From NCBI RefSeq assembly GCF_001579845.1, contig NZ_CP007440.1:5540029-5604028 (forward strand): a DNA stretch of 64,000 bases, written 5' to 3'. The stretch's first letter is position 1, and each line of letters starts with the position of its first letter. The position numbers were made by a program, and so were the translations under genes. This DNA is from Rhodoplanes sp. Z2-YC6860. GTDB taxonomy: Bacteria > Pseudomonadota > Alphaproteobacteria > Rhizobiales > Xanthobacteraceae. Below the pieces are notes generated by a model that was given only the letters and a program-made list of their open reading frames with translations, made no database searches and was not told the DNA's origin. Shown here piece by piece: positions 1-64,000 of the stretch.

Positions 1-866
1 AGATAGGCGTAGACCATGTAGTCCCGGGCATGGAATTGCTCGGCGAATTCCTTGGCCGGCTCTGCGGCCTTTGCCGAGGCGGTGTTGGACGCAATCGAGT
101 CCTGCCAATAGCCGACGCGGGTGAAAATGTGCGACGGCATGTGCTGCGCATGCGGCGCGGCCGGCGCGATCTGCGCGTAGAGCTTCGCCGCGGGCAGGCC
201 TTTCTCGGCAATCGGCGGATAGTCGTAGAGATGGATCAGGTAGTGCGCGATGCCGGGGTGTTGCGGCTGGCGCTTCCAGATCGGTTCGAGGATCGCGGCG
301 CCCTTGAGCTGCTGGGCGTAACTCTTATCGGCCGGCGACGCCGAGGTGTTGAGCGTGATGGCGTAGAAGATCTGCGCCTCGTCGTCCTTGGGATATTTCG
401 CCGCCAGCTTCTCCATGGCGCCGAGATAGGAGCGCATGCGCTGCGACTGAGGCACCTTGTCGTAGTCGACATACATCAAGGTGAGCGCATCGATGAAATC
501 ACGTTCGCGCTCCGTCTTCGCGCCGATCGCCTTGGCCTTCTGGATCGCCGCGAGACCCGGCACGAGGTTGGGCGCCGGAATGGCGCCATGCGGATTGGAC
601 AGCAACGACAGCGCAACACCCCAATAGGCGATGCCGCATTCCGGATCGGCCTTGGCGGTTTCCTCGAACAGCTCCTGCGCCGCCGCATACCAGAACGAAT
701 GCTGGTATCGCATGGCGCGGTCGAACCGGCGCTGCGCCACCTCGTTGCACGACGTCTCGAAGTGAACATTGCCGAGTTGCTGATTGTCGCCCTGGGCGAC
801 CAGCGGCTGCGACGACGAAAGTGTCAAAGCCGAAATGCTGATGGCAGCAAGCAAAGTATTCCGCAT
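1..866 (-). CDS. TPR-type secreted protein, C-terminus cut by window edge
   Basis: The minus-strand frame is open from an ATG at 866 to the window edge, so the 3' end of the gene is missing. The product starts with a signal peptide (about residues 1-26, ending near LVAQG). It continues with HFETSCNEVAQRRFDRAM (residues 35-52) and DPECGIAYWGVALSL, the pattern of a large family of exported rhizobial TPR proteins in which each DP-x-C-A-x-AYWG stretch marks a repeat. Alternating helical repeats follow (ISFxxALxLMYxDY-like, MPSHIFTRVGYW). Function is unknown; a periplasmic protein-interaction scaffold is the usual guess. The gene faces away from the small genes at 1040-1461. A long plus-strand frame over the same region is a GC-rich shadow. 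Confidence 0.75.
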   Translation of the reverse strand, partial: MRNTLLAAISISALTLSSSQPLVAQGDNQQLGNVHFETSCNEVAQRRFDRAMRYQHSFWYAAAQELFEETAKADPECGIAYWGVALSLLSNPHGAIPAPNLVPGLAAIQKAKAIGAKTERERDFIDALTLMYVDYDKVPQSQRMRSYLGAMEKLAAKYPKDDEAQIFYAITLNTSASPADKSYAQQLKGAAILEPIWKRQPQHPGIAHYLIHLYDYPPIAEKGLPAAKLYAQIAPAAPHAQHMPSHIFTRVGYWQDSIASNTASAKAAEPAKEFAEQFHARDYMVYAY

Positions 867-1039
867 GACCTAACTCCCCGAGAATCTTGAACAGAAAAGC
901 AATTCATTGAGTTCACCAATCATATTCCCTTTCCTGAAGAGGGAACAGCGGGCCGCGTCTCAATTGGTTGCCGAAGGTGACCTCATGCGAGGGCGCTTGC
1001 GCCGGCAACGGCGCGGGCCCGACTTGCGGGGGCTGGAGA

Positions 1040-1276
1040 CTATTCCCGCTTGGCGATGCGATGGGTCTCGGCGCCGCACATATCGCAGATGTAGATCGTG
1101 TCGCCGACACCGGCCATCGAGGTCGAGAGCGTGAACGTTCTGACGGTCATCGTATGCTGACAGGCCGGGCATACCGGCACATCAGATTTCGCAACAACGG
1201 CTGGTTTGTCGTGGCTCGATGACATGGATTGGATTTGCGGCATAACATCCTCCGCCTGTTGACGTACGGCGCTCAC
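1040..1276 (-). CDS. small zinc-ribbon-like protein
   Basis: A 78-residue protein with two CxxC knuckles, CPAC at residues 36-39 and CDMC at 64-67, spaced as in a zinc ribbon. No catalytic domain is visible. Its start overlaps the stop of the upstream 62-residue gene by four bases (ATGA), so the two are probably translationally coupled. An internal ATG at 1243 is an alternative start that keeps both knuckles. Function is unknown. The metal site is inferred from cysteine spacing only. Confidence 0.6.
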   Translation of the reverse strand: MSAVRQQAEDVMPQIQSMSSSHDKPAVVAKSDVPVCPACQHTMTVRTFTLSTSMAGVGDTIYICDMCGAETHRIAKRE

Positions 1277-1461
1277 ATCAAGCGTTGCCGCGGCAATTCG
1301 ATTTTAAGCCCGCCCTGCTCACGATCCTCGGCTTCGCGAGCAAGCCGCATCCAGGTGTCGGCAATGTGCAACAGCATCGTGCGTTGCGATGGGGTCCGCG
1401 CGGCTTGCGCGAGCGCAGTGCACTCCTCGGCGCGTTTTCGGTAGTCGGAGCCTTCATGCAT
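1273..1461 (-). CDS. small hypothetical protein (YRxxAEEC motif)
   Basis: A 62-residue cytoplasmic protein with the pattern YRKRAEECTALAQAA...W.RLAREAE. This pattern is common to many tiny Bradyrhizobium-type proteins of unknown role. It is predicted to be mostly helical, with two amphipathic helices and no membrane segment. It is the first gene of a two-gene unit with the CxxC protein (ATGA overlap). The reverse-strand bases before the start contain a GGATAG-like purine-rich stretch that could act as a ribosome site. Confidence 0.6.
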   Translation of the reverse strand: MHEGSDYRKRAEECTALAQAARTPSQRTMLLHIADTWMRLAREAEDREQGGLKIELPRQRLM

Positions 1462-1772
1462 GGGAGCTATCCTTTCACCCCGATCATGTGAGGAACTCTA
1501 GATCAGCTCCAAGTTTCCCTCAATCATCAAAAGAATAAAAATTCTCGCAATACTATGAGTTCATCCAGAAATTAGCGAAAATGACGAAAAATACAGGGTA
1601 CAGCGACTATCAATACTATTAGCTGACGGCTTTCTATTCGTCCTATGAACCAAACATGTCAAATGACAATAGAGGACAAATTTATGTGAATGAGTAACTT
1701 GCTCACTCGCTCGCGCGTTACAAGCCTTACTGACGAGGAACTCGATGGGATAAGGAGCCAAGGGGCACGGCC
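1462..1772. other. AT-rich intergenic region, no gene seen
   Basis: This stretch is clearly richer in A+T than its surroundings and separates two divergent small genes, so it probably holds promoters for both. The one internal symmetry found is TGTCA-AA-TGACA at 1657-1668, a short candidate operator. No RNA gene or convincing reading frame was seen. Frames here are short and carry no recognisable domain. Confidence 0.4.
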
Positions 1773-2045
1773 ATGAACGCTGACCTGACACGAGGCGAAC
1801 GTCTGCAAATCATGCTTTCGCCTGAGGAATTGGCGGCGGTGGATGACTTCCGCTTCAAACAGCGAATGCCGAGCCGGGCTGCCGCGGTCCGCGAGCTGTT
1901 TCGACTTGGACTGGCTGCCGTCGGCATCAAGCCAGCTGAGCAGGGAACCAAGTCGAGCGATTACGGCGTGTTCGCGACCGGACCGGACGGTTCGCAAAAG
2001 GGCAGCGACAGCCAGCCGTCGGGCGGCAACGGCAAGAAGCGCTAG
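1773..2045 (+). CDS. RHH-like small DNA-binding protein candidate
   Basis: A 90-residue protein. Residues 8-50 (GERLQIMLSPEELAAVDDFR, then RMPSRAAAVRELFRLGLA) follow the beta-helix-helix pattern of ribbon-helix-helix regulators: a short strand with alternating polar residues, then an SRAxAVRELxRxGL helix pair. The C-terminal 35 residues are Ser/Gly/Lys-rich and look disordered. The ATG at 1773 follows purine-rich stretches (AAGGAG and AAGGGG). It is a lone gene, and no antitoxin or toxin partner is adjacent. A role as a small transcriptional regulator is an inference from the fold pattern. Confidence 0.65.
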   Translation: MNADLTRGERLQIMLSPEELAAVDDFRFKQRMPSRAAAVRELFRLGLAAVGIKPAEQGTKSSDYGVFATGPDGSQKGSDSQPSGGNGKKR

Positions 2046-3019
2046 TTCAATTCGATCTTGGCGGCCGCGACCGCGCGCTTGAAGCGCGCGAGCTCACGGG
2101 CGATCTCGGCCTTGAAGGCCTCGGGCGAATTGCCGACGATGATCGCCTGCTGCGAGGCGAGCCGCTCGCGCATCTCCGGTGTCGCCAACGCCTGTTTCAG
2201 CGCCGTGTTCAAGCGCTGCACGATGGGTACGGGCGTTCCCTTCGGCGCGATCAAGCCGAAGAACGCCATCCAATTGGCCTCTTCGATACCGAGCTCGCCA
2301 AAGGTCGGTGTGTCCGGCAAGGCCTCGACGCGCTTGTCGCCCGAGATCGCCATGGCGTGCAGCCGGCCGCCGTTCACGAGTTCGAGCGAGGTCGGTAGGT
2401 TGTCGAATACCACCTGCACCTGACCCGCGACCGCGCCGTTCAGCGCAGGCCCCATGCCGCGATAAGGCACATGGACGAGATCGGCGCCGGTCGCGAGCTT
2501 GAACTGCTCGCCGAGCAGATGCGAGACGGAGCCATGGCCCGAAGAGCCATAGGCGAATTGACCAGGCTTCGACTTGGCGAGCGCGATGAAGGCGCGGAGG
2601 TCCTTGGCCGGCACGCTCGGGCTGAGCGACATGATGTTCGGCACCGCCGCGATGTTGCCGATCGGCGTGAGGTCCGTCAGCACGTCGAACGGCAGGGTCT
2701 TGTAGGTCGCGGGATTGATCGCGAGCGTCGACGCCGTGCCCATGCCGATGGTGTAGCCGTCGGGCACGGCTTTCGCGATCGCGCCGGTGCCGATCGAACC
2801 GCCGGCGCCGGCGCGGTTGTCGGCTACGACCGACTGGCCGAGCACCTGGCGCAGGCCTTCGGCGACAAGCCTCCCGATCACGTCGGTCGAGCCGCCGGCC
2901 GCGAACGGGATGATCAGGGTGATCGGCCGGTTCGGATAAGCGTCATCGGCAAAGGCATTTGATGGAAGTGTCGTCGTTGCCAAAATGATCGCAGCAACGA
3001 AACACCCAACCGTCCTCAT
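2042..3019 (-). CDS. Bug-family TTT solute-binding protein (3rd of array)
   Basis: A 325-residue periplasmic binding protein of the Bug/TctC family. These capture small carboxylates or related organic ligands for tripartite tricarboxylate transporters. After a signal peptide (MRTVGCFVAAIILATTTLPS, cleavage near NAFA) come the Bug hallmarks: YPNRPITLIIPFAAGGSTDV at the mature N-terminus, then GAGGSIGTGAIAKAVPDGYT and HVPYRGMGPALN. The frame stays open upstream to 3199, but those residues are translated palindromic repeat. The ATG at 3019 gives normal family length and a signal peptide, and it lies inside the repeat arm. The gene is last in a minus-strand array with two other Bug genes and four hydrolases. 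The ligand is unknown, and no TctA/TctB membrane genes are in the window. Confidence 0.85.
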   Translation of the reverse strand: MRTVGCFVAAIILATTTLPSNAFADDAYPNRPITLIIPFAAGGSTDVIGRLVAEGLRQVLGQSVVADNRAGAGGSIGTGAIAKAVPDGYTIGMGTASTLAINPATYKTLPFDVLTDLTPIGNIAAVPNIMSLSPSVPAKDLRAFIALAKSKPGQFAYGSSGHGSVSHLLGEQFKLATGADLVHVPYRGMGPALNGAVAGQVQVVFDNLPTSLELVNGGRLHAMAISGDKRVEALPDTPTFGELGIEEANWMAFFGLIAPKGTPVPIVQRLNTALKQALATPEMRERLASQQAIIVGNSPEAFKAEIARELARFKRAVAAAKIELN

Positions 3020-3114
3020 CCTGAGGAGCCAGCCAGAGGCTGGCGTCTCGAAGGATGGGGACGCCACCGACCGGGCCGCACTCTCCTTCGCTCGGCTGCT
3101 CAGGATGAGGGCGG
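3014..3114. repeat. REP-like bipartite palindrome, family 1 (copy a)
   Basis: The left half reads CCTCATCCTGAGGAGC, then the small hairpin cagcc-agag-gctgg, then GCGTCTCGAAGGATG. After a short spacer (gccaccgaccgggcc), a degenerate inverted right half ends CTCAGGATGAGG. The left arm contains the start codon of the Bug gene ending at 2042. Similar elements occur at 4129-4175 with 4467-4550, 9452-9565, 17585-17710 and 20291-20410. Confidence 0.8.
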
Positions 3115-3153
3115 AGAGAAAGCGTGGCGTGACGAGGCGGAAATCCATCACCG

Positions 3154-4134
3154 TCATTTGGCCTTGAACGTCGAGATCCGCTCGATCACCGGCTTCCACA
3201 AGGTCTGCTCGGTTTCAATGTACTGCTTCAGCTCGGCCGGCGACATCGGGTTGATGTAGCTTGCGATATCCTCGAAGCGCTTTTTCATCGCGGGATCGGC
3301 CAGCACGGTCCGCAGGTCCTCGCTGACCTTCTTTGCAATCGGTTCGGGCGTGCCGGGCGGGCCCATCAGAGCGAAAAAGCCGAGCGCACGCGGAATGCCC
3401 GGCAGCGTCTCGGAGATGGTCGGGGTGTCGGGCCGGTTCGGCAGGCGCTTCTGCGAGCCGACCGCGAGGAGCTTGAGCTGTCCGCCGTTGATCGCACCGG
3501 CGAGACTCGGCAACCCGTCCATGATCACCTGCACGCGACCGCCCATCACGTCCGACAGCCCTGCCGGCGTGCCTGGATAGTTGATCGAGGTCCATTCGAG
3601 GCCGGCCGCAAGCTTGATCCATTCAGAGGTGAGATGCGGAATGCCGCCGCGGCTCAGAACCGCGACGTTGACCTCGCCCGGCCGCTTCTTGGTGTATTCG
3701 ATCAGTTCGCCGAGCGTGTTGATGCCAAGTGTGGTCGGCACCGCGATCGCCATCGGCTGCTCGCAGACGAAACCGATCGCAACGAAGTCGCGCACCAGGT
3801 CATAGGGATAGTCCTTGGCGATTTCCGGCAGCGCAACGAAGCTCGACGAGAGCGCGAACAGCAGCGTGTAGCCGTCCGGCGGTGACGTGCCCGCGACCTT
3901 CATGCCGATCGAACCCGCGGCGCCCGGATGGTTGGTGACGAACACCTGCTGGCCCCAATGCTTCGACAGCCCTTCCGCCACGATCCGCGCGGTGACATCC
4001 GGCGCCCCGCCCGCGCCGGTGGTGACGACGAGCCGCACGGGCGCGGTGGGGTAGTTCTGCGCATTGACGGGAGCGCCGTTGAACAACAGCACCGCAGCCA
4101 GCATCGCCACGGCGAAGACCCCAACCGTCCTCAT
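3154..4134 (-). CDS. Bug-family TTT solute-binding protein (2nd of array)
   Basis: A 326-residue exported binding protein of the Bug/TctC family. The signal peptide is MRTVGVFAVAMLAAVLLFNG with cleavage after VNAQ. The mature start is NYPTAPVRLVVTTGAGGAPD, followed by HPGAAGSIGMKVAGTSPPDG and the usual PTISETLPGIP and GPPGTPEPIAKKV segments. The ATG at 4134 lies in a REP arm and overlaps the stop of the GIY-YIG gene (ATGA, 4131-4134). The open frame continues to 4251, but that part is repeat sequence. It is closely related to the Bug protein at 4565-5548 (same KRPGEVNVA.. and RPMSxxEL regions), so the pair probably arose by duplication. The ligand is unknown. Confidence 0.85.
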   Translation of the reverse strand: MRTVGVFAVAMLAAVLLFNGAPVNAQNYPTAPVRLVVTTGAGGAPDVTARIVAEGLSKHWGQQVFVTNHPGAAGSIGMKVAGTSPPDGYTLLFALSSSFVALPEIAKDYPYDLVRDFVAIGFVCEQPMAIAVPTTLGINTLGELIEYTKKRPGEVNVAVLSRGGIPHLTSEWIKLAAGLEWTSINYPGTPAGLSDVMGGRVQVIMDGLPSLAGAINGGQLKLLAVGSQKRLPNRPDTPTISETLPGIPRALGFFALMGPPGTPEPIAKKVSEDLRTVLADPAMKKRFEDIASYINPMSPAELKQYIETEQTLWKPVIERISTFKAK

Positions 4135-4175
4135 CCTGAGGAGCGCGGCGAAGCCGCGCGTCTCGAAGGATGGGG
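4129..4175. repeat. REP-like half element, left half (copy b)
   Basis: CCTCATCCTGAGGAGC, hairpin gcggc-gaa-gccgc, GCGTCTCGAAGGATG. This is the left half of a family 1 element. Its matching right half is at 4467-4550, and the intervening spacer holds the GIY-YIG gene. The element encodes the nuclease C-terminal tail and stop and the start codon of the next Bug gene. Confidence 0.8.
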
Positions 4176-4460
4176 ACGCCCCCGGCGTGCCAACAGCTTG
4201 AGGCGATCCCAATCGCCGCGAATGAGCGCTTCCTTCTTGGCGCGTGTCCATCCCTTGACCTGTCTTTCCGTTTCTATGGCATCGGTGATTGATTCGAAGT
4301 GTTGAGAGAAGATCAACGCGACCGGTCGCCGCGTCGCAGTGTAGCCACCGAACAGTCCGGCATTGTGTTGCGCGACACGCACCTCAAGATCAGCGCGTGT
4401 CGTGCCGACGTAGTAGCTGCTGTCGGAACAGCGCAGTATGTAAAGGTAAGCACCGGTCAC
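4131..4460 (-). CDS. GIY-YIG nuclease family protein inside a REP element
   Basis: A 109-residue single-domain GIY-YIG protein of the UPF0213/YhbQ type. The signature reads AYLYILRCSDSSYYVGTT (residues 4-21, with YIL for YIG and YVG), followed by a conserved Arg in VRVAQHNAG. The catalytic Glu is expected in the AIETERQVKGWTRAKKEALI segment. The GTG at 4460 is preferred because GAGG lies seven bases upstream and family members begin just before the first strand. An upstream open frame (to 4568) is translated repeat. The last roughly 19 residues (RRGRPHPSRRAASPRSSG) are encoded by the left repeat half. It sits between two Bug genes on the same strand, and its stop overlaps the next start. A role in moving or repairing the surrounding repeat is an inference. 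Confidence 0.8.
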   Translation of the reverse strand: MTGAYLYILRCSDSSYYVGTTRADLEVRVAQHNAGLFGGYTATRRPVALIFSQHFESITDAIETERQVKGWTRAKKEALIRGDWDRLKLLARRGRPHPSRRAASPRSSG

Positions 4461-4466
4461 GGGCCG

Positions 4467-4550
4467 CCCTCGTGCTTCGAGACGCATCGCCATAGCGCGT
4501 CGAAGACGCGCGTAAACACGCTTATGGCGATGCTCCTCAGCATGAGGGCG
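4467..4550. repeat. REP-like half element, right half (copy c)
   Basis: Reads CCCTCGTGCTTCGAGACGC, then an extended imperfect stem (gcatcgccata ... tatggcgatgc), then CTCCTCAGCATGAGGG. This is the inverted right half matching 4129-4175. Both halves of the element flank the GIY-YIG coding sequence. Confidence 0.75.
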
Positions 4551-4564
4551 GGGAGACAGCGGCG

Positions 4565-5548
4565 TCAATTGATCTTCTTCGCCGTCTGGGCGATGACCGG
4601 ACGCCAGGTCTGCTGCTGCTCGCGAATGAAAGCGGTCAGCTCCTCGGACGTCATCGGACGAATGTATGTGCCGAGGTCCTCGAAGCGCTTCTTGATCTCG
4701 GGCCTGGCCAGCACGGTGCGCAGATCGGCGCTGATCTTCGCGGCCACCGGCGCCGGCGTGCCGGGCGGCGCCATCAGCGCGAACCAGCCCATCGCCTCGA
4801 AGCCCGGGAATGTCTCGGCGACGGTCGGCAGATCGGGAAAATTATAGAGCCGCTGCTTTGATGCGACCGCGAGCGGCTTGATCTGGCCGCCCTCGACCGC
4901 GCCCTTCATCGACGTCATCGCGTCGACCATGCCCTGCACGCGGCCGCCGAGCACGTCGGTGATGGCCTGCGACGCAGCGGGATAGTGCAGCAGCTGCACG
5001 TCAATATCGCCTGCGATGCGCAGCCACTCGCCGGCGAGATGCAGGATGCTGCCGCGGTTGCCGGCCGCGATGTTGAGCTCGCCCTTTCGCTTCTTCGCGA
5101 GCGCGATGAATTCCGGCAGGGTCGAGACACCGAGACTGCTGCTCGCTGCGATCACCATCGGATGTTCGCCGATGTAGCCGATCGGCACGAAGTCGCGCAC
5201 CACGTCGACCGGGAAATTGGCCTGCAGCTCCGGCAGCGCGATGAAGTTCGAGGCAAGCGCCATGTAAAGCGAATACCCGTCGGGCGGAGTGGCCGCGACG
5301 GCGCGGATCGCGACCGCACCGGCCCCGCCCGGCTGGTTGATGACGACGGCCTGCTGGCCCCAGAGTTGCGACAGATGCTCGCCGATCAGGCGCAGCAGCA
5401 CATCGGGACTCGAGCCTGGCCCGACCGCGACCGTGAGCTTCACCGGCCCGGACGGAAAGCTCTGCGCGTTTGCTGCGCGCGGCGCCAACGCCAGCGCAGC
5501 GCTGCCGGCGACAAAAGCCCGCCGGCCGATCCCCGTCTTGACCTGCAC
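4565..5548 (-). CDS. Bug-family TTT solute-binding protein, Tat-type signal (1st of array)
   Basis: A 327-residue Bug/TctC protein. The N-terminus GIGRRAFVAGSAALALAP carries a twin arginine and a short hydrophobic run ending ANAQ, suggesting Tat export, which is less usual for this family. The mature part has FPSGPVKLTVAVGPGSSPD, INQPGGAGAVAIRAVAATPP, PDLPTVAETFPGFEAMGW and APPGTPAPVAAKIS. It starts 29 bases after the last hydrolase stop, so it is probably co-transcribed with the hydrolases. It differs from most Bug proteins in lacking the usual AAGG at the first ligand loop (GPGSSPD instead). The ligand is unknown; the context suggests an ester or amide degraded by the neighbouring hydrolases. 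Confidence 0.87.
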   Translation of the reverse strand: MQVKTGIGRRAFVAGSAALALAPRAANAQSFPSGPVKLTVAVGPGSSPDVLLRLIGEHLSQLWGQQAVVINQPGGAGAVAIRAVAATPPDGYSLYMALASNFIALPELQANFPVDVVRDFVPIGYIGEHPMVIAASSSLGVSTLPEFIALAKKRKGELNIAAGNRGSILHLAGEWLRIAGDIDVQLLHYPAASQAITDVLGGRVQGMVDAMTSMKGAVEGGQIKPLAVASKQRLYNFPDLPTVAETFPGFEAMGWFALMAPPGTPAPVAAKISADLRTVLARPEIKKRFEDLGTYIRPMTSEELTAFIREQQQTWRPVIAQTAKKIN

Positions 5549-5576
5549 GTTCCCTCCCTGCCCGCCTCTTTTATTT

Positions 5577-6560
5577 TTAGGCTGGGCGCAGCTTCATGAT
5601 CTCCAGCGCCGCGCGGCCGAACAGGCTGTACGGGTTGCCGAAGGATTCCATGACCTCGAAGTGATTGTAGCCTTCCATCACCGACACCGTCGCGGTCTTG
5701 CCTGCAGCCTTCACGGCCGCGGCAAAATCGCGGTTCTGCCGCTGGAACTCCGGCGTCTCCATCGTGCCATAGACGATCGCGACCGGTGCGGCGAGCCTGT
5801 CGATATGGCGTTGCGAACTCAGCTCCCGCTCGGTCTCGTCGGTGAACTTCACGTAGTTCGAGCGCGCCGACATCCGCACCGGCTTGAGATCGTACATGCC
5901 GCTGCCGCAGACGCCGCCCTTGATGCAGTCCTGCGACAGGTCGAACTTCTGCCAGTCGGTGGTGAGCAGCACGCCGGCCCAGTGCCCGCCGGACGAATGA
6001 CCGGACACATAGACGCGATCCGGATCGCCGCCAAAGCTTTTCGCATTCTTCACGGTCCAGGCCACGCCGCGGCGGATCTGATCGGCCATGGCCATCAGGC
6101 TGCCGCCGACCTCGCCGACATTGTTGAAGTCGAGCACGACGAGATGCGCGCCGGAGTTCACGAACATCTCGGCCATGTAGTGGTAGTCCGCCGCCCGGCC
6201 GACACGCCACGCGCCGCCATGCACGAACACCATCACCGGCGCGTTCTGGGTCTTCGCCGGGAACACGTCGGCGGCTTCGATCTCGGTCGGGCCGTAGCGA
6301 AAGCGGTTCGGCACACCGATTCGTTCGCGCACCAGAGCGCTGTTGCGCGCGCAACGCTTGATGACGATCTCGCGGTTCGGCGCATAGACCGCCTGATCGT
6401 AGGCGTCATCGAGCTCCTTCTGGTCCATGTCGAGCCAGACGACCGGCCCCTTGGGGCGGGGCGCAGCCGCGTTCTGCGCCAGTGCCGTGCCGCCGGTCAT
6501 GGCTGCCGCTCCCGCAAGCACGCCCCGCCGTGACAGTTCGCCAAAGCCATCCGCCGCCAT
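5577..6560 (-). CDS. Tat-exported alpha/beta hydrolase, kynurenine formamidase-like (paralog 4)
   Basis: A 327-residue alpha/beta-hydrolase-3 type esterase. The N-terminal SRRGVLAGAAAMTGGTALAQ is a Tat signal. The oxyanion-hole motif HGGAW and the nucleophile elbow GHSSGG are both present. The C-terminal GYNHFE offers the catalytic His, and an acid could come from the conserved YGT-x-ETPEFQRQ segment. The family includes arylformamidases and small esterases. It is the most 3' of four tandem paralogs (gaps of 16-19 bases), and the array then runs into a Bug gene. The conserved MDQKELDDAYDQAVYAPNR block after the signal marks all four as recent paralogs. The substrate is unknown. Confidence 0.85.
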   Translation of the reverse strand: MAADGFGELSRRGVLAGAAAMTGGTALAQNAAAPRPKGPVVWLDMDQKELDDAYDQAVYAPNREIVIKRCARNSALVRERIGVPNRFRYGPTEIEAADVFPAKTQNAPVMVFVHGGAWRVGRAADYHYMAEMFVNSGAHLVVLDFNNVGEVGGSLMAMADQIRRGVAWTVKNAKSFGGDPDRVYVSGHSSGGHWAGVLLTTDWQKFDLSQDCIKGGVCGSGMYDLKPVRMSARSNYVKFTDETERELSSQRHIDRLAAPVAIVYGTMETPEFQRQNRDFAAAVKAAGKTATVSVMEGYNHFEVMESFGNPYSLFGRAALEIMKLRPA

Positions 6561-6578
6561 GTTCCGCTCCCCATCACA

Positions 6579-7535
6579 TCAGCCAAGCTTCATCTGCTCC
6601 AGCACCGCGCGACCCAGCAGACCGTAGGGGCTGGCAAAGGTCTCCGGCATTTCGAAATGATTGTAGCCCTCGCCGACCAGCAGCGTGACCGGCTTGCCGG
6701 CAGCCTTGAGCGCCGCGGCGAAGTCGCGCGTCTGACGCTGGAACTCCGGCGTCTCGTAGGTGCCGTGGGCCAGCACCACCGGGCAGTTGATGCGCGACAG
6801 ATGCCGCTGCGTCGACAGCGCATCCTCCATGGCGTCGGTGAACTTCACGTAAGCGCCGCGCTTCGACAGCCGCGCGGGCTTGAGGTCATACATGCCCGAG
6901 CACAGCACCGCGCCCTTGATGATGTCGGCCGGTGCGCCGAGCGCCGCCCAGTCGGCGATCAGCGCCGTGCCGGCGAGATGCGCGCCTGACGAATGACCCG
7001 ACACATAAATCCGGCTCGGATCGCCGCCGAAGCTCGCCGCGTTCTTGCCGACCCAGGCGATGGCGCGGCGCACCTGATCGGCCATCGGCATCAGGTCGCC
7101 GCCGGCCTGGTCGACGTTGATGAAATCGAGCACGACGTAGTGCGCGCCGGCATTCACATGGAGCTCGGCGGCGTAGCAGTGCTCTTTCGCCACGCCGTTG
7201 CGCCACGCTCCGCCGTGCACGAAGACCATTACCGGCGCGTTGGGCTTCTTGGTGGCCCAAAGATCGAGCCCTTCGATCTCGGTCGGCCCATAAGAAAAAC
7301 GCCTGGGCGGACCCAGGCGCTGCCACACGAGTTGGCTGTTGGCATTGCGGCGCTTGCCGAGCTGCGGCTGGTTCGGCGCATAGACCGCCTGATCGTAGGC
7401 GTCGTCGAGCTCCTTCTGGTCCATGTTCATCCAGACCAGAGGGCCCTTCTCGCGCGGCGGCGGCTCGGCCGCCGTCGCGCCACCCGCGGCGGCCACCGCG
7501 CCGCTCGCCAGCACCGTCCGCCGCGTCATGTCCAT
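6579..7535 (-). CDS. Tat-exported alpha/beta hydrolase, kynurenine formamidase-like (paralog 3)
   Basis: A 318-residue paralog. MTRRTVLASGAVAAAGGATA is a Tat-like signal. MDQKELDDAYDQAVYAPNQP follows, then HGGAW, the nucleophile elbow GHSSGAH and GYNHFEMPE with the probable catalytic His. All expected hydrolase residues seem intact. It is closest in layout to the 5577-6560 copy, so the two exported copies are adjacent. It lies 18 bases downstream of the cytoplasmic-type copy at 7552-8448, consistent with one operon. Esterase or amidase activity is inferred from family membership. Confidence 0.85.
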   Translation of the reverse strand: MDMTRRTVLASGAVAAAGGATAAEPPPREKGPLVWMNMDQKELDDAYDQAVYAPNQPQLGKRRNANSQLVWQRLGPPRRFSYGPTEIEGLDLWATKKPNAPVMVFVHGGAWRNGVAKEHCYAAELHVNAGAHYVVLDFINVDQAGGDLMPMADQVRRAIAWVGKNAASFGGDPSRIYVSGHSSGAHLAGTALIADWAALGAPADIIKGAVLCSGMYDLKPARLSKRGAYVKFTDAMEDALSTQRHLSRINCPVVLAHGTYETPEFQRQTRDFAAALKAAGKPVTLLVGEGYNHFEMPETFASPYGLLGRAVLEQMKLG

Positions 7536-7551
7536 GGACCGCTCCGCCGCC

Positions 7552-8448
7552 TTAGAGCTTCATCTGCTCGAGAATGGCGCTGCCGAGGAGGCTCACCGGA
7601 TTGCCGATCATCTCGGTCATCTCGAAGTGGTTGTAGCCCTCGGCGACGAGCAGCGTGACCGGCTTGCCCGCCGCTTTGACGGCCGCGGCGAATTCGCGGT
7701 TCTGCCGCTGGAACTCCGGCGTCTCGTAGGTGCCGTAGGCGACGACCACCGGGCAGTTCAGCCGGTCGAGATGGCGCTGCGAGGACAGCTTCTCCTCGAC
7801 CTCGTCGGTGAAGGCCACGTATTCGGAGCGCTTCGACAGCCGCACCGGCTTGAGGTCGTACATCCCCGAGCAGAGCAGCGCGCCTTTCACGACATTGTCG
7901 GGCACGCCGTAGTCCTTCCAGTTCGTGGTGACGATGTTGCCGGAGAGATGCGCGCCGGACGATTGGCTGGTCACGTAAATGCGCTCAGGATCGCCGCCGA
8001 AGCTCTTGGCGTTCTTGTGAACCCAGGCCACCGCGCGCCGCACCTGATCGGCCATCGGCAGGAGGTCGCCCTTGGTGTTCTCGACGCCGTCGAAGTCGAC
8101 GCCGATCCAGTGGCCGCCGGCGCGAACGATCATCTCGGCGAGGAAGTGATAGTCCTTCACCGTGCGCGTTCGCCACGCGCCGCCATGGATGAAGATCGAG
8201 ATCGGCGCGTTCGGCTTCGACGTCGCGAACAGATCGAGCTGCTCGATCTCCTTCGTGCCATACGAGAGACGCTTCGGCGCGCCGAGCCGCTGCCGCACGC
8301 GGTCGCTGTTGAAGACGTTGCGCTTGTGCACCTGATCGCGGTTCGGCGCATAGACCGCCTGGTCGTAGGCGTCGTCCAGCGCCTTCTGATCCATGTCGAG
8401 CCAGACCAGCGGGCCTTTCGCGCTCTGCACATTGACGACCTGATTCAT
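7552..8448 (-). CDS. Cytoplasmic alpha/beta hydrolase, kynurenine formamidase-like (paralog 2)
   Basis: A 298-residue paralog without a signal peptide. It begins MNQVVNVQSAKGPLVWLDMD and enters the shared ALDDAYDQAVYAPNRDQ block directly. HGGAW is present. The nucleophile elbow is SQSSG rather than GxSxG (first Gly replaced by Ser), while the nucleophilic Ser and final Gly are kept. GYNHFE is retained near the C-terminus. The ATG at 8448 follows a GGAGAAAC purine run 5 to 8 bases upstream. A cytoplasmic location alongside two exported paralogs suggests sequential or compartment-specific processing, which is inference. Confidence 0.83.
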   Translation of the reverse strand: MNQVVNVQSAKGPLVWLDMDQKALDDAYDQAVYAPNRDQVHKRNVFNSDRVRQRLGAPKRLSYGTKEIEQLDLFATSKPNAPISIFIHGGAWRTRTVKDYHFLAEMIVRAGGHWIGVDFDGVENTKGDLLPMADQVRRAVAWVHKNAKSFGGDPERIYVTSQSSGAHLSGNIVTTNWKDYGVPDNVVKGALLCSGMYDLKPVRLSKRSEYVAFTDEVEEKLSSQRHLDRLNCPVVVAYGTYETPEFQRQNREFAAAVKAAGKPVTLLVAEGYNHFEMTEMIGNPVSLLGSAILEQMKL

Positions 8449-8463
8449 CCTGTTTCTCCAGTT

Positions 8464-9369
8464 CTATTTCGCGACCAAACCCATCTGTTGGAGCATCGCC
8501 CGGCCGGTGAGGCCATAGGGATTGGCGAGTGTCTCCAACAGTTCGAAGTGATTGTACGCCTCGCCGACCAGGAGTTCGACGGGCTTTCCGGCGGCTTTGA
8601 CGGCGGCGGCGAAGTCGCGGGTCTGGCGCTGGAACTCGGGCGTTTCGCAGGTGCCGTAAGCCAGCACCAGCGGCGTGTGAAGGTCGCCGATGTAGCGGCC
8701 GCCGGAAAGCTTCTCGATCATCGGCTGCGTGAAGTTCACGTAGGATGAGCGCTTGGACAGTGCCACCGGCGCGAGATCGTACATGCCGCTCAAGAGCACC
8801 GCGCCCTTGAAGGCATCGGGCGGCAGGCTCTCTTCCTTCAGGCCGCGCGTCAGCGCCACGCCGCAGAGGTGCGAGCCCGACGAATGCGCCGACACGTAAA
8901 GCCTGTCGCGGTCGCCGCCGAAGCTTGCGGCATTGTGCCAGACCCAGGCCAGCGCGCGCCGCACCTGCTCGTACATCGGGAACAGATCGCCCTTGGCCTG
9001 GTCGACGTTGATGAAGTCGATCAGCACCGCATGCGCGCCGGCGCGAATGAGCGGCTCGGCCTGCAGCGCATAGTCGGCCGCGACGTTTCTCCGCCACGCG
9101 CCGCCGTGGACGAATACGTTGACCGGTGCGCCCTTGACGCCGCAATCGAAGATGTCGAGGCCTTCGTGTTCGCTCGGCCCGTAGGCGACGCGCGAAGGCT
9201 TGCCGAGAATGGCGCGCGCCCGGTCGCTCGCCGCCTTCCGCCGCTCGACCACCAGCGCGCGGTTCGGCGCATAGATCTCCTGGTCGTAGGCCTCGTCGAG
9301 CGCCTGCTGGTCCATGTCGAGGAACACCAGCGGGCCTTTTGTACGGGGCGTCTCGGGACGGATATTCAT
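8464..9369 (-). CDS. Cytoplasmic alpha/beta hydrolase, kynurenine formamidase-like (paralog 1)
   Basis: A 301-residue paralog, first in the minus-strand array. It has no signal peptide (MNIRPETPRTKGPLVFLDMD). The shared LDEAYDQEIYAPNRALVVER block is followed by HGGAW and an AHSSG nucleophile elbow (first Gly replaced by Ala). AYNHFELLE holds the predicted His. It carries more differences from the other three copies than they do from each other, for example YGTCETPEF. Just upstream lies a family 1 REP element (9452-9565), then a convergently placed MarR gene on the same strand. The promoter is not obvious. Confidence 0.83.
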   Translation of the reverse strand: MNIRPETPRTKGPLVFLDMDQQALDEAYDQEIYAPNRALVVERRKAASDRARAILGKPSRVAYGPSEHEGLDIFDCGVKGAPVNVFVHGGAWRRNVAADYALQAEPLIRAGAHAVLIDFINVDQAKGDLFPMYEQVRRALAWVWHNAASFGGDRDRLYVSAHSSGSHLCGVALTRGLKEESLPPDAFKGAVLLSGMYDLAPVALSKRSSYVNFTQPMIEKLSGGRYIGDLHTPLVLAYGTCETPEFQRQTRDFAAAVKAAGKPVELLVGEAYNHFELLETLANPYGLTGRAMLQQMGLVAK

Positions 9370-9451
9370 GGCGCGGCAGACTATCGCAGCCCGCCCGGCC
9401 CGGCCAATGCGTGGCGGGCTTGGCTCATGCGCGGCCGGGCATCCCTCCCGG

Positions 9452-9565
9452 CCTCATGCTGAGGAGCCGCGTAAAGCGCGGCGTCTCGAAGCACGAGGCC
9501 GCCACCGACCGGGCCACCTCGTCCTTCGAGACGCACGGCTTCGCCGTGCTCCTCAGGATGAGGTG
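9452..9565. repeat. REP-like bipartite palindrome, family 1 (copy d)
   Basis: This is the cleanest complete copy. Left half: CCTCATGCTGAGGAGC, ccgcg-taaa-gcgcgg, CGTCTCGAAGCACGAGG. The spacer is ccgccaccgaccgggcca. Right half: CCTCGTCCTTCGAGACGC, hairpin acgg-ctt-cgccgt, GCTCCTCAGGATGAGG. It lies between the hydrolase array and the marR stop and could act as a transcription attenuator. Confidence 0.85.
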
Positions 9566-9573
9566 GAGAGAAA

Positions 9574-10035
9574 TCAGCGCGGGTTGCCGCGCCCGTTGGT
9601 GAGGTTGGCATACATGCGCTTGAGCGCGCGCTTGACCACCGCGAGGTCCTTCGGCGACAGCCCACCGACCGCAGTCACTTCGAGCTTCTTGGCGATCGGG
9701 ATCAGGCCATCCGCCTGCGTGCGGCCCTTCGCGGTCAGCGCGATCACAACCTCGCGGCTCGAGGTCTTGGAGCGGTTGCGCGTCACGAGTCCCTGCCGCA
9801 CCATCCGCGTGACCAGACGCGACATGGTCGAGACGTCGATCGAGGTGTTCGAGACGAGATCGATCTGGCGCTGCTCGCCGTTGTTCGACAGCGCGGCCAG
9901 CACGCGCCACATGTCGAGGCTGATGCCGAGCGGCGACAGAATGTCGCCGGTGTAGATCTCGGCGATCGCCGAGCCCACCCGATTGATGAGGTACGGCAGG
10001 TAGTTGTCGAGATCGAGATGCGGGCGCTGAGCCAC
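9574..10035 (-). CDS. MarR-family transcriptional regulator
   Basis: A 153-residue winged-helix regulator. After an N-terminal helix (LPYLINRVGSAIAEIYTGDI) comes the DNA-binding core: LGISLDMWRVLAALSNNGEQ, recognition helix VSNTSIDVSTMSRLVTRMVR, and wing GLVTRNRSKTSSREVVIALT. This is a standard MarR layout. It is transcribed divergently from the luciferase-like monooxygenase at 10198, and a perfect inverted repeat lies between them at 10111-10131. The simplest model is that it represses the monooxygenase and itself until a phenolic or other aromatic ligand binds. The ligand is unknown. Confidence 0.88.
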   Translation of the reverse strand: MAQRPHLDLDNYLPYLINRVGSAIAEIYTGDILSPLGISLDMWRVLAALSNNGEQRQIDLVSNTSIDVSTMSRLVTRMVRQGLVTRNRSKTSSREVVIALTAKGRTQADGLIPIAKKLEVTAVGGLSPKDLAVVKRALKRMYANLTNGRGNPR

Positions 10036-10110
10036 GGCGTGACGTATCCGGGTTTAAATTAGGGCAGCAGAACTGACGTAAATATCACGGTTTCAGTGTA
10101 GCCCAAACAC

Positions 10111-10131
10111 TTGCAATTTCAACAATTGCAA
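10111..10131. promoter_or_regulatory. candidate MarR operator
   Basis: TTGCAATT-tcaac-AATTGCAA is a perfect inverted repeat with 8-base arms and a 5-base spacer. It lies in the divergent marR/monooxygenase intergenic region. The size and near-continuous symmetry fit a MarR-dimer operator. Binding is inferred. Confidence 0.6.
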
Positions 10132-10197
10132 ATGCATTATTGTCGGCAGATGGCGAATGCGGCCCTCCAAGCGCCGCACCACGGATGGGAGCGAAAC

Positions 10198-11274
10198 ATG
10201 GAATTCGGCTACTTCACGCTGAGCGACAACCACTACGAAAACAACACCCGCGACGCCAACACCTTCATCACCGACATCACCAACGAGGCGCTATATGCCG
10301 ACCAGATCGGCATGCACTCGGCCTGGATCGGCGAGCACCATTTCAATTCGCTCGGCGTGCTCTCGTGCCCCGACCTCGTGCTGTCCTATATCGCCTCGCG
10401 CACCAAGCACATCCGCCTCGCGCCGGCCGTCACCGTCACGCCGCTGCATCATCCGATCCGTGTCGCCGAGCAATGGGCCACGCTCGATCTGCTGTCGGGC
10501 GGCCGCGTCGATTTCGCCTCGGGCCGCGGCTACGACAGCCGAGAATACGCGCCGTTCCATGTCGACTTCAGCGACAACCAGGGCATCTTCGAAGAGGGCA
10601 TGGAGGTGATCCAGAAGCTCTGGGCCGCCAAGGACCGCATCTCGCATCACGGCAAGCACTATCAGTTCGACGACGTGCGCATCACGCCGAAGCCGATCCA
10701 GAATCCGATGCCGGCCTATATCGGCTCGTTCTCCAAGCCGTCGATCGAGCTTGCCGCCCGCCTCGGCTACGGCCTGATCGTAGCCCCATTCGCCGCCTCG
10801 ATGAGCTACGGCGGGCTCAAGCAGGTGGCCGACCTCTACAACGAGACCTGCATCAAGCACGGCAAGAAGCCGGGCCGCCTGATGTGCAGCTACTTCATCC
10901 ATCTTTACGACACGCCGGCGCAGGAGAAGGCGCAGCGCGAGCGCCAGATCCGCTACTACAAGGAGTGCGTGATCCCGGCGCTGCCGGGCGACGCCGCCAC
11001 CGCCCCGCCGAGCTACCGCTACTTCGTCGACATGGTGGCGCGCCTGCACAAGGTCGAGCCGCAGATGCTCACCGACAATTCGGTGCTGCTCGGCAACTCG
11101 CAGGCCATCATCGACTCGCTGAAGAAGGTCGAGGCCGCCGGCTTCTCGGAGGTGATCCTCTATTTCAACGTCGGCATGAAGCCGCACAATCAGGTCAAGG
11201 AAGAGATGGACCGCTTCATGCGCGAGGTGGCGCCGAATTTCGAAGGCAAGCACAAGCTGCGACGGGCGGCTTAG
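10198..11274 (+). CDS. LLM-class flavin-dependent monooxygenase
   Basis: A 358-residue member of the bacterial luciferase-like family. These use reduced FMN and O2 to oxidise a substrate and have a TIM-barrel fold. Visible marks are SAWIGEHHFNSLGVLSCPDL (flavin pocket region), HPIRVAEQWATLDLLSGGRV and DFASGRGYDSREY. The start at 10198 is preferred because a GGGAG ribosome site precedes it and MEFGYFTLSDNH is a typical family N-terminus. The frame is open further upstream but would cross the operator. The divergent marR gene probably controls it. The substrate is unknown; no flavin reductase gene is adjacent. Confidence 0.88.
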   Translation: MEFGYFTLSDNHYENNTRDANTFITDITNEALYADQIGMHSAWIGEHHFNSLGVLSCPDLVLSYIASRTKHIRLAPAVTVTPLHHPIRVAEQWATLDLLSGGRVDFASGRGYDSREYAPFHVDFSDNQGIFEEGMEVIQKLWAAKDRISHHGKHYQFDDVRITPKPIQNPMPAYIGSFSKPSIELAARLGYGLIVAPFAASMSYGGLKQVADLYNETCIKHGKKPGRLMCSYFIHLYDTPAQEKAQRERQIRYYKECVIPALPGDAATAPPSYRYFVDMVARLHKVEPQMLTDNSVLLGNSQAIIDSLKKVEAAGFSEVILYFNVGMKPHNQVKEEMDRFMREVAPNFEGKHKLRRAA

Positions 11275-11302
11275 GCTCGGATAGCCGTCGCTCTCTCAAC
11301 AC

Positions 11303-11410
11303 GGTCATTCCGGACGCTGCGAAGCAGCGATCCGGAATCCAGACAAGCAGGCAGTTTCTCCGGTACTGGATTCCGGGTTCGCGGGCTTTCGCCCGCGCCC
11401 CGGAATGACA
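11303..11410. repeat. palindromic repeat, family 2 (copy e)
   Basis: GGTCATTCCGG...GATCCGGAATCCAGAC on the left, CTGGATTCCGGGTTCGCG...CGCGCCCCGGAATGACAGCG on the right. The core GGAATCCAGACAAGCAGG is shared exactly with the copy at 27899-28010. It lies just downstream of the monooxygenase and could form a strong hairpin. Confidence 0.8.
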
Positions 11411-11420
11411 GCGCTGCCAA

Positions 11421-11888
11421 TCAACTCCGCTCCACCCGCGCCGCGTAGCAGCCCGGCGCGGCGTAGTGGACGTGCAGATAGGCCGCCTTCGGATTTGCGT
11501 TCAGCCGCTCGATCGCGGCCTCGAGCTCGGTGCCCTCGACCAGCTCCCAGCCGACCATCATGCCGTCGGCGTCAAACGCGCGAACCGCAAGCGTCCGCAG
11601 CCGAAGCTGCTCGGGCACGTTGTCGACCTCGTCATAGCTCTCCTCGCCCCGGCGCACATAGATCGCAAAGCGCATGCGATACGGCGACGAGACGTCGTGG
11701 TGCTCGTAGTTGGTCAGGATCAGCTCGTCGCCGGCCTTGGAGTCCGTGAGACTGACGCGGCACGGATAACCCGGATTGCGGGCGTCCGCGATGCGGCGCA
11801 CGGCGCCACGCGCGGCGAGTTCGTCGTCTGACAGTTTGAACAGGTGCTGGAAGTCTTCGGCCGGCAGGCCACGAATCCGAAAGCTCAT
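11421..11888 (-). CDS. DUF1203 domain protein
   Basis: A 155-residue cytoplasmic protein matching the DUF1203 pattern end to end: MSFRIRGLPAEDFQHLFKLS, YPCRVSLTDSKAGDELILTN, SPYRMRFAIYVRRG, the VRAFDADGMMVGWELVEGTE block and a C-terminal AYLHVHYAAPGCYAARVER. Function is unknown in the family; the Asn-Tyr-Glu-His and final His/Cys residues are the conserved polar ones. The ATG at 11888 was chosen because it has the family N-terminus, and AGGAGGA lies just upstream. Single gene, with no operon partner. Confidence 0.83.
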   Translation of the reverse strand: MSFRIRGLPAEDFQHLFKLSDDELAARGAVRRIADARNPGYPCRVSLTDSKAGDELILTNYEHHDVSSPYRMRFAIYVRRGEESYDEVDNVPEQLRLRTLAVRAFDADGMMVGWELVEGTELEAAIERLNANPKAAYLHVHYAAPGCYAARVERS

Positions 11889-12106
11889 GATCGTCCTCCT
11901 TTGACTTGATACGAGGCTGATATGAGCCGGTCCGCGCCGCCAACCCACCCGATTCCAACACCCGATTTCTGCGGGCCGGAACGCGCGCGTCCTGTTCGAA
12001 TCGTCGTGCCGGGCGGGACAACAGCCTTGGCGGCGCATAAAGTTCACCGCCAAGGAGTCCCGCCATCCAAGCCTTCAGCGTTCCGGTCATCATCTATAGC
12101 TGCGTC

Positions 12107-12805
12107 GTGATGGCGGCGGCCTATTCGGCGCGCGGCGCGTCGGGCTTCGGGGCGGCCGTCGCGCTGCCGTTGCTCGGGCTGGTGCTGCCGTTGAAGCTTC
12201 TCATCCCGGCCTGGACGCTGATTGCGGCGGTCGGCGGCACCACCATCCTCGGCAGCGACCGGGACAAGGTGCTGTGGTGGGAGATCGCCAAGCTCATTCC
12301 CGGCACGCTGATCGGCGTCGGCCTTGGCCTCGCGGTGTTCACGCGGCTTTCATCCGACACGCTCGCGATCTGGATCGGCGGCTTCGTGCTGGCCTACGGC
12401 GCCTATTCGCTCTGGGGAACATTCGGTGCGGCGAAGCCCCATCTGCCGCCGCGCGCCGCGGCGCTCCTTGGCGGCATCCTTGGCGGCGCGACCGGCACCA
12501 TCGTCGGCACCTTCGGCAGCACCTTCTATGCGATCTATTTCGACGCCATCAAACTCGGCAAGGACCATTATCGAGCCACCATGACGGCGATCCTGCTGAC
12601 GTTGTCGCTCGCCCGCGGCACCGGCTATTTCGTGTTCGGGGAATTCACCCGCGATGTGCTGATCGTTGCCGCGATCTTGATGCCGTCGATGTTCGTCGGC
12701 ATCTTCATCGGCAACCGTCTTCACCACGGCATGAGCGAGAAAGCGTTCCGCCGCACCGTCGCCTGCGCACTGATCGTCAGCGGTTTCGCGCTGCTCATCA
12801 AATGA
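12107..12805 (+). CDS. TauE/SafE family sulfite/organic-anion exporter-like permease
   Basis: A 232-residue membrane protein with about seven to eight hydrophobic segments and the family's Gly-rich turns (SARGASGFGAAVALPLLG near the N-terminus, GGILGGATGTIVGTFGSTFY mid-protein). TauE/SafE proteins export sulfite, sulfoacetate or other small anions; the substrate here is unknown. GTG 12107 is the first conventional start but truncates the first membrane helix. The frame is open back to an in-frame TAA at 12038-12040 and has no ATG, GTG or TTG before 12107. A strong AAGGAG (12052-12057) lies seven bases before ATC at 12065. An ATC start giving 246 residues is therefore plausible. Confidence 0.8.
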   Translation: MMAAAYSARGASGFGAAVALPLLGLVLPLKLLIPAWTLIAAVGGTTILGSDRDKVLWWEIAKLIPGTLIGVGLGLAVFTRLSSDTLAIWIGGFVLAYGAYSLWGTFGAAKPHLPPRAAALLGGILGGATGTIVGTFGSTFYAIYFDAIKLGKDHYRATMTAILLTLSLARGTGYFVFGEFTRDVLIVAAILMPSMFVGIFIGNRLHHGMSEKAFRRTVACALIVSGFALLIK

Positions 12806-13003
12806 GCCATCAATTGATGGTGACCGGCTTGGTCCGGCGGACCTTCAAGACATGAAACCACCCGGCCGCCCGCAGCGTTTTGTGCATAAATGCCACAGAT
12901 TCAGGGAGTCTTGCCGCAACCGTTGACGGCTGACGAATCTTGGCCACGTGCTATCATATGAAACACCGGGCTCCGGCCGCAGGAGCCAACCAGGAACGCG
13001 ATC

Positions 13004-13381
13004 ATGCTGAAGTTCATCCTCGCCGTACCACTGACATTGCAGTTTGTCGCACTCGCCGCCGCCGACACCGTGCCGAACCTCGATGTGACGGCAAGCTGCA
13101 AGGGCGCGGCGCGCGCCGTGGTGAAGGCGGACTCGGAAAAGCGCGAGAAGGCCTGTTACGAGACCGAGAAATCGGCGCGCGACAAGCTCGCGGAGAAATG
13201 GTCATCGTTTCCCGACAAGGACCGCAATTTCTGCACGACCTCGATCAAGAGCTACGCGCCGACCTACACCGAACTCACGATCTGCCTGGAAATGATCCGC
13301 GACGTGCGGCAGATCAGCGACAAGCCTGAGTCGGCACCCGACAAGTCAACGCCCAAAGCCACCCGGCCCGCGCGCCGTTAA
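13004..13381 (+). CDS. small secreted protein with conserved cysteines
   Basis: A 125-residue protein with a clear signal peptide (MLKFILAVPLTLQFVALAAA). The mature part has four cysteines (in TASCKGAARAV, EKACYETEK, DRNFCTTSI and ELTICLEM), suggesting two disulfides, and a disordered Pro/Lys/Arg tail. A purine-rich AGGAAC lies upstream of the ATG. Similar proteins are common in rhizobial genomes and have no known role. A strong bidirectional terminator follows. Confidence 0.7.
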   Translation: MLKFILAVPLTLQFVALAAADTVPNLDVTASCKGAARAVVKADSEKREKACYETEKSARDKLAEKWSSFPDKDRNFCTTSIKSYAPTYTELTICLEMIRDVRQISDKPESAPDKSTPKATRPARR

Positions 13382-13400
13382 GGCTACTGATCGAAAAGAA

Positions 13401-13434
13401 AAGCCCTCCCGCCGCAATCGCGACGGGAGGGCTT
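13401..13434. terminator. bidirectional intrinsic terminator hairpin
   Basis: AAGCCCTCCCG and CGGGAGGGCTT form a perfect 11-bp stem with a 12-base loop. It sits between the convergent ends of the genes at 13004-13381 and 13449-13694, with an A-rich flank on the left and T-containing sequence on the right. It fits termination in both directions. Confidence 0.75.
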
Positions 13435-13448
13435 CGCATTTCAGCCGA

Positions 13449-13694
13449 TCAGCGGCAGACGCGGCGCCAGCCAGCGCCCGCGACCCACACGCGGCGGCAG
13501 ACCGGAGCGACGACATAACCATTCGGACGGCAGCGGCCATAGGGGCCGCGATGGAAGCCCGGGCCGCAGCCTTGGGCGACGAGGATGGTATCGGGCGAAG
13601 CGGTCAGCGGGGCCGGCGTGAACGCCTGTGCGGCCGGAGCAAGCAGCGCGACGAACGCGCCCGCGGCAACCAGGGTCGAGAGTCTCTTGAGCAT
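13449..13694 (-). CDS. small secreted GCG_CRPN-type protein
   Basis: An 81-residue exported protein. The signal peptide is LKRLSTLVAAGAFVALLAPA, cleaved after AQAF or similar. The mature C-terminus carries GCGPGFHRGPYGRCRPNG, the GCG_CRPN motif of many small rhizobial secreted proteins, followed by Val/Arg/Cys-rich residues. The ATG at 13694 gives a normal signal peptide and is preceded by AAGGAGGACTGC. The function of the motif is unknown; surface or periplasmic location is expected. It converges on the gene at 13004. Confidence 0.75.
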   Translation of the reverse strand: MLKRLSTLVAAGAFVALLAPAAQAFTPAPLTASPDTILVAQGCGPGFHRGPYGRCRPNGYVVAPVCRRVWVAGAGWRRVCR

Positions 13695-14166
13695 GCAGTC
13701 CTCCTTGGGGGGGTCAGTAAAATTGTCGCCACCACACACGATACCAGTGGACCTGCCGTCAGTGGCAGATTCTGGGCGCGCAGCGCAACATCGCGCAACG
13801 CCGCGTTCAGTATAGGTTCAGCATCTGTCAGTGGTGTGATGGCGAACACAAAATGCGTCGCGCCCGTTGCTGCACTGCCGTCGTCAGCGGCGCTTGCGTT
13901 TGAGAGTGCGGTAACGCGACAGCAGTCGACGACCCCTTGCTGCAATGCGGCGAGCGGCAGCGACGGTCCGGGACGCCGCTTCAGCTCGGGCGCGAGTGCT
14001 CAGCGCATGGCAGGTCGGCTTGCTTGCGGCCATGGAAGCGCACCGTCCAGCTTCCTTTCGCCACGGCAGCGCGCGGCTCTTGCGCACAAGGGCGCTAATG
14101 CACAAGCGGCGCGTGGGTTTCCGCCACGCGCCGCTTCAGAGCCGTTCAGTCTCGACGGACGGAGCT
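13695..14166. other. intergenic region, no supported gene
   Basis: Several open frames exist on both strands, but none has a ribosome site, a domain or the codon pattern of its neighbours. The left part should hold the promoter of the secreted-protein gene at 13449-13694. The right end contains the fumarase terminator at 14104-14136. Nothing else is recognisable. Confidence 0.4.
14104..14136 (-). terminator. fumarase terminator hairpin
   Basis: AAGCGGCGCGTGG and CCACGCGCCGCTT form a perfect 13-bp stem with a 7-base loop, about 30 bases past the fumarase stop on the minus strand. The T tract after it is weak, so termination may need help. Confidence 0.6.
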
Positions 14167-15807
<1,641 letters not shown>

Positions 15808-15904
15808 AGGCCTCTCCTAAGGGAATTCGGCTCTTTGCATCGCACGAACATCACCGCATACTGCTGGTTGCAATACAAAGACCAGCGGATGAGGGCTGAC
15901 GATC

Positions 15905-17245
15905 ATGGCGACCGGGGTTTCAATTACGCACAAAACCACAACAAAGAGCGTTCTCGATCTATGCAATCTATTCGAAGGCGGCAACTTAAATCTCGATCCC
16001 GGCTTTCAACGACAATCGGTTTGGAAAGAACGCGATCGAGCGAAGCTGATTGACAGCATATTACGAAACTACCCCATCCCAGCGATTTTCCTATATCGGC
16101 GGCACGAGGACGGCGAACTCGTGTTTGACGTCATAGACGGCAAACAACGACTTGAATCCATCCTGATGTTCACCGGACGAATGCGCGGACGATTTGCGAC
16201 AAAATCGCAATTGCCGGGCACCGACGATTCGGACCCCGCGGAAACAATCGACTGGAAACTTCTTAACCGAAAAGGTCTTCATCACAGGATACTTGGCTAC
16301 GAATTTCCGGTGATAGAAGTCGATGGCGAACTCGGCGACATCATCGAAGTGTTTGTCCGTATTAATTCGACGGGAAAAGCCCTCACACAACAAGAGAAAC
16401 GTCACGCCAAATACTACAACAGCCCCTTCTTGCGAGAAGCATCACGGATCGCGAGGCGATTCGAGGGCTATTTTCTGGACAATGGAATTTTCAGCACGGG
16501 CCAGATTAGCCGCATGAAGCATGTTGAATTGATTAGCGAGCTAATGCTTTCACTTACACAAGGCGACGTTCTGAACAAAAAAACGGCGCTTGATCGCGTA
16601 ATGAAGACAACTTCGTTCGACGGGCGGCAAATCGCAAAAGCATCGCGTCTGGTCACCACAACTCTGAAACGAGTTAAACGGATGCTCCCCCAATTCAGAA
16701 CGACACGTCTTAAACGTGTAACAGACTTCTACACTTTGGCGGTCTTAGTTGGGAAATTTGAGCAAGAAGGTCTGATTCTCACTGATCGCCGACGTAATCA
16801 ATTAGCCTGGAACCTGCTACAGGCATTCGCGACCAACGTGGATGAAGTCCGCGAACAACAACGCCGTCTCAAGGGTTCTCATCCGGGCCAAGAAATCTAC
16901 CGCGACTATCTACTAACCGTTTCGCAGATGACAGACGATGTAAGCCAGCGACGCAAACGCGAACAAATTCTCTCAAGCATTTTACGAAGCCTATTTGCAA
17001 TAAAGGACTCTCAGCGTGGCTTCTCGGCGGAGCAACGACGAATTCTTTGGAACACTTCCGTCAATCGAACTTGTCGATACCCAAAATGCAATCGAATTCT
17101 CACTTGGGACGATTTCACAATTGACCACGTAAATCCACATAGCAGGGGCGGCCGCAGCCAATTGGATAATGCAGCGCTGATGTGTCGCGAGCACAATTCA
17201 TCTAAGGGCAATAGGCGCAAAAAAATCTACAGACTGGCCGCATAA
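15905..17245 (+). CDS. DUF262-HNH endonuclease-like protein, candidate defence gene
   Basis: A 446-residue fusion. The N-terminal DUF262 domain (residues about 15-200) has the ParB-like fold marks: FQRQSVWKERDRAKLIDSIL, then DVIDGKQR at 76-82, the DGQQR-type nucleotide-binding motif. The C-terminal HNH domain (about 385-435) keeps C390-x4-C395, D407-H408, N422 and C427-x2-H430. This layout is that of GmrSD/SspE-type restriction proteins, where NTP binding gates DNA cutting. The whole gene is visibly more AT-rich and uses rarer codons than its neighbours, a sign of transfer. It stands alone, with no modification or phosphorothioation genes adjacent. The target DNA is unknown. Confidence 0.85.
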   Translation: MATGVSITHKTTTKSVLDLCNLFEGGNLNLDPGFQRQSVWKERDRAKLIDSILRNYPIPAIFLYRRHEDGELVFDVIDGKQRLESILMFTGRMRGRFATKSQLPGTDDSDPAETIDWKLLNRKGLHHRILGYEFPVIEVDGELGDIIEVFVRINSTGKALTQQEKRHAKYYNSPFLREASRIARRFEGYFLDNGIFSTGQISRMKHVELISELMLSLTQGDVLNKKTALDRVMKTTSFDGRQIAKASRLVTTTLKRVKRMLPQFRTTRLKRVTDFYTLAVLVGKFEQEGLILTDRRRNQLAWNLLQAFATNVDEVREQQRRLKGSHPGQEIYRDYLLTVSQMTDDVSQRRKREQILSSILRSLFAIKDSQRGFSAEQRRILWNTSVNRTCRYPKCNRILTWDDFTIDHVNPHSRGGRSQLDNAALMCREHNSSKGNRRKKIYRLAA

Positions 17246-17246
17246 T

Positions 17247-17546
17247 ATGTTGCGCTTAATAGTGCGCATTCTAATTGCAGTTTTCTCCCTCTTTTATCTG
17301 ATTGGGGGCTCTGCCCACGCCCAGATCACGCCGATCGCTTCTGGCCTGCCGGAGGGCGCCAACAACTACAGCTTCGGCCTCTCGCCGGGTTACGAGCGGC
17401 CGCTCACCGCACAGGACATGCGCGAGCAGGAGATCGAGTACAAATACAGAGAGACGCTGAAGAAGATTCCGAACAAGAAGCCGACGAACGATCCGTGGGC
17501 CGGAGTCCGTGCGGCGCCGGTCGCGGACCGGCATCGGCCGATGTAG
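17247..17546 (+). CDS. small secreted hypothetical protein
   Basis: A 99-residue protein. The signal peptide LRLIVRILIAVFSLFYLIGG ends at SAHAQ. The mature part has GLPEGANNYSFGLSPGYERP and a Lys-rich C-terminus. It is a type of conserved small protein found in this bacterial group, of unknown role. It begins one base after the DUF262-HNH stop. Composition changes inside the gene: the signal-peptide region is AT-rich like the preceding island, while the mature region is GC-rich like the host. The boundary of the foreign segment therefore falls near codon 20-25. Confidence 0.7.
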   Translation: MLRLIVRILIAVFSLFYLIGGSAHAQITPIASGLPEGANNYSFGLSPGYERPLTAQDMREQEIEYKYRETLKKIPNKKPTNDPWAGVRAAPVADRHRPM

Positions 17547-17584
17547 CCGCCGCGTCCTTCTCGACGAACATTGCTCCATCCCGG

Positions 17585-17710
17585 CCTCATGGTGAGGAGC
17601 ATTGCGAAGCAATGCGTCTCGAACCATGGGGCCGCCCGGCCGTTGCAACAGCGAGGCCGCCTCGCCCTTCGAGACGCGGTCCGCCGGACCGCTCCTCAGG
17701 GTGAGGCGGG
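17585..17710. repeat. REP-like bipartite palindrome, family 1 (copy f)
   Basis: CCTCATGGTGAGGAGC, hairpin attgc-gaa-gcaat, GCGTCTCGAACCATG; a spacer with cggccgttgcaacagc; then CGCCCTTCGAGACGCGG, a gtccg-ccggac stem and GCTCCTCAGGGTGAGG. Complete, both halves present. It fills most of the gap between two convergently oriented genes. Confidence 0.85.
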
Positions 17711-17738
17711 GAAAATGTCAGAGTGAGGCGCGAGAAAA

Positions 17739-18086
17739 CTACTCGTGCGGCAGCACCTTGAACGGCTGCTTGTAGGGCTCGACGCGGAGCGAGGCATTCG
17801 CCAGCACGCCGATCTTCTGGCGCGGGCCGACCTCGCTGTCGCCGTCCTTGCCGCGCTGCACGCCGTATTGCCACACGGTGAGCGAGCCCTTCGAGGCGAT
17901 CGCCTTGGCGATGCCGCCGGCGTCGCCGCCAAGCTCCTTCAGCTCGGCATCGTTCAGGCCGATCACGATGTCGTCCTTCACAGTGATGATCTTGAACAGC
18001 GTCTCGGCGGACGCACTCAGCGTCGCGGGCGCAAGAAACGAAACGGCCAGCGCGGCGCCGGCGAAAAGCTTGGCGGAACGGATCAT
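17739..18086 (-). CDS. small secreted hypothetical protein
   Basis: A 115-residue exported protein: signal peptide IRSAKLFAGAALAVSFLAPA with cleavage near SASAE. It has a compact mature domain (TLFKIITVKDDIVIGLNDAE, AIASKGSLTVWQYGVQRG, LRVEPYKQPFKVLP). No cysteines, no membrane segment after the signal and no recognised family. The pattern recurs in rhizobial genomes as an unnamed periplasmic protein. It lies between a REP element and a Bug gene on the same strand, about 100 bases downstream of it. Confidence 0.7.
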   Translation of the reverse strand: MIRSAKLFAGAALAVSFLAPATLSASAETLFKIITVKDDIVIGLNDAELKELGGDAGGIAKAIASKGSLTVWQYGVQRGKDGDSEVGPRQKIGVLANASLRVEPYKQPFKVLPHE

Positions 18087-18185
18087 GAATGAACCCCTGA
18101 CCCGTCAATCCGGGCACGAATGAATGCGCGCCCGTGTTGGGCGCCCCATTTGGTCGCGCGGGGACGCGCCGAGGTTCAACGCGCC

Positions 18186-19154
18186 CTATTCCTTCACCAC
18201 GCCGGCATTCGCAACGATGCCCTCCCAGCGCACATATTCGGCCTTCACGAAATCGGCGAACGCCGCACGGCTCATCACCATCGGATCGAGACCCGCGCCG
18301 CTCATGGCGGTGCGCGCCGCCTGATCCTTCAGCATGTCCTGGGTGACGGCGTGAATGCGGTCGAGCATCGGCGCAGGCGTGCCGGCCGGCGCGACGACGC
18401 CGATCCAGACGCTCATCAGATAACCGGGAAGCCCCGCCTCGGCCGATGACGGCACGTCCGGCAGATACGGCAGGCGCTCTTTCGTGGCGGTCAGCAGCAG
18501 GCGGATTTTCCCGGCGTCGATGGCGCCGCGAAACTGGCCGATCGAGCTGGAGCTGAGCTGAATGCGCCCGGCGATGAGATCGGTCATGGCCGGCGCATTG
18601 CCGCGATAGGGCACGTGGATGAGCTCGATGCCGGCCAGGCGCGCGAATTCGGCGACCGACAGATGCGGCAGCGAACCCACGCCCGCCGAGCCGTACGAAT
18701 AGGTGCCGGGCTTGGCCTTCGCCAGCGCCTGGAACTCCTTGAAGGTCTTCGCCGGCACCTCGGTCGACAGCGCGATCATCTGCGGCGCCTCGCCGATCGC
18801 CGCGACGGGAATGAGGTCCCTCAGTGCGTCGAACGGCATCTGCTTCTGGATGAACGGATTGATGACGAGGTTGCCGTTGAGCACGAGGCCGAGCGTGGTG
18901 CCGTCGGGCGGCGCTTTGGCCACCACGTCCATGCCGAGCGTGCCGGCCGCGCCGGTGCGGTTCTCGACCACGGCCTGCTGACCGGTCGTGCGCGTGATGT
19001 GCTCGGCGAGCAGCCGCGCGCCAAGATCTCCGATGCCGCCGGCCGCAAAGCCCGTGACGATCCGGATCGGCTTGGTCGGCCAGTCTTGTGCCTGCGCGTT
19101 GTTCGCAAGCGCCGCGCACGCGATCAGCGCCGCGATCAGGATCCGCACGACCAT
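18186..19154 (-). CDS. Bug-family TTT solute-binding protein
   Basis: A 322-residue Bug/TctC protein. The signal peptide is MVVRILIAALIACAALANNA, cleaved after AQAQ. Family marks are WPTKPIRIVTGFAAGGIGDL, ENRTGAAGTLGMDVVAKAPP, the HVPYRGNAPAMTDLIAGRIQ block and LPDVPSSAEAGLPGY. It is divergent from another Bug gene at 19285, with about 130 bases between them that should hold both promoters. It is more similar to conventional Bug proteins than the copies at 2-5.5 kb. The ligand is unknown, and no transporter membrane subunits are adjacent. Confidence 0.88.
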   Translation of the reverse strand: MVVRILIAALIACAALANNAQAQDWPTKPIRIVTGFAAGGIGDLGARLLAEHITRTTGQQAVVENRTGAAGTLGMDVVAKAPPDGTTLGLVLNGNLVINPFIQKQMPFDALRDLIPVAAIGEAPQMIALSTEVPAKTFKEFQALAKAKPGTYSYGSAGVGSLPHLSVAEFARLAGIELIHVPYRGNAPAMTDLIAGRIQLSSSSIGQFRGAIDAGKIRLLLTATKERLPYLPDVPSSAEAGLPGYLMSVWIGVVAPAGTPAPMLDRIHAVTQDMLKDQAARTAMSGAGLDPMVMSRAAFADFVKAEYVRWEGIVANAGVVKE

Positions 19155-19284
19155 CCATCCCTCCCGAAGTCTTTTGTTGCACCGAGACTAGCGCGGAATG
19201 GGAGAGCCGCAAACGCGCCATCGCAAACCACAGCGCCGCAGTGCTAGGCTTCACGCAAAACAGTATTGCGATGGGAGGATGTGC

Positions 19285-20238
19285 ATGCTTCGGGCTTTCA
19301 TCTCTTTATTGCTGCTGCTCACGGGCGCCACGGCGCAGGCGCAGCAGTATCCCGCAAGCCCGGTGCGCGTGCTGGTCGGCTTTGCCGCCGGCAGCGGCCC
19401 GGACATCCAGGCCCGCACCATCGCGCAGCAGCTCGCCACCCATTTCAACCAGTCGTTCTATATCGAGAACAAGACCGGCGCGAACGGCACCATCGCGGCG
19501 CGCACGGTCGCGACCGCACAGCCCGACGGGCTCAACCTGCTGTTCTCGAGTTCGTCGATCTCGCCGACGCCGCACATCTACAAGAACCTCGGCTACGACA
19601 CGCTGACCGATCTTCGCGCCATTGCCACCTCCGGTATCCTCGACGGCATGCTGATGCTGGTCGACGCCAAGTCGCCGATCAAAACCGTGCCGGAGTTCAT
19701 CAAGCACGCCAAGGAGACGCGCGTGCTCTATGGTTCGCCCGGCGTCGGCAACATCCTGCATCTCGCCGCCGAAGCCTTCAGCATCAAGGCCGGCATCACC
19801 ATGCAGCATGTGCCCTACAAGGGCTCGTCCGAGGTGGTGACGGCGCTGCTCAGCGGCAGCATCGAGGTGATGTTCGTGACCCCGCCCTCGGTCCTCGGTT
19901 TGGTCAAGGAGGGACGCGTCCGCGCGCTGGCCTTCACCGGCACCAAGCCCTTCGCGGAATTTCCCAACGTGCCGCTGATGAAGGATCTCCTGCCCGGCTA
20001 TCAGCCGATGGGGTCGTGGGGCATGTTCTTTGCGCCCGGCAAGACGCCCGATGCCATCGCCGACAAGCTCAACGCCGCGGTGCGCGAAGCGCTTCAGGTG
20101 CCGTCGGTGTCCTCAGTCATGCAGCGCGACGGCTACATCCCCGACAACCGCAGCGCGGCCGAGACCCAGGCGTTCTTCAACAAGGAGGTCGCGGTGGTCG
20201 GCGAAGCCGTGAAAGCCGCCAAGATCGAGCCGAACTGA
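19285..20238 (+). CDS. Bug-family TTT solute-binding protein
   Basis: A 317-residue Bug/TctC protein. The signal is MLRAFISLLLLLTGATAQAQ. Mature motifs are YPASPVRVLVGFAAGSGPDI, ENKTGANGTIAARTVATAQP, the HVPYKGSSEVVTALLSGSIE block and APGKTPDAIADKLNAAVREA. The start at 19285 is chosen because GGGAGG lies six bases upstream. An ATG at 19279 directly abuts that ribosome site, and the open frame further upstream (19198) reads basic non-signal residues. Divergent from the Bug gene at 18186-19154. The ligand is unknown. Confidence 0.88.
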   Translation: MLRAFISLLLLLTGATAQAQQYPASPVRVLVGFAAGSGPDIQARTIAQQLATHFNQSFYIENKTGANGTIAARTVATAQPDGLNLLFSSSSISPTPHIYKNLGYDTLTDLRAIATSGILDGMLMLVDAKSPIKTVPEFIKHAKETRVLYGSPGVGNILHLAAEAFSIKAGITMQHVPYKGSSEVVTALLSGSIEVMFVTPPSVLGLVKEGRVRALAFTGTKPFAEFPNVPLMKDLLPGYQPMGSWGMFFAPGKTPDAIADKLNAAVREALQVPSVSSVMQRDGYIPDNRSAAETQAFFNKEVAVVGEAVKAAKIEPN

Positions 20239-20290
20239 GGGGCTGGCCGCTAAGCTCAGCTATCTGAAGTGAGTCAGCCTGGTGCTCTCT

Positions 20291-20410
20291 CCCCGTCACC
20301 CTGAGGTGGCCGCGCATTGCGCGGCCCTCGAAGGGCGACGGCCACGTTGCTGCAACAGCCGGGCCGTTCATCCTTCGAGGCTCGCTGCGCTCGCGCCTCA
20401 GGATGACGGA
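20291..20410. repeat. REP-like bipartite palindrome, family 1 variant (copy g)
   Basis: CCCGTCACCCTGAGGTGG, hairpin ccgcgc-att-gcgcgg, CCCTCGAAGGGCGACGG. The spacer holds cgttgctgcaacagccgggc. Then CCTTCGAGGCTCGC, a stem and GCCTCAGGATGACGG. The arms diverge from other copies (GTCACCCTGAGG in place of CTCATCCTGAGG), so this is a subfamily. It lies between a Bug gene and the convergent GNAT gene. Confidence 0.75.
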
Positions 20411-20445
20411 GATAGAGGGCGCTTGCTTGAAGAGAAGAGAGTGCT

Positions 20446-20970
20446 CTAAAGCACCCGCTCCATGTGCACGGCGTCCGAATCGTATTTCGCCCGCGCCGCA
20501 GCCTGAAGTGATTCGTCGGCGGTGCGCGTAAATCCGGCGGCCTGCCAGAACGGCCCCCGGCGGTTCACCGCCACGAGCGACAGGTGCGCCAGGCCTGACG
20601 ATTGCGCGGCCTTCAACAGCAGCGGCACGATCGCGCGGCCCTGCCCTTGCCCGCGCAACGCTTCGTCGAGCGTCAGATCATGAACGTAATATGTCGTCGG
20701 CGTGACGGGCAGCGCGCCGAGCAGGCTGTCGAGCGCCGGCACCGTGCCTTTGCTCCACGGGTGCGAAAAACAATAGCCGGCAACGTTGCCGCCTGTTTGC
20801 AAGACGAAGCAACCCGCAGGAAAAAGCCTGAATTTCTCGGCCAGCACCTCGGCCCGCTCGGGATAATTCGGATGCACGCGCATCGAGAGCGCATGGACGG
20901 CCACGAGATCGTCAGCCGACATCGGCCGCCACGGCCGATCGCGCTCGTCGATGTGCTGCCCACCGCTCAT
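20446..20970 (-). CDS. GNAT family N-acetyltransferase
   Basis: A 174-residue acetyltransferase with motif A RGQGQGRAIVPLLLKAAQSS (the R/Q-x-x-G-x-G/A acetyl-CoA loop). A preceding strand YYVHDLTLDEAL and a following LSLVAVNRRGPFWQAAGFTR (motif B with the aromatic and Gly-Phe turn) complete the fold. The N-terminal MSADDLVAVHALSMRVHPNY is typical of this subgroup. The substrate amine is not predictable. It is divergent from the SET-domain gene, with about 115 bases between them. Confidence 0.85.
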   Translation of the reverse strand: MSGGQHIDERDRPWRPMSADDLVAVHALSMRVHPNYPERAEVLAEKFRLFPAGCFVLQTGGNVAGYCFSHPWSKGTVPALDSLLGALPVTPTTYYVHDLTLDEALRGQGQGRAIVPLLLKAAQSSGLAHLSLVAVNRRGPFWQAAGFTRTADESLQAAARAKYDSDAVHMERVL

Positions 20971-21084
20971 GTCCGCCTTCTACGCGTTCGCACTGTCGGC
21001 GCAAGCATCCAAGTCGATGAATGTTGTCCACTGCCCGCAAAAAGCGCTGGCGAGTTGTTCGATTTTTCTCTAAATCCCATCGCC

Positions 21085-21651
21085 GTGCCTGAAGGAAAAT
21101 ATCGCATCGGCCGCTCTCGCACGGGACTCGGCCTGTTCGCAGTGCAGCCCTACCGGAAGCGCGAATACGTCGCCACGTATCGCGGACGGAAGCTCGCGAA
21201 CGCAGAAGCCGAGCGGCTCGAAGCGCGCGGCTCGCGCTATATGTTCGAGATCAACTCGCGCTGGACCATCGACGGCTCGTCACGCCGGAATCACGCCCGC
21301 TACGTCAATCACTCCTGCCGGCCGAATGTCGAGGCAATCGAGCGTCGCGGCGGCGTGATCGTCTATATCGCCCGGAAGAAGATCAAGCCGGAAGACGAGA
21401 TCACGGTCGACTACGGCAAGGACTATTTCGAAGCCTTCATCACCAAGTCGCGCTGCCTTTGCGAGAAGTGCCGCGAGCGCCGCGCCGAGCGGCAGCGAGG
21501 CTATCGCCGGAAGGTGAAGCGGGCTCTGCTGCGCAAGAAAGCGATTCGCAAGCGCTCGGGCATCGTCGGCGCGAAGCCCGCGTCCAAGACCAAAGCCAAG
21601 GCCAAGACAAAGTCGCCGCGGCGCAAGGCCAAGCGCGGCAAGAAGCGTTAG
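21085..21651 (+). CDS. SET-domain protein methyltransferase-like with basic tail
   Basis: About 188 residues. The SET core is clear: RSRTGLGLFAVQPYRKREYV (SET-N, GxGLFA), the VNHSCRPNVEAI block (NHSC motif) and DEITVDYGKDYF (catalytic-Tyr region). CLCEKCRERR follows, which matches a post-SET zinc-binding end. The last roughly 60 residues are a Lys/Arg/Ala-rich tail (KAKAKTKSPRRKAKRGKK), like histone-H1-like bacterial proteins. Start is uncertain: GTG 21085 gives a short lead before the core, and TTG 21055 is in frame but has no clear ribosome site. SET proteins methylate lysines with SAM; the target is unknown. It may act on DNA-bound proteins, judging from its tail. Confidence 0.8.
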   Translation: MPEGKYRIGRSRTGLGLFAVQPYRKREYVATYRGRKLANAEAERLEARGSRYMFEINSRWTIDGSSRRNHARYVNHSCRPNVEAIERRGGVIVYIARKKIKPEDEITVDYGKDYFEAFITKSRCLCEKCRERRAERQRGYRRKVKRALLRKKAIRKRSGIVGAKPASKTKAKAKTKSPRRKAKRGKKR

Positions 21652-21769
21652 CCGATCTCAAGGGAACCACGTTCCCTCAAGCGCATTATCCTGCCGACTT
21701 TGCGCACTTTGTTCTTTTGCGCATTTCGTTCGAGCCATTGCAGGAGGCCCGGCGCTGCCGGGAGCGCCC

Positions 21770-22045
21770 ATGCGCTTCGACCCGACCACCACCTTCTTCC
21801 TGGTCCTGTTGATCGGCGCCGTGATCGGCGTGGTGTTCGACCGTTTCGGCGGCCGCGGCTGGTTCGCCCGGCAGGTGACCGGCGGCGGCAATGCCATGAT
21901 CACCGGCGCGCTGGTCGGCATCGCCGGCGCGTTCATCGGCTATCATCTGGAGATCATGCTGCGGCTCGGCACCGGCGCGATGCAGCTGATCGGCGCCGCC
22001 GTCGGCGCGCTGGTCGTGCTGCTTCTGTGGCGGATGGTGCGTTAG
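21770..22045 (+). CDS. GlsB/YeaQ/YmgE family stress-associated membrane protein
   Basis: A 91-residue integral membrane protein with three predicted helices (FFLVLLIGAVIGVVF, NAMITGALVGIAGAFIGYHL, GAAVGALVVLLLWRMV) and Gly-rich turns typical of the transglycosylase-associated/GlsB family, which is linked to general stress responses. The family is widespread and short, as here. No adjacent partner gene. A hairpin-like terminator follows at about 22068. Confidence 0.75.
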   Translation: MRFDPTTTFFLVLLIGAVIGVVFDRFGGRGWFARQVTGGGNAMITGALVGIAGAFIGYHLEIMLRLGTGAMQLIGAAVGALVVLLLWRMVR

Positions 22046-22067
22046 CAGCGCCGCTCAACGCAAAGAG

Positions 22068-22096
22068 CGACGGCCACCGCAAGGCGGCGGCCGTCG
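22068..22096. terminator. possible terminator hairpin
   Basis: CGACGGCC and GGCCGTCG form an 8-bp stem with a 13-base loop between the convergent ends of the genes at 21770-22045 and 22136-22540. T tracts are weak on both sides. Confidence 0.4.
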
Positions 22097-22135
22097 TATC
22101 GAATCAGGCGAAGACTTTGACGATCGCCTAAGCGA

Positions 22136-22540
22136 TCACTTGGACGGAGCCGCGTCCTTCTTGGGCTGCTCGGCGGCGGGCGCCGGAGCATCGTCCTTCT
22201 TCTGCAGCTTCTTGGCCTCACGGGCGCTGGTGCGCGGCTCTTTCTTTGCCGTGGCGTCCTTCGCCATCGCATCCTTGGCCTGCGCCGGCGGAGCGGCGGC
22301 CGTGGCCGGCACGTTGACGACCGCGCCGTTGCGCGAGCCGAACACGCGGTCCGAGCACATGTTGTTGTTGGTCTGGCAGTTCTGGAAGCAGGCGTCCTGC
22401 ATCTGCGCCTGCACCTTGGACGCGCAGGTGTCCATGCAAGCCTGATAGCCCTTGAGGCAGACCTCCTGGCTCGACGCCACGGAGACGCTCAATGCCAGAA
22501 TGGCGGCCGTCGCGGCCGGCAGAATCGAAAGCGCTTTCAT
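22136..22540 (-). CDS. secreted Cys-rich small protein
   Basis: A 134-residue protein. Signal peptide KALSILPAATAAILALSVSV, with cleavage after ASSQ. The mature N-terminus has five or so cysteines in EVCLKGYQACMDTCASKVQ, then QDACFQNCQTNNNMCSD, arranged like a disulfide-bonded helical hairpin (CxxxC...CxxxC). It ends in a long Lys/Ala/Pro-rich tail. The ATG at 22540 yields a good signal; the longer frame to 22570 lacks one. Unknown function, probably periplasmic. Confidence 0.7.
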   Translation of the reverse strand: MKALSILPAATAAILALSVSVASSQEVCLKGYQACMDTCASKVQAQMQDACFQNCQTNNNMCSDRVFGSRNGAVVNVPATAAAPPAQAKDAMAKDATAKKEPRTSAREAKKLQKKDDAPAPAAEQPKKDAAPSK

Positions 22541-22697
22541 CGTCAAAAAACCTCGCCTGTGCCCCCTCAACGTGCCGCATCTGCTGAGAGATCCAAAAAA
22601 TAGAATTCAGCGGGCGCAAATGCACCCGCTTCCTCCCGGCATGGTTAAACCGACAAGGATCGAGAAGTCCCGCAAATGCTGGGATCGCGCAACGTGC

Positions 22698-23111
22698 TCA
22701 GAGCTTCTTGCACTCTTGCGACATGTTGGCCATGCCGCCGGCGCTCTTAACCTTCAGCGCATAGACCTTGCGCGTGGTCTGCCCTTTGGCCGCAGGCCCG
22801 AGCACCATCGTGGTGTGGCCTTGCACCGGTCCCTTGGCACCGAGCACGTAAATGTCGATCGTGCATTTGAGCCGCACGTCGCAGGAGTTCTCGAGCGCGA
22901 CCTCGAAGACCGGCTTGTCGCCAACCTGCTTGAAGCCGGTCTGGTTGGTGACGCACTTGGGCTCTTCTTTTTTCGTGTCCGACGGCTTCTCGGATTTCTC
23001 GGCTGGCGGCTCCTGTCCGTCCGGCACTTCGGGCGTTACGGCGAAGGCCTGCGAGCAAACGCCGACGGCGAGAGAAAGCCCCAGTAAAGCCGAGGACGAT
23101 CGAATCAACAC
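22698..23111 (-). CDS. small secreted hypothetical protein
   Basis: About 137 residues. GTG 23111 is preferred because a GGAG ribosome site is nine bases upstream and it gives a 24-residue signal (LIRSSSALLGLSLAVGVCSQ, ending AFA); TTG 23129 is an alternative. The mature part has an acidic/Pro/Lys-rich linker (PPAEKSEKPSDTKKEEP) and a beta-rich C-terminal domain with three cysteines (CVTNQTGFK, LENSCDVRLKCTIDI, SQECKKL). Function unknown. Confidence 0.65.
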   Translation of the reverse strand: MLIRSSSALLGLSLAVGVCSQAFAVTPEVPDGQEPPAEKSEKPSDTKKEEPKCVTNQTGFKQVGDKPVFEVALENSCDVRLKCTIDIYVLGAKGPVQGHTTMVLGPAAKGQTTRKVYALKVKSAGGMANMSQECKKL

Positions 23112-23190
23112 GGCAGAGATCTCCGACAAAGCGCCCTTTGGCTTTTAGTCGGAGCCCGACCGGTTTCGGTTCATCGCGGGCGGACGGCGT

Positions 23191-23898
23191 TCAGCCGTCG
23201 AGCTCCTTGTAGGCGCGGAAGACGCCCCATTCGTTGAACGGAATGCGCCGCTCGGATTGCAGATACGCGGCGATACGCGGCCGTTCGGCGACGTGGTCGT
23301 GCAGCGCGACGAGCCGCGGGATCTGCTTCTCGAAGCGCTTCATGCGCCTGGGAAACGCGTAGCGCAGCCCGGCGACGATCTGAAACAGGCTGAGATCGAC
23401 ATAGCTCAGCCTGCGGCCGAACACGTAAGGCCCGCGGCTCTTCTGAACGATCTCCTCGAAATAGCCGAGAAACTTCGGCACCCGGTGCCGCCAGAACTCC
23501 TGCGTGTAGCGCTTCGCCGCGAGCTTCTGATCTTCGTAATAAAGCTGGCTCGAGAGCGGGTGGTGGGTGTTGTGAACCTCGAGCACGAAGTCGGTGACGG
23601 TGAGTTGCAGCTGATGCGCCCACAGCCGGTCGGCTTCGCTTCGCGGCACCAGCCGCAGCTTCGGCCCGAGATACTGCAGGATCAGCGCGACCTGGGCGAT
23701 CACGAGCTTGCCGGCCTTCAGAAACGGCGGCGCGAAAGGCTGCCGTCCGCCGCTTTCCATCATCTTCATCATCGCGCCCGCGCCGTAGCCGCGCCGTCGC
23801 GCCACGTCGACGTAGGTTGCCCCCGCCTCCTCCAGCGCCAGCCGGACGAATTCGCCGCGCCCCTGGATTTCCGGCCAATAATAGAGCTCGTATCGCAT
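23191..23898 (-). CDS. glutathione S-transferase-like protein
   Basis: A 235-residue protein with an N-terminal thioredoxin-like GST domain (RYELYYWPEIQGRGEFVRLA, the sigma-type Y-x-x-x-x-x-x-R-G-E-x-x-R pattern) and a C-terminal all-helical GST domain (SYVDLSLFQIVAGLRYAFPR). The Tyr at residues 5-6 is the probable thiolate-activating residue. The start is the ATG at 23898; one codon upstream is a TTG. Probably cytosolic detoxification; the electrophilic substrate is unknown. Single gene. Confidence 0.8.
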   Translation of the reverse strand: MRYELYYWPEIQGRGEFVRLALEEAGATYVDVARRRGYGAGAMMKMMESGGRQPFAPPFLKAGKLVIAQVALILQYLGPKLRLVPRSEADRLWAHQLQLTVTDFVLEVHNTHHPLSSQLYYEDQKLAAKRYTQEFWRHRVPKFLGYFEEIVQKSRGPYVFGRRLSYVDLSLFQIVAGLRYAFPRRMKRFEKQIPRLVALHDHVAERPRIAAYLQSERRIPFNEWGVFRAYKELDG

Positions 23899-23988
23899 CA
23901 AAGCCTCCGCCTGCGCCGGGCGAGCTTAGCGCGCCGGGGCCGAACGCAAAAATCTTGAAGGCCTTCGATGTTCCGAGGGGATGCCGAT

Positions 23989-24246
23989 CTACTGTCTGGC
24001 AAACTCGGCGCCGATTTCCAGGCCCTGACGCCATTTGACCCGGCAACGCCGGCCGGGCGACGCGTTGCGGGTCATCAAGAGGCTGAACTGCGTGGCGACG
24101 TCGTAGGGCGCCCGGACCTGGATGCGAACGCCGCCAGCCGACATGTCCACGAGACGGCATTCCCGGACCGAGAACCCGTCGTCGAAACGGATCCAGGCCT
24201 TCTTGCCCACCGGCGACCGAACGGCTTTCCTGAAATCCTTGTGCAT
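23989..24246 (-). CDS. PilZ domain protein
   Basis: An 85-residue single PilZ domain. It has a start helix with basic residues (HKDFRKAVRSPVGKKAWIRF) and the DMSAGGVRIQV signature (D/N-x-S-x-x-G pattern). These are the c-di-GMP-binding marks, although the N-terminal RxxxR is weak (KAVRS). The ATG at 24246 was chosen because it places the basic segment correctly; upstream in-frame sequence is GC-rich and non-conserved. A CTAA-N7-TTAA CtrA-like box lies about 150-165 bases upstream. It may link c-di-GMP to motility. Confidence 0.75.
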   Translation of the reverse strand: MHKDFRKAVRSPVGKKAWIRFDDGFSVRECRLVDMSAGGVRIQVRAPYDVATQFSLLMTRNASPGRRCRVKWRQGLEIGAEFARQ

Positions 24247-24397
24247 GGCGAACCTGAGTGGCGATTTCGGGCGGCGGCGTTCTGTCGCCGCCCGCTCGTG
24301 TGGCGCCCGGCGCATTCCCATGCCGGGCCTGGAGATTTCTGTATTGGGTAAAACTTGAGGGAAATTGCGCGCGTTCGCCGAATCCTCGGACGTGCCG

Positions 24398-24412
24398 CTA
24401 ACATTCGCTTAA
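24398..24412. promoter_or_regulatory. weak CtrA-like box upstream of the PilZ gene
   Basis: CTAA-cattcgc-TTAA has one mismatch to TTAA-N7-TTAA. It sits about 150 bases upstream of the PilZ ATG and about 120 bases upstream of the DMT-permease start. Binding is inferred from the spacing. Confidence 0.35.
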
Positions 24413-24529
24413 CCATCGAAATGGCGTCGAATCTGGGCTCGCGCGGGCGTGATGCGCATGCGGCGCGGAGCCCCCATGCACGCGGGAAGGCGGTTCCTCC
24501 ACAATGCGGCTGCCGGTTGAACCGCGCGC

Positions 24530-25531
24530 GTGGTAACCATCGCTCCAATCAAGAACCATACCGAAACGCTCAAGACCAATTCCCGGATTGTGACCGCCAC
24601 ACCGAATGCAGATCCGCCTGCGCCCGAATCGTCCGGGAGGCAGGAGAACATCCCGCGCGCGATCCTTCTCATGATCAGCGCGGGCGCGATCTTTTCGTTT
24701 TCCAGCGCGGCGTCGAAGTATCTAGCCCAGACCTACCCGGTCGGCGAGGTGCTGTTCAGCCGTGTGCTGGTGTCGTTCGTTATATTCTCGGCTTTCGCGC
24801 TGCCGACCTCCGGCATTTCGCTGTTCTACACCCGCAAGCCTGTGGCGCACGTGCTGCGGTCGATGTCGCAGTTCACCTCGCAGAGCCTGCTGCTGATCGC
24901 CTTCACGATGATGCCGCTCGCCAGCGCCACGGCGATCAATTTCTCGGCGCCGTTGTTTGCCACGCTGGCCTCGCTGTTTTTCCTGAAAGAGCCGGTCGGA
25001 CCCGTCCGCTGGGCGGTCCTGCTGATCGGCTTCGTCGGCGTGCTGATCGTGACCAATCCAGGCGCCGACACGTTCCAGATCGGTGCGTTGTACGCGCTCG
25101 GCAATGCGATTCTGTTCGGCACGGTCACGGCCGGTGTGCGCGGCATGACCAAGACCGAGTCGGCCCGCACGCTGACAGTGTATCAGCTGATGTGGCTCAC
25201 GCTGTTCAACGGACTGACGCTGCCATTCGCGTTCAAGACGCCGGCCTTGAGCGACATGCCGATGATCGTCGCCAACGGCATCGCCAACATGCTGGGACAA
25301 TACTGGTGGACGCGCGCGATCCACCTTGCGCCGACCTCGGCGGTGACGCCGTTCCAGTATCTGTCGCTGCTGTGGGCGATGATGTTCGGCTACGCCTGGT
25401 GGGGCGACGAGCCGACCGTCGGATTGCTGGTCGGTTCGGCAATCCTGGTGAGTTCGGGCCTGTTCCTGATCTGGCACGAGGCGCGGAAGCGGCGGCGGTT
25501 GCCGCCGGTGCCAGCCGAGCCGCCGGAATGA
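24530..25531 (+). CDS. DMT-superfamily (EamA) transporter
   Basis: A 333-residue permease with about ten membrane helices in two EamA repeats. The first is RAILLMISAGAIFSFSSAAS to LIGFVGVLIVTN. The second is IGALYALGNAILFGTVTAGV to SAILVSSGLFLIWHE. An N-terminal hydrophilic stretch of about 45 residues (ending GRQENIPR) precedes the first helix. These are typical drug/metabolite transporters exporting amino acids or similar compounds; the substrate is unknown. Start codon GTG at 24530 has no strong ribosome site, so a downstream start is possible. A 10-bp stem terminator follows. Confidence 0.85.
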   Translation: MVTIAPIKNHTETLKTNSRIVTATPNADPPAPESSGRQENIPRAILLMISAGAIFSFSSAASKYLAQTYPVGEVLFSRVLVSFVIFSAFALPTSGISLFYTRKPVAHVLRSMSQFTSQSLLLIAFTMMPLASATAINFSAPLFATLASLFFLKEPVGPVRWAVLLIGFVGVLIVTNPGADTFQIGALYALGNAILFGTVTAGVRGMTKTESARTLTVYQLMWLTLFNGLTLPFAFKTPALSDMPMIVANGIANMLGQYWWTRAIHLAPTSAVTPFQYLSLLWAMMFGYAWWGDEPTVGLLVGSAILVSSGLFLIWHEARKRRRLPPVPAEPPE

Positions 25532-25533
25532 AG

Positions 25534-25559
25534 CATGGCCGGGTTTTGGCCCGGCCATG
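25534..25559 (+). terminator. terminator hairpin after DMT gene
   Basis: CATGGCCGGG and CCCGGCCATG form a perfect 10-bp stem with a 6-base loop (ttttgg) directly after the stop codon. A weak T run follows. Confidence 0.65.
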
Positions 25560-25589
25560 TTCAATCCCGCGATGCGTTCGGCGCTTCGC

Positions 25590-26255
25590 TCAGTTCACCG
25601 CGAAGCAGTAGAACAAGCCGTCACCGCCGGTGCTCTTGAGATCGTTCTGCGAGCAGCCGCCGTCCGGCCCGCGCGACGGATGCGACGAATTCCACGACTT
25701 CGACGGCACGTCGTCTTTCAATCCCTGTCGGTCGGAATGGCCGAGCATCGCGGAGCCAGCGGTGCTGCTCGTCCAATTGTTGCAGGTGCGGTCTTCGCCG
25801 GCCGGGAAGGCGCGGCCTTCCATCGTCGAGCCGGTGAGCATGTCGTGGCGGTTCGGCGTGTCGCCGCGGCCGTTGATGACGTCGCCCTTCTCGCTGAGGT
25901 TGGTCTGCTTGGTGATGTTGTTGGCGTCGCTGTGCAGGTCGTCCACGCTCTTGGCCACCACCGCGCCCTTGGCGTTGGTCCACGGACCCTTGCCGATGCG
26001 ATCGCGGGCGTTCACGGCGTTCGCGCCCTGGGTGCTGAGATAGGCATGCCAGGTCTTGCCGGTGCTGCCCGCGGCCTGTGCGAGCTTGCCGCATTGGGCG
26101 TCGGCGCCGGCAAGACCGCCGAGGTCGGCGCCCTTGCCCGGGCCCGCGCTCGTGACGAAGAACGTCATGCTGTTGGCCTGCTGCGCCTGCGCCGGCGCAA
26201 CGAGGCCCGCTGCCATCAAACCCACCGAAGTCAGAATCATCGATCGCATTTTCAT
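25590..26255 (-). CDS. secreted lectin-like protein
   Basis: About 221 residues. Signal peptide KMRSMILTSVGLMAAGLVAP, then QAQQ. The mature domain has FFVTSAGPGKGADLGGLAGA and a paired-cysteine scaffold (DAQCGKLAQAAG, RTCNNWTSSTAG, GCSQNDLKSTGG, FYCFA). This pattern is annotated as lectin in related genomes. The mature part matches these in length. The ATG at 26255 gives a better signal than the upstream one at 26270. It could bind surface glycans; the ligand is unknown. The amidohydrolase gene upstream on the same strand ends about 100 bases away. Confidence 0.7.
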   Translation of the reverse strand: MKMRSMILTSVGLMAAGLVAPAQAQQANSMTFFVTSAGPGKGADLGGLAGADAQCGKLAQAAGSTGKTWHAYLSTQGANAVNARDRIGKGPWTNAKGAVVAKSVDDLHSDANNITKQTNLSEKGDVINGRGDTPNRHDMLTGSTMEGRAFPAGEDRTCNNWTSSTAGSAMLGHSDRQGLKDDVPSKSWNSSHPSRGPDGGCSQNDLKSTGGDGLFYCFAVN

Positions 26256-26307
26256 CGAGGTACCTCCCATCGTCGGCCCAACACCGAGCCGGATACAGTA
26301 AGAACAT

Positions 26308-26346
26308 CCGGCGGGCTGAAGTCGTCCCCCGCCCGCCGGTTTTTTG
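26308..26346. terminator. hairpin between amidohydrolase and lectin-like gene
   Basis: CCGGCGGGC and GCCCGCCGG form a 9-bp stem with a 14-base loop; TTTTTT follows on the plus strand. On the minus strand, where the neighbouring genes lie, the following T run is weak (ATGTTCTT). It may act as the amidohydrolase terminator. Confidence 0.45.
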
Positions 26347-26361
26347 CGATGGCCCGCCGCC

Positions 26362-27441
26362 TCAGGCGGCCTTCAGCTTCGGGATCAGCCGCGTTGCATT
26401 GCCGCTTTCGATCGCCTGCACGTCGGCGGCCGAGAGACCGAGCTTCGCCAGGTCCTTGTACTGGTCGAGCGCGAAATACGGCCAGTCGGTGCCGTAGGTG
26501 ACCTGCGACACCGGCACGAGCTTGAGCAGCGCGGCCATCGCCGGGACCGAGGTGGCATTGGCGGTGTCGTAGTGCAGCTTGGCCAGTTCGGCCATGGCGC
26601 CGTTCGGGAACAACTCCTTGAACTTCGGGATGTTGTCGTAGAAGGCCGCGATCCGTCCGGCCAGCATCGGGATCGTTCCGCCGGCGTGCGAGAATATCCA
26701 CTTGATGTCGGGATAGTTTTTGAACCCGCCGCTGAGCAGCAGGCTCGTCACCGTGCGCGTGGTGTCGTGCGGCACCTCGATCACCGCTGGGAACGCGCCG
26801 ACGCTCAGGCGTCCGCAGCAGGCTGCGACCAGCGGATGCACGTAACAAACCGCCTTCCGCTTGTTGAGCTCCTCCAGCACCGGCTTGTACATCGCATCGC
26901 CGAGCCACTTGTCGCCGTAGTTGGACTGGAAGTTGATGCCGTCGACCTTCAGCGTGTCGAAGGCGTATTCGATCTCTTTCAGCGTCACGTCGACATTCAT
27001 CATCGACAGCGGCGCGAAGATGCCGAAACGGCCCGGATGATCGCGGCGCATCTCGGCGGCAAAGTCCTGGCAGACCCGGACGATCTTCGCGGCCTCGTCG
27101 GCGCCGGTGTCGAACCACAGCCCCGGCGTCGAGGCGAGCGAGATCACGGCGGTGCGGATGCCGTTCTTGTCCATGTTCTCGATGGCCTTCGCCGGCGTCC
27201 AGTCGAACACACCGGGATAAGGCGGGATGTTGCGCTTGCTCTCGTAGTCCTTCTGCATCTGCAGATAGGACGGCGGATAGAAGTGATGGTGGGTGTCGAT
27301 CAGCGTCTTGGCGCCCTGGGCGTGGACCGCCGGGGCGCCGAGCGCCGCAGCGGCGGTGGTGGCCGCAAGGCCGGCCATGAAGCCACGGCGTGACAGGCCG
27401 CGATCGCCGCAAGCGGGGCAGTTGTGGAAAAACATCGGCAT
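26362..27441 (-). CDS. Tat-exported amidohydrolase-2 family protein
   Basis: A 359-residue TIM-barrel metal hydrolase or decarboxylase of the amidohydrolase-2 (ACMSD-like) family. [20 protein letters not shown] after GDRGL is a Tat signal. The mature barrel has [13 protein letters not shown] (the HxH metal ligands), [21 protein letters not shown] (His) and [10 protein letters not shown] (Asp metal ligand). Members decarboxylate or hydrolyse aromatic or lactone substrates. The export signal implies a periplasmic or cell-surface role. Monocistronic; divergent from the ferredoxin gene at 27573. The substrate is unknown. Confidence 0.85.
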
Positions 27442-27572
27442 CCTCCCATTGTTTTGAGTATCTGTTTTTGGCGTGTCAGGCTTTTGACGTGACCGCCTGA
27501 GTTGCGGCGATGATAGTCTGGTCTATAAAACCGACAAGCGCCAAGAAACCCGGACGATCCTACCCAACCACC

Positions 27573-27893
27573 ATGCCGAAAATCACCTACATCGAACAGG
27601 ACGGGACCGAACGCACCGTCGAGGCCGAAGCCGGCTCGACCGTGATGGAAACCGCCATCAACAACGACATCCCGGGCATCCTCGCCACCTGCGGCGGCTC
27701 GTGCTCGTGCGCGACCTGCCACGTCTATGTGGACGAGGACTGGGTCGACAAGCTGCCGCCGCCCGAGCTCGATGAGAACGACATGCTCGACACCGCCCAT
27801 GACCTTCAGGAAAACTCGCGGCTGTCGTGCCAGATCAAGGTCACCGACGAGCTCGACGGGCTGATCGTCACCACGCCGGCCAGGCAGATTTAG
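27573..27893 (+). CDS. 2Fe-2S ferredoxin, adrenodoxin type
   Basis: A 106-residue electron carrier with C40-x5-C46-x2-C49 (ATCGGSCSCATCHVY) and C86 (SRLSCQIKV), the vertebrate-type [2Fe-2S] pattern used by P450 and Rieske-type oxygenases. It starts MPKITYIEQDGTE; the frame continues upstream to 27510 without a ribosome site. No reductase or oxygenase partner is immediately adjacent, so it may serve a distant cytochrome P450. Followed by a family 2 palindromic repeat. Divergent promoter region with the amidohydrolase. Confidence 0.9.
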   Translation: MPKITYIEQDGTERTVEAEAGSTVMETAINNDIPGILATCGGSCSCATCHVYVDEDWVDKLPPPELDENDMLDTAHDLQENSRLSCQIKVTDELDGLIVTTPARQI

Positions 27894-27898
27894 GCCGC

Positions 27899-28010
27899 GG
27901 TCATTCCGGGGCGCGGACGAAGTCCGCGAACCCGGAATCCAGACAAGCAGGCAGCGCCGATGTATCTGGATTCCGGGTTCGCGCCTGACGGCGCGCCCCG
28001 GAATGACAGC
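27899..28010. repeat. palindromic repeat, family 2 (copy h)
   Basis: GGTCATTCCGGGGCGCGG...CCCGGAATCCAGAC, then the shared core with aagcaggcag, then CTGGATTCCGGGTTCGCG...CGCGCCCCGGAATGACAGC. It is near-identical in plan to 11303-11410. It lies between the ferredoxin and the NHL gene. Confidence 0.8.
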
Positions 28011-28090
28011 GGAGATCGCGTTCTCTAATATCCCCACCAAGCCGCCGGTCGCCGCGCGCGAAACAGGCGGCATTGCTGGGAGGCTCCATA

Positions 28091-29135
28091 ATGCGTGCTT
28101 GTGCCCTGGCGCTCGCGCTGATCGCCGTTGCGGTTTCGCCCTCGATGGCCGCCGATCAGGCGGTGCCGAAATTCCAGCCCGAGCCGTTCTGGCCGAAGCC
28201 GCTCCCGGACAACTGGATCCTCGGCCAGGTCGCCGGCATCGCCGTCGACCGTCAGGACAACATCTGGGTCATCCACCGTCCGGCGACGCTGCTCGACGAC
28301 GAAAAGGGCGCAGAGAAAAATCCGCCCGAGACGATCTGCTGCAAGGCCGCACCGCCGGTGCTGAAGTTCGATCAAGAGGGCAACCTGCTCGCCTCCTGGG
28401 GTCCCGTCCCCGGCCATTGGGTCAAGAACGAGCACGGCATCCACATCGATGGCGACGGCAATGTCTGGCTGGGCGGCAACAACGACGGCGACCAGATTCT
28501 GAAGTTCACGCCGGACGGCAAGTTCCTGCAGCAGATCGGCAAGGACGACGGCACCAAGGGCTCGCTGTCGCAAACCCGCCTCGGCCGCCCCGCCCACATG
28601 ATGACCGACGCGGCGGCGAACGAAATCTACGTCGCCGACGGCTACGGCAATCACCGGGTGATCGTGTTCGACCTGAACACCGGCGCGTTCAAGCGGATGT
28701 GGGGCGCCTACGGCAAGCCGCCGGGCGACGAGAAGACGCCGCCCTACCGGCCGGACGCAGCGCCCTCGGCGCAGTTCTCCAACCCGGTGCACTGCGTGCG
28801 GATCGCCAATGACGGGCTGGTTTACGTCTGCGACCGCGCCAACGACCGCATCCAGGTATTCCGCAAGGACGGCACCTTCGTGAAGGAATTTCGGGTCTCC
28901 ACCGCCACCCTGCAGAACGGCTCGGTCTGGGACCTGGTGTTGTCGGAAGACAACGCTCAGAAATTCATTTTCGTGGCCGACGGCGCCACGGGAATTGGCC
29001 AAATGGGGCCGGACCGGCCGCCAGCCGGGACAGTTCAAATGGGTCCACAACCTCGCTATCGATTCCAAAGGCAATCTATATACTGCCGAGGTCGGGTACG
29101 GACGCCGGGTGCAGAAGTTCAGGAGAGTGGAATGA
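28091..29135 (+). pseudogene. NHL-repeat (six-bladed propeller) protein, frameshifted near the 3' end
   Basis: The gene starts at ATG 28091 (GGGAGG just upstream) with a signal peptide (RACALALALIAVAVSPSMAA). Successive propeller blades follow, such as GIAVDRQDNIWVIHRP, GIHIDGDGNVWLGGN and HCVRIANDGLVYVCDRAN. In the normal frame the C-terminus would read GRQPGQFKWVHNLAIDSKGN then YTAEVGYGRRVQKF, which is exactly encoded at 29016-29135 but in another frame. The shift happens at about 28985-29001. Relatives have more residues in that stretch, so a short deletion is likely. The current frame therefore runs into the next gene. It resembles peptidylamidoglycolate lyase-type propellers. Sequencing error cannot be excluded. 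Confidence 0.75.
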
Positions 29136-29464
29136 TCAGGGCGCTGGTGGTGGCAGGAGTCTTGAGCGTTGCGGTGGTCTCGCAGGCCAGCGCCTGGAAT
29201 GATCTGACCAACAGCGTCTATGGCCACAAGGGCAACGACACTGGCGGCATCATTCCGTGGTCGCCCGAGAACGAGAAGAACGCTTTCGCCATGGCCGAGG
29301 CCAACTGCAAGTCGAACGGCAAGTATCCGGTGGCGACCAGCATCCATCGCGTGCCGGGCGACTTCATCGCCTATCGCTGCCAGTGGGATCCGCCGCGCCG
29401 CTCGACGCGCCGCTACGTCAAGGAGCCGGTGGAAGAGGTCAACATCGAGTCGCTCGCGAAGTAA
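29132..29464 (+). CDS. small secreted hypothetical protein
   Basis: A 110-residue protein: signal peptide MIRALVVAGVLSVAVVSQAS, ending SAW. The mature region has NDLTNSVYGHKGNDTGGIIP, AMAEANCKSNGKYPVATSIH, then AYRCQWDPPRRSTRRYV, with two cysteines. The ATG overlaps the original NHL stop (ATGA), so it was probably translationally coupled. Because of the upstream frameshift it is now in frame with the NHL body, making a possible 463-residue fusion. Function unknown; small exported proteins of this type are common in related genomes. Confidence 0.7.
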   Translation: MIRALVVAGVLSVAVVSQASAWNDLTNSVYGHKGNDTGGIIPWSPENEKNAFAMAEANCKSNGKYPVATSIHRVPGDFIAYRCQWDPPRRSTRRYVKEPVEEVNIESLAK

Positions 29465-29505
29465 GGGCGCTCGATTTTCCGTATTGAAGCGGGCGTGCCT
29501 TTGCC

Positions 29506-29529
29506 CCGTCATCCTGAGGGGCCTTCGAC
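29506..29529. repeat. truncated family 1 repeat remnant (copy i)
   Basis: CCCGTCATCCTGAGGGGCCTTCGAC contains the left arm of the family 1 palindrome, with the hairpin missing. It is a degenerate remnant between a small secreted gene and the minus-strand membrane gene. Confidence 0.5.
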
Positions 29530-29553
29530 AAAAAACGGCGGCGTACAAAAACG

Positions 29554-29760
29554 CTATCGCACCGGCAACTCGATCGGATTGCAATTGCGACGGCCGGTCG
29601 CCATGCATTCGTCAGCCTTGCGCGCCGCGACCAGCGCATTGCCGAGCCAGATGCCAACGCCGACGATCACCACACCCGCAACCGCGAGAAAAATGTTCGC
29701 AGCGCGGCGGTCGCGCGCCTCGTCCTCGGGCGTCTGCGGCGGTTCGAGCCGGTCGTTCAT
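29554..29760 (-). CDS. small membrane protein
   Basis: A 68-residue protein with an N-terminal hydrophilic segment rich in acidic and Arg residues (NDRLEPPQTPEDEARDRRAA), one transmembrane helix (NIFLAVAGVVIVGVGIWLGN), then a short C-terminal tail with two cysteines. It begins three bases after the SulP stop on the same strand, so it is probably the second gene of the same operon. Function unknown. It could be a small partner of the SulP transporter, but this is only context. Confidence 0.6.
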   Translation of the reverse strand: MNDRLEPPQTPEDEARDRRAANIFLAVAGVVIVGVGIWLGNALVAARKADECMATGRRNCNPIELPVR

Positions 29761-29763
29761 CGC

Positions 29764-32010
29764 CTAAATTTCCAGCTGCTGAATGGTCAGATTGGCCGAG
29801 CGCAGCCGCACGCTCAGCTCGCGGCCGAGCGCGGCCAAAAGCTTGATCGCGACCGCAGGCTCCGACTCGCGCAGCGCGTCGAACCCCTCCCCGGTCAGTG
29901 CGAACGCCAGCATATCCTCGTCGGCCGTGACGGTCGCCGAGCGCGGCCCGCGGTCGAGGATCGCAAGCTCGCCGAACACCGTGCCGGGTACGAACGTGAC
30001 CAGCCTGATCTCCCCGTCGGAGTGGCGGATGTGCACGCTGGCCCGCCCCTTGGTCACGAGGTAGAGCGCCGTGCCGGGATCGCCCTGCCGGAAGACCACC
30101 TGGCCCGCGGGCCAGCTGACGAGATCGAGATGGCGCGTGAGCGCTGCGATCTCACCGGATGAAAAGTCGCGCAGGATCGACACGCGATCGAGCGCGATCT
30201 CGCCAGTGGTTTCCGGCGTGGCTGTCGCGCCCAAAAGCCCGTCCTCGGCCCACTCGATAGCGCGGTCGACATCGGGAAACACCCGGTCGCGGGCGCTGAA
30301 GGCGCCGGCGAGGCCTGGCGCTGCGGTGCGCGCGGCATAGACCAGCGCCAGCCTGATGTTCCGCTGCGCCAGCGCCTGATCGATGTCGCAGAGAATCCGC
30401 GCGCCGGTGGAGTCGACGTCGGTGACGCGGCGCAGATCGAGCAGCACAGCGCTGGTGCCGGACGCAGTCTCGCGGGCGACCATCTGCGCCAGCCGCTCGG
30501 CGCTGCCGAAGAACAGCGCGCCCTGCAATTCGATCACCAGGATGGCCGCGCCCTGCTTTTCCAGTACCGCGATCGTGCGCGCGCTGCGCGACTTGCGCGA
30601 TCGCACCTTGTCGCAACGATAGAGCCGCCGCACGTTGGAGCGGCTCATCCGGACGACAAACAGCAGCACCGCGAGCGCAAGCCCGATGAACACCGCGAGC
30701 ACCACATTGACCACGATCGACAGCACCGAGACGAACAGCGCGACCGCGAGATCGAGCGCGACGGTGCTGCGATGCGGCGTCGCAGGCTTGAGCAACGCGG
30801 CCAGGGCGTCCTTGGTCCACGGATCGATGTGCTGGACCGCGATCACCATAATCAGCGCCGACAGCACGACGCGCGGCATGGTGGTCACCAGCGGAAACAG
30901 CACGGTCGCGGCGATCAGCAGCATCAGTGCGTTGACTACGACCGACACCCAGGTCCGTCCGCCAAAGGCGCGGTTGGTGACGCTCGGGCCGATGTTGATG
31001 CCGCTGGTGATGCCGCCGAAGGCGCCCGATACCGCATTGGCAAGACCGAGCCGCACCAGCAGCCGGTCGCCGTCGGTGCGGAGCTCCCCCGGCGAGCCGG
31101 CGAGCTTGGCGCACAAGAGCGCGTCGATCGCGGCGATCATGGCGAGCGCCAGCGCGCCGGATAAAATGGCGGGCGCGGCCTTGAGCAGCGTGCCCTCCAT
31201 GGTGAAGCCGGTGAAATCGACCAGCACACTGCGCATCGCGGCGCTCGCGGTCAGCGGGCCGATCGTCGGACCGAGATATGCGGACAGACCAACAAGCCTC
31301 AATCCGTAATACGCCACGAGTCCCACGCCGAGCCCGACCAGAAGCGGTGGGATTTTTGTGGTGATCTTTCTGGCGTACCACATCGCCGCGAACGTCAGCG
31401 CCGCGACCGCGACGCTCAGCGGGTGCGCCGAGGACAGATAATGATGCACCTGGCGGAAGCTGATGCTGCGCTCGTAGCCCAGCACGTTGCCGAGCTGCAC
31501 GAGAAACAGCAGCACCGCCGCCATGTTCTGGAAGCCGGCCATCACCGGATGCGGCGCGAACTTGATCAGCGTGCCGAGCCGCAACAATCCGAACAGCGCC
31601 TGGAATATGCCGCCGAGCAGGACGATGGCAAAGAACACCAGGAGGATTGCCGGCGCCGCCGGCTTTTGCAGCGCAGCGAAGTCGGAATGAACCAAGGAAT
31701 AGAGCAGCAGCCCGAGGAAGAAGGTGGTGGTGATACGCGGCGCATAGACCATCGCCGAACGGTCGCCCAGTACCACACAGACAATGCCCGCGATCAGCGC
31801 CGAGATCAGACCCGCGAAGGCGCCGTATGCGAAGTATCCGTCGCCCAGGGCGACGAAGGCGAACATGCCAAAGCCGATCGCAAGCGGAATGGCGATGGCC
31901 GACGAGACCAGACCGCCGGTCAGGTCGGAGCGCAGCGATCCGGTAATACGGTCGGTCATACGCGAAGAAGTCTCTGCAATTGAGACCGTCGGTTGTGGCG
32001 TGCGGAACAT
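29764..32010 (-). CDS. SulP-family anion transporter fused to STAS and cNMP-binding domains
   Basis: A 748-residue three-part protein. Residues about 20-440 are a SulP permease (VSSAIAIPLAIGFGMFAFVA, KFAPHPVMAGFQNMAAVLLF, NIGPSVTNRAFGGRT) with some 12 membrane segments. Residues about 460-590 are a STAS domain (AILVIELQGALFFGSAERLA, DVDSTGARIL). Residues 605-735 are a cyclic-nucleotide-binding domain (FGELAILDRGPRSATV, the PBC motif). Such transporters carry sulfate, bicarbonate or carboxylates. The cNMP domain suggests gating by cAMP or cGMP. MTDRITGSL at residue 18 (31959) is a possible alternative start. Single promoter; a small membrane gene follows. Confidence 0.85.
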   Translation of the reverse strand: MFRTPQPTVSIAETSSRMTDRITGSLRSDLTGGLVSSAIAIPLAIGFGMFAFVALGDGYFAYGAFAGLISALIAGIVCVVLGDRSAMVYAPRITTTFFLGLLLYSLVHSDFAALQKPAAPAILLVFFAIVLLGGIFQALFGLLRLGTLIKFAPHPVMAGFQNMAAVLLFLVQLGNVLGYERSISFRQVHHYLSSAHPLSVAVAALTFAAMWYARKITTKIPPLLVGLGVGLVAYYGLRLVGLSAYLGPTIGPLTASAAMRSVLVDFTGFTMEGTLLKAAPAILSGALALAMIAAIDALLCAKLAGSPGELRTDGDRLLVRLGLANAVSGAFGGITSGINIGPSVTNRAFGGRTWVSVVVNALMLLIAATVLFPLVTTMPRVVLSALIMVIAVQHIDPWTKDALAALLKPATPHRSTVALDLAVALFVSVLSIVVNVVLAVFIGLALAVLLFVVRMSRSNVRRLYRCDKVRSRKSRSARTIAVLEKQGAAILVIELQGALFFGSAERLAQMVARETASGTSAVLLDLRRVTDVDSTGARILCDIDQALAQRNIRLALVYAARTAAPGLAGAFSARDRVFPDVDRAIEWAEDGLLGATATPETTGEIALDRVSILRDFSSGEIAALTRHLDLVSWPAGQVVFRQGDPGTALYLVTKGRASVHIRHSDGEIRLVTFVPGTVFGELAILDRGPRSATVTADEDMLAFALTGEGFDALRESEPAVAIKLLAALGRELSVRLRSANLTIQQLEI

Positions 32011-32244
32011 GTCAGGTCAATGACCTCTGTTCGCCTCATCCCAGCAAGCGCCGCGCATCCGCGGCGCACTTGCGGCACGGACCTTCTTGCCGACGGCTCA
32101 TATCCCCCGGCAACTGCGACGCTCTGTCCCGGCGTTCAGCGGCGGTCAGGACAACACTGCTGACTTTTTGGAACTGGTAGACATCGTCAAGGTTCAATCC
32201 AGCGGGTGGACAAATCGGCGGGCGCGCATTCGCTGGAGGACACC

Positions 32245-33228
32245 ATGAAAGCATTCTGGCGCTGGTGCGCACTGACTGCCGTGTTGGCTGCATCGACGAT
32301 CCCGACTTACGCCGAGACGGGCGCCTACCCGGACAAACCGGTACAGATCATCGCGGACTCTCCGGCCGGCAGCACGCCTGACGTGGCCCTGCGGTTCATT
32401 GCCGAGGAGCTGACCAAGGCCTGGGGCCAGCAGGTTGTGGTGGTCAACCGCCCCGGCGCCGGCGGCAGCCTCGCCGCGCGGGCGGCCGCAGAAGCCGCGC
32501 CCGACGGCTACACGCTCTATCAGCCGGTGCTGTCGACGTTCGTGACGCTGCACCCGGCGGCGGCGAACGTACCCCTGCACGTGCCGAAGGACTTCCTGCC
32601 AATCGGGTTCGTCGCCGAAAATCCGATGTTCATCGCGGTCTCGCCGAGCCTCGGCGTCAAATCGCTCGCAGAGCTGATCGCGCTCGCTAAGAAAAAACCC
32701 GGCGCAATCTCCTACGCCGCGACCGGGATCGGACGGCTCACCCACCTGACCGGCGAGCTGTTGCAACGCGAAGCCGACATCAAGCTTCAGCTCGTGCCCT
32801 ACACCGCCGGTGGCCCCGCGCAAGGCGTCAGCGACGTCGCGACCGGACGCGTCGGAATGATCGTCGAAGGATACTCCGGCATTGCCGCCTCGGCGCGGTC
32901 GGGTGCGATCAAGCTGATCGCCGTGGCATCGGCCAAACGTCTGGGCGATTTCCCGGACGTTCCAGCGGTGGCGGAGACAATCCCGGATTTCATTGCGACT
33001 GGCTGGGGCATTCTTGTCGCGCCGGTGGGAACACCTGACGCCATCGTGCGCAAGGTGAGCGAGGATCTTTACAAGATCGCCAAGGATCCCGAGCTCAACC
33101 AAAAGCTCGCCAAGCTCGGCAGTTATACCCGGCCGATGCTGGCTGACGAAACGCAGGCCTTCGTCCAAAGTCAGCAGAGCCGATGGAATCCGGTGCTGGC
33201 CGACGTGGCCCGCGCGCAGCAGAAGTGA
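32245..33228 (+). CDS. Bug-family TTT solute-binding protein
   Basis: A 327-residue Bug/TctC protein. Signal peptide KAFWRWCALTAVLAASTIPT, ending YAE. Mature motifs: YPDKPVQIIADSPAGSTPDV, NRPGAGGSLAARAAAEAAPD, DVPAVAETIPDFIATGWGIL and APVGTPDAIVRKVSEDLYKI. Chosen start ATG 32245, with GGAGG a few bases before it; the upstream open frame adds hydrophilic residues only. It ends a few bases before the convergent cckA. No transporter subunits near. It is closest to the copies at 3-5.5 kb in its PDGYTLYQ and TGWG segments. The ligand is unknown. Confidence 0.87.
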   Translation: MKAFWRWCALTAVLAASTIPTYAETGAYPDKPVQIIADSPAGSTPDVALRFIAEELTKAWGQQVVVVNRPGAGGSLAARAAAEAAPDGYTLYQPVLSTFVTLHPAAANVPLHVPKDFLPIGFVAENPMFIAVSPSLGVKSLAELIALAKKKPGAISYAATGIGRLTHLTGELLQREADIKLQLVPYTAGGPAQGVSDVATGRVGMIVEGYSGIAASARSGAIKLIAVASAKRLGDFPDVPAVAETIPDFIATGWGILVAPVGTPDAIVRKVSEDLYKIAKDPELNQKLAKLGSYTRPMLADETQAFVQSQQSRWNPVLADVARAQQK

Positions 33229-33254
33229 CGATTGTAAAGCCGCGGCGACACGGC

Positions 33255-35879
<2,625 letters not shown>

Positions 35880-36018
35880 TGCTGGTTCATTGCCCGGTGC
35901 GGGGACTGCAACACGACGCAACGAATCAGCCTCTTTGGTGCCTCAGAGCAGCCCCATGAGGCAAGCAAATTCGCAGTTTTCGTGAAAGGAACCTGGAGGC
36001 TGAGTCTTCTCTGCCGCA

Positions 36019-37092
36019 CTAACGCCTGCTCGCGGCGCGGCGGAGCTTCGTGATGTAGCCGATCACCTCGGCGACAGCCTTGTAATGCTCAGTCGGAATC
36101 TCATCGTCGACCTCGACCGACGCGTGCAACGCACGCGCGAGCGGCGGGTTTTCGACGATCGGCACCGAATGCTGCTTGGCGATCTCGCGGATCTTGAGCG
36201 CCATGTTGTCGGCGCCCTTGGCGACGCAGATCGGCGCCTCCATGCCCTTCTCGTACTGCAGTGCCACTGCATAGTGTGTCGGGTTGGTGATGACCACCGA
36301 GGCCTTGGGCACCGCCGCCATCATGCGCTTGCGCATGCGCTGCTGGCGCAGCTGGCGGATCTTGCCCTTGATCATCGGGTCGCCTTCGGTCTGCTTGAAC
36401 TCCTCCTTGAGTTCTCGCATCGACATCTTCTGGCGCTCGAACCAAGTGCGGTACTGGTAGAGGTAATCCGCCGCCGCGATCAGGAACAGGATCGCGACCA
36501 CCGCGCCGAACATGTCGAGGGCGAGCGAACGGGTCAGCAGCAGTGTGCTGAGGATATCGGTCGACACCAGCGCGTCGAGCCGGTGCCGCTGCGGCCACAA
36601 CAACGCCGTCATGACGGCGCCGAGGCCCAGGATCTTGGCCAGGCCTTTGACGAAATTGACCAGCGCCTGCATCGAGAACAGGCGCTTGGCGCCGGCGAGC
36701 GGCGAAATTTTCGAGAACTTGGGCGAAAGCGATTCGGCCGACCACACCAGCCGATGCTGAATGACGTTGCCGATCAGGGCGGCGAGCGCGAGCACGCCGA
36801 GCGGAAGGGCAATCGCGGCCAGCACCTCGCTCTCGATCCGGCTGAGCATCACCATCAGTCCCCGGGAGTCGACCGGGATCTGATAGGAATTCGCGACGAT
36901 GCCGCGGAGCGTCGTAGAGAGACCGCCGCTCATCTGACTGGAGAACGCCGAGAGCATCAAGGCGCCGGCGCCGATCACGAACCAGGTGGAGACCTCCTGG
37001 CTCTTGACGACGTCGCCACGCTCCAGCGCCTCTTCGAGACGTTTCGCACTAGGGTCTTCTGAACGATCACTGTCGTTCTCACCTTCAGCCAT
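36019..37092 (-). CDS. flhB: Flagellar type III export switch protein FlhB
   Basis: A 357-residue export-gate component that controls the rod/hook-to-filament substrate switch. Four membrane helices (about 30-210) and a cytoplasmic domain follow. The autocleavage motif is TNPTHYAVAL with N270-P271. The N-terminal DRSEDPSAKRLEEALERGDV is the canonical start, and there is an extended acidic lead before it. It is last in the minus-strand unit flgB-flgC-fliE-fliQ-fliR-flhB, with 14 bases to fliR. Length matches E. coli FlhB (382) less a short C-terminal tail. Confidence 0.95.
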   Translation of the reverse strand: MAEGENDSDRSEDPSAKRLEEALERGDVVKSQEVSTWFVIGAGALMLSAFSSQMSGGLSTTLRGIVANSYQIPVDSRGLMVMLSRIESEVLAAIALPLGVLALAALIGNVIQHRLVWSAESLSPKFSKISPLAGAKRLFSMQALVNFVKGLAKILGLGAVMTALLWPQRHRLDALVSTDILSTLLLTRSLALDMFGAVVAILFLIAAADYLYQYRTWFERQKMSMRELKEEFKQTEGDPMIKGKIRQLRQQRMRKRMMAAVPKASVVITNPTHYAVALQYEKGMEAPICVAKGADNMALKIREIAKQHSVPIVENPPLARALHASVEVDDEIPTEHYKAVAEVIGYITKLRRAASRR

Positions 37093-37106
37093 GCGTCACT
37101 CCCGCA

Positions 37107-37877
37107 TCAGCCTGAAGGTGCCAGCAGATGAAGCACACTGCCGGAATAGTTGAGGAAGACCGTCATCATGGCGCCGACCACCATGAACAGGATCAGAAAG
37201 CCGACCATGATCGACAGCGGCATGCCGACGAAGAACACCTGCATCTGCGGCATCAGCTTCGAGAGAATGCCGAGCCCCATGTTGAACAGGAGTCCGAACA
37301 CCAGGAAGGGAGCCGCGATCTGCACGCCGATGCGGAATGCGCCGGCGACCGTGGTGCTCAGCACCTGGGCGACGTCACCCATCACCGGGACCTCGCCGGG
37401 CTTGAAGATGTTGTAGCTGTCGTTCAGCGCCATGATCACCAGATGATGCAGATCGGTGGCGAAGATCATGGTGATGCCGAGCACGGCGAGGAAATTGCCG
37501 ACGATCATGCCCTGCTGGCCCTGGGTCGGATCGACCGCGGTGACGAAGCCCAATCCCATTTGCTGAGCGACCACCACGCCCGCGACCTGCAGCGCCGAAA
37601 CCGTGAGCCGCGCCAGCAGGCCCAGCACCGTGCCAACCACCATCTCCTGGAACAACGCCGTCAGCACAGGCCCAAAGGAGTTCAGGTCGAGATGATAGGC
37701 GTCGCGGTGCAGCGGCAGGATCAGCATGGTCAGAACCAGCGCCATCGTCAGCCGCACCCGCGACGACACTGTGAGCTCGCCGAGCCCCGGCAGCAGCATC
37801 AGCATGGTACCGATGCGCGAGAAGCACAGCATGAAGGCCGCGGCCAGGGTCGGCAGGAACGAGACGTCGATCTTCAT
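37107..37877 (-). CDS. fliR: Flagellar export gate protein FliR
   Basis: A 256-residue inner-membrane protein with about six hydrophobic segments (LPTLAAAFMLCFSRIGTMLM, MALVLTMLILPLH, QEMVVGTVLGLLARLTVSAL, GILSKLMPQMQVFFVGMP, MVGFLILFMVVGAMMTVFLN). It forms the export gate with FliP and FliQ. The short signature FFVGMPLSIMVGF lies near the C-terminus. It is the fifth gene of the minus-strand flagellar unit. Normal length for the family. Confidence 0.94.
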   Translation of the reverse strand: MKIDVSFLPTLAAAFMLCFSRIGTMLMLLPGLGELTVSSRVRLTMALVLTMLILPLHRDAYHLDLNSFGPVLTALFQEMVVGTVLGLLARLTVSALQVAGVVVAQQMGLGFVTAVDPTQGQQGMIVGNFLAVLGITMIFATDLHHLVIMALNDSYNIFKPGEVPVMGDVAQVLSTTVAGAFRIGVQIAAPFLVFGLLFNMGLGILSKLMPQMQVFFVGMPLSIMVGFLILFMVVGAMMTVFLNYSGSVLHLLAPSG

Positions 37878-37964
37878 CGCACGCGTCCTTGACTACGCGG
37901 CTGCACCAAGGCCGTCGAAAATTTAACGTGCTCGCGCTGGCCGCTCGCTATCGCTCGCCAGCGC

Positions 37965-38231
37965 TCAACCACCGTGAATGATGCGCATCGCCACGCGCGC
38001 CATGTGCCCCTGCAGCGTATCGGCCATCCACGGCAGCGTGAGCAGCATGGCGGCGAAGATCGCGAGGATCTTCGGCACGAACACCAGCGTCATTTCCTGA
38101 ATCTGGGTGAGTGCCTGAAACAGCGAAATGGCGACGCCGATGGCGAGCCCCACCAACATCAAGGGGCTCGACACCAGCACCAGCGTGATGATCGCATCGC
38201 GTGCAACGTCGAGAACTTCGGCTCCGTTCAT
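37965..38231 (-). CDS. fliQ: Flagellar export gate protein FliQ
   Basis: An 88-residue protein with two transmembrane helices (DAIITLVLVSSPLMLVGLAI, FVPKILAIFAAMLLTLPWM) separated by the conserved SLFQALTQIQEMTL. That block is characteristic of FliQ/SpaQ. It forms the export gate with FliP and FliR. The C-terminal ARVAMRIIHGG is short. About 90 bases separate it from fliR. Start ATG 38231 follows a GGAAAGAT purine run. Confidence 0.94.
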   Translation of the reverse strand: MNGAEVLDVARDAIITLVLVSSPLMLVGLAIGVAISLFQALTQIQEMTLVFVPKILAIFAAMLLTLPWMADTLQGHMARVAMRIIHGG

Positions 38232-38288
38232 TCCATATCTTTCCGCTTCTGATTCGCCCCCTTGCGTGGATCAGAAGACTCGCAAATT

Positions 38289-38594
38289 TCAGATCGGCAT
38301 CTTCATGATTTCCTCGTAGGCGGACACGACCTTGTCGCGCACCGACACGAGGGTATCGATCGCCACTTCGGTCTCGGCGACCGCAGTGACGACATCGACG
38401 ATGTTAGCCTTGCCGGCGGCGAGCGCCTGCGATTGCGCATCGGACGCGCGCGAGGACTGCGTCAGCGAGCCGAGCGCTTCCTTCACCAGCTCGCCGAAGC
38501 TCGGGCCCTCGCCCGTGGATTTCATCGGCCCTGTCGGGTCCGCCAAGCGTGCAAGATTGTTGTAGGCGTTAGCCGCAAGTGTCGGGGAAGCCAT
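38289..38594 (-). CDS. fliE: Flagellar hook-basal body protein FliE
   Basis: A 101-residue basal-body protein joining the MS ring to the proximal rod. It has the FliE core: SFGELVKEALGSLTQSSRAS, then ALAAGKANIVDVVTAVAETE, then VSVRDKVVSAYEEIMKMPI at the end, all helical. Length and motif match the family. It lies between flgC and fliQ on the minus strand, which is a usual order. Confidence 0.93.
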   Translation of the reverse strand: MASPTLAANAYNNLARLADPTGPMKSTGEGPSFGELVKEALGSLTQSSRASDAQSQALAAGKANIVDVVTAVAETEVAIDTLVSVRDKVVSAYEEIMKMPI

Positions 38595-38617
38595 TTCTTG
38601 TCTCCGGATCGGGATTT

Positions 38618-39028
38618 TCAGGATTTGAGGATATCGATGGTACGCTGGATCATTCGACGCGAGGCGCTGATCACATTGATGTTCGCCTCATACGACCGCT
38701 GAGCCTCACGCAAGTCAGTCATTTCGACCAACGCATTGACGTTCGGATACTTCACGTTGCCGTTTTCGTCGGCATTGGGATGCCCCGGCTCGTGCTTGAC
38801 GCGGAATTCCGACGGATCGTTCTGCACGCGGCCGAGCGCCACCAGCGGAACGCCGAGCTCCTTGTCCATCTCGTTCTTGAAGGTCGCGACCTTGCGGCGA
38901 TACGGATCGGCGCCGGGCGTCGGCGCGGTCGAATCCGAGTTGGCGATGTTCTCGGCAATGATCCGCATGCGGCCGGATTGGGCGCGGAGTCCGGAAGCTG
39001 CGACGGCGATCGATTTGAGGAAGTCCAT
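38618..39028 (-). CDS. flgC: Flagellar proximal rod protein FlgC
   Basis: A 136-residue rod protein. FLKSIAVAASGLRAQSGRMR and IIAENIANSDSTAPTPGADP are the N-terminal rod signature. The C-terminal VEMTDLREAQRSYEANINVI followed by SRRMIQRTIDIL is the conserved C-terminal helix. Together with FlgB it forms the proximal rod. About 18 bases downstream of flgB. Confidence 0.94.
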   Translation of the reverse strand: MDFLKSIAVAASGLRAQSGRMRIIAENIANSDSTAPTPGADPYRRKVATFKNEMDKELGVPLVALGRVQNDPSEFRVKHEPGHPNADENGNVKYPNVNALVEMTDLREAQRSYEANINVISASRRMIQRTIDILKS

Positions 39029-39046
39029 GAACCCTCGCTTGACTGC

Positions 39047-39445
39047 TTAGCGTTTGCCGATGGCGATTTTGATGAGGCCGAGGCTCTTGATGTAGAGCGA
39101 GCTCGCGGCCTGGTAGTCCATCTGGTTGGCTGCGACCTTCATCATCTCGTCCTCGAGATTGACCGCGGTGGCGCTCACGCGCGATTCGAAACCGCGCGAC
39201 TGGCCGGTCTGAAAGCCGGTCGCGGAACCGCCCGACGCATTCATGTGATTGCTCTCGGTCCGCCGCAGCGACACCGTCATCATGCCGGGCTCGACATTCT
39301 CGAATTTCAGCGGATTGAGATCGCGCGGCTGGAAGTCGCGGGTGTCGGAATTCGCGACGTTTTGAGCCAGGACGCGCTGCCGCTCCTGATGCCACTGCAT
39401 ACGGCTGCGCAGCATCGAAAACAGCGGGAGATCGGTGATGGACAA
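39047..39445 (-). CDS. flgB: Flagellar proximal rod protein FlgB
   Basis: A 132-residue proximal-rod protein and the first gene of the minus-strand flagellar unit. The N-terminus is LPLFSMLRSRMQWHQERQRV followed by LAQNVANSDTRDFQPRDL, and the C-terminal block is EDEMMKVAANQMDYQAASSL. A TTAA-N7-TTAA CtrA-like box lies about 92-106 bases upstream of the ATG (39537-39551), and a second, weaker box lies farther upstream. Confidence 0.93.
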   Translation of the reverse strand: MSITDLPLFSMLRSRMQWHQERQRVLAQNVANSDTRDFQPRDLNPLKFENVEPGMMTVSLRRTESNHMNASGGSATGFQTGQSRGFESRVSATAVNLEDEMMKVAANQMDYQAASSLYIKSLGLIKIAIGKR

Positions 39446-39536
39446 GGCAGTTCCTCGCGAATTCTTCGCGAGCCGCGGCGCGGCTCCGTTACGGGTGGCA
39501 CGCCGAACAGGTGGGCAGACTTTGCCCGGTGTATGG

Positions 39537-39551
39537 TTAATGAAGCGTTAA
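39537..39551. promoter_or_regulatory. CtrA-like box 1
   Basis: Exact TTAA-N7-TTAA with spacer tgaagcg. About 92 bases from the flgB ATG and about 280 from fliO. Known consensus TTAA-N7-TTAAC; binding not shown. Confidence 0.6.
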
Positions 39552-39650
39552 AGCCGTTCCAAAGCGGAACATGCTTGCGTGCCATCAAACTGCCGTTTAC
39601 CAAGCGAATCACTATCCCTGGCGTGGCTGATTCGAGACCGCGCAAAGCCG

Positions 39651-39665
39651 TTAGCGATTTGTTAA
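39651..39665. promoter_or_regulatory. CtrA-like box 2 (one mismatch)
   Basis: TTAG-cgatttg-TTAA, the first half carrying one change. It lies about 165 bases before the fliO start, on the side of the plus-strand unit. Confidence 0.45.
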
Positions 39666-39828
39666 GGTTCCGGGCGGCAATTGTTGCCCGCGGCGTTAAC
39701 GACTTTGGCGTGGATTCGGGTTGGTCGTTCGGTTTCGGCGGGGGTCGAACACCGGGCGAAATCGCTCAAGCGTTAGATGCTTCGGCGCCTTTTGGGCTTG
39801 TTTGCCTGCGGCTTCGGGGGGAAAACCG

Positions 39829-40746
39829 ATGAACAGCCTGTTCGGCGTGGATCTACCGACACCCGTGAACTTCGTCATCGCATTCGTTGTCGTCCTGCTG
39901 CTGATCGGCGCGGCGACCTGGCTGGTGCGCCGCTTCGGCGCAACACGCATCGATCCCGCGGCTCGTGGCCGCCAGCCGCGACTGGCCGTGGTCGACGCCG
40001 CCGCCATCGACGGCCGGCGCAAGCTCGTCATCGTTCGCCGCGACAACGCCGAGCATCTGCTGATGATCGGCGGCCCGACCGACGTGGTGGTGGAAACCAA
40101 CATCCTGCGCGCCGGCCCGCTTGCCGCGCGTGAAGGCACGCCGGCGCGCAACGGCAACGAGCCGCAGTTGCGTGCGGTGCCGGAACCCGCGCCGTGGCAG
40201 CCCGATGTTGCGCCACAGCCTCAGCCTGCACCCGTCATGCGCGCCGCGCCACGCGTTGCCGCCGACGACGCCTGGGATACGCCCGAGATCGCCTCCCCCG
40301 CCGTGCAGGCACCGCCGCCCATTCACGCCCAGCCGGTCATGCCGGCACCGCCGGTTCGCCCGGTGCGGCCGGCCGATACGCTCGCAAGCCTCGCTCAGGA
40401 ATTGTCGCAGCCGCAGGCCCCGCGCGTCGCGCAGCCCGAAGCTGTGCCACCAGCCCCTGCTCCGGTCGCTGTCGCGCCGCAGCCTCCGGCCCCGCCCCCC
40501 GATCAAAGCCTCGCCGAAATGGCGCAACGCCTGGAGGCTGCGCTTCGCCGGCCTGCCACACCCAAGGTCATCGCCGAGGCCGGAACCAGCCGCGTCGCAG
40601 TTGCGCCCGAAGCGAAAGCTCCAGCCCGTCAACCGCGTGTCGTAGTCGGGGCGCAACCTAAGGGCAACACGCAGACAGCCGCCGCGCAGCCGAACAATCT
40701 CGAACAGGAAATGGCCAGCCTCTTGAACAAGCCCGGGAAGACTTGA
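39829..40746 (+). CDS. fliO: Flagellar biosynthesis protein FliO with a long Pro/Ala-rich tail
   Basis: A 305-residue protein. One N-terminal membrane helix (LPTPVNFVIAFVVVLLLIGA) precedes the FliO core, with RLAVVDAAAIDGRRKLVIVR then RDNAEHLLMIGGPTDVVVET. The remaining roughly 200 residues are Pro/Ala/Gln-rich and probably disordered, much longer than in E. coli FliO (about 120 residues). FliO helps assemble the FliP export-gate complex. It is directly followed by fliP (overlap: TTGA). ATG 39829 was chosen because it starts at the FliO N-terminus. Confidence 0.87.
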   Translation: MNSLFGVDLPTPVNFVIAFVVVLLLIGAATWLVRRFGATRIDPAARGRQPRLAVVDAAAIDGRRKLVIVRRDNAEHLLMIGGPTDVVVETNILRAGPLAAREGTPARNGNEPQLRAVPEPAPWQPDVAPQPQPAPVMRAAPRVAADDAWDTPEIASPAVQAPPPIHAQPVMPAPPVRPVRPADTLASLAQELSQPQAPRVAQPEAVPPAPAPVAVAPQPPAPPPDQSLAEMAQRLEAALRRPATPKVIAEAGTSRVAVAPEAKAPARQPRVVVGAQPKGNTQTAAAQPNNLEQEMASLLNKPGKT

Positions 40747-41495
40747 CGAAAAACACGTTCGCCGCCTGCGTCCGTCTCACGACGGGGGTGGCGATAGCGC
40801 TCCTTCTCTCCGTACCCGCGCACGCCCAAGACGTCAGCATCAACTTTGGCCAGGGCTCTGGCCTGACCGAACGAGTCATTCAACTCATCGCCCTGATGAC
40901 GGTGCTGTCGCTCGCACCGTCGATCCTCGTGATGATGACCTCATTCACCCGGATCGTCGTGGTGCTGTCGCTGCTGCGCACCGCGCTCGGCACCGCGACC
41001 GCGCCGCCGAATGCAGTGATCATGTCGCTTGCGCTGTTCCTCACCGCCTTCGTGATGGGACCAGCGTTCCAGCGCTCCTATGACGTCGGCATCAGGCCGC
41101 TGGTCGCCAACGAAATCACCGCCGAAGTCGCGTTCGAGCGGGCGTCGGGCCCCTTCAAGCAGTTCATGCTGAAGAACGTCCGCGACAAGGACTTGAAGCT
41201 GTTCAACGACCTGTCGAAGGAAGCGCTGCCGACCACACCGGATCAGGTCTCGCTGCGCATTCTCATTCCGGCCTTCATGATCTCGGAATTGAAGCGTGCC
41301 TTCGAGATCGGCTTCCTCTTGTTCCTGCCCTTCCTGATCATCGACCTCGTCGTGGCCTCGGTGCTGATGTCGATGGGCATGATGATGCTGCCGCCGGTCG
41401 TGGTGTCGCTGCCGTTCAAGCTGATCTTCTTCGTGCTGGTCGACGGCTGGAGCCTCGTCGCGGGCTCATTGGTGCAGAGCTACGGCGGCGGGTAG
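40743..41495 (+). CDS. fliP: Flagellar export gate protein FliP
   Basis: A 250-residue export-gate protein with a cleavable signal (RLTTGVAIALLLSVPAHAQ) and membrane helices. Family signatures are APSILVMMTSFTRIVVVLSL, then LRTALGTATAPPNAVIMSLA, and later RILIPAFMISELKRAFEIGF, then LPFLIIDLVVASVLMSMGMM. The TTG start overlaps the fliO stop (TTGA), which couples translation. Length is normal. Confidence 0.94.
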   Translation: MTKNTFAACVRLTTGVAIALLLSVPAHAQDVSINFGQGSGLTERVIQLIALMTVLSLAPSILVMMTSFTRIVVVLSLLRTALGTATAPPNAVIMSLALFLTAFVMGPAFQRSYDVGIRPLVANEITAEVAFERASGPFKQFMLKNVRDKDLKLFNDLSKEALPTTPDQVSLRILIPAFMISELKRAFEIGFLLFLPFLIIDLVVASVLMSMGMMMLPPVVVSLPFKLIFFVLVDGWSLVAGSLVQSYGGG

Positions 41496-41527
41496 ACAGC
41501 GACTCGCCGATCGCTGAAACTCGATCG

Positions 41528-42727
41528 ATGATCGAAGGAAAAAGCGGCACCGCATTGCCGGTGGATTTCGGCTATTGGCCAGGGCGGATCGTGTCCGGCC
41601 GCGGCGCGGTCGCGCGGCTCGGCGAAGTGGTCGGCCAGGTCGGCGGCAAACGGGCGCTGGTGATCTGCGGCTCGACGGTGGCCCGCACCGACATGCTGGG
41701 CAAGGTGAAGGCCGGCCTCGGCGACCGGCTCGCCACGGTGTTTGCCGAGGCGAAGTCGCACACGCCGGTCGAAATGGTCGAGCGCTGCCTCGGCGTCTTC
41801 CGCGAGAGCGCTGCCGACACGATCGTCACGGTCGGCGGCGGTTCGGCCATCGATGCCGGCAAGGCCTTGCAGATCCGGCTCGCGACCGACGGCGGCGATC
41901 TCAAGCCCTATGCGATCAGCTATTCGCCGGGCGGCGCGATGGAGAAGCGCGCATTGCCCAAGCGCACCGTCCCGCATATCGCGGTGCCCACCACGGCAGG
42001 GTCGGCGTCCGATGTGATGCCGACGGCGGCTTCCCGCGATCCACAGTCGCGGATGAAGCTTCTGTTCTGGGACGATGATCTGACGCCGTCCGCGACCGTG
42101 CTCGACCCCGAGATGGCGGTGCATGCATCGGCCGCGCTCACCGCCGCCACCGGCATGACCGCGATGGCGCGTGCCATCGAGACGCTCTATTCGGCCTATC
42201 GGCATCCGATCTCGACCGGCCTGGGTCTTCATGCCGCGCGGCTGCTGTACCAGTCCCTGCCCCGCGCGGTCGCCGAGCCCTTCGATCTCGACGCACGTGC
42301 CGCCACCCAGATGGCTTGCACGATGTCCGGGATGGCTGCGATCAACGCCATGGTCTCGGTGGTTCATGCCATCGGCCATATCGTCGGCGGACGCTACGGC
42401 CTGCAGCACGGCATCTCGCACTCGATCCTGCTCGCACCTGCGATGCGCCATCTGCTGCCGACCATCGGCGGCGAGCAATCGCTGCTGCTGGAAGCGCTCG
42501 GCGGCGCGCGATCCGCTTCGCCCGACCGCGACGGCGCCGAATGCGCCGAACGCATCGCCACGTTCGTCGGCCAGTTGCCGGTGCCCAAACGGCTGCGCGA
42601 CGTCGGTGTCGAGGAGAGCGAGTTGCCCGAGATCGCGCGGCTCACGATGTTCGACTACATGATGGCGAATCTGCCGCGCCCGATGACCGAGGACGAGGTG
42701 CTGGCGCTGATCCGGAGCGTGTGGTGA
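41528..42727 (+). CDS. Iron-containing alcohol dehydrogenase/maleylacetate reductase-like, missing two metal ligands
   Basis: A 399-residue Fe-ADH fold protein. The N-terminal nucleotide-binding part has IVTVGGGSAIDAGKALQIR. TVPHIAVPTTAGSASDVMP follows. In most Fe-ADHs the next motif is TGxDAxxHAIE, with Asp and His as metal ligands. Here it reads TGMTAMARAIE, so Asp becomes Thr and His becomes Arg. The later pair in VHAIGHIVGGRYGLQHGISH keeps both His. Maleylacetate reductases are metal-free members, but they usually keep the DALxH pattern. The enzyme may be metal-independent or inactive. It overlaps the next gene by four bases (GTGA), so it belongs to a catabolic unit with MmgE/PrpD and a TRAP transporter. 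Confidence 0.8.
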   Translation: MIEGKSGTALPVDFGYWPGRIVSGRGAVARLGEVVGQVGGKRALVICGSTVARTDMLGKVKAGLGDRLATVFAEAKSHTPVEMVERCLGVFRESAADTIVTVGGGSAIDAGKALQIRLATDGGDLKPYAISYSPGGAMEKRALPKRTVPHIAVPTTAGSASDVMPTAASRDPQSRMKLLFWDDDLTPSATVLDPEMAVHASAALTAATGMTAMARAIETLYSAYRHPISTGLGLHAARLLYQSLPRAVAEPFDLDARAATQMACTMSGMAAINAMVSVVHAIGHIVGGRYGLQHGISHSILLAPAMRHLLPTIGGEQSLLLEALGGARSASPDRDGAECAERIATFVGQLPVPKRLRDVGVEESELPEIARLTMFDYMMANLPRPMTEDEVLALIRSVW

Positions 42728-44088
42728 CCGCGCTCGACGATCTGGCGCAGTGGATCAGCACGCTCACGCCGGACCGCATTCCCGCCGAGCAGCATCGACT
42801 GGCGCGGATGCGGCTGCTCGACACGTTCGGCCTGATCGCAGCTGCGCTCGATCATTCCGCGGGCCGAAGTCTCCTTGCCTGGGCCGGAGCCAGTGCCGGG
42901 GCCGGTGCAACGGTGATCGGAAGCAGCGCGCCGGCGCTGCCCGCCGTGGCCGCGCTGGTGCATGGCAGTCTCGCCCATGCCCGCGACTTCGACGACACGT
43001 TCATCGACTCGGTCGTCCATCCCGGCAGCACCGTCATCGCGACAGCGCTCGCCACGAGCGAAGCCGCCGACGTCACGTTTGAAACGCTCACCGCCGCCAT
43101 CACGGTGGGCTACGAGATCGCAGCGCGGCTTGGCGCGGTGGCCGGACGCGGCTTCCACGCGCGAGGATTCCACGCCACCGGCATCATCGGACCAATCGCT
43201 GCGGCAGCGACAGCCGGATACGTGAAGCGGCTCGACGCATCGCAACTCGCCGACGCCATGAGTCTCGCCACCAGCATGAGCAGCGGGCTCCTTGCCTTCA
43301 TGGGCGACGGCGGCTGGTCGAAGTGGCTGCACACCGGATGGTCGGCCCACGGCGGCGTGACCGCCGCGGAGCTTGCCGCAACCGGTTTCCGCGGACCGCG
43401 TCATGGCCTCGATCACGCTTACGGACTTTACGGCGCGTTCCTCGGCAAGCCCGACGCGGAGCTCAACAAGCTGACCGAGCGGCTCGGTCAAACCTGGCTC
43501 GGCGCATCGGCGCACGCCAAGCTCTATCCCTGCGCGCACGTCATCCAGCCCTACATCGATGCCGCGCTTGCGATTCGCGAACAGACATTCGCAACTGAGA
43601 ATGTTTCAACTGAAAGCATCGCCGCGATGCGCTGCGTCATGGCGCCATGGGCGATTCCCATTGTGGCCGAGCCGCGCGCATCGAAAATCGCGCCTCGCAA
43701 TGACCTGGAGGCGATCGCGAGCCTGCCGTTCATGGTCGCGGCCGCTTTGATCGAAGGCCGCGTCGATCTCAGGACACTCGAGCAGGCCACGATCGAAAAC
43801 CCTGCGATTCAGGCGCTCGCAACGCGCATCGTCTGCGCCGCCGATCCGGCGCTTGGCTCGGGCTTTGACGGCCGGATGGACGTCACCTTCCATCACGGCG
43901 ATCCGCTCTCCCGAACGGTCGGCATCGCGCCGCCCAAAGAGGCGCGCATCATTTCGAAATTCAACGCCAACACGAACGGCCGCAGCCGCCCCGCATGCGA
44001 CGCGCTGCTCCGCGCACTGACCGACGAAACGCCGGCCGGCCGCAAGTTGATGCGTCTCGCGCACACGGCCATGACGGGACCAACGTGA
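42724..44088 (+). CDS. MmgE/PrpD family protein
   Basis: A 454-residue member of the MmgE/PrpD family (2-methylcitrate dehydratase, cis-aconitate decarboxylase and related). It starts with GTG overlapping the previous stop (GTGA). It shows the family pattern: LLDTFGLIAAALDHSAGRSL, HARDFDDTFIDSVVHPGSTV, HARGFHATGIIGPIAAAATA, then the GWSAHGGVTAAELAATGFRG block and SAHAKLYPCAHVIQP with conserved Lys and Tyr. Activity is unknown. Paired with the Fe-ADH-like gene and a TRAP transporter, it may dehydrate an organic acid imported by that system. Confidence 0.85.
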   Translation: MTALDDLAQWISTLTPDRIPAEQHRLARMRLLDTFGLIAAALDHSAGRSLLAWAGASAGAGATVIGSSAPALPAVAALVHGSLAHARDFDDTFIDSVVHPGSTVIATALATSEAADVTFETLTAAITVGYEIAARLGAVAGRGFHARGFHATGIIGPIAAAATAGYVKRLDASQLADAMSLATSMSSGLLAFMGDGGWSKWLHTGWSAHGGVTAAELAATGFRGPRHGLDHAYGLYGAFLGKPDAELNKLTERLGQTWLGASAHAKLYPCAHVIQPYIDAALAIREQTFATENVSTESIAAMRCVMAPWAIPIVAEPRASKIAPRNDLEAIASLPFMVAAALIEGRVDLRTLEQATIENPAIQALATRIVCAADPALGSGFDGRMDVTFHHGDPLSRTVGIAPPKEARIISKFNANTNGRSRPACDALLRALTDETPAGRKLMRLAHTAMTGPT

Positions 44089-44162
44089 CGCAGGGCTCCC
44101 GCCCTTGACCGCCCTGCCCTCGCGTCTAAGCTCGAACGCTGCCGGCTTTATCGGAGTTCGCG

Positions 44163-45140
44163 ATGCGCTCCCTCCATGGAATTCTGTCGCTTGGTCTCGC
44201 CGCCATCTCTGCAGTGATCGGAGTTTCGAGCGCTGCCAACGCCCAGACAACGCTCAAAGCGGTCGCGTTCATTCCGAAAAACGATCCCGTGCTCGCCATG
44301 GCGAACACCTGGGTCAGCGACGTCAACAGCAAGCTCTCCGGCAAGGTGCGCATCAACTTCGTCGGCGGCCCTGAGGTGATCACGCGTTTCCAGCAGCCCG
44401 AGGCGCTGCGAACCGGTGTGGTCGATATCATTTTCGTGCCGAGCGGCGACTATCAGGACCAGGTCCCGACTTCGCCGGCGTTCGTGCTCTCGAAGATCAG
44501 CCCGAGCGAGGAGCGTAAAAGCGGCTTCTACGATTTCATGGTCGAAGAACACGCCAAGCGGATGAACACCCGCTATCTCGGCCGCGTGCAGGTCTCGCCC
44601 TTCTATCTTTGGACCAAGAAGGAGCCGAAGTCGCTCGCCGATCTCAGCGGCCTGAAGATGCGTTCGGGCGTGCTGTACGATCGCTTGATGCGCGAGTTCG
44701 GCATGGTGCCGGTGACGATCAACGCACCGGAGGTCTACACCGCGCTGCAATCCGGCATCGTCGATGGTTTCGGCTGGCCCGTCACGGGACCGCTGAAGCG
44801 CGGCTGGCTGGAGAGCACCAAATACGTCGTCGACCTGCCATTCTATCCGGCGAGCAACGTCGTCGCGCTGCTCAATCTCGACAAGTGGAAGGCGATGCCG
44901 AAGGAAACCCAGGACGCCCTCACCGCGCTGACCGCGGAGTTCGAAACCCGCATGGTCAAGCACTTCGACGACGAGAACGAAGCGGAGTGGAAGGCCATCG
45001 GCAACAAGGTCACGAAGGTGAAGTTCTCCGACGACGAGAACAAGCGCTATCTGCAGGCGGCCTACGACGTCGAATGGAAGGCGCTGCAGGACCGCGCGCC
45101 CGATGCCGTCGCGAAGCTTCGCTCCATGACCGGCAACTGA
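44163..45140 (+). CDS. dctP: TRAP transporter solute-binding subunit DctP-type
   Basis: A 325-residue exported DctP-family protein. Signal peptide RSLHGILSLGLAAISAVIGV, cleaved after NAQ. The mature part has AVAFIPKNDPVLAMANTWVS, then RYLGRVQVSPFYLWTKKEPK, and LSGLKMRSGVLYDRLMREFG with the ligand-contacting Arg. It is the binding protein of the TRAP system whose membrane subunits follow directly. Sequence suggests a carboxylate ligand; the exact one is unknown. Confidence 0.9.
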   Translation: MRSLHGILSLGLAAISAVIGVSSAANAQTTLKAVAFIPKNDPVLAMANTWVSDVNSKLSGKVRINFVGGPEVITRFQQPEALRTGVVDIIFVPSGDYQDQVPTSPAFVLSKISPSEERKSGFYDFMVEEHAKRMNTRYLGRVQVSPFYLWTKKEPKSLADLSGLKMRSGVLYDRLMREFGMVPVTINAPEVYTALQSGIVDGFGWPVTGPLKRGWLESTKYVVDLPFYPASNVVALLNLDKWKAMPKETQDALTALTAEFETRMVKHFDDENEAEWKAIGNKVTKVKFSDDENKRYLQAAYDVEWKALQDRAPDAVAKLRSMTGN

Positions 45141-45146
45141 CGTCCG

Positions 45147-45722
45147 GTGACCTCCGCATCTGACAGCCAGGTGACCTTGGGCTGGCTGCAGCCCATCGAA
45201 CGCCGGCTTGTGCGCGTCGAGGACTTGCTCGGCGGCCTCGCCATCGCGGCGCTCGCGGCCTGCGGCATTCTGATCTGCATCGACGTGACGCTGCGCTACG
45301 TGTTCAACCGGCCGATCCCGGGCGGCAACGAGATCATCGAATACGCGCTGGTCTACATCACGTTTCTCGGCGCGTCCTGGGCGGTGCCGCGCGGCGCGCA
45401 TATCGATATCGACATCTGCGTTCAGGCGATGTCGAAGTTCTGGCGGCGCGTCTGCGCATTTCTGAGCAACCTGATTTCGCTCGGCGTGGCGCTGGTGCTG
45501 ACCGTGTTCGGCGCCGAGGTGACGTGGATGCAATTCGTCCGCGGCGCATTCAAGCCGACCATGCTCCAGGTTCCGACCTGGATCGTGCTCATCGTCATCC
45601 CGATCGGCAGCGCGGTACTGGCCGTGCGCTTCCTGCGCGAGGTGATCGTCTGCGGCGACGCCATCGTCACGGGACGCGACATCGAGCGCGGCAGCGGCCA
45701 TCCGCCGCCGACAGTGGATTAA
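45147..45722 (+). CDS. dctQ: TRAP transporter small membrane subunit DctQ-type
   Basis: A 191-residue protein with about four membrane helices (GLAIAALAACGILICIDVTL, LVYITFLGASWAVPR, ISLGVALVLTVFGAEVTWM, TWIVLIVIPIGSAVLAVRFL). DVTLRYVFNRPIPGGNEI is the usual DctQ signature. GTG start six bases after the dctP stop. It sits with dctP and dctM in the normal P-Q-M order and links the binding protein to the large subunit. Confidence 0.9.
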   Translation: MTSASDSQVTLGWLQPIERRLVRVEDLLGGLAIAALAACGILICIDVTLRYVFNRPIPGGNEIIEYALVYITFLGASWAVPRGAHIDIDICVQAMSKFWRRVCAFLSNLISLGVALVLTVFGAEVTWMQFVRGAFKPTMLQVPTWIVLIVIPIGSAVLAVRFLREVIVCGDAIVTGRDIERGSGHPPPTVD

Positions 45723-45728
45723 CGCGCC

Positions 45729-47048
45729 ATGGAATGGTGGGTGGCATTTACGATCATCGTCGGCGGGCTTTGCGCGCTGATGGTGATCGGCATGCCGATC
45801 GCATTTGCGTTTCTGGCGATCAACATCCTGGGCGCATGGTTCTTCTGGGGAGGCGTCGCGGGCCTGAACCAGATGGTGCTGGCCGTGATGGATTCGGTCG
45901 CGAACTTTTCCATCATGCCGGTGCCGCTGTTCCTTTTGATGGGTGAAGTGCTGTTCCGTGCCGGCCTTGCGGCGCGGCTGATGGACGTGCTCGACGCCTG
46001 GCTCGGCCGCGTGCCCGGACGGCTGAGCCTGATGGCGGTCGGCGGCGGCACGCTGTTCGCGACGCTGGCGGGCTCCGGTGCCGCAACCACGGCGCTGCTC
46101 GGCCGCATCCTCGTGCCCGACATGGTCAAGCGCGGCTACAAGCAGCCGATGACGCTCGGTCCGGTGATGGGCTCGGGCGGGCTTGCCGTCATGCTGCCGC
46201 CGTCGGCGCTCGGCGTGATCCTCGCCGCCACCGCCGATCTTTCGGTCGGCGAATTCCTCATGGCCATCATCGTGCCGGGCCTGATGATGGCGCTATCCTA
46301 CGTCATCTACGTCGTCGTGCGCTGCATCCTGCAGCCCGATCTCGCGCCGCGCTACGCCACCGGACCGCGCCTGCCGCTCCGGCAGAAGCTCCGCGACACG
46401 GTCGTCTACGTCTTCCCGCTCGCCACTATCATCTTCATTGTCACCGGCCTGATCTTCCTCGGCATCGCAACGCCCACGGAATCCGCGGGCCTCGGCGCAC
46501 TCTCGGCGCTGATCATGGCGCGCCTTTACGGCAAGCTCGACTGGCCGATGCTGCGTGAATGCCTCATGTCGACGCTGCGCACGTCGATCATGATCCTGAT
46601 GATCCTGTCAGGCTCCAGCGCCTTCGCCCAGCTGCTGGCCTTCACCGGCGCGTCGGCGGGCCTGGTCGATCTCGCGACCTCGACCAATCTCAGCCCGGTC
46701 ATGATCGTCATCACCATGCAGCTCGTGCTGCTGGTGCTCGGCACGTTCATGGAATCGCTCGCCATGATCCTTTTGTGCGTGCCGATCTATTTCCCGATCA
46801 TCGAGGCGCTGCACCTGTCGCCGATCTGGTTCGGCGCCATCATGCTGCTCAACATGGAGATGGCCGCGATCTCCCCGCCGTTCGGCTTCGGGCTGTTTGT
46901 GATGAAGGCGGTGGCGCCGCCCGGCACCACAATGATGGACGTCTACCGCGCCACGATCCCGTTTCTGCTGCTCAACTTCGTTGTCATGCTGATTATGATC
47001 TTCTTCCCGTCGACGGTGCTCTGGCTGCCGTCGCTGGCGATCAAGTGA
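45729..47048 (+). CDS. dctM: TRAP transporter large permease subunit DctM-type
   Basis: A 439-residue permease with about 12 hydrophobic segments. Family landmarks: FLLMGEVLFRAGLAARLMDV, GGTLFATLAGSGAATTALLG, GPVMGSGGLAVMLPPSALGV and PTESAGLGALSALIMARLYG. It uses a sodium gradient to move the DctP-bound solute. It starts six bases after dctQ. Cytoplasmic-membrane protein of normal length. Confidence 0.92.
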   Translation: MEWWVAFTIIVGGLCALMVIGMPIAFAFLAINILGAWFFWGGVAGLNQMVLAVMDSVANFSIMPVPLFLLMGEVLFRAGLAARLMDVLDAWLGRVPGRLSLMAVGGGTLFATLAGSGAATTALLGRILVPDMVKRGYKQPMTLGPVMGSGGLAVMLPPSALGVILAATADLSVGEFLMAIIVPGLMMALSYVIYVVVRCILQPDLAPRYATGPRLPLRQKLRDTVVYVFPLATIIFIVTGLIFLGIATPTESAGLGALSALIMARLYGKLDWPMLRECLMSTLRTSIMILMILSGSSAFAQLLAFTGASAGLVDLATSTNLSPVMIVITMQLVLLVLGTFMESLAMILLCVPIYFPIIEALHLSPIWFGAIMLLNMEMAAISPPFGFGLFVMKAVAPPGTTMMDVYRATIPFLLLNFVVMLIMIFFPSTVLWLPSLAIK

Positions 47049-47069
47049 CCGGACCGCGCTTCGCGCAGC

Positions 47070-48191
47070 TCACAGCATCGGATCGGAATGCTTGGCGCGG
47101 ATCGCAAGATAGGGATCCCATGCGCAGGCCGATGCACCGAGCACCGCATCAGCGCCTGTGTCCGCAAACGCCTTGATGCGCTCGACCGAATTGACACCGC
47201 CGACCGCGAGAACGCGCAAACCGAGCTTGTCGCGCCGGATGAGTTCGACGGCATTGCGCACGCAGCTCAGCGCGATGTCGAACACCGCGCCGCCCATCAA
47301 CCCGGCTCGTTCGCGCCTGGCACCGAACGCGGACGCGCCGTTCGCATCGACGATCAGGCGGCTCGGCGAGTTGATCATGACGACGCCGTCGACCACGCCG
47401 GCGAGATGCTGCAACAGCTCCGCCATCCGCTCGCGCTCCTCGATCGGTCCCACCTTGACCAGCAAGGGCAGCGATCCGACGGCGGCGCGTGCTGCCTTGG
47501 CAATGCGGCCTGCCGTTTCGATGTCGCGATACACTTCGCTTTCGCGCTTGCCGACATTCGGACAGGAGAAATTCATCTCCACGGCCTGGGCGCCCAAATC
47601 CTTCGCCTCGCCGGCAAGCGTGCTGAAATCGTCGATGATCTGCTGCTGGGTTGTCTCGGCATCGGCGGTGCCGACGACCGAGACGATCATGACCTGCCCT
47701 GGCCGGAGAAGCGCGCGGCAGCGCCGGATGTCCTGCCGCCAGGTGTCCGGCGGACTTGATGGCATGCCGATCGATCCGGCGGCGGTTTGGGCCACGGCGC
47801 CGGGCGGCACACCGTTGATCGTCGGCCATGGCAACTGAGCGTCGCCGTGGACGGCGGCAGGCGGCTCGTCCAGGTAGATCCAATTGGGCCACGGATGCGC
47901 GAGCCGCGGGCGGCTCCGGATGGTCTTGTAAGTCAGAATGTCGAAGCCGAGCCGGCTGTAGAGCTCGAACCAGCGCTCGTTCATCAGAAGGCTTGCGGCG
48001 ACGCCGATCCGCGAGGCGACGCGATAGCCCAGGAAGTCCTTGGTCGGCGTCTTCGGAACCTCAGGGAAGACTCCCTGGAAACGCGGCCCCTCGGCCGCAT
48101 TCTGCTCCCATGTGCGATCGAGACGGTAGACCGGCGCCGTCAGCGGCGGCGGCACTTGAAGCAAAGGCTGGGTATGCTGCGCGATGTTCAA
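47070..48191 (-). CDS. FMN TIM-barrel dehydrogenase (dihydroorotate/dihydropyrimidine dehydrogenase-like)
   Basis: A 373-residue FMN-binding barrel related to dihydroorotate and dihydropyrimidine dehydrogenases. Marks: AVEMNFSCPNVGKRESEVYR (the active-site SCPN loop), VGSLPLLVKVGPIEERERMA, VVDGVVMINSPSRLIVDANG and the FMN phosphate site LRVLAVGGVNSVERIKAFAD then GADAVLGASACAW. The exact substrate is unclear; no pyr genes are near. It converges on the TRAP cluster and probably belongs to the same catabolic block. Confidence 0.78.
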   Translation of the reverse strand: MNIAQHTQPLLQVPPPLTAPVYRLDRTWEQNAAEGPRFQGVFPEVPKTPTKDFLGYRVASRIGVAASLLMNERWFELYSRLGFDILTYKTIRSRPRLAHPWPNWIYLDEPPAAVHGDAQLPWPTINGVPPGAVAQTAAGSIGMPSSPPDTWRQDIRRCRALLRPGQVMIVSVVGTADAETTQQQIIDDFSTLAGEAKDLGAQAVEMNFSCPNVGKRESEVYRDIETAGRIAKAARAAVGSLPLLVKVGPIEERERMAELLQHLAGVVDGVVMINSPSRLIVDANGASAFGARRERAGLMGGAVFDIALSCVRNAVELIRRDKLGLRVLAVGGVNSVERIKAFADTGADAVLGASACAWDPYLAIRAKHSDPML

Positions 48192-48311
48192 GCGGGAGTC
48201 TCCTCGACACAGCGCGAATTATGACTCCAAACGATTCCGCATGAAAGGTTCAGGATTCGTGGCGCTGCCTCCAGCTATGCGCAACGCCACCCCAACGTCG
48301 TGAGATCCGCG

Positions 48312-51300
48312 CTACCGCGATGAAAGCCGCGCCCGTTGCGATCGCAGGAGCTGACCGATCGAACCCGTCGGTGACGGATCGCTCTTGGCCGGCGCGGCGG
48401 CCGGTGCGGAGGCTTGCGGCAGCGCCCCGCCCTCCGACAATGAACCCTGCATCTCGGGATAACGTGCCTTGAGATCGCGCAGGAAGCCGGTGAGCGTGTC
48501 GCCCGAGGCGACGATTCGCGCCACGTTGCGGAACTCGGGGCTGCTGGCGCCGATCCCGCTGGTGACAAGATCGAACGCCTTGCGGTCGGGGCCGTCAGCC
48601 ATCTTGGCCACGTACTTGTCGCGCAGCCGCGCGACGCCAAGCTTGTCTTCCGCCATCGCGTAGGCCACCGCAGCGCGCAGGATGTCCGGACGCTCGATGT
48701 CGCTCAACGGCTCGAAGCTCTTCCAGCGATCGCCGTAGAGAAGCTCGATATGCTCGGCAGCCTTCTGCCAGTTGCGCGATGCCCAATAGATGTCGGAGCG
48801 CAACCGGAGCGACTCACGGCCTTCGATACCGGCGATCACTTCGAGCGCGAAGTCGTGCCGGCCGCTGTCAGACAGCGCGCGGGCTTCGATCAGCAGGCGC
48901 GGGATGCGGATTTCGTTGGAGAGGTCCGCGGTGCGGGTCGCGCGGAGCACGGCCTGCGCCTTGTCGGATTTGCGGTTCATCAGATAGATCACCGCAAGCC
49001 GCGTTGCGACCTGGGCGCGCGCCGCGCCCTGCAGGCGGTTGTCGACCTGGTATTGCAGAAGGTCCGCCGCCTGATCGAGCAGATCGACCGCGACCAGCCG
49101 CTCGGCGAGCTTTCTGATCATCTCGTCGCCGCGCCGGCCGATCGGCGTGAGTTCGCGGTAGTCGTAGAACAGGCTCAGTGCGTCGATCGCCGGCAGCACA
49201 TCGCCCTTGCCGGCCAGGAACAGGCCGTCGAAGGTCTTGGCCGCCTCGTCCTGGATGGCGCGCGTCAGCTCGGAATTCGGATGCGCCCGGATCGCCACGC
49301 GCATGACCCCGAAGGCATCGCGATAGCGGTTCTCTTCGGTGTAGAGCCGCGCAAGCTTCTGCAGAGCCTGGACCTCGGTCTCGTCGCCGCGCCACGCGGT
49401 GGTCAGGCTTTCGAGTTCGCTGATCAGCTCGTCCTTCTTGATGTCGCCGATCGAGTAGCGCAGCGAAAGCTCGCGGAGCTTGCCCTGCGCCGCCGCCGGC
49501 CGCTGATCCGACGCGGCCGCCGTCTTATAGGCCGAGAGTGCATCGTTGATGCGGCCGACGCCTTCGGCGAGTCGGCCTGTCAGCACCGTCACCTCCGGCT
49601 CGATGTCCGGCGACACACCGATGGTCTGGAAATCATTGAGCCGGTTGGCGGCGCCGGTGAAATCGCCGACCTCGATCGAGGCGCGCAACGCGTCGCGCAA
49701 CGCAATCTGCTGCAACTCGAGCGGCAGCGAGCCGAGCGCCGCCTCGACATAGCGGAACTGTTCGCGCGCCTCGGCCCAGCGTCCCTGGCGCGCTGCGACC
49801 AACGCGCGCCAGAGCTGCGCGTCATTCTGGTTGCCCACCACCGGATCGCCGAGATCCTTCAGTGCAGAATCGAAGCGGCCGAGCATGATGTTGGCGATGG
49901 CCCGCAGCACCAGCGGCGACGGATCGGCGGCGGTCGGGCGCTCATCCGCGATCGTGGTGTCGAGCACGGATTTGGCCTCGGCCCACATCTTCCGTGACAG
50001 ATAGAAGCGCGCGACATCGAGCCGGTGCGCGGTGCGTTGCACGAAAGGCGATTCGGCGGCTTCGCGGATCAGCGCGACCTGCCGCTGGTTGAAGTCGGCC
50101 TTGCGGTTGGTGTTCCACGCGGTGGTGTCGAAGGTCAGCGCGTGTACCGTCTGTTGGATCTTCGGCGGCTCCGCTTCCGACAGCGTCAGCCCCGTGGGCC
50201 GCACCAGCAGCACCTTGTCGACCGACAGCTCGGCCTGCAGATCGTCGGCATAGGGCTGCACCGCGATGCCGTGCGCGGTTGCGAGCGCACGCAGGTCGAC
50301 GAACTCCTGCGTCCGCACCAGGCCGCGCGCGGGTCCCGCGCCGGTGACGACCAGCAGCCGGTCGCCGACTTCGGGATCGTTCAGCCAATGCGCCTTGCGC
50401 GGCTCGTCGAAGGGAATCGAGATGCTGGTGCGAGCAGGCGTCACGACGTTGCGGGCGATCGTGATCGGCTTGACGTTGCTCTGCATGGCGTCGCCGATCG
50501 AAATCGACCAGCCCGCCTCCTCTGCTTCGACGCTGACGAGCCGCGGCCGTTCCAGCCGCAGGCGGACCACCTGGGCGTCATCCTCGCGGTTCACGTCGGC
50601 GCTGCGGATGGTCTGGCTCCGGTCGTTGGTCAATGCGTCCACGTCGATCGGCACCGCGGTGTCGAACACCAGCCAGAGCGTATCGGCACGCTGGAACATC
50701 GCGGCAGCGGTTTTATCCGCGAACGGGAACATCAGCTTCAGGCCGTCGCCCTGGCGGCGCAGTTCGGCGCGTGCGATGCGATTCGTCTGGCGCGATGGAC
50801 GGCTTTGCGGCGCAGCGTCGGGTTTCTCGGCATCGGCTGCAGCCTCGGATTTGTCCGCCGCGGCGGATTGCGGCGTCTGGGGTTCGGGCTTGGCCGTTTC
50901 CTTCGCGGCTTCTTTCGCCACGTCCTTGGCCGGCACCGTCGCGGGCGCCGTCACCGCCGGGCCGATCGCGACGAGCGGCACGGCCGACGGCTTGGCGTTG
51001 ATCGCGGTGACGTCGACGACGTAGTTCGCATCCTCGCGGAAGGTGCGCACGTCGGACGGCTGAGCGAAGGTGAACTTCACGCTCGACTTCGCGCCGTCAT
51101 TGTCGGCATCGACCGCGCTGACAGTCGGCGGCAACGACAGCTTGGCATCCGACAGGTCGAACCGCAGCGGAGCGCCGAACGTCAGCGCAAGATTGTCCCG
51201 CGAGCGTTCCGAACTCACCGGCGTGAGCTCGGGCAGTTCGAAGATGTAGCGCGTGAACGTCGATTGGCTTGCGACGCGGACCCGCACCACCGGCTGCTTG

Positions 51301-51890
51301 CGCTGTTGCTCCAACGCCAGCTTCTGCAGAGCGAGCTTGTCGGCCTCCCTGGCGCGCCGCGCCAGGTCTTCGACGATCTCACGCGGCAGGCCCGGCGGCT
51401 CTCCGGTCCAACTTTCGGGCAGAAGATCGACAAACAAGCGCTCGCCGGCCGTCATGGTCGAGACGCGAAGTTTCTGCGCGAGCGCAAAGCGCAGCGCCTT
51501 GCCGTCGGGATCGCGGCGCGCGGCGCCGAAATACTGCGCGGCACCGCTGGTGACGCGGTCGACCGGCACGGCAACCGGCTGCTTGAACTGCACGATCAAG
51601 ACGCCGCTCGACACCTTGACCTCGGCATCGATCTCGCCGTCGAGACGGATCACCAGCCGGCCGAAGCCGCCGGTGGTGCTCATGGAGAGCTCGCCCTTGA
51701 TCGGCGCTCTCTCGGCTTGGTTTTGAAACTGGGCTCGAGGCTGCGCTTGGGCTTTAGCCGCGCGATCCGACACCGCAGGTGACAGCAGCAGCGCGGCCAC
51801 AAGCGCCATGGCGGTGCGGCGCCGACCGGTGCCGGTGCGGCCAGACCGGCCGAAAGCTTTGACGACGCTTGGACAAATCGACTGACGCAT
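48312..51890 (-). CDS. large TPR/helical repeat protein of the flagellar locus
   Basis: About 1192 residues. It has an N-terminal signal (TAMALVAALLLSPAVSDRAA after an Arg-rich lead), a beta-rich AMIN-like exported region (about 50-250), and then a long Pro/Ala/Lys linker (SAAADKSEAAADAEKPDAAP). The rest is helical TPR-like (ALVAARQGRWAEAREQFRY, LARLYTEENRYRDAFGVMRV). The start at 51890 gives the signal; a longer frame reaches 51911. A CtrA-like box is 54 bases upstream (51944-51958). It sits downstream of motE. In related genomes an unnamed TPR protein occupies this position; a role in motor assembly or cell-envelope support is inference. Confidence 0.75.
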   Translation of the reverse strand: MRQSICPSVVKAFGRSGRTGTGRRRTAMALVAALLLSPAVSDRAAKAQAQPRAQFQNQAERAPIKGELSMSTTGGFGRLVIRLDGEIDAEVKVSSGVLIVQFKQPVAVPVDRVTSGAAQYFGAARRDPDGKALRFALAQKLRVSTMTAGERLFVDLLPESWTGEPPGLPREIVEDLARRAREADKLALQKLALEQQRKQPVVRVRVASQSTFTRYIFELPELTPVSSERSRDNLALTFGAPLRFDLSDAKLSLPPTVSAVDADNDGAKSSVKFTFAQPSDVRTFREDANYVVDVTAINAKPSAVPLVAIGPAVTAPATVPAKDVAKEAAKETAKPEPQTPQSAAADKSEAAADAEKPDAAPQSRPSRQTNRIARAELRRQGDGLKLMFPFADKTAAAMFQRADTLWLVFDTAVPIDVDALTNDRSQTIRSADVNREDDAQVVRLRLERPRLVSVEAEEAGWSISIGDAMQSNVKPITIARNVVTPARTSISIPFDEPRKAHWLNDPEVGDRLLVVTGAGPARGLVRTQEFVDLRALATAHGIAVQPYADDLQAELSVDKVLLVRPTGLTLSEAEPPKIQQTVHALTFDTTAWNTNRKADFNQRQVALIREAAESPFVQRTAHRLDVARFYLSRKMWAEAKSVLDTTIADERPTAADPSPLVLRAIANIMLGRFDSALKDLGDPVVGNQNDAQLWRALVAARQGRWAEAREQFRYVEAALGSLPLELQQIALRDALRASIEVGDFTGAANRLNDFQTIGVSPDIEPEVTVLTGRLAEGVGRINDALSAYKTAAASDQRPAAAQGKLRELSLRYSIGDIKKDELISELESLTTAWRGDETEVQALQKLARLYTEENRYRDAFGVMRVAIRAHPNSELTRAIQDEAAKTFDGLFLAGKGDVLPAIDALSLFYDYRELTPIGRRGDEMIRKLAERLVAVDLLDQAADLLQYQVDNRLQGAARAQVATRLAVIYLMNRKSDKAQAVLRATRTADLSNEIRIPRLLIEARALSDSGRHDFALEVIAGIEGRESLRLRSDIYWASRNWQKAAEHIELLYGDRWKSFEPLSDIERPDILRAAVAYAMAEDKLGVARLRDKYVAKMADGPDRKAFDLVTSGIGASSPEFRNVARIVASGDTLTGFLRDLKARYPEMQGSLSEGGALPQASAPAAAPAKSDPSPTGSIGQLLRSQRARLSSR

Positions 51891-51943
51891 ACAAAAGCCA
51901 CCGGCACGCACTGACTCTACAGTGCGACCCTAGAGCAGAGGCT

Positions 51944-51958
51944 TTAAGGCAGGCTTAA
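51944..51958. promoter_or_regulatory. CtrA-like box 3
   Basis: Exact TTAA-N7-TTAA with spacer ggcaggc, 54 bases upstream of the TPR-protein start on the minus strand. It is in the short gap after motE, so the TPR gene may have its own cell-cycle promoter. Confidence 0.55.
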
Positions 51959-52060
51959 CGCAATATTGAGCATTAACAAACACTTACGAAGGCCTTTCGG
52001 CGGCGAAGCGTCTGCTGTTCTGCTTCGGCGTTTAGCCGGAAGGCTCGCGCGGGCCCGCGC

Positions 52061-52936
52061 TCAGGGCCGGCCGTCGATCTTGGGAAGGTTCGCAGGATTC
52101 AACGTGCGGTCGTTGGGACCGCGTGTCGCCATCTCGACTGTCAGCTTTTCGGCCGACTCCGGCGACATCTGGGCGAGGATTTCAGACATCCGCTGTGGCT
52201 TGATCATCGTCGCGAGTTCGATCAGCACCTTGGGATCGAGGCGGTCAAAAATCTTGGCCGCGTCCTTGGGCTTCATCGTCTCGTATATGGTGACGACGCC
52301 CTTCATCCGCGCGGTCTCTTCCTGCTTGCGCTGACTTTCCGGGCTGCCCTTCTGCTCCTGGGCAGCCGTCTGGGTCTCCATCTTTTTCTCGGCGGCCTTC
52401 ATCAGGGTTTCGCGAAGGTCGAGTTCACGCGCACGGGCGTCGATCTCCTGGCGGCGTTCCTGCAGGCGCTCAAGCAGCGCACGTTCACCGGCCGAAGTCG
52501 GGCGCTGCTGGTCGAGCGGCACCGGCGTGCCGCGCGCCGCGATGCTTTCCGGCGCCTGCGGCACGGGCGGCTCTTCTTTCTTGGGTCCGGGCTTGGCGGC
52601 ATGGGACGAGCCGGTGATATCGCCGTTGCTGAGATTGACGTTCGCTCTCGCGGTGGCGGCGTTGCCGCCATTCGGATAGCCGAGCATGTCCTGAGCCCAC
52701 GACTGCTTGGCCTGGCCCTGCTGCGCCGGCATTTGCAGCGGCTGCGACGACGAACGCCACTCCGCGATCTGCGGGCCCGGCACGGTCGTCACCACGATGC
52801 CGTTGTTGCCGCCGAGCCGTTGCGCAAGCGTGTAGCCGCCGTCGAAGAAGATGCCCATGATCTTGAGCACGAACAGCGACCCGATCGCGAGCAGCACGAT
52901 CGGCAACAGACGGATCTCACGCAGCAACTTGGTCAT
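52061..52936 (-). CDS. motE: MotE-family flagellar motor chaperone
   Basis: A 291-residue protein. One membrane anchor (LREIRLLPIVLLAIGSLFVL), a coiled-coil/linker rich in Gln and Glu (RERLQERRQEIDARARELDL-type helix), then a MgtE-N-like C-terminal domain (VTIYETMKPKDAAKIFDRLD, LIELATMIKPQRMSEILAQM, then SPESAEKLTVEMATRG). This matches MotE, which in rhizobia chaperones MotC for flagellar rotation. It overlaps the upstream DUF6468 gene (ATGA, four bases), so the two are coupled. No motC in the window. Confidence 0.83.
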   Translation of the reverse strand: MTKLLREIRLLPIVLLAIGSLFVLKIMGIFFDGGYTLAQRLGGNNGIVVTTVPGPQIAEWRSSSQPLQMPAQQGQAKQSWAQDMLGYPNGGNAATARANVNLSNGDITGSSHAAKPGPKKEEPPVPQAPESIAARGTPVPLDQQRPTSAGERALLERLQERRQEIDARARELDLRETLMKAAEKKMETQTAAQEQKGSPESQRKQEETARMKGVVTIYETMKPKDAAKIFDRLDPKVLIELATMIKPQRMSEILAQMSPESAEKLTVEMATRGPNDRTLNPANLPKIDGRP

Positions 52937-53421
52937 GCGGCAATGGCCTTGGCTCGCGCCTGCGCCCGCTCGGCCAGCGCCTGGGCAGCCGCGACGATGG
53001 ACATCGGATCGGTGGGAACGGGCTTCTCGTCCGGGTCCCGCGGCTTGTCCAGGTCCTGCGGCTCGCCCTCGGACCCTTCGACACCTAACAGCCAGGGTCT
53101 GGCACCGTCCACCTGCCCCAACCGGAAGAGCACTTCAGCGGCCGCCTCGGTGCCGATCTTGATCTGCTTGCAAAAGCGCTCCGCGTCCTTGAGACGACCG
53201 CTGAGCGATTCATCGGCCTGGCGCACCGTGGCCTTCAGACCGGAAATCGCGCGCTCGGCGTTCTCGATACCGGCGACCAACTCGCCGATGACATTCTTCA
53301 TCGATGACTCATCCGCCTTCAACCGCTTGAGCTGGGAGTTGAGGCGCACGCAATACAGGATTGTGGCCAAAAGCAGCAGCGCCACCATGCTCTCGATCGT
53401 CAATGGCAGAACGTTCATCAC
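52933..53421 (-). CDS. DUF6468 family flagellar-locus protein
   Basis: A 162-residue protein with an N-terminal membrane helix (LPLTIESMVALLLLATILY), a long helical/coiled-coil segment (KNVIGELVAGIENAERAISG, LKATVRQADESLSGRLKDAE) and a Pro/Glu-rich C-terminus. It is the usual partner between fliM and motE in related genomes and has no known biochemistry. Both flanking genes overlap it by four bases (ATGA), so fliM, this gene and motE form one coupled unit. Confidence 0.78.
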   Translation of the reverse strand: MMNVLPLTIESMVALLLLATILYCVRLNSQLKRLKADESSMKNVIGELVAGIENAERAISGLKATVRQADESLSGRLKDAERFCKQIKIGTEAAAEVLFRLGQVDGARPWLLGVEGSEGEPQDLDKPRDPDEKPVPTDPMSIVAAAQALAERAQARAKAIAA

Positions 53422-54614
53422 TGCGCTTCCATCCTGTTGACCGGCTCGTCGGCCTTGCCTTCAAACATTGCGAAAGTGGTTTGTGGTTTGCGGAGCGGCT
53501 TGGAAACGCGGACGGCGACCCGGTCGCCGACGCGGCCCATGCGCCCCTCGCTCAACGTCACGTCGCCGCAGCGAACTCTGACGGTGGCGTCGGACTTCAG
53601 CTCCAGCATCAGCGTGTCGCCGACCTCGAGCTTCATCATGCGCCTGAGCGGCAGCATGGCCTCGTAGAGCACCGCGTCGACCGCAATCTCGGCCTGGCCG
53701 ATTTCGGTCGCCAGATGGTTCTCCCAGATCGGATCGCGGCCGAACTTCTCGCCCATGAACATCTGGAGGAGAACTTCGCGGATCGGCTCGATCGTCGCGT
53801 AGGGCAGCAGCAGTTCGAGGTCGCCGCCGCGATCCTCCATATCGATGCGCAGCCGCACCAGGATCGCAGCGTTCGCCGGCCGCGAGATCGCGGCAAAGCG
53901 CGGATTGGTCTCCATCCGGTCGATGTTGAACTTGACCGGCGACAGCGGCTTGAAGGCAAGCTCGGCGTCGGCCAGCACCACCTCAATCATGCGCTTGACG
54001 AGGTTCGACTCAATCGTGGTGTAGGGCCTGCCCTCGACCCGCACCGTGGTCTGGCCGCGACGGCCGCCGAGCAGCACGTCGATGATCGAATAGATCAGGC
54101 CGGAGCTGACCGTCATCAGCCCGAAGTTGTCCCATTCCTCGGCCTTGAACACCCCGAGAATGGCCGGCAAGGGAATCGAGTTGAGATAATCGCCGAAGCG
54201 CACCGAAGTGATGCGGTCGAGCGAGACCTCGACGTTGTCCGAGGTGAAGTTGCGCAAGCTCGTCGTCATCAGCCGGACCAGCCGGTCGAAGACGATTTCG
54301 AGCATCGGCAGACGCTCGTAGGAGACCATCGCCGAATCGATGATCGCGCGAATGCCGGAATTGTCGTTCAGCGAGATGTCGGTGAGACTGAAGCCCAGCA
54401 GGCTGTCGATCTCTTCCTGGCTCAGCACCCGCTCGGTGGCACCCTTGGTGGTGGTGTGCAGGATCTTGGTGGATTCTTCAGCGGCTGCGGCGCTGGGGGA
54501 CAGCCCCTCGCCCTCCGCCTGCGGCGCCTCGGACTTCGCGGCCTCGGTTTCAAGAGCGCGGCCCCACTCGGCGGCGACGGCGTCCTGTTGGGTCTGGTCG
54601 TTCTGATCTGCCAT
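53418..54614 (-). CDS. fliM: Flagellar motor switch protein FliM
   Basis: A 398-residue switch protein. It carries a 60-residue acidic N-terminal extension before the CheY-P-binding motif VLSQEEIDSLLGF (63-75), which normally lies at the very start of the chain. A middle GGxxG-type domain follows (VSLDRITSVRFGDYLNSIPL, then SSGLIYSIIDVLLGG). A C-terminal SPOA domain follows (MMKLEVGDTLMLELKSDATV). FliM forms the C ring that binds CheY-P and switches rotation. ATG 54614 is the only start giving the extension. Confidence 0.93.
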   Translation of the reverse strand: MADQNDQTQQDAVAAEWGRALETEAAKSEAPQAEGEGLSPSAAAAEESTKILHTTTKGATERVLSQEEIDSLLGFSLTDISLNDNSGIRAIIDSAMVSYERLPMLEIVFDRLVRLMTTSLRNFTSDNVEVSLDRITSVRFGDYLNSIPLPAILGVFKAEEWDNFGLMTVSSGLIYSIIDVLLGGRRGQTTVRVEGRPYTTIESNLVKRMIEVVLADAELAFKPLSPVKFNIDRMETNPRFAAISRPANAAILVRLRIDMEDRGGDLELLLPYATIEPIREVLLQMFMGEKFGRDPIWENHLATEIGQAEIAVDAVLYEAMLPLRRMMKLEVGDTLMLELKSDATVRVRCGDVTLSEGRMGRVGDRVAVRVSKPLRKPQTTFAMFEGKADEPVNRMEAQ

Positions 54615-54644
54615 GTGATTTTCAGATTTGGGAATTTCAGGCCG

Positions 54645-55169
54645 TCACTGCACCACGATTTCCTTGAAGAGCACCGCATTGATGCGGTTCGGCGCGATCG
54701 AGGCGTTGACGCGCCGCGTCAGTTCTTCCTTCAGCCGGTAGAGCCCGGCCGAACCGTCGAGGTCGCTTGGCCGCAGTTCGCGGAGATAGGTTTGGAATGC
54801 GTCCATGACGCGCGGCATGATCGGCGTGATCTGCGCGACCATCGGCTGATCGGGAAGCTCGAGCACGATCTTGATCTTGAGATATTGCGTGCGCTCGGAG
54901 CCGGAGTTGGACAGGTTGACCAGCACCTCCGGCAGATCGACGAACACCGCGGGCTTCACCGTCGATGCCTCGACCTTGGCGGCTTCGTGCTTGTGCGAGA
55001 TGAAGTAGTAGCCGCCGCCGGCCGCGAGCAGCACCACCAGTGCAGCCCCGCCGATCATCAGGACCTTCATCGAAGGCAGAGCGAACTTCTTCTTAGCCCC
55101 TTCCGGCGCGGCTTCGGCGCCCTCTTCAATATCGGCGTCTTCGGCCACTGCGGCCTTTGCGTCTGCCAT
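54645..55169 (-). CDS. fliL: Flagellar basal body protein FliL
   Basis: A 174-residue protein with a cytoplasmic lead (EDADIEEGAEAAPEGAKKKF), one membrane helix (MKVLMIGGAALVVLLAAGGG) and a periplasmic FliL domain with VFVDLPEVLVNLSNSGSERT, then YLKIKIVLELPDQPMVAQ. It strengthens the stator-rotor interface. First gene of the minus-strand fliL-fliM-DUF6468-motE unit, 30 bases before fliM. Confidence 0.92.
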   Translation of the reverse strand: MADAKAAVAEDADIEEGAEAAPEGAKKKFALPSMKVLMIGGAALVVLLAAGGGYYFISHKHEAAKVEASTVKPAVFVDLPEVLVNLSNSGSERTQYLKIKIVLELPDQPMVAQITPIMPRVMDAFQTYLRELRPSDLDGSAGLYRLKEELTRRVNASIAPNRINAVLFKEIVVQ

Positions 55170-55527
55170 GGATGCGACTCCAGATCGGCTGAATGAGGGA
55201 AGCTGAGCGACGGCGACAAAGGAAGGAGACGGGCCGCGGCGCCAAGCCCCGGGCGCCTTGAAATCGACGGTAAGACCGTATGGTTAACGGAACCTTTCCA
55301 GAGCGGTTCCGACCGGTAATTTTTGCCGGGTCAGACTGGGCAAAAGGTGAATCCTGCCGGTCCAATTTTTCGGGTCACCGCCGCAAGCCGTTGATTTCAC
55401 GATATTTTCAAATTGGCACGCGGTCTGCAAAGACCCCTGCGAGCCGCTCGTTTGGGAGAACGGGAGGCTCACTCGACGGATCACCGCCTGGGAGGGCGGG
55501 GTTCCGCCGCTTCAGGGGAGTTGCTCG
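55170..55527. promoter_or_regulatory. divergent promoter region fliL / flgF
   Basis: A 358-base non-coding gap between divergent flagellar units. A near-consensus sigma-54 promoter directs flgF (55414-55429). A TTAAC half-box with weak partner (55283-55296) is on the fliL side. No gene is seen. Confidence 0.6.
55414..55429 (+). promoter_or_regulatory. sigma-54 promoter candidate for flgF-flgG-flgA-flgH
   Basis: TGGCACG-cggt-CTGCA matches TGGCACG-N4-TTGCA except for one base. GG at 55415-55416 and GC at 55427-55428 have the required 10-base gap. Transcription would start at about 55440, some 90 bases before the flgF ATG. Confidence 0.65.
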
Positions 55528-56298
55528 ATGGAGAATGCCGTTCTTATCGGCCTGTCGCGCCAGACCGCGTTGCAACGCGAGCTGGAAGTGGTGGCCAACA
55601 ATATCGCGAACCTGAACACCACCGGCTACAAGGCCGACGGCGCGGTGTTTTCGGAATTTCTGCGCGACAAGGCGGACACGGACCAGTTCGCCACGCAAGA
55701 CCGCCGCTTGAGCCTCGTGCAAGACCGCATGAACTGGCACGACATGAGCCAGGGCGTGGTGCAGCAGACCGGCGGTCCGCTCGACATCGCGATCGATGGC
55801 GAAGGCATGTTGGTCGTCCAGACCGCCAACGGCGGCGAGCGCTACACCCGCAACGGCGCGCTGCAGCTCAACAACATCGGCCAGGTGGTGACCACCAGCG
55901 GCGACGTTGTGCTCGGCGAAAGCGGCCCGATCGTCATCCAGCAGACCGATCGCGACATCGTCATCAACAAGGATGGCACCATCAAGGTGCGCGAAGGTCA
56001 GAGCCTCAACTCGGACTCGACGCGCGGCAAGCTGCGCATCGTCCGCTTCGCCGACACGCAGCAACTGAGGAAGGAAGGCGCGAGCTCATACAGCGCGCCT
56101 GCCAACGTGACGCCCGAGCCCGTCGTCAAGCCCAACGTCATCCAGGGCGCGATCGAGAAATCCAACGTCCGTTCGGTGATCGAGATGTCGCGCATGATCG
56201 AAGTGACGCGCGCCTACACCGAAGTCGCCACCATCATCTCGCAGCAGAGTGACCTTCGGAAGAACTCGCTGCAACAGCTCGCCGAAGTGCCGACCTAA
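55528..56298 (+). CDS. flgF: Flagellar basal-body rod protein FlgF
   Basis: A 256-residue rod protein. The N-terminus is ELEVVANNIANLNTTGYKAD, the shared flagellar rod/hook block. The middle has DIAIDGEGMLVVQTANGGER, and the C-terminus ends in SVIEMSRMIEVTRAYTEVAT. First gene of the plus-strand unit; the GGGGAG ribosome site lies eight bases before ATG. It is part of the distal-rod and transport-axis assembly. Confidence 0.93.
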   Translation: MENAVLIGLSRQTALQRELEVVANNIANLNTTGYKADGAVFSEFLRDKADTDQFATQDRRLSLVQDRMNWHDMSQGVVQQTGGPLDIAIDGEGMLVVQTANGGERYTRNGALQLNNIGQVVTTSGDVVLGESGPIVIQQTDRDIVINKDGTIKVREGQSLNSDSTRGKLRIVRFADTQQLRKEGASSYSAPANVTPEPVVKPNVIQGAIEKSNVRSVIEMSRMIEVTRAYTEVATIISQQSDLRKNSLQQLAEVPT

Positions 56299-56310
56299 GG
56301 AGATATCGTC

Positions 56311-57099
56311 ATGCGTGCCCTTGCCACCGCAGCCACCGGCATGATGGCCCAGGAGTTGAACGTCCAGGTCATCTCCAACAACATCGCCAACATGCGCACA
56401 ACGGGCTACAAGCGCCAGCGTGCGGAATTCCAGGACCTGCTCTACGAGCATGTGCGCCGCATCGGCACGCAGACCTCGACGCAGGGCAACATCCTGCCGG
56501 TCGGCATCGACCTCGGCGGCGGCGTGAAGACGGTGGGTACCGCGCGCCTGATGACCCAGGGCACGCTCACCCAGACCGGCGCCGATCTCAACGTCGCGAT
56601 CCGCGGCGAAGGCTTCTTCAAGGTGCTGATGCCGGACGGCACCTTCAGCTATACCCGCGACGGCGATTTCCAGATGGATGCGCAGGGCCGTATCGTCACC
56701 CAGCAGGGCAACGTGGTGCAGCCCGGCATCAACATCCCGAACAATGCCCAGGCGATCAGCATCAGCCCTGCCGGACAGGTTTCGGCGACGATCCCCGGCA
56801 CCACCACGCCATCGGTCCTTGGCCAGCTGGTGCTGACGCGCTTCGTCAACAAGGCCGGCCTGCAGGCCATCGGCGACAACCTGTTTGTCGAGACGCCGGC
56901 TTCGGGCCCGCCGCAGGACGGCGTGCCTAACACGGACGGCATGGGCGACCTGCAGCAGGGCAACCTGGAGCAGGCCAACGTCGAGGCGGTGACCGAAATC
57001 TCCGATCTGATCGCGGCGCAGCGCGCCTACGAGATGAACGGCAAGGTCATCACCGCGGCCGACCAGATGCTGCAAACCACATCGCAACTGATGCGCTGA
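56311..57099 (+). CDS. flgG: Flagellar distal rod protein FlgG
   Basis: A 262-residue distal-rod protein. The N-terminus NNIANMRTTGYKRQRAEFQD, the middle AIRGEGFFKVLMPDGTFSYT, then DGDFQMDAQGRIVTQQGNVV, and the C-terminal ALxTxAQRAYEMNGKVITAA-type block match FlgG closely. Follows flgF by 12 bases. Length as in E. coli (260). Confidence 0.95.
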   Translation: MRALATAATGMMAQELNVQVISNNIANMRTTGYKRQRAEFQDLLYEHVRRIGTQTSTQGNILPVGIDLGGGVKTVGTARLMTQGTLTQTGADLNVAIRGEGFFKVLMPDGTFSYTRDGDFQMDAQGRIVTQQGNVVQPGINIPNNAQAISISPAGQVSATIPGTTTPSVLGQLVLTRFVNKAGLQAIGDNLFVETPASGPPQDGVPNTDGMGDLQQGNLEQANVEAVTEISDLIAAQRAYEMNGKVITAADQMLQTTSQLMR

Positions 57100-57108
57100 G
57101 GACGGGCC

Positions 57109-58128
57109 ATGATCCGCATCACCGCCACCGCATTCGCTCTGCTGCTCGCGCTCGGTCACGAGGCCGCGGCCGGCGCCGCCGCCGACGCCAGGATCCCGCG
57201 CCTGCGGGAGCTGGTCACCGTGACGTCAGACATCGTCTGCATCGGCGACCTCATCGACAACGCCGGCAAGGCCGCCGACGTGCCGGTGTTCCGCGCGCCC
57301 GATCTCGGCCAGACCGGCGCGGTGCTGGTGCAGCGCGTGACCGACGCGCTGCGCCCCTACGACCTCACCGACATCGACACCGGCGGCCTGAGCGAAGTCG
57401 TGGTGACGCGGCTGTCCCGCCCGATCAGCAGCAAGGACGTCGCCGACCGCATCGCCCAGGCCCTGGCTGGCCAATACGGTTTCGGCGACGCGCAGAACAT
57501 CTCCATAACCTTCGACCGCGACGTGCGGATGTTCCACGTCGAGGCGAACGCCACCTCCGATCTCGTGGTGTCGCGGATGAACGCCGATCCGCGCACCGGC
57601 CGCTTCGACGTCTCGTTCGAACTTCCGGGCAGCGCCGCGGCGCGTCGCATCGCGCTCCGCTTTGTCGGCACCGCACGCGAGATGATGGAGGTCGCGACAC
57701 TGACCCGCTCGCTGCGCCAGGGCGAAGTGATCAAGGGTTCCGATGTCACCATCGAGCGCAAGCCCAAGACCGAAGCAGGCCTCGAAGCCGTATCGCCCGA
57801 ACAGGCGATCGGCATGGCGGTGAAGTCGCCGAGCCGAGCCGGGCAGATCCTGCGCCAGAGCGAGCTCGTGAGGCCGCTCGCCGTGCAACGCAGCGAAACC
57901 GTCACCATCGGTCTGGAAATGCCGGGCATCATGCTGAGCGTCCGCGGCAAGGCGAATGAAGCCGGCGCCGTCGGCGACGTCATCAGCGTCCTCAACATCC
58001 AATCGAACCGCACTGTCCAAGCCACCGTCACCGGTCCCGGCCGGGTCACGGTTGCCCCGTCGACGCCGCTCGTCGCGACGGTGGTCTCGTCTCTTGCCAA
58101 CGATCAGTCGGCCCGTAACACCCAGTGA
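57109..58128 (+). CDS. flgA: Flagella basal-body P-ring formation protein FlgA
   Basis: A 339-residue periplasmic chaperone for P-ring assembly. Signal peptide IRITATAFALLLALGHEAAA. It is longer than E. coli FlgA (219) because of an extended N-terminal part. The C-terminal SAF domain has LRQGEVIKGSDVTIERKPKT, then AIGMAVKSPSRAGQILRQSE and GKANEAGAVGDVISVLNIQS. It overlaps flgH by four bases (GTGA). Confidence 0.9.
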   Translation: MIRITATAFALLLALGHEAAAGAAADARIPRLRELVTVTSDIVCIGDLIDNAGKAADVPVFRAPDLGQTGAVLVQRVTDALRPYDLTDIDTGGLSEVVVTRLSRPISSKDVADRIAQALAGQYGFGDAQNISITFDRDVRMFHVEANATSDLVVSRMNADPRTGRFDVSFELPGSAAARRIALRFVGTAREMMEVATLTRSLRQGEVIKGSDVTIERKPKTEAGLEAVSPEQAIGMAVKSPSRAGQILRQSELVRPLAVQRSETVTIGLEMPGIMLSVRGKANEAGAVGDVISVLNIQSNRTVQATVTGPGRVTVAPSTPLVATVVSSLANDQSARNTQ

Positions 58129-58883
58129 GCGTGAAACATATGAAACCCGGTCTCGTTGTATCCGCTCTCGCCGTAGCGTGCGCCGCGTCCTCGCTCGGAG
58201 CCTGTTCCACCTTCGACCGCCTGGCAGCGATCGGCGAACAGCCCGCGCTCACCGCGATCGAAAATCCGACCGCCCAGCCCGGATACAAGCCCGTACAGAT
58301 GCCCATGCCGACTCCGCAACCCGCGGCCTACAGCCCGAACTCGCTGTGGCGCAACGGCTCGCGCGCCTTCTTCAAAGATCAGCGCGCGCATCAGGTTGGC
58401 GACATTCTTACGATTACCGTCAACCTCAACGACAAGGCCGCCATCGCCAACGAAACCCAGCGCAGTCGGGCTAACAAGGAAGACTCCGGCATCGACAACT
58501 TCTTCGGCAAGAGCAAGATCCCGATCATCAACGCGCCGATCGGATCGCGGATATTCACCGCCGATTCCGAGGCATCGAGCGACGGCAAGGGCTCGGTCAA
58601 CCGCTCCGAAGCGCTCATCACCAACGTCGCGGCCGTGGTCACGCAGGTGTTGCCGAACGGCAACCTGGTGGTCGAAGGCAAGCAGGAGGTGCGGGTCAAC
58701 TACGAGATGCGCGAGCTGATCGTCGCGGGCATCGTGCGGCCCGAGGACATCCAGAGCGACAACACCATCGATTCCACCAAGATCGCCGAGGCGCGCATCG
58801 CCTATGGCGGCCGCGGCCAGATCATGGACGTGCAGCAGCCGCGCATCGGCCAGCAGGTGATGGACGTGCTGCTGCCCTTCTGA
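58125..58883 (+). CDS. flgH: Flagellar L-ring protein FlgH
   Basis: A 252-residue outer-membrane lipoprotein forming the L ring. The lipobox is SSLGAC, and the lead is KPGLVVSALAVACAASSLGA. The L-ring core has DQRAHQVGDILTITVNLNDK, FTADSEASSDGKGSVNRSEA and AVVTQVLPNGNLVVEGKQEV. It starts with GTG overlapping the flgA stop (GTGA); ATG 58140 is the next in-frame choice and gives the shorter, equally good signal. A strong terminator follows at 59035-59076. Confidence 0.93.
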   Translation: MSVKHMKPGLVVSALAVACAASSLGACSTFDRLAAIGEQPALTAIENPTAQPGYKPVQMPMPTPQPAAYSPNSLWRNGSRAFFKDQRAHQVGDILTITVNLNDKAAIANETQRSRANKEDSGIDNFFGKSKIPIINAPIGSRIFTADSEASSDGKGSVNRSEALITNVAAVVTQVLPNGNLVVEGKQEVRVNYEMRELIVAGIVRPEDIQSDNTIDSTKIAEARIAYGGRGQIMDVQQPRIGQQVMDVLLPF

Positions 58884-59034
58884 CGGTTTCTCGTGTGCGT
58901 GACCCGTACGCGTTGGTTTGTTGCGTAGGAGCATGATGGCGTCCGGAAAGGTCGGGCGTCCCGGACACCATCATGCCCCGCAATGAATGCGAGCTCCCCT
59001 GTCATTGCGTCTCGCGAGCGTAATGACAGTCTAC

Positions 59035-59076
59035 GCGGCCTCCGGCAGCTCCCCGCCGGAGGCCGCATTCTTTTTG
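59035..59076 (+). terminator. intrinsic terminator after flgH
   Basis: GCGGCCTCCGGC and GCCGGAGGCCGC form a perfect 12-bp stem with an 8-base loop. ATTCTTTTTG follows. It closes the flgF-flgG-flgA-flgH unit. Confidence 0.85.
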
Positions 59077-59088
59077 CGGCGCGAAATA

Positions 59089-59110
59089 ACATACAGAGCA
59101 GCCGGTATGT
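59089..59110. promoter_or_regulatory. candidate TetR operator
   Basis: ACATAC-agagcagccg-GTATGT is a perfect inverted repeat with a 10-base spacer, of a type bound by AcrR/TetR-family dimers. It lies upstream of the TetR-family gene starting at 59226, suggesting autoregulation. Confidence 0.5.
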
Positions 59111-59225
59111 ATCTTGACAGGCCCCGCCGCCCGGCGTGATGATTTCCGCGTCGCAGGACAGAGCCCGCGACAAGGCCTGGTGAGAGTCTCGCTTCAAGAG
59201 ACCGAATGCCGGCCGGGAGGAAAGG

Positions 59226-59948
59226 ATGGACCGAGCGCGCAGCGCCTTGCGCAACCGCAGAGCGTCATCGCCGTTGCACCGGCCGGGCATGCCTGCGCCC
59301 GCCGCCTCCCCTCGCCCGCAGCGCCGCTCCAACGAGCGCCGCACTCAGGAGTCACGAAGCCGCGCCGCACGCGAACGGCTGCTTGCCGCCACCATCGAGG
59401 TGCTGATCGACCGCGGTTATAACGGCCTCACCACCAAAGAAGTCGCGACCCGCGCAGGTTTCTCCAATGGCGCGCTGGTGCATCATTACCGCACCAAGGC
59501 CGATCTCGTGATCGCGGCGACCGCGCACGTTTATGAGCGCTGCATCGAGAACGGCAAGAGGATCGCGGCGAGCGACAAGGCCAGGCGCCATCCGGTGCGC
59601 GCCTATATCGACGATTGTCTGGACGTCTATCTCGGCTGGCCGTTCATCGCCGCGAGCGAGGTGCTGGTGCCAGCGCGGACCGACCAGACGCTGATGGTCC
59701 AGGTCGACGAATTCATGCAGCACTACCGCCGCACCATGAACGACGTCTGGATCGAGGCCTTCATGCGCGCGGGCATCGAGCGCGGCGCGGCCGCGTACAT
59801 GATCATGATGACACTCAACGTCATCCGCGGCATGGGCATCAACAGCATGTGGCAGAAGAACATGCCCTACTACCGCAAGCTTCTGCGGCAGTGGGCGGAC
59901 GCGATCGAGGCCGGCGCGCTCAAGGGCCAACGCTGCGAGCTTCGCTGA
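59226..59948 (+). CDS. TetR-family transcriptional regulator
   Basis: A 240-residue regulator with a basic N-terminal extension of about 40 residues. The HTH domain follows, RERLLAATIEVLIDRGYNGL then TTKEVATRAGFSNGALVHHY and RTKADLVIAATAHVY. The C-terminal ligand domain has MNDVWIEAFMRAGIERGAAA. The ATG at 59226 has GGGAGGAAAGG just upstream, an excellent ribosome site, so the basic tail is likely real. It probably represses its own gene and the catabolic cluster downstream (60002-63979). The ligand is unknown. Confidence 0.88.
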   Translation: MDRARSALRNRRASSPLHRPGMPAPAASPRPQRRSNERRTQESRSRAARERLLAATIEVLIDRGYNGLTTKEVATRAGFSNGALVHHYRTKADLVIAATAHVYERCIENGKRIAASDKARRHPVRAYIDDCLDVYLGWPFIAASEVLVPARTDQTLMVQVDEFMQHYRRTMNDVWIEAFMRAGIERGAAAYMIMMTLNVIRGMGINSMWQKNMPYYRKLLRQWADAIEAGALKGQRCELR

Positions 59949-60001
59949 CGACAACGGAAAAACTTGGCAGAAAAACCGGCAAAGAACTTGGGAGGTCAAT
60001 C

Positions 60002-61168
60002 GTGGCGCTACAGCAGAACACAGGACGCATCCAGACCACGCACATCGGCAGCCTGCCGCGACCGCATGCGCTGCTCGATATCATGAAAGCCAAGCTCACC
60101 CACCAGCCTTACGATCAGCAGGACTACCAGAAGAAGCTCACCAAGGCGGTGGCCGACTGCGTGAAAAAGCAGGTCGACTGCGGCATCGACATCGTCACCG
60201 ACGGCGAGTTCTCCAAGCCGGGCTTCTTCACCTACATCCAGGAACGGCTCGAAGGCTACGAGGCACGGCCGAACCAGAAGCTGATCCTGTTCCAGCAGGA
60301 GGTCCAGGCCTTCCCCGAGTACTATGCCGAGTATTTCAAGCAGGCCATGCTGGGCGGCGCGCTGATCCCGATCACGCCGGTGGTCTGTGTCGGCCCGGTG
60401 AAGTATCGCGGCGAGAAGCTGCTGCAGATCGACATCGACAACGTGAAGGCCGCCGCCGCAGCAGCAGGCGTCAAGCCCGAACACGTATTCCTGCCGGCCA
60501 CCGCGCCGTCCGGCGTCGGCATCAACGAGTACTACAAGAGCAACGAGGAGTACTTCCACGCCCTCGCCGCCGAGTTGAATAAGGAATACCGCGCGATCGT
60601 CGCGGCAGGTCTGCTGGTACAAGTCGACGATCCGTTCCTGCCCGACATCTTCTTCGAGCCGGGCCTCGACGACGCCCAGAAGAAGCGCCGCGCCGAGATT
60701 TACGTGGAAGCCACCAACCGGGCGCTGCAAGGCATTCCGCCCGAGCGGGTGCGCTTCCACACCTGCTACGGCATCAACGAGGGCCCGCGGCTCTACGAGG
60801 CTTCGCTCGCCCAGATCATCGACTACGTGCTCAAGATCAACGCCGGCTCCTACAGCTTCGAATGCGCCAACCCGCGCCACGAGCACGAGTATCACCTGTT
60901 CGAGAAGGTGAAGGTGCCGGACGGCAAGGTGCTCTGCCCGGGCGTGATCACGCACGCCAGCAACATCGTGGAGCATCCGGAGTTGATCGCCGAGCGCATC
61001 GTGCGCTTCGCCAAGCTCGTCGGCCGCGAGAACGTCATTGCCGGCGCCGATTGCGGCTTCTCGTCCCAGGCGCTGTACCGCACCGAGGTCCACGACAGCG
61101 TCGTGTGGGAGAAGTTCAAGGCGATGCGGCAAGGCGCCGACATCGCCAGCAAGATGCTCTGGAAGTAA
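60002..61168 (+). CDS. cobalamin-independent methionine synthase II-like (MetE C-terminal) protein
   Basis: A 388-residue protein built on the MetE C-terminal barrel only. HxC of the zinc site is in VRFHTCYGINEGPRLY; a later Cys is in AGADCGFSSQAL; a Glu ligand lies between them. N-terminal TTHIGSLPRPHALLDIMKAK and a middle VDDPFLPDIFFEPGLDD are typical of this single-domain family. Real MetE needs an N-terminal half, so this type is thought to act on other small substrates or methyl groups, often in catabolic clusters. GTG 60002 is preceded by GGGAGG at 59990-59995 (spacing six). Directly downstream of the TetR gene. Confidence 0.85.
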   Translation: MALQQNTGRIQTTHIGSLPRPHALLDIMKAKLTHQPYDQQDYQKKLTKAVADCVKKQVDCGIDIVTDGEFSKPGFFTYIQERLEGYEARPNQKLILFQQEVQAFPEYYAEYFKQAMLGGALIPITPVVCVGPVKYRGEKLLQIDIDNVKAAAAAAGVKPEHVFLPATAPSGVGINEYYKSNEEYFHALAAELNKEYRAIVAAGLLVQVDDPFLPDIFFEPGLDDAQKKRRAEIYVEATNRALQGIPPERVRFHTCYGINEGPRLYEASLAQIIDYVLKINAGSYSFECANPRHEHEYHLFEKVKVPDGKVLCPGVITHASNIVEHPELIAERIVRFAKLVGRENVIAGADCGFSSQALYRTEVHDSVVWEKFKAMRQGADIASKMLWK

Positions 61169-61238
61169 AACGCGACCGCGCAAAAAGTGCGGCGCATGTC
61201 AGGGAAGTGAAACGCAAATAAGCACCAAGGGGGACGTC

Positions 61239-62405
61239 ATGCGGAAGACTCTTGCGGGCCTTACGGTCCTGGTCACGACATTCTGTGCGCCGGCGCTCGC
61301 ACAGGACGTCAAAATCGGCTTCGTCAGCACTCTCAGTGGTCCCGTCGCCGTGGTTGGGAACGATATGCGCGACGCCTTCGAGCTTGCGCTCGATCACATG
61401 GACCGCAAGATGGCGGGCCGATCCGTGACGATGATCTATGAAGACGACGCGCTGAAGCCCGAGCAAGGAAAGCAGAAAACCGACAAACTGATCCAATCGG
61501 ATCGCGTCAACTTCCTCACCGGCTACATGATGTCCCACATCCTGCTGGCCTCGCTCAAGTCCGCCGTGGATTCGGAAACATTCCTGATCAGCGCCAACGC
61601 TGGTCCGTCGCAGATCGCCGGTGAGCTCTGCTCGCCGTGGTTCTTCAGCGCGTCCTGGCAAGGCGACCAGGTTCCACAGGCGGTTGGCGAATACATGAAC
61701 CAGAAAGGCGTGAAGTCGGCCTTCCTGATCGCGCCGAACTATGCGGCCGGCAAGGACGTGATTGCGGGACTCAAGGCGAACTACAAGGGCGCCATCGTCG
61801 GCGAAGAATACACCCGCTGGCCCGACCAGCTGGATTTTTCCGCGGAGCTCAGCAAAGCGCGCGCTGCCAAGCCCGATGCGATCTTTGCCTTCTATCCTGG
61901 CGGCGCCGGCGTGCAGTTCATGAACCAATACGTCCAGGCGGGGCTCAAGCAACAGATCCCGCTCTACACGGCCTTCATCGTCGACTCCTTGTCACTGCCT
62001 CAACTCAAGGACCTGGCCGTGGGCGTGCCCGGTGCCCAGCATTGGGTGAGCGATCTGCCCAACGCGGCCAACAAGAAATTCGTCGCCGACTTCAAGGCCA
62101 AATACAAACGCCTGCCCTCATTCTATGCGGCGCAGGCCTATGACGCCGCGAACCTGATCGCGAGCGCAGTCGATGCGGTGAAAGGCGACACCAGCAAAAA
62201 GGACGAGATGCGCGCAGCGATGCAGAAGGCGAACTTCGCCTCGGTCCGCGGGCCGTTTAAATACGGCAACAACCACTTTCCGATCCAGAATTTCTATCTG
62301 CAGGAGGCGGTGGCGACGGGCGACGGCGGCTATGCGCTCAAAACCATCGCGACCGCACTGACTGCGCATCAGGACCGCTACCACGACAAGTGCCCGATGA
62401 AATAA
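61239..62405 (+). CDS. LivK-type branched-chain/aromatic ABC solute-binding protein
   Basis: A 388-residue exported receptor of the type I periplasmic-binding family (Leu/Ile/Val-binding). Signal peptide RKTLAGLTVLVTTFCAPALA, then QDVKIGFVSTLSGPVAVVGN, TVTMIYEDDALKP-like and IYLTAFIVDSLSLPQLKDLA-type regions. Aromatic acids are frequent ligands in this subgroup. AAGGGGGA precedes the ATG at 61239. No permease or ATPase genes are visible beside it. It fits with the MetE-like and FAD-monooxygenase genes. Confidence 0.85.
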   Translation: MRKTLAGLTVLVTTFCAPALAQDVKIGFVSTLSGPVAVVGNDMRDAFELALDHMDRKMAGRSVTMIYEDDALKPEQGKQKTDKLIQSDRVNFLTGYMMSHILLASLKSAVDSETFLISANAGPSQIAGELCSPWFFSASWQGDQVPQAVGEYMNQKGVKSAFLIAPNYAAGKDVIAGLKANYKGAIVGEEYTRWPDQLDFSAELSKARAAKPDAIFAFYPGGAGVQFMNQYVQAGLKQQIPLYTAFIVDSLSLPQLKDLAVGVPGAQHWVSDLPNAANKKFVADFKAKYKRLPSFYAAQAYDAANLIASAVDAVKGDTSKKDEMRAAMQKANFASVRGPFKYGNNHFPIQNFYLQEAVATGDGGYALKTIATALTAHQDRYHDKCPMK

Positions 62406-62436
62406 ATGCGCGTCGAGGCGGTTCCAAGATGGAACG

Positions 62437-62616
62437 CTACTGGAACCGCTTCGGCCCTGCCGGCAATGGCGTGTGGGCCTCGGCCATCTCGGCCGGGTCG
62501 GCTTTCGCGTAGGTCTCGCCGCTGGAGATTTCGATTGTGCGCATCATCATCGCGCCCATCAGAACCAATACGGCAGCGCCAGTCATCACCAGCATGAAAC
62601 GACCCGGCAGCGACAT
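62437..62616 (-). CDS. small membrane protein
   Basis: About 59 residues. One hydrophobic helix (PGRFMLVMTGAAVLVLMGAM) and a hydrophilic tail (RTIEISSGETYAKADPAEMA). Start is the ATG at 62616; a GTG at 62634 adds six basic residues. No homologous family is known to me. It converges on the LivK gene and is divergent from the FAD monooxygenase. It might be a minor membrane peptide; the coding status is moderate. Confidence 0.5.
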   Translation of the reverse strand: MSLPGRFMLVMTGAAVLVLMGAMMMRTIEISSGETYAKADPAEMAEAHTPLPAGPKRFQ

Positions 62617-62794
62617 TCTTTTTAATTGAGGCACTGAGCGTTCCGTCCTTCAGGTTGCAGGCGCCGCGTCGGCGAGGAGCAGTTCAATGCCGCAAGATGG
62701 GGAATGTTCCTAATCCGGCAACCCGCCATGCAGTGCGAGAACTTGCCGCGGCGCCGGTTCCAGACCATCCTCACAATGTGAGGAGCATGGCGGA

Positions 62795-63979
62795 GTGAAA
62801 CCCGGTCACGCCGAAATTGTCGGCGCAGGTTTCGGCGGCCTTGTTGCCGCCATTGCGCTCGCCGAGCGCGGCTGGAGCGTGTGCGTGCACGAACGGCGGC
62901 CGTCGCTCCTTGGCGAAGGCTATGGCATCGCCATCCACAACAACATGGCGCGCATCTTTGCAGGCTTCGGCATTCTCGAACGGGTGCTGGCCGGCGGCAT
63001 GCGGATCGACCGCCGCGACTCGCTCGATCGTGACGGCCGCGTGGTGATGACGCGCAAGACCACGCGCAGCCCCTACCGCATCGACCGCCAGCACATCATC
63101 GCCCTGCTCGCCGAGCGCGCGCTCGCAGCGGGCGTGGAGATCCGTTTCAACTCGATGGTTGCGTCGGCCGATCCGCAAGGCGCGGTCACGCTCGCAAACG
63201 GCGAGCGCCGCGCGGCCAACCTGGTCGTGGCTGCCGACGGCATCAACTCAGGCATCCGCGATCAGCTCAAGCTCCTGCAGCGCCGCATCTACGGCCGCGA
63301 CTGCGGCGCCCGCATCAACGTCCCGCGGCGGCCGGACGAGATCGCGGCCGACAGCCGCGAAGGCACCGTGATGATCGAGGCCTGGGCCGACAAGCGGCGC
63401 GTGCTCTATTGCCCGGTGACGAAGAACGAATTCTACGTGCTGCTCACCTGCACGATGCAGGACAAGACTGCCTCGGTGTCGCCGATCGATCCGGACGTCT
63501 GGGCGCGGTCGTTTCCGTTCATGCGCGAACTGTTCGTGCGCATGCGCGACGAGGCCGATTGGCCGCAGTCCCATTGGGCGCACTTCCAGACCATCCATCT
63601 CAAGCGCTGGTCAGCGGGGCGGATCGCGGTGCTGGGCGACGCCGCGCATGCGATGCCGCCTTATCTGGCGCAGGGCGCGGGTCACGCGATGATGAATGCG
63701 CTGGGCCTGGCCGCGGCGCTCACGGACGCCGGGACGATCGAAGAAGCGCTCGCCGCGTGGGAGCAGCGCGAGCGGCCGTTGACCGAGCACACCCAGTTCT
63801 GGACGCGCATCTACGGCGCAACCATGTTCCTGCCGGCGCCACTGAAGAAAATCTCGATCCTGGTGGAGAAGCTGCCCTGGGTCGCCGCGCAATATGTCCG
63901 TGCCGCCAATCATCTGCCGACCGGCTGTGCAGCCGGCGTCGACATCGGCGCCCAGATGGGTGCCGCTGTACCGGCCTAG
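62795..63979 (+). CDS. FAD-dependent monooxygenase, UbiH/PHBH-like
   Basis: A 394-residue class A flavoprotein monooxygenase. The Rossmann motif is EIVGAGFGGLVAAIALAERG (GxGxxG at 10-15), followed by a HERRP strand. The DG motif is in NLVVAADGINSGIRDQLK, and the GD motif with the FAD ribityl contact is RIAVLGDAAHAMPPYLAQG. Such enzymes hydroxylate aromatic rings using NAD(P)H and O2. GTG 62795 start. It is the last gene of the region and fits an aromatic-degradation role with the TetR, MetE-like and LivK genes. Confidence 0.88.
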   Translation: MKPGHAEIVGAGFGGLVAAIALAERGWSVCVHERRPSLLGEGYGIAIHNNMARIFAGFGILERVLAGGMRIDRRDSLDRDGRVVMTRKTTRSPYRIDRQHIIALLAERALAAGVEIRFNSMVASADPQGAVTLANGERRAANLVVAADGINSGIRDQLKLLQRRIYGRDCGARINVPRRPDEIAADSREGTVMIEAWADKRRVLYCPVTKNEFYVLLTCTMQDKTASVSPIDPDVWARSFPFMRELFVRMRDEADWPQSHWAHFQTIHLKRWSAGRIAVLGDAAHAMPPYLAQGAGHAMMNALGLAAALTDAGTIEEALAAWEQRERPLTEHTQFWTRIYGATMFLPAPLKKISILVEKLPWVAAQYVRAANHLPTGCAAGVDIGAQMGAAVPA

Positions 63980-64000
63980 TGCTTCGCCTCACTCCGGCGC

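Follow-up and report, generated by a model that had tools for sequence, protein, structure and literature searches.

The question raised by this locus is whether a small GIY-YIG nuclease gene and the dispersed repeat whose hairpins enclose it belong to one mobile system. The locus was examined in a stretch of 64 kb (positions 5540029-5604028), referred to here as the window, of the Rhodoplanes sp. Z2-YC6860 genome, which consists of a single contig of 8.19 Mb. The features discussed are collected in Table 1. An earlier note, made from the sequence alone, had placed the gene between the left half and the inverted right half of a repeat whose short copies hold only a spacer. This anatomy was borne out, the right half was found on inspection to be inverted relative to the left, and the enclosure of the nuclease gene by two inverted hairpins of the short-element family is confirmed. 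The last codons and the TGA stop of the gene lie inside the left hairpin, and its conserved core spans 4182-4460. Folded as single-stranded DNA, the left hairpin (4125-4176, + strand) reached -19.3 kcal/mol with a z-score of -4.8, and the right hairpin (4464-4551, - strand) reached -34.5 kcal/mol with a z-score of -7.8, with 0 of 200 shuffles as good in either case; z-scores of the four window hairpins ranged from -3.8 to -7.8, each folding better than all 200 of its own shuffles. The nuclease stop overlaps the likely start of the neighboring TctC gene as ATGA (4131-4134), inside the left hairpin. For another TctC paralogue (ORF 2042-3199) the start (MRTVG..) likewise seems to lie within a repeat (3014-3056), and these apparent starts of TctC-type genes in repeats suggest that the repeat may supply start codons.

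Table 1. Positions of the nuclease gene, the hairpins and the neighboring features in the window.
Feature	Position	Strand	Description
Further doublet	3014..3110		Left hairpin 3018-3056 recognised; right half consists of a degenerate core (3095-3110) only
TctC receptor gene	3154..4134	-	PF03401, 164.7 bits; likely ATG at 4132-4134 (start codon inferred)
Left hairpin (REP)	4126..4178, core 4133-4171	+	CCTC tag, arm ATCCT/AGGAT, GAG..CGA core, 7-bp outer stem
GIY-YIG nuclease gene	4131..4460	-	GTG start at 4460, TGA stop at 4131-4133; 109 aa + stop (translation)
Right hairpin (REP)	4465..4550, core 4472-4543	-	Inverted relative to the left hairpin; long inner hairpin
Short doublet (REPIN), same family	9452..9563		+/- plan; spacer 26 nt
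Short doublet (REPIN), same family	17585..17706		+/- plan; spacer 36 nt

The hairpins of the family follow one plan, namely a CCTC tag, a five-base arm, GAG, a variable inner hairpin, CGA and the complementary arm; beyond the arms, seven further base pairs form between the outer sequence and the inner edge. The core CTCATNNTGAGGAGC is present in 77 copies genome-wide (39 forward and 38 reverse), and the reversed pattern gave 0 matches. Doublets were inspected at 44 sites, made up of 40 of the 46 clusters of core matches outside the window and 4 window sites, and a doublet with a spacer of 11-39 nt was recognised automatically at 30 of them. The family thus has the features of REPINs, being composed of inverted REP doublets that form hairpins and are dispersed in high copy. 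Pairing was measured in 71 hairpins of this genome kept by a filter (flanks ending TC, cores starting GAGGA). Outer positions 5 and 6 paired with inner positions 5 and 6 in 92% and 86% of the hairpins, compared with 54% and 51% in shuffled sets (0/2000), while position 7 paired in 89%, compared with 84% (85/2000), and pairing ended beyond position 7. The tag CCTC was present in 70 of the 71, its last two bases being forced by the filter and its first two being free.

The resemblance between the edges of the nuclease gene and those of the short spacers, which had been taken in the earlier note as a sign that the short elements are internally deleted nuclease elements, does exist; however, the inner edge is the 3' strand of the extended hairpin stem, which explains why the gene edge resembles the spacer edges. 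An internal-deletion origin is not supported: the 30 spacers of the own genome were read, 10 of them are exactly 11 nt long, and the inner edges are paired stem (as in the 71 hairpins). In genus g22, a stretch like CCCGGACGA.CATCC was noticed by eye both in short spacers and at the 3' edge of the nuclease L039, which would keep a common origin of the inner edges open in that genus.

The window protein matched PF01541 at 63.3 bits (cut-off 22.6) and no second Pfam domain, and so consists of one small domain; it belongs to the GIY-YIG superfamily, having passed the curated cut-off and carrying two Tyr, Arg and Glu. NCBIfam gave no match for it. In an alignment of 108 nuclease copies, Y7, Y17, G19, R28, H32 and E65 were conserved in at least 98%, and Y7, Y17, R28 and E65 are taken by us to be the catalytic residues. 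An internal stop was found in 4 of the 108 copies (L011, L029, L083 and L116; the stop of L041 precedes the match and was not counted). For the 6 closest pairs, with dS 0.10-0.51, the dN/dS ratio was 0.08-0.17; three of these pairs are the ones that L056, L057 and L058 form with one another and are hence not independent. Over all 301 pairs with dS 0.05-1, near-saturated and doubtful pairs included, the median ratio was 0.46. Two nuclease copies, L038 (G146) and G102:C1:4286208, lie within unusually long open frames of 477 and 495 codons. An AlphaFold2 model of the window nuclease (pLDDT 92.7, pTM 0.82) was compared with solved structures, and the UPF0213 proteins 1zg2 and 1ywl were the sole PDB sequence matches at E <=1 as well as the sole fold matches at E <=0.001. 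These are structural-genomics NMR structures named solely UPF0213, which share size and fold with the window nuclease and are 34-38% identical to it in the fold alignment. The next fold matches were to Slx1 (E 0.004-0.02), a nuclease of branched DNA, and a group I intron endonuclease model gave weak matches in 6 of 39 relatives (best E 0.00056). Given the single small domain and these nearest structures, the description of the enzyme as homing-type in the earlier note is doubtful.

Relatives of the nuclease core protein (E 1e-18 or better) were found in 82 of 296 genomes of the family, distributed over 23 of 47 genera, and also in Sphingomonadales, Methylobacterium, Thiobacillus, Polaromonas, Chloroflexi, Planctomycetota, Anaeromyxobacter and others (of the 124 loci found, 80 were retained). 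The surroundings of 108 loci whose flanks reached 150 bases or more were surveyed, L012, L046, L056 and L115 being left out as too short. A loose hairpin definition was used, in which GAG and CGA were fixed and the five-base arms were complementary with at most 1 mismatch. Under this definition a hairpin was located within 250 bp on at least one side in all 108 loci and on both sides in 92. For the control comparison the duplicates L040 and L045 were also removed, and the remaining 106 loci were set against 1398 control positions in the same loci. Hairpins lay on both sides in 90 of the 106 nuclease loci and at 110 of the 1398 control positions, and in inverted order in 81 and 48, respectively, so that flanking by two halves holds for relatives as well as for the copy described in the earlier note. 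The nearest upstream hairpin was + in 74 loci and - in 21, and the nearest downstream hairpin was - in 80 and + in 21. The nuclease-hairpin pairing is a general, oriented association across several phyla, not a local accident.

The arms differ by clade (ATCCT/AGGAT, ATGGT/ACCAT, GTCCT/AGGAC, GCCCT/AGGGC, GGTTC/GAACC and GTCCC/GGGAC). Because arm complementarity was built into the search, only the diversity of the arms is informative, the unforced covariation being that of the outer and inner stem positions; together these point to a folded strand as the form that would be recognised. On a tree of the 108 nucleases, 103 of them labelled by hairpin type and five rows unlabelled, hairpin type changed 17 times, compared with a shuffled mean of 46.3 (0/200 as low), in a tree of a short protein with 49 of 104 inner branches open and some labels that are chance hairpins. 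L039, for instance, carries the label GAGC despite a GAGGTG hairpin upstream of it, and the type was equal on both sides in only 59 of the 81 loci typed on both sides. Of two hairpins typed after other clades, one folded with a z-score of -4.9 (0/200 shuffles as good) and the GAGGTG type with a z-score of -1.4 (20/200 as good).

An order-wide survey comprised 27 small GIY-YIG loci (22 from other genomes and 5 from the own genome) and 4 uvrC genes, four short ones having been dropped; at most one match per genome and six own-genome loci were taken, and GIY-YIG subfamilies were pooled. Inverted palindromes enclosed 15 of the 27 small loci, compared with 2 of 93 control windows and 0 of 4 uvrC genes, and GTCAT, a mark of CGTC-type repeats, was present in 8 of the 15 palindrome matches listed. 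The own genome has five other small GIY-YIG genes, and four of them (L003, L004, L005 and L006) were also seen between inverted palindromes, which belong to other families (CGTCAT..CCGGGC types, a GTGTCCCGGG type and one resembling GTGATTCCGGGG); the fifth, L002, does not lie between inverted palindromes.

Repeat number was assessed by counting two exact hairpin patterns in the 296 family genomes, with reversed-pattern controls that were zero in every genome; genomes with merely a weaker or partial nuclease match (e.g. G008) were counted as without nuclease. The uncorrected median was 27 repeats in the 82 genomes with the nuclease, compared with 3.5 in the 214 without it, zero repeats were counted in 0/82 and 81/214, respectively, and a within-genus permutation of labels on the uncorrected counts reached the observed value in 0 of 5000 trials. 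Since the nuclease's own flanking hairpins enter these counts, 4 repeats were subtracted per nuclease copy, after which the median was 22.5, compared with 3.5 (one-sided Mann-Whitney p 1e-14). At least 10 repeats were present in 64/82 genomes with the nuclease (corrected) and in 73/214 without it, and none in 6/82 (corrected) and 81/214. The expectation in the earlier note that the repeat should be scarcer without the nuclease is thus borne out by the medians, but not by the 73 nuclease-free genomes with at least 10 repeats; these, together with the six nuclease genomes with none, indicate that repeats persist alone or that another enzyme moves them. For G295, with 266 repeats and no nuclease detected, the absence of the gene is unsure because this genome is 91% complete with 8% contamination.

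Filled and empty sites, a comparison proposed in the earlier note, were found between two collinear genomes of different species, G267 and G287 (93% identical), which were compared over two regions (280 and 154.5 kb of G267) and in which whole doublets are present in one and absent from the other. Of the 32 hairpin clusters of G287, 14 were shared with G267, 15 were unaligned and 3 were partial; 12 of the 15 unaligned clusters are '+-' doublets of 98-101 bp, whereas only 6-8% of the compared G287 sequence is unaligned in G267. One of the 15 (set A, 180538) lies in a 2-kb block left unaligned by chaining though seemingly homologous, and since G267 has a broken repeat start there, it represents a decayed copy and no clean absence. 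The 18 hairpin clusters of G267 comprised 13 shared with G287, 1 partial and 4 unaligned, the last consisting of one doublet and of three clusters that belong to a single nuclease element. Site A of G287 was tested in 29 other genomes, two of which are without one flank; the doublet was missing in 26 of the 27 with both flanks, and the 27th, G210, has hairpins in another order. For site B both flanks were found in only 2 of 29 other genomes, and the doublet was missing from both. Among the BLAST matches listed, most copies of the site A doublet start at query positions 579-593 and end at 690-708, a few extending further, and by these ends the doublet behaves like a self-contained unit. The orthologous site of the L039 nuclease element is without the element in G287 and in 17 other genomes, with no tblastn match in any of them, and some genomes lacking it there have nuclease copies elsewhere. 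By parsimony, the site A doublet and the L039 nuclease element look like recent gains.

As the unaligned blocks are usually longer than the doublet, exact insertion joints are not legible. No consistent duplication or motif was seen by eye at the 19 unaligned clusters displayed, and a 4-base overlap was noted at one unaligned site (set B, G287 position 94764). At several sites the intergenic gap that contains a GAG/CGA doublet in G287 is occupied in the alternative allele by a doublet from a different palindrome family, which could mean hot-spot turnover by recombination. In G287 and G267 both palindrome families appear as if they used common hot spots. In the joined G267 stretch (G267:C1 from 2195000), two GAG/CGA repeats near 174320 and 204018 break off after CCTGAG and continue into GTCTGACTCGTAA-like sequence and then a CGTC-type doublet, as if a CGTC-type element had inserted into them. 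In genus g1 the nuclease seems, by eye, to keep its place (L001 and L010 lie beside a TctC-like gene), and the window copy itself may therefore not move. Plasmid records were considered as a source of empty sites; 16 match, all at less than 60% identity, and were not useful.

The analogy to RAYT transposases and REP sequences drawn in the earlier note stands. The REPIN/RAYT (REPtron) systems (Bertels and Rainey 2011, PMC3116915; Corneloup et al. 2021, PMC8266576) resemble the window family in their short palindromes, inverted doublets and high copy number (PMC3116915), and the gene of the partner enzyme is flanked by palindromes in REPtrons (PMC3733652), as is the window nuclease. One TnpA-REP enzyme group requires a bulged hairpin and a conserved neighboring motif (PMC8266576), and such hairpins, together with enzyme groups that have co-evolved with their REPs (PMC3116915, PMC8266576), have their like in the GIY-YIG family. 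In contrast, RAYT systems employ an HuH tyrosine transposase and a GTAG tag, whereas the window family has a GIY-YIG nuclease, from which no strand-transfer chemistry is expected, and a CCTC tag. The gene between the hairpins matches PF01541 only and the GTAG tag is lacking, which sets the locus apart from RAYT-type REPtrons and RAYT-type REPs.

A second comparison is with the CGTC REPs of Di Nocera et al. 2013 (PMC3733652), which occur mostly in alphaproteobacteria, carry a CGTC, TGTC or, often, CCTC tag, start their stems with AT positions and mostly form head-to-head dimers; CGTC-1 of Neisseriae is dRS3, and odd loops were noted for CGTC-1 of Bradyrhizobium. The tag, the AT stem start and the head-to-head dimers are shared with the window family, the first stem pair being A-T in 48 of the 71 filtered hairpins. 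The CGTC REPs, however, have a plain 8-9 bp stem and a 4-5 nt loop, whereas the hairpins of the window family are built from a 5-bp arm and a GAG..CGA core around a variable inner hairpin, and stem, loop and CCA-like tail do not agree. According to that paper, CGTC repeats are not associated with transposase genes, and tyrosine transposases are present in many CGTC-positive species, yet in none is such a gene flanked by CGTC sequences (PMC3733652). This lack of an associated transposase, together with the small GIY-YIG genes between GTCAT palindromes, makes a GIY-YIG nuclease a candidate partner for the CGTC class.

Among the papers listed in the literature searches, none is about this pairing of nuclease and repeat, judged by title and start of the abstract, and a term search of the 2006 GIY-YIG survey (PMC1564403) did not find 'palindrom'. 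Five literal repeat strings had no match in the literature text searched. Chenal et al. are said to have described in 2025, in Nature Communications, the Ssn enzymes, GIY-YIG nucleases specific for single-stranded DNA that have repeated cognate sequences, the NTS repeats of Neisseria. The sequence is reportedly repeated hundreds of times, thousands of Ssn homologues are said to have sequences of their own, and Ssn reportedly cleaves single-stranded DNA site-specifically at its cognate repeat. The window system is like this one in combining a small GIY-YIG nuclease with an abundant repeat, and the 2025 work probably describes the wider kind to which it belongs. The novelty is therefore smaller than first supposed: of the possibly novel mobile repeat system announced in the earlier note, what is new here is that the gene lies within an inverted doublet of its own, that the hairpins are of the GAG/CGA class and that turnover is seen at species level, since a pairing of GIY-YIG nuclease and repeat was reportedly published for Neisseria in 2025.

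The evidence suggests that the nuclease and the scattered repeat form one mobile system. It is judged moderately probable that the window locus is a gene-bearing copy of a REPIN-like family in which a cognate GIY-YIG nuclease replaces the RAYT, cuts the folded hairpin and leaves host repair to spread the doublet. The repeat unit would consist of two inverted hairpins, with the nuclease between them in the gene-bearing copy and only a spacer in the short copies (~100-130 bp). Most likely the nuclease would recognise its cognate hairpin in folded, single-stranded form (arm - GAG - loop - CGA - arm'), which it would cut while the DNA is single-stranded, in replication or DNA uptake, after which host repair would copy or move the doublet. 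GIY-YIG enzymes cleave DNA by hydrolysis and are not known to have a strand-joining activity, for which reason integration would fall to host repair; that the nuclease cuts the hairpin, and that cutting drives the spread of the repeat, we infer. Association, orientation, co-occurrence with repeat number, clustering on the tree, covariation of the stem outside the motif searched for, low dN/dS in the closest pairs and turnover of doublets count in favor of a mobile system, and the internal stops in 4/108 copies, the equal hairpin type in only 59/81 loci and the GAGGTG fold matched by 20/200 shuffles count against it.

In the main rival account the nuclease has a regulatory task on the chromosome: it would control DNA uptake or recombination and cut single-stranded DNA at cognate repeats, as in the Ssn/NTS model reported for Neisseria, and the repeats, as its target sites, would be spread by recombination and selection and not by the nuclease. 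We consider this account rather unlikely, although it agrees with a small single-domain GIY-YIG enzyme accompanied by abundant palindromes, with the low dN/dS of close nuclease pairs, with a gene that seems, by eye, fixed in place in genus g1, and with the 15/27 small GIY-YIG loci between inverted palindromes (2/93 controls, 0/4 uvrC). Gain and loss of uniformly sized doublets between species, and a nuclease element that itself looks gained at L039, are not predicted by a pure target-site model. A regulatory or target-site role is compatible with mobilisation, and both could be true.

That a RAYT/TnpA-REP or another transposase encoded elsewhere moves the doublets, with the GIY-YIG gene as a passenger, would fit the REPIN-like anatomy (PMC3116915) and the tyrosine transposases present in many CGTC-positive species (PMC3733652). 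This is improbable, because a passenger would not be flanked by its own hairpin class in several phyla, with types clustered on the nuclease tree, and no tyrosine transposase gene flanked by CGTC sequences was found in the survey of CGTC repeats (PMC3733652). Chance enclosure, by which many genes would fall between two repeats where these are dense, has in its favor that the loose definition is often matched within these loci, at 1.57 hairpins per kb farther than 250 bp from the nuclease; their density of 7.37 per kb within 250 bp, and the inverted order in 81/106 loci as opposed to 48/1398 control positions, refute it, and it is hardly credible.

The reading of the locus as a gene-bearing copy of a nuclease-mobilised family bears on a wider class. 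Many bacteria commonly have REP-like repeats between their genes, and the 2013 survey left the CGTC class without a transposase (PMC3733652); the widespread, oriented association with a small GIY-YIG nuclease offers a candidate enzyme for such repeats. It is proposed tentatively, as a possibility short of probable, that many RAYT-less REP-like palindromes, including the CGTC repeats, are mobilised by small GIY-YIG nucleases through a hydrolytic cut of the single-stranded hairpin and insertion by host repair, and would form a transposase-free class with an autonomous gene-bearing form in many phyla. If it is true that the nuclease drives the spread of its repeat, DNA elements would be dispersible by hydrolytic cutting and host repair, without a transposase.
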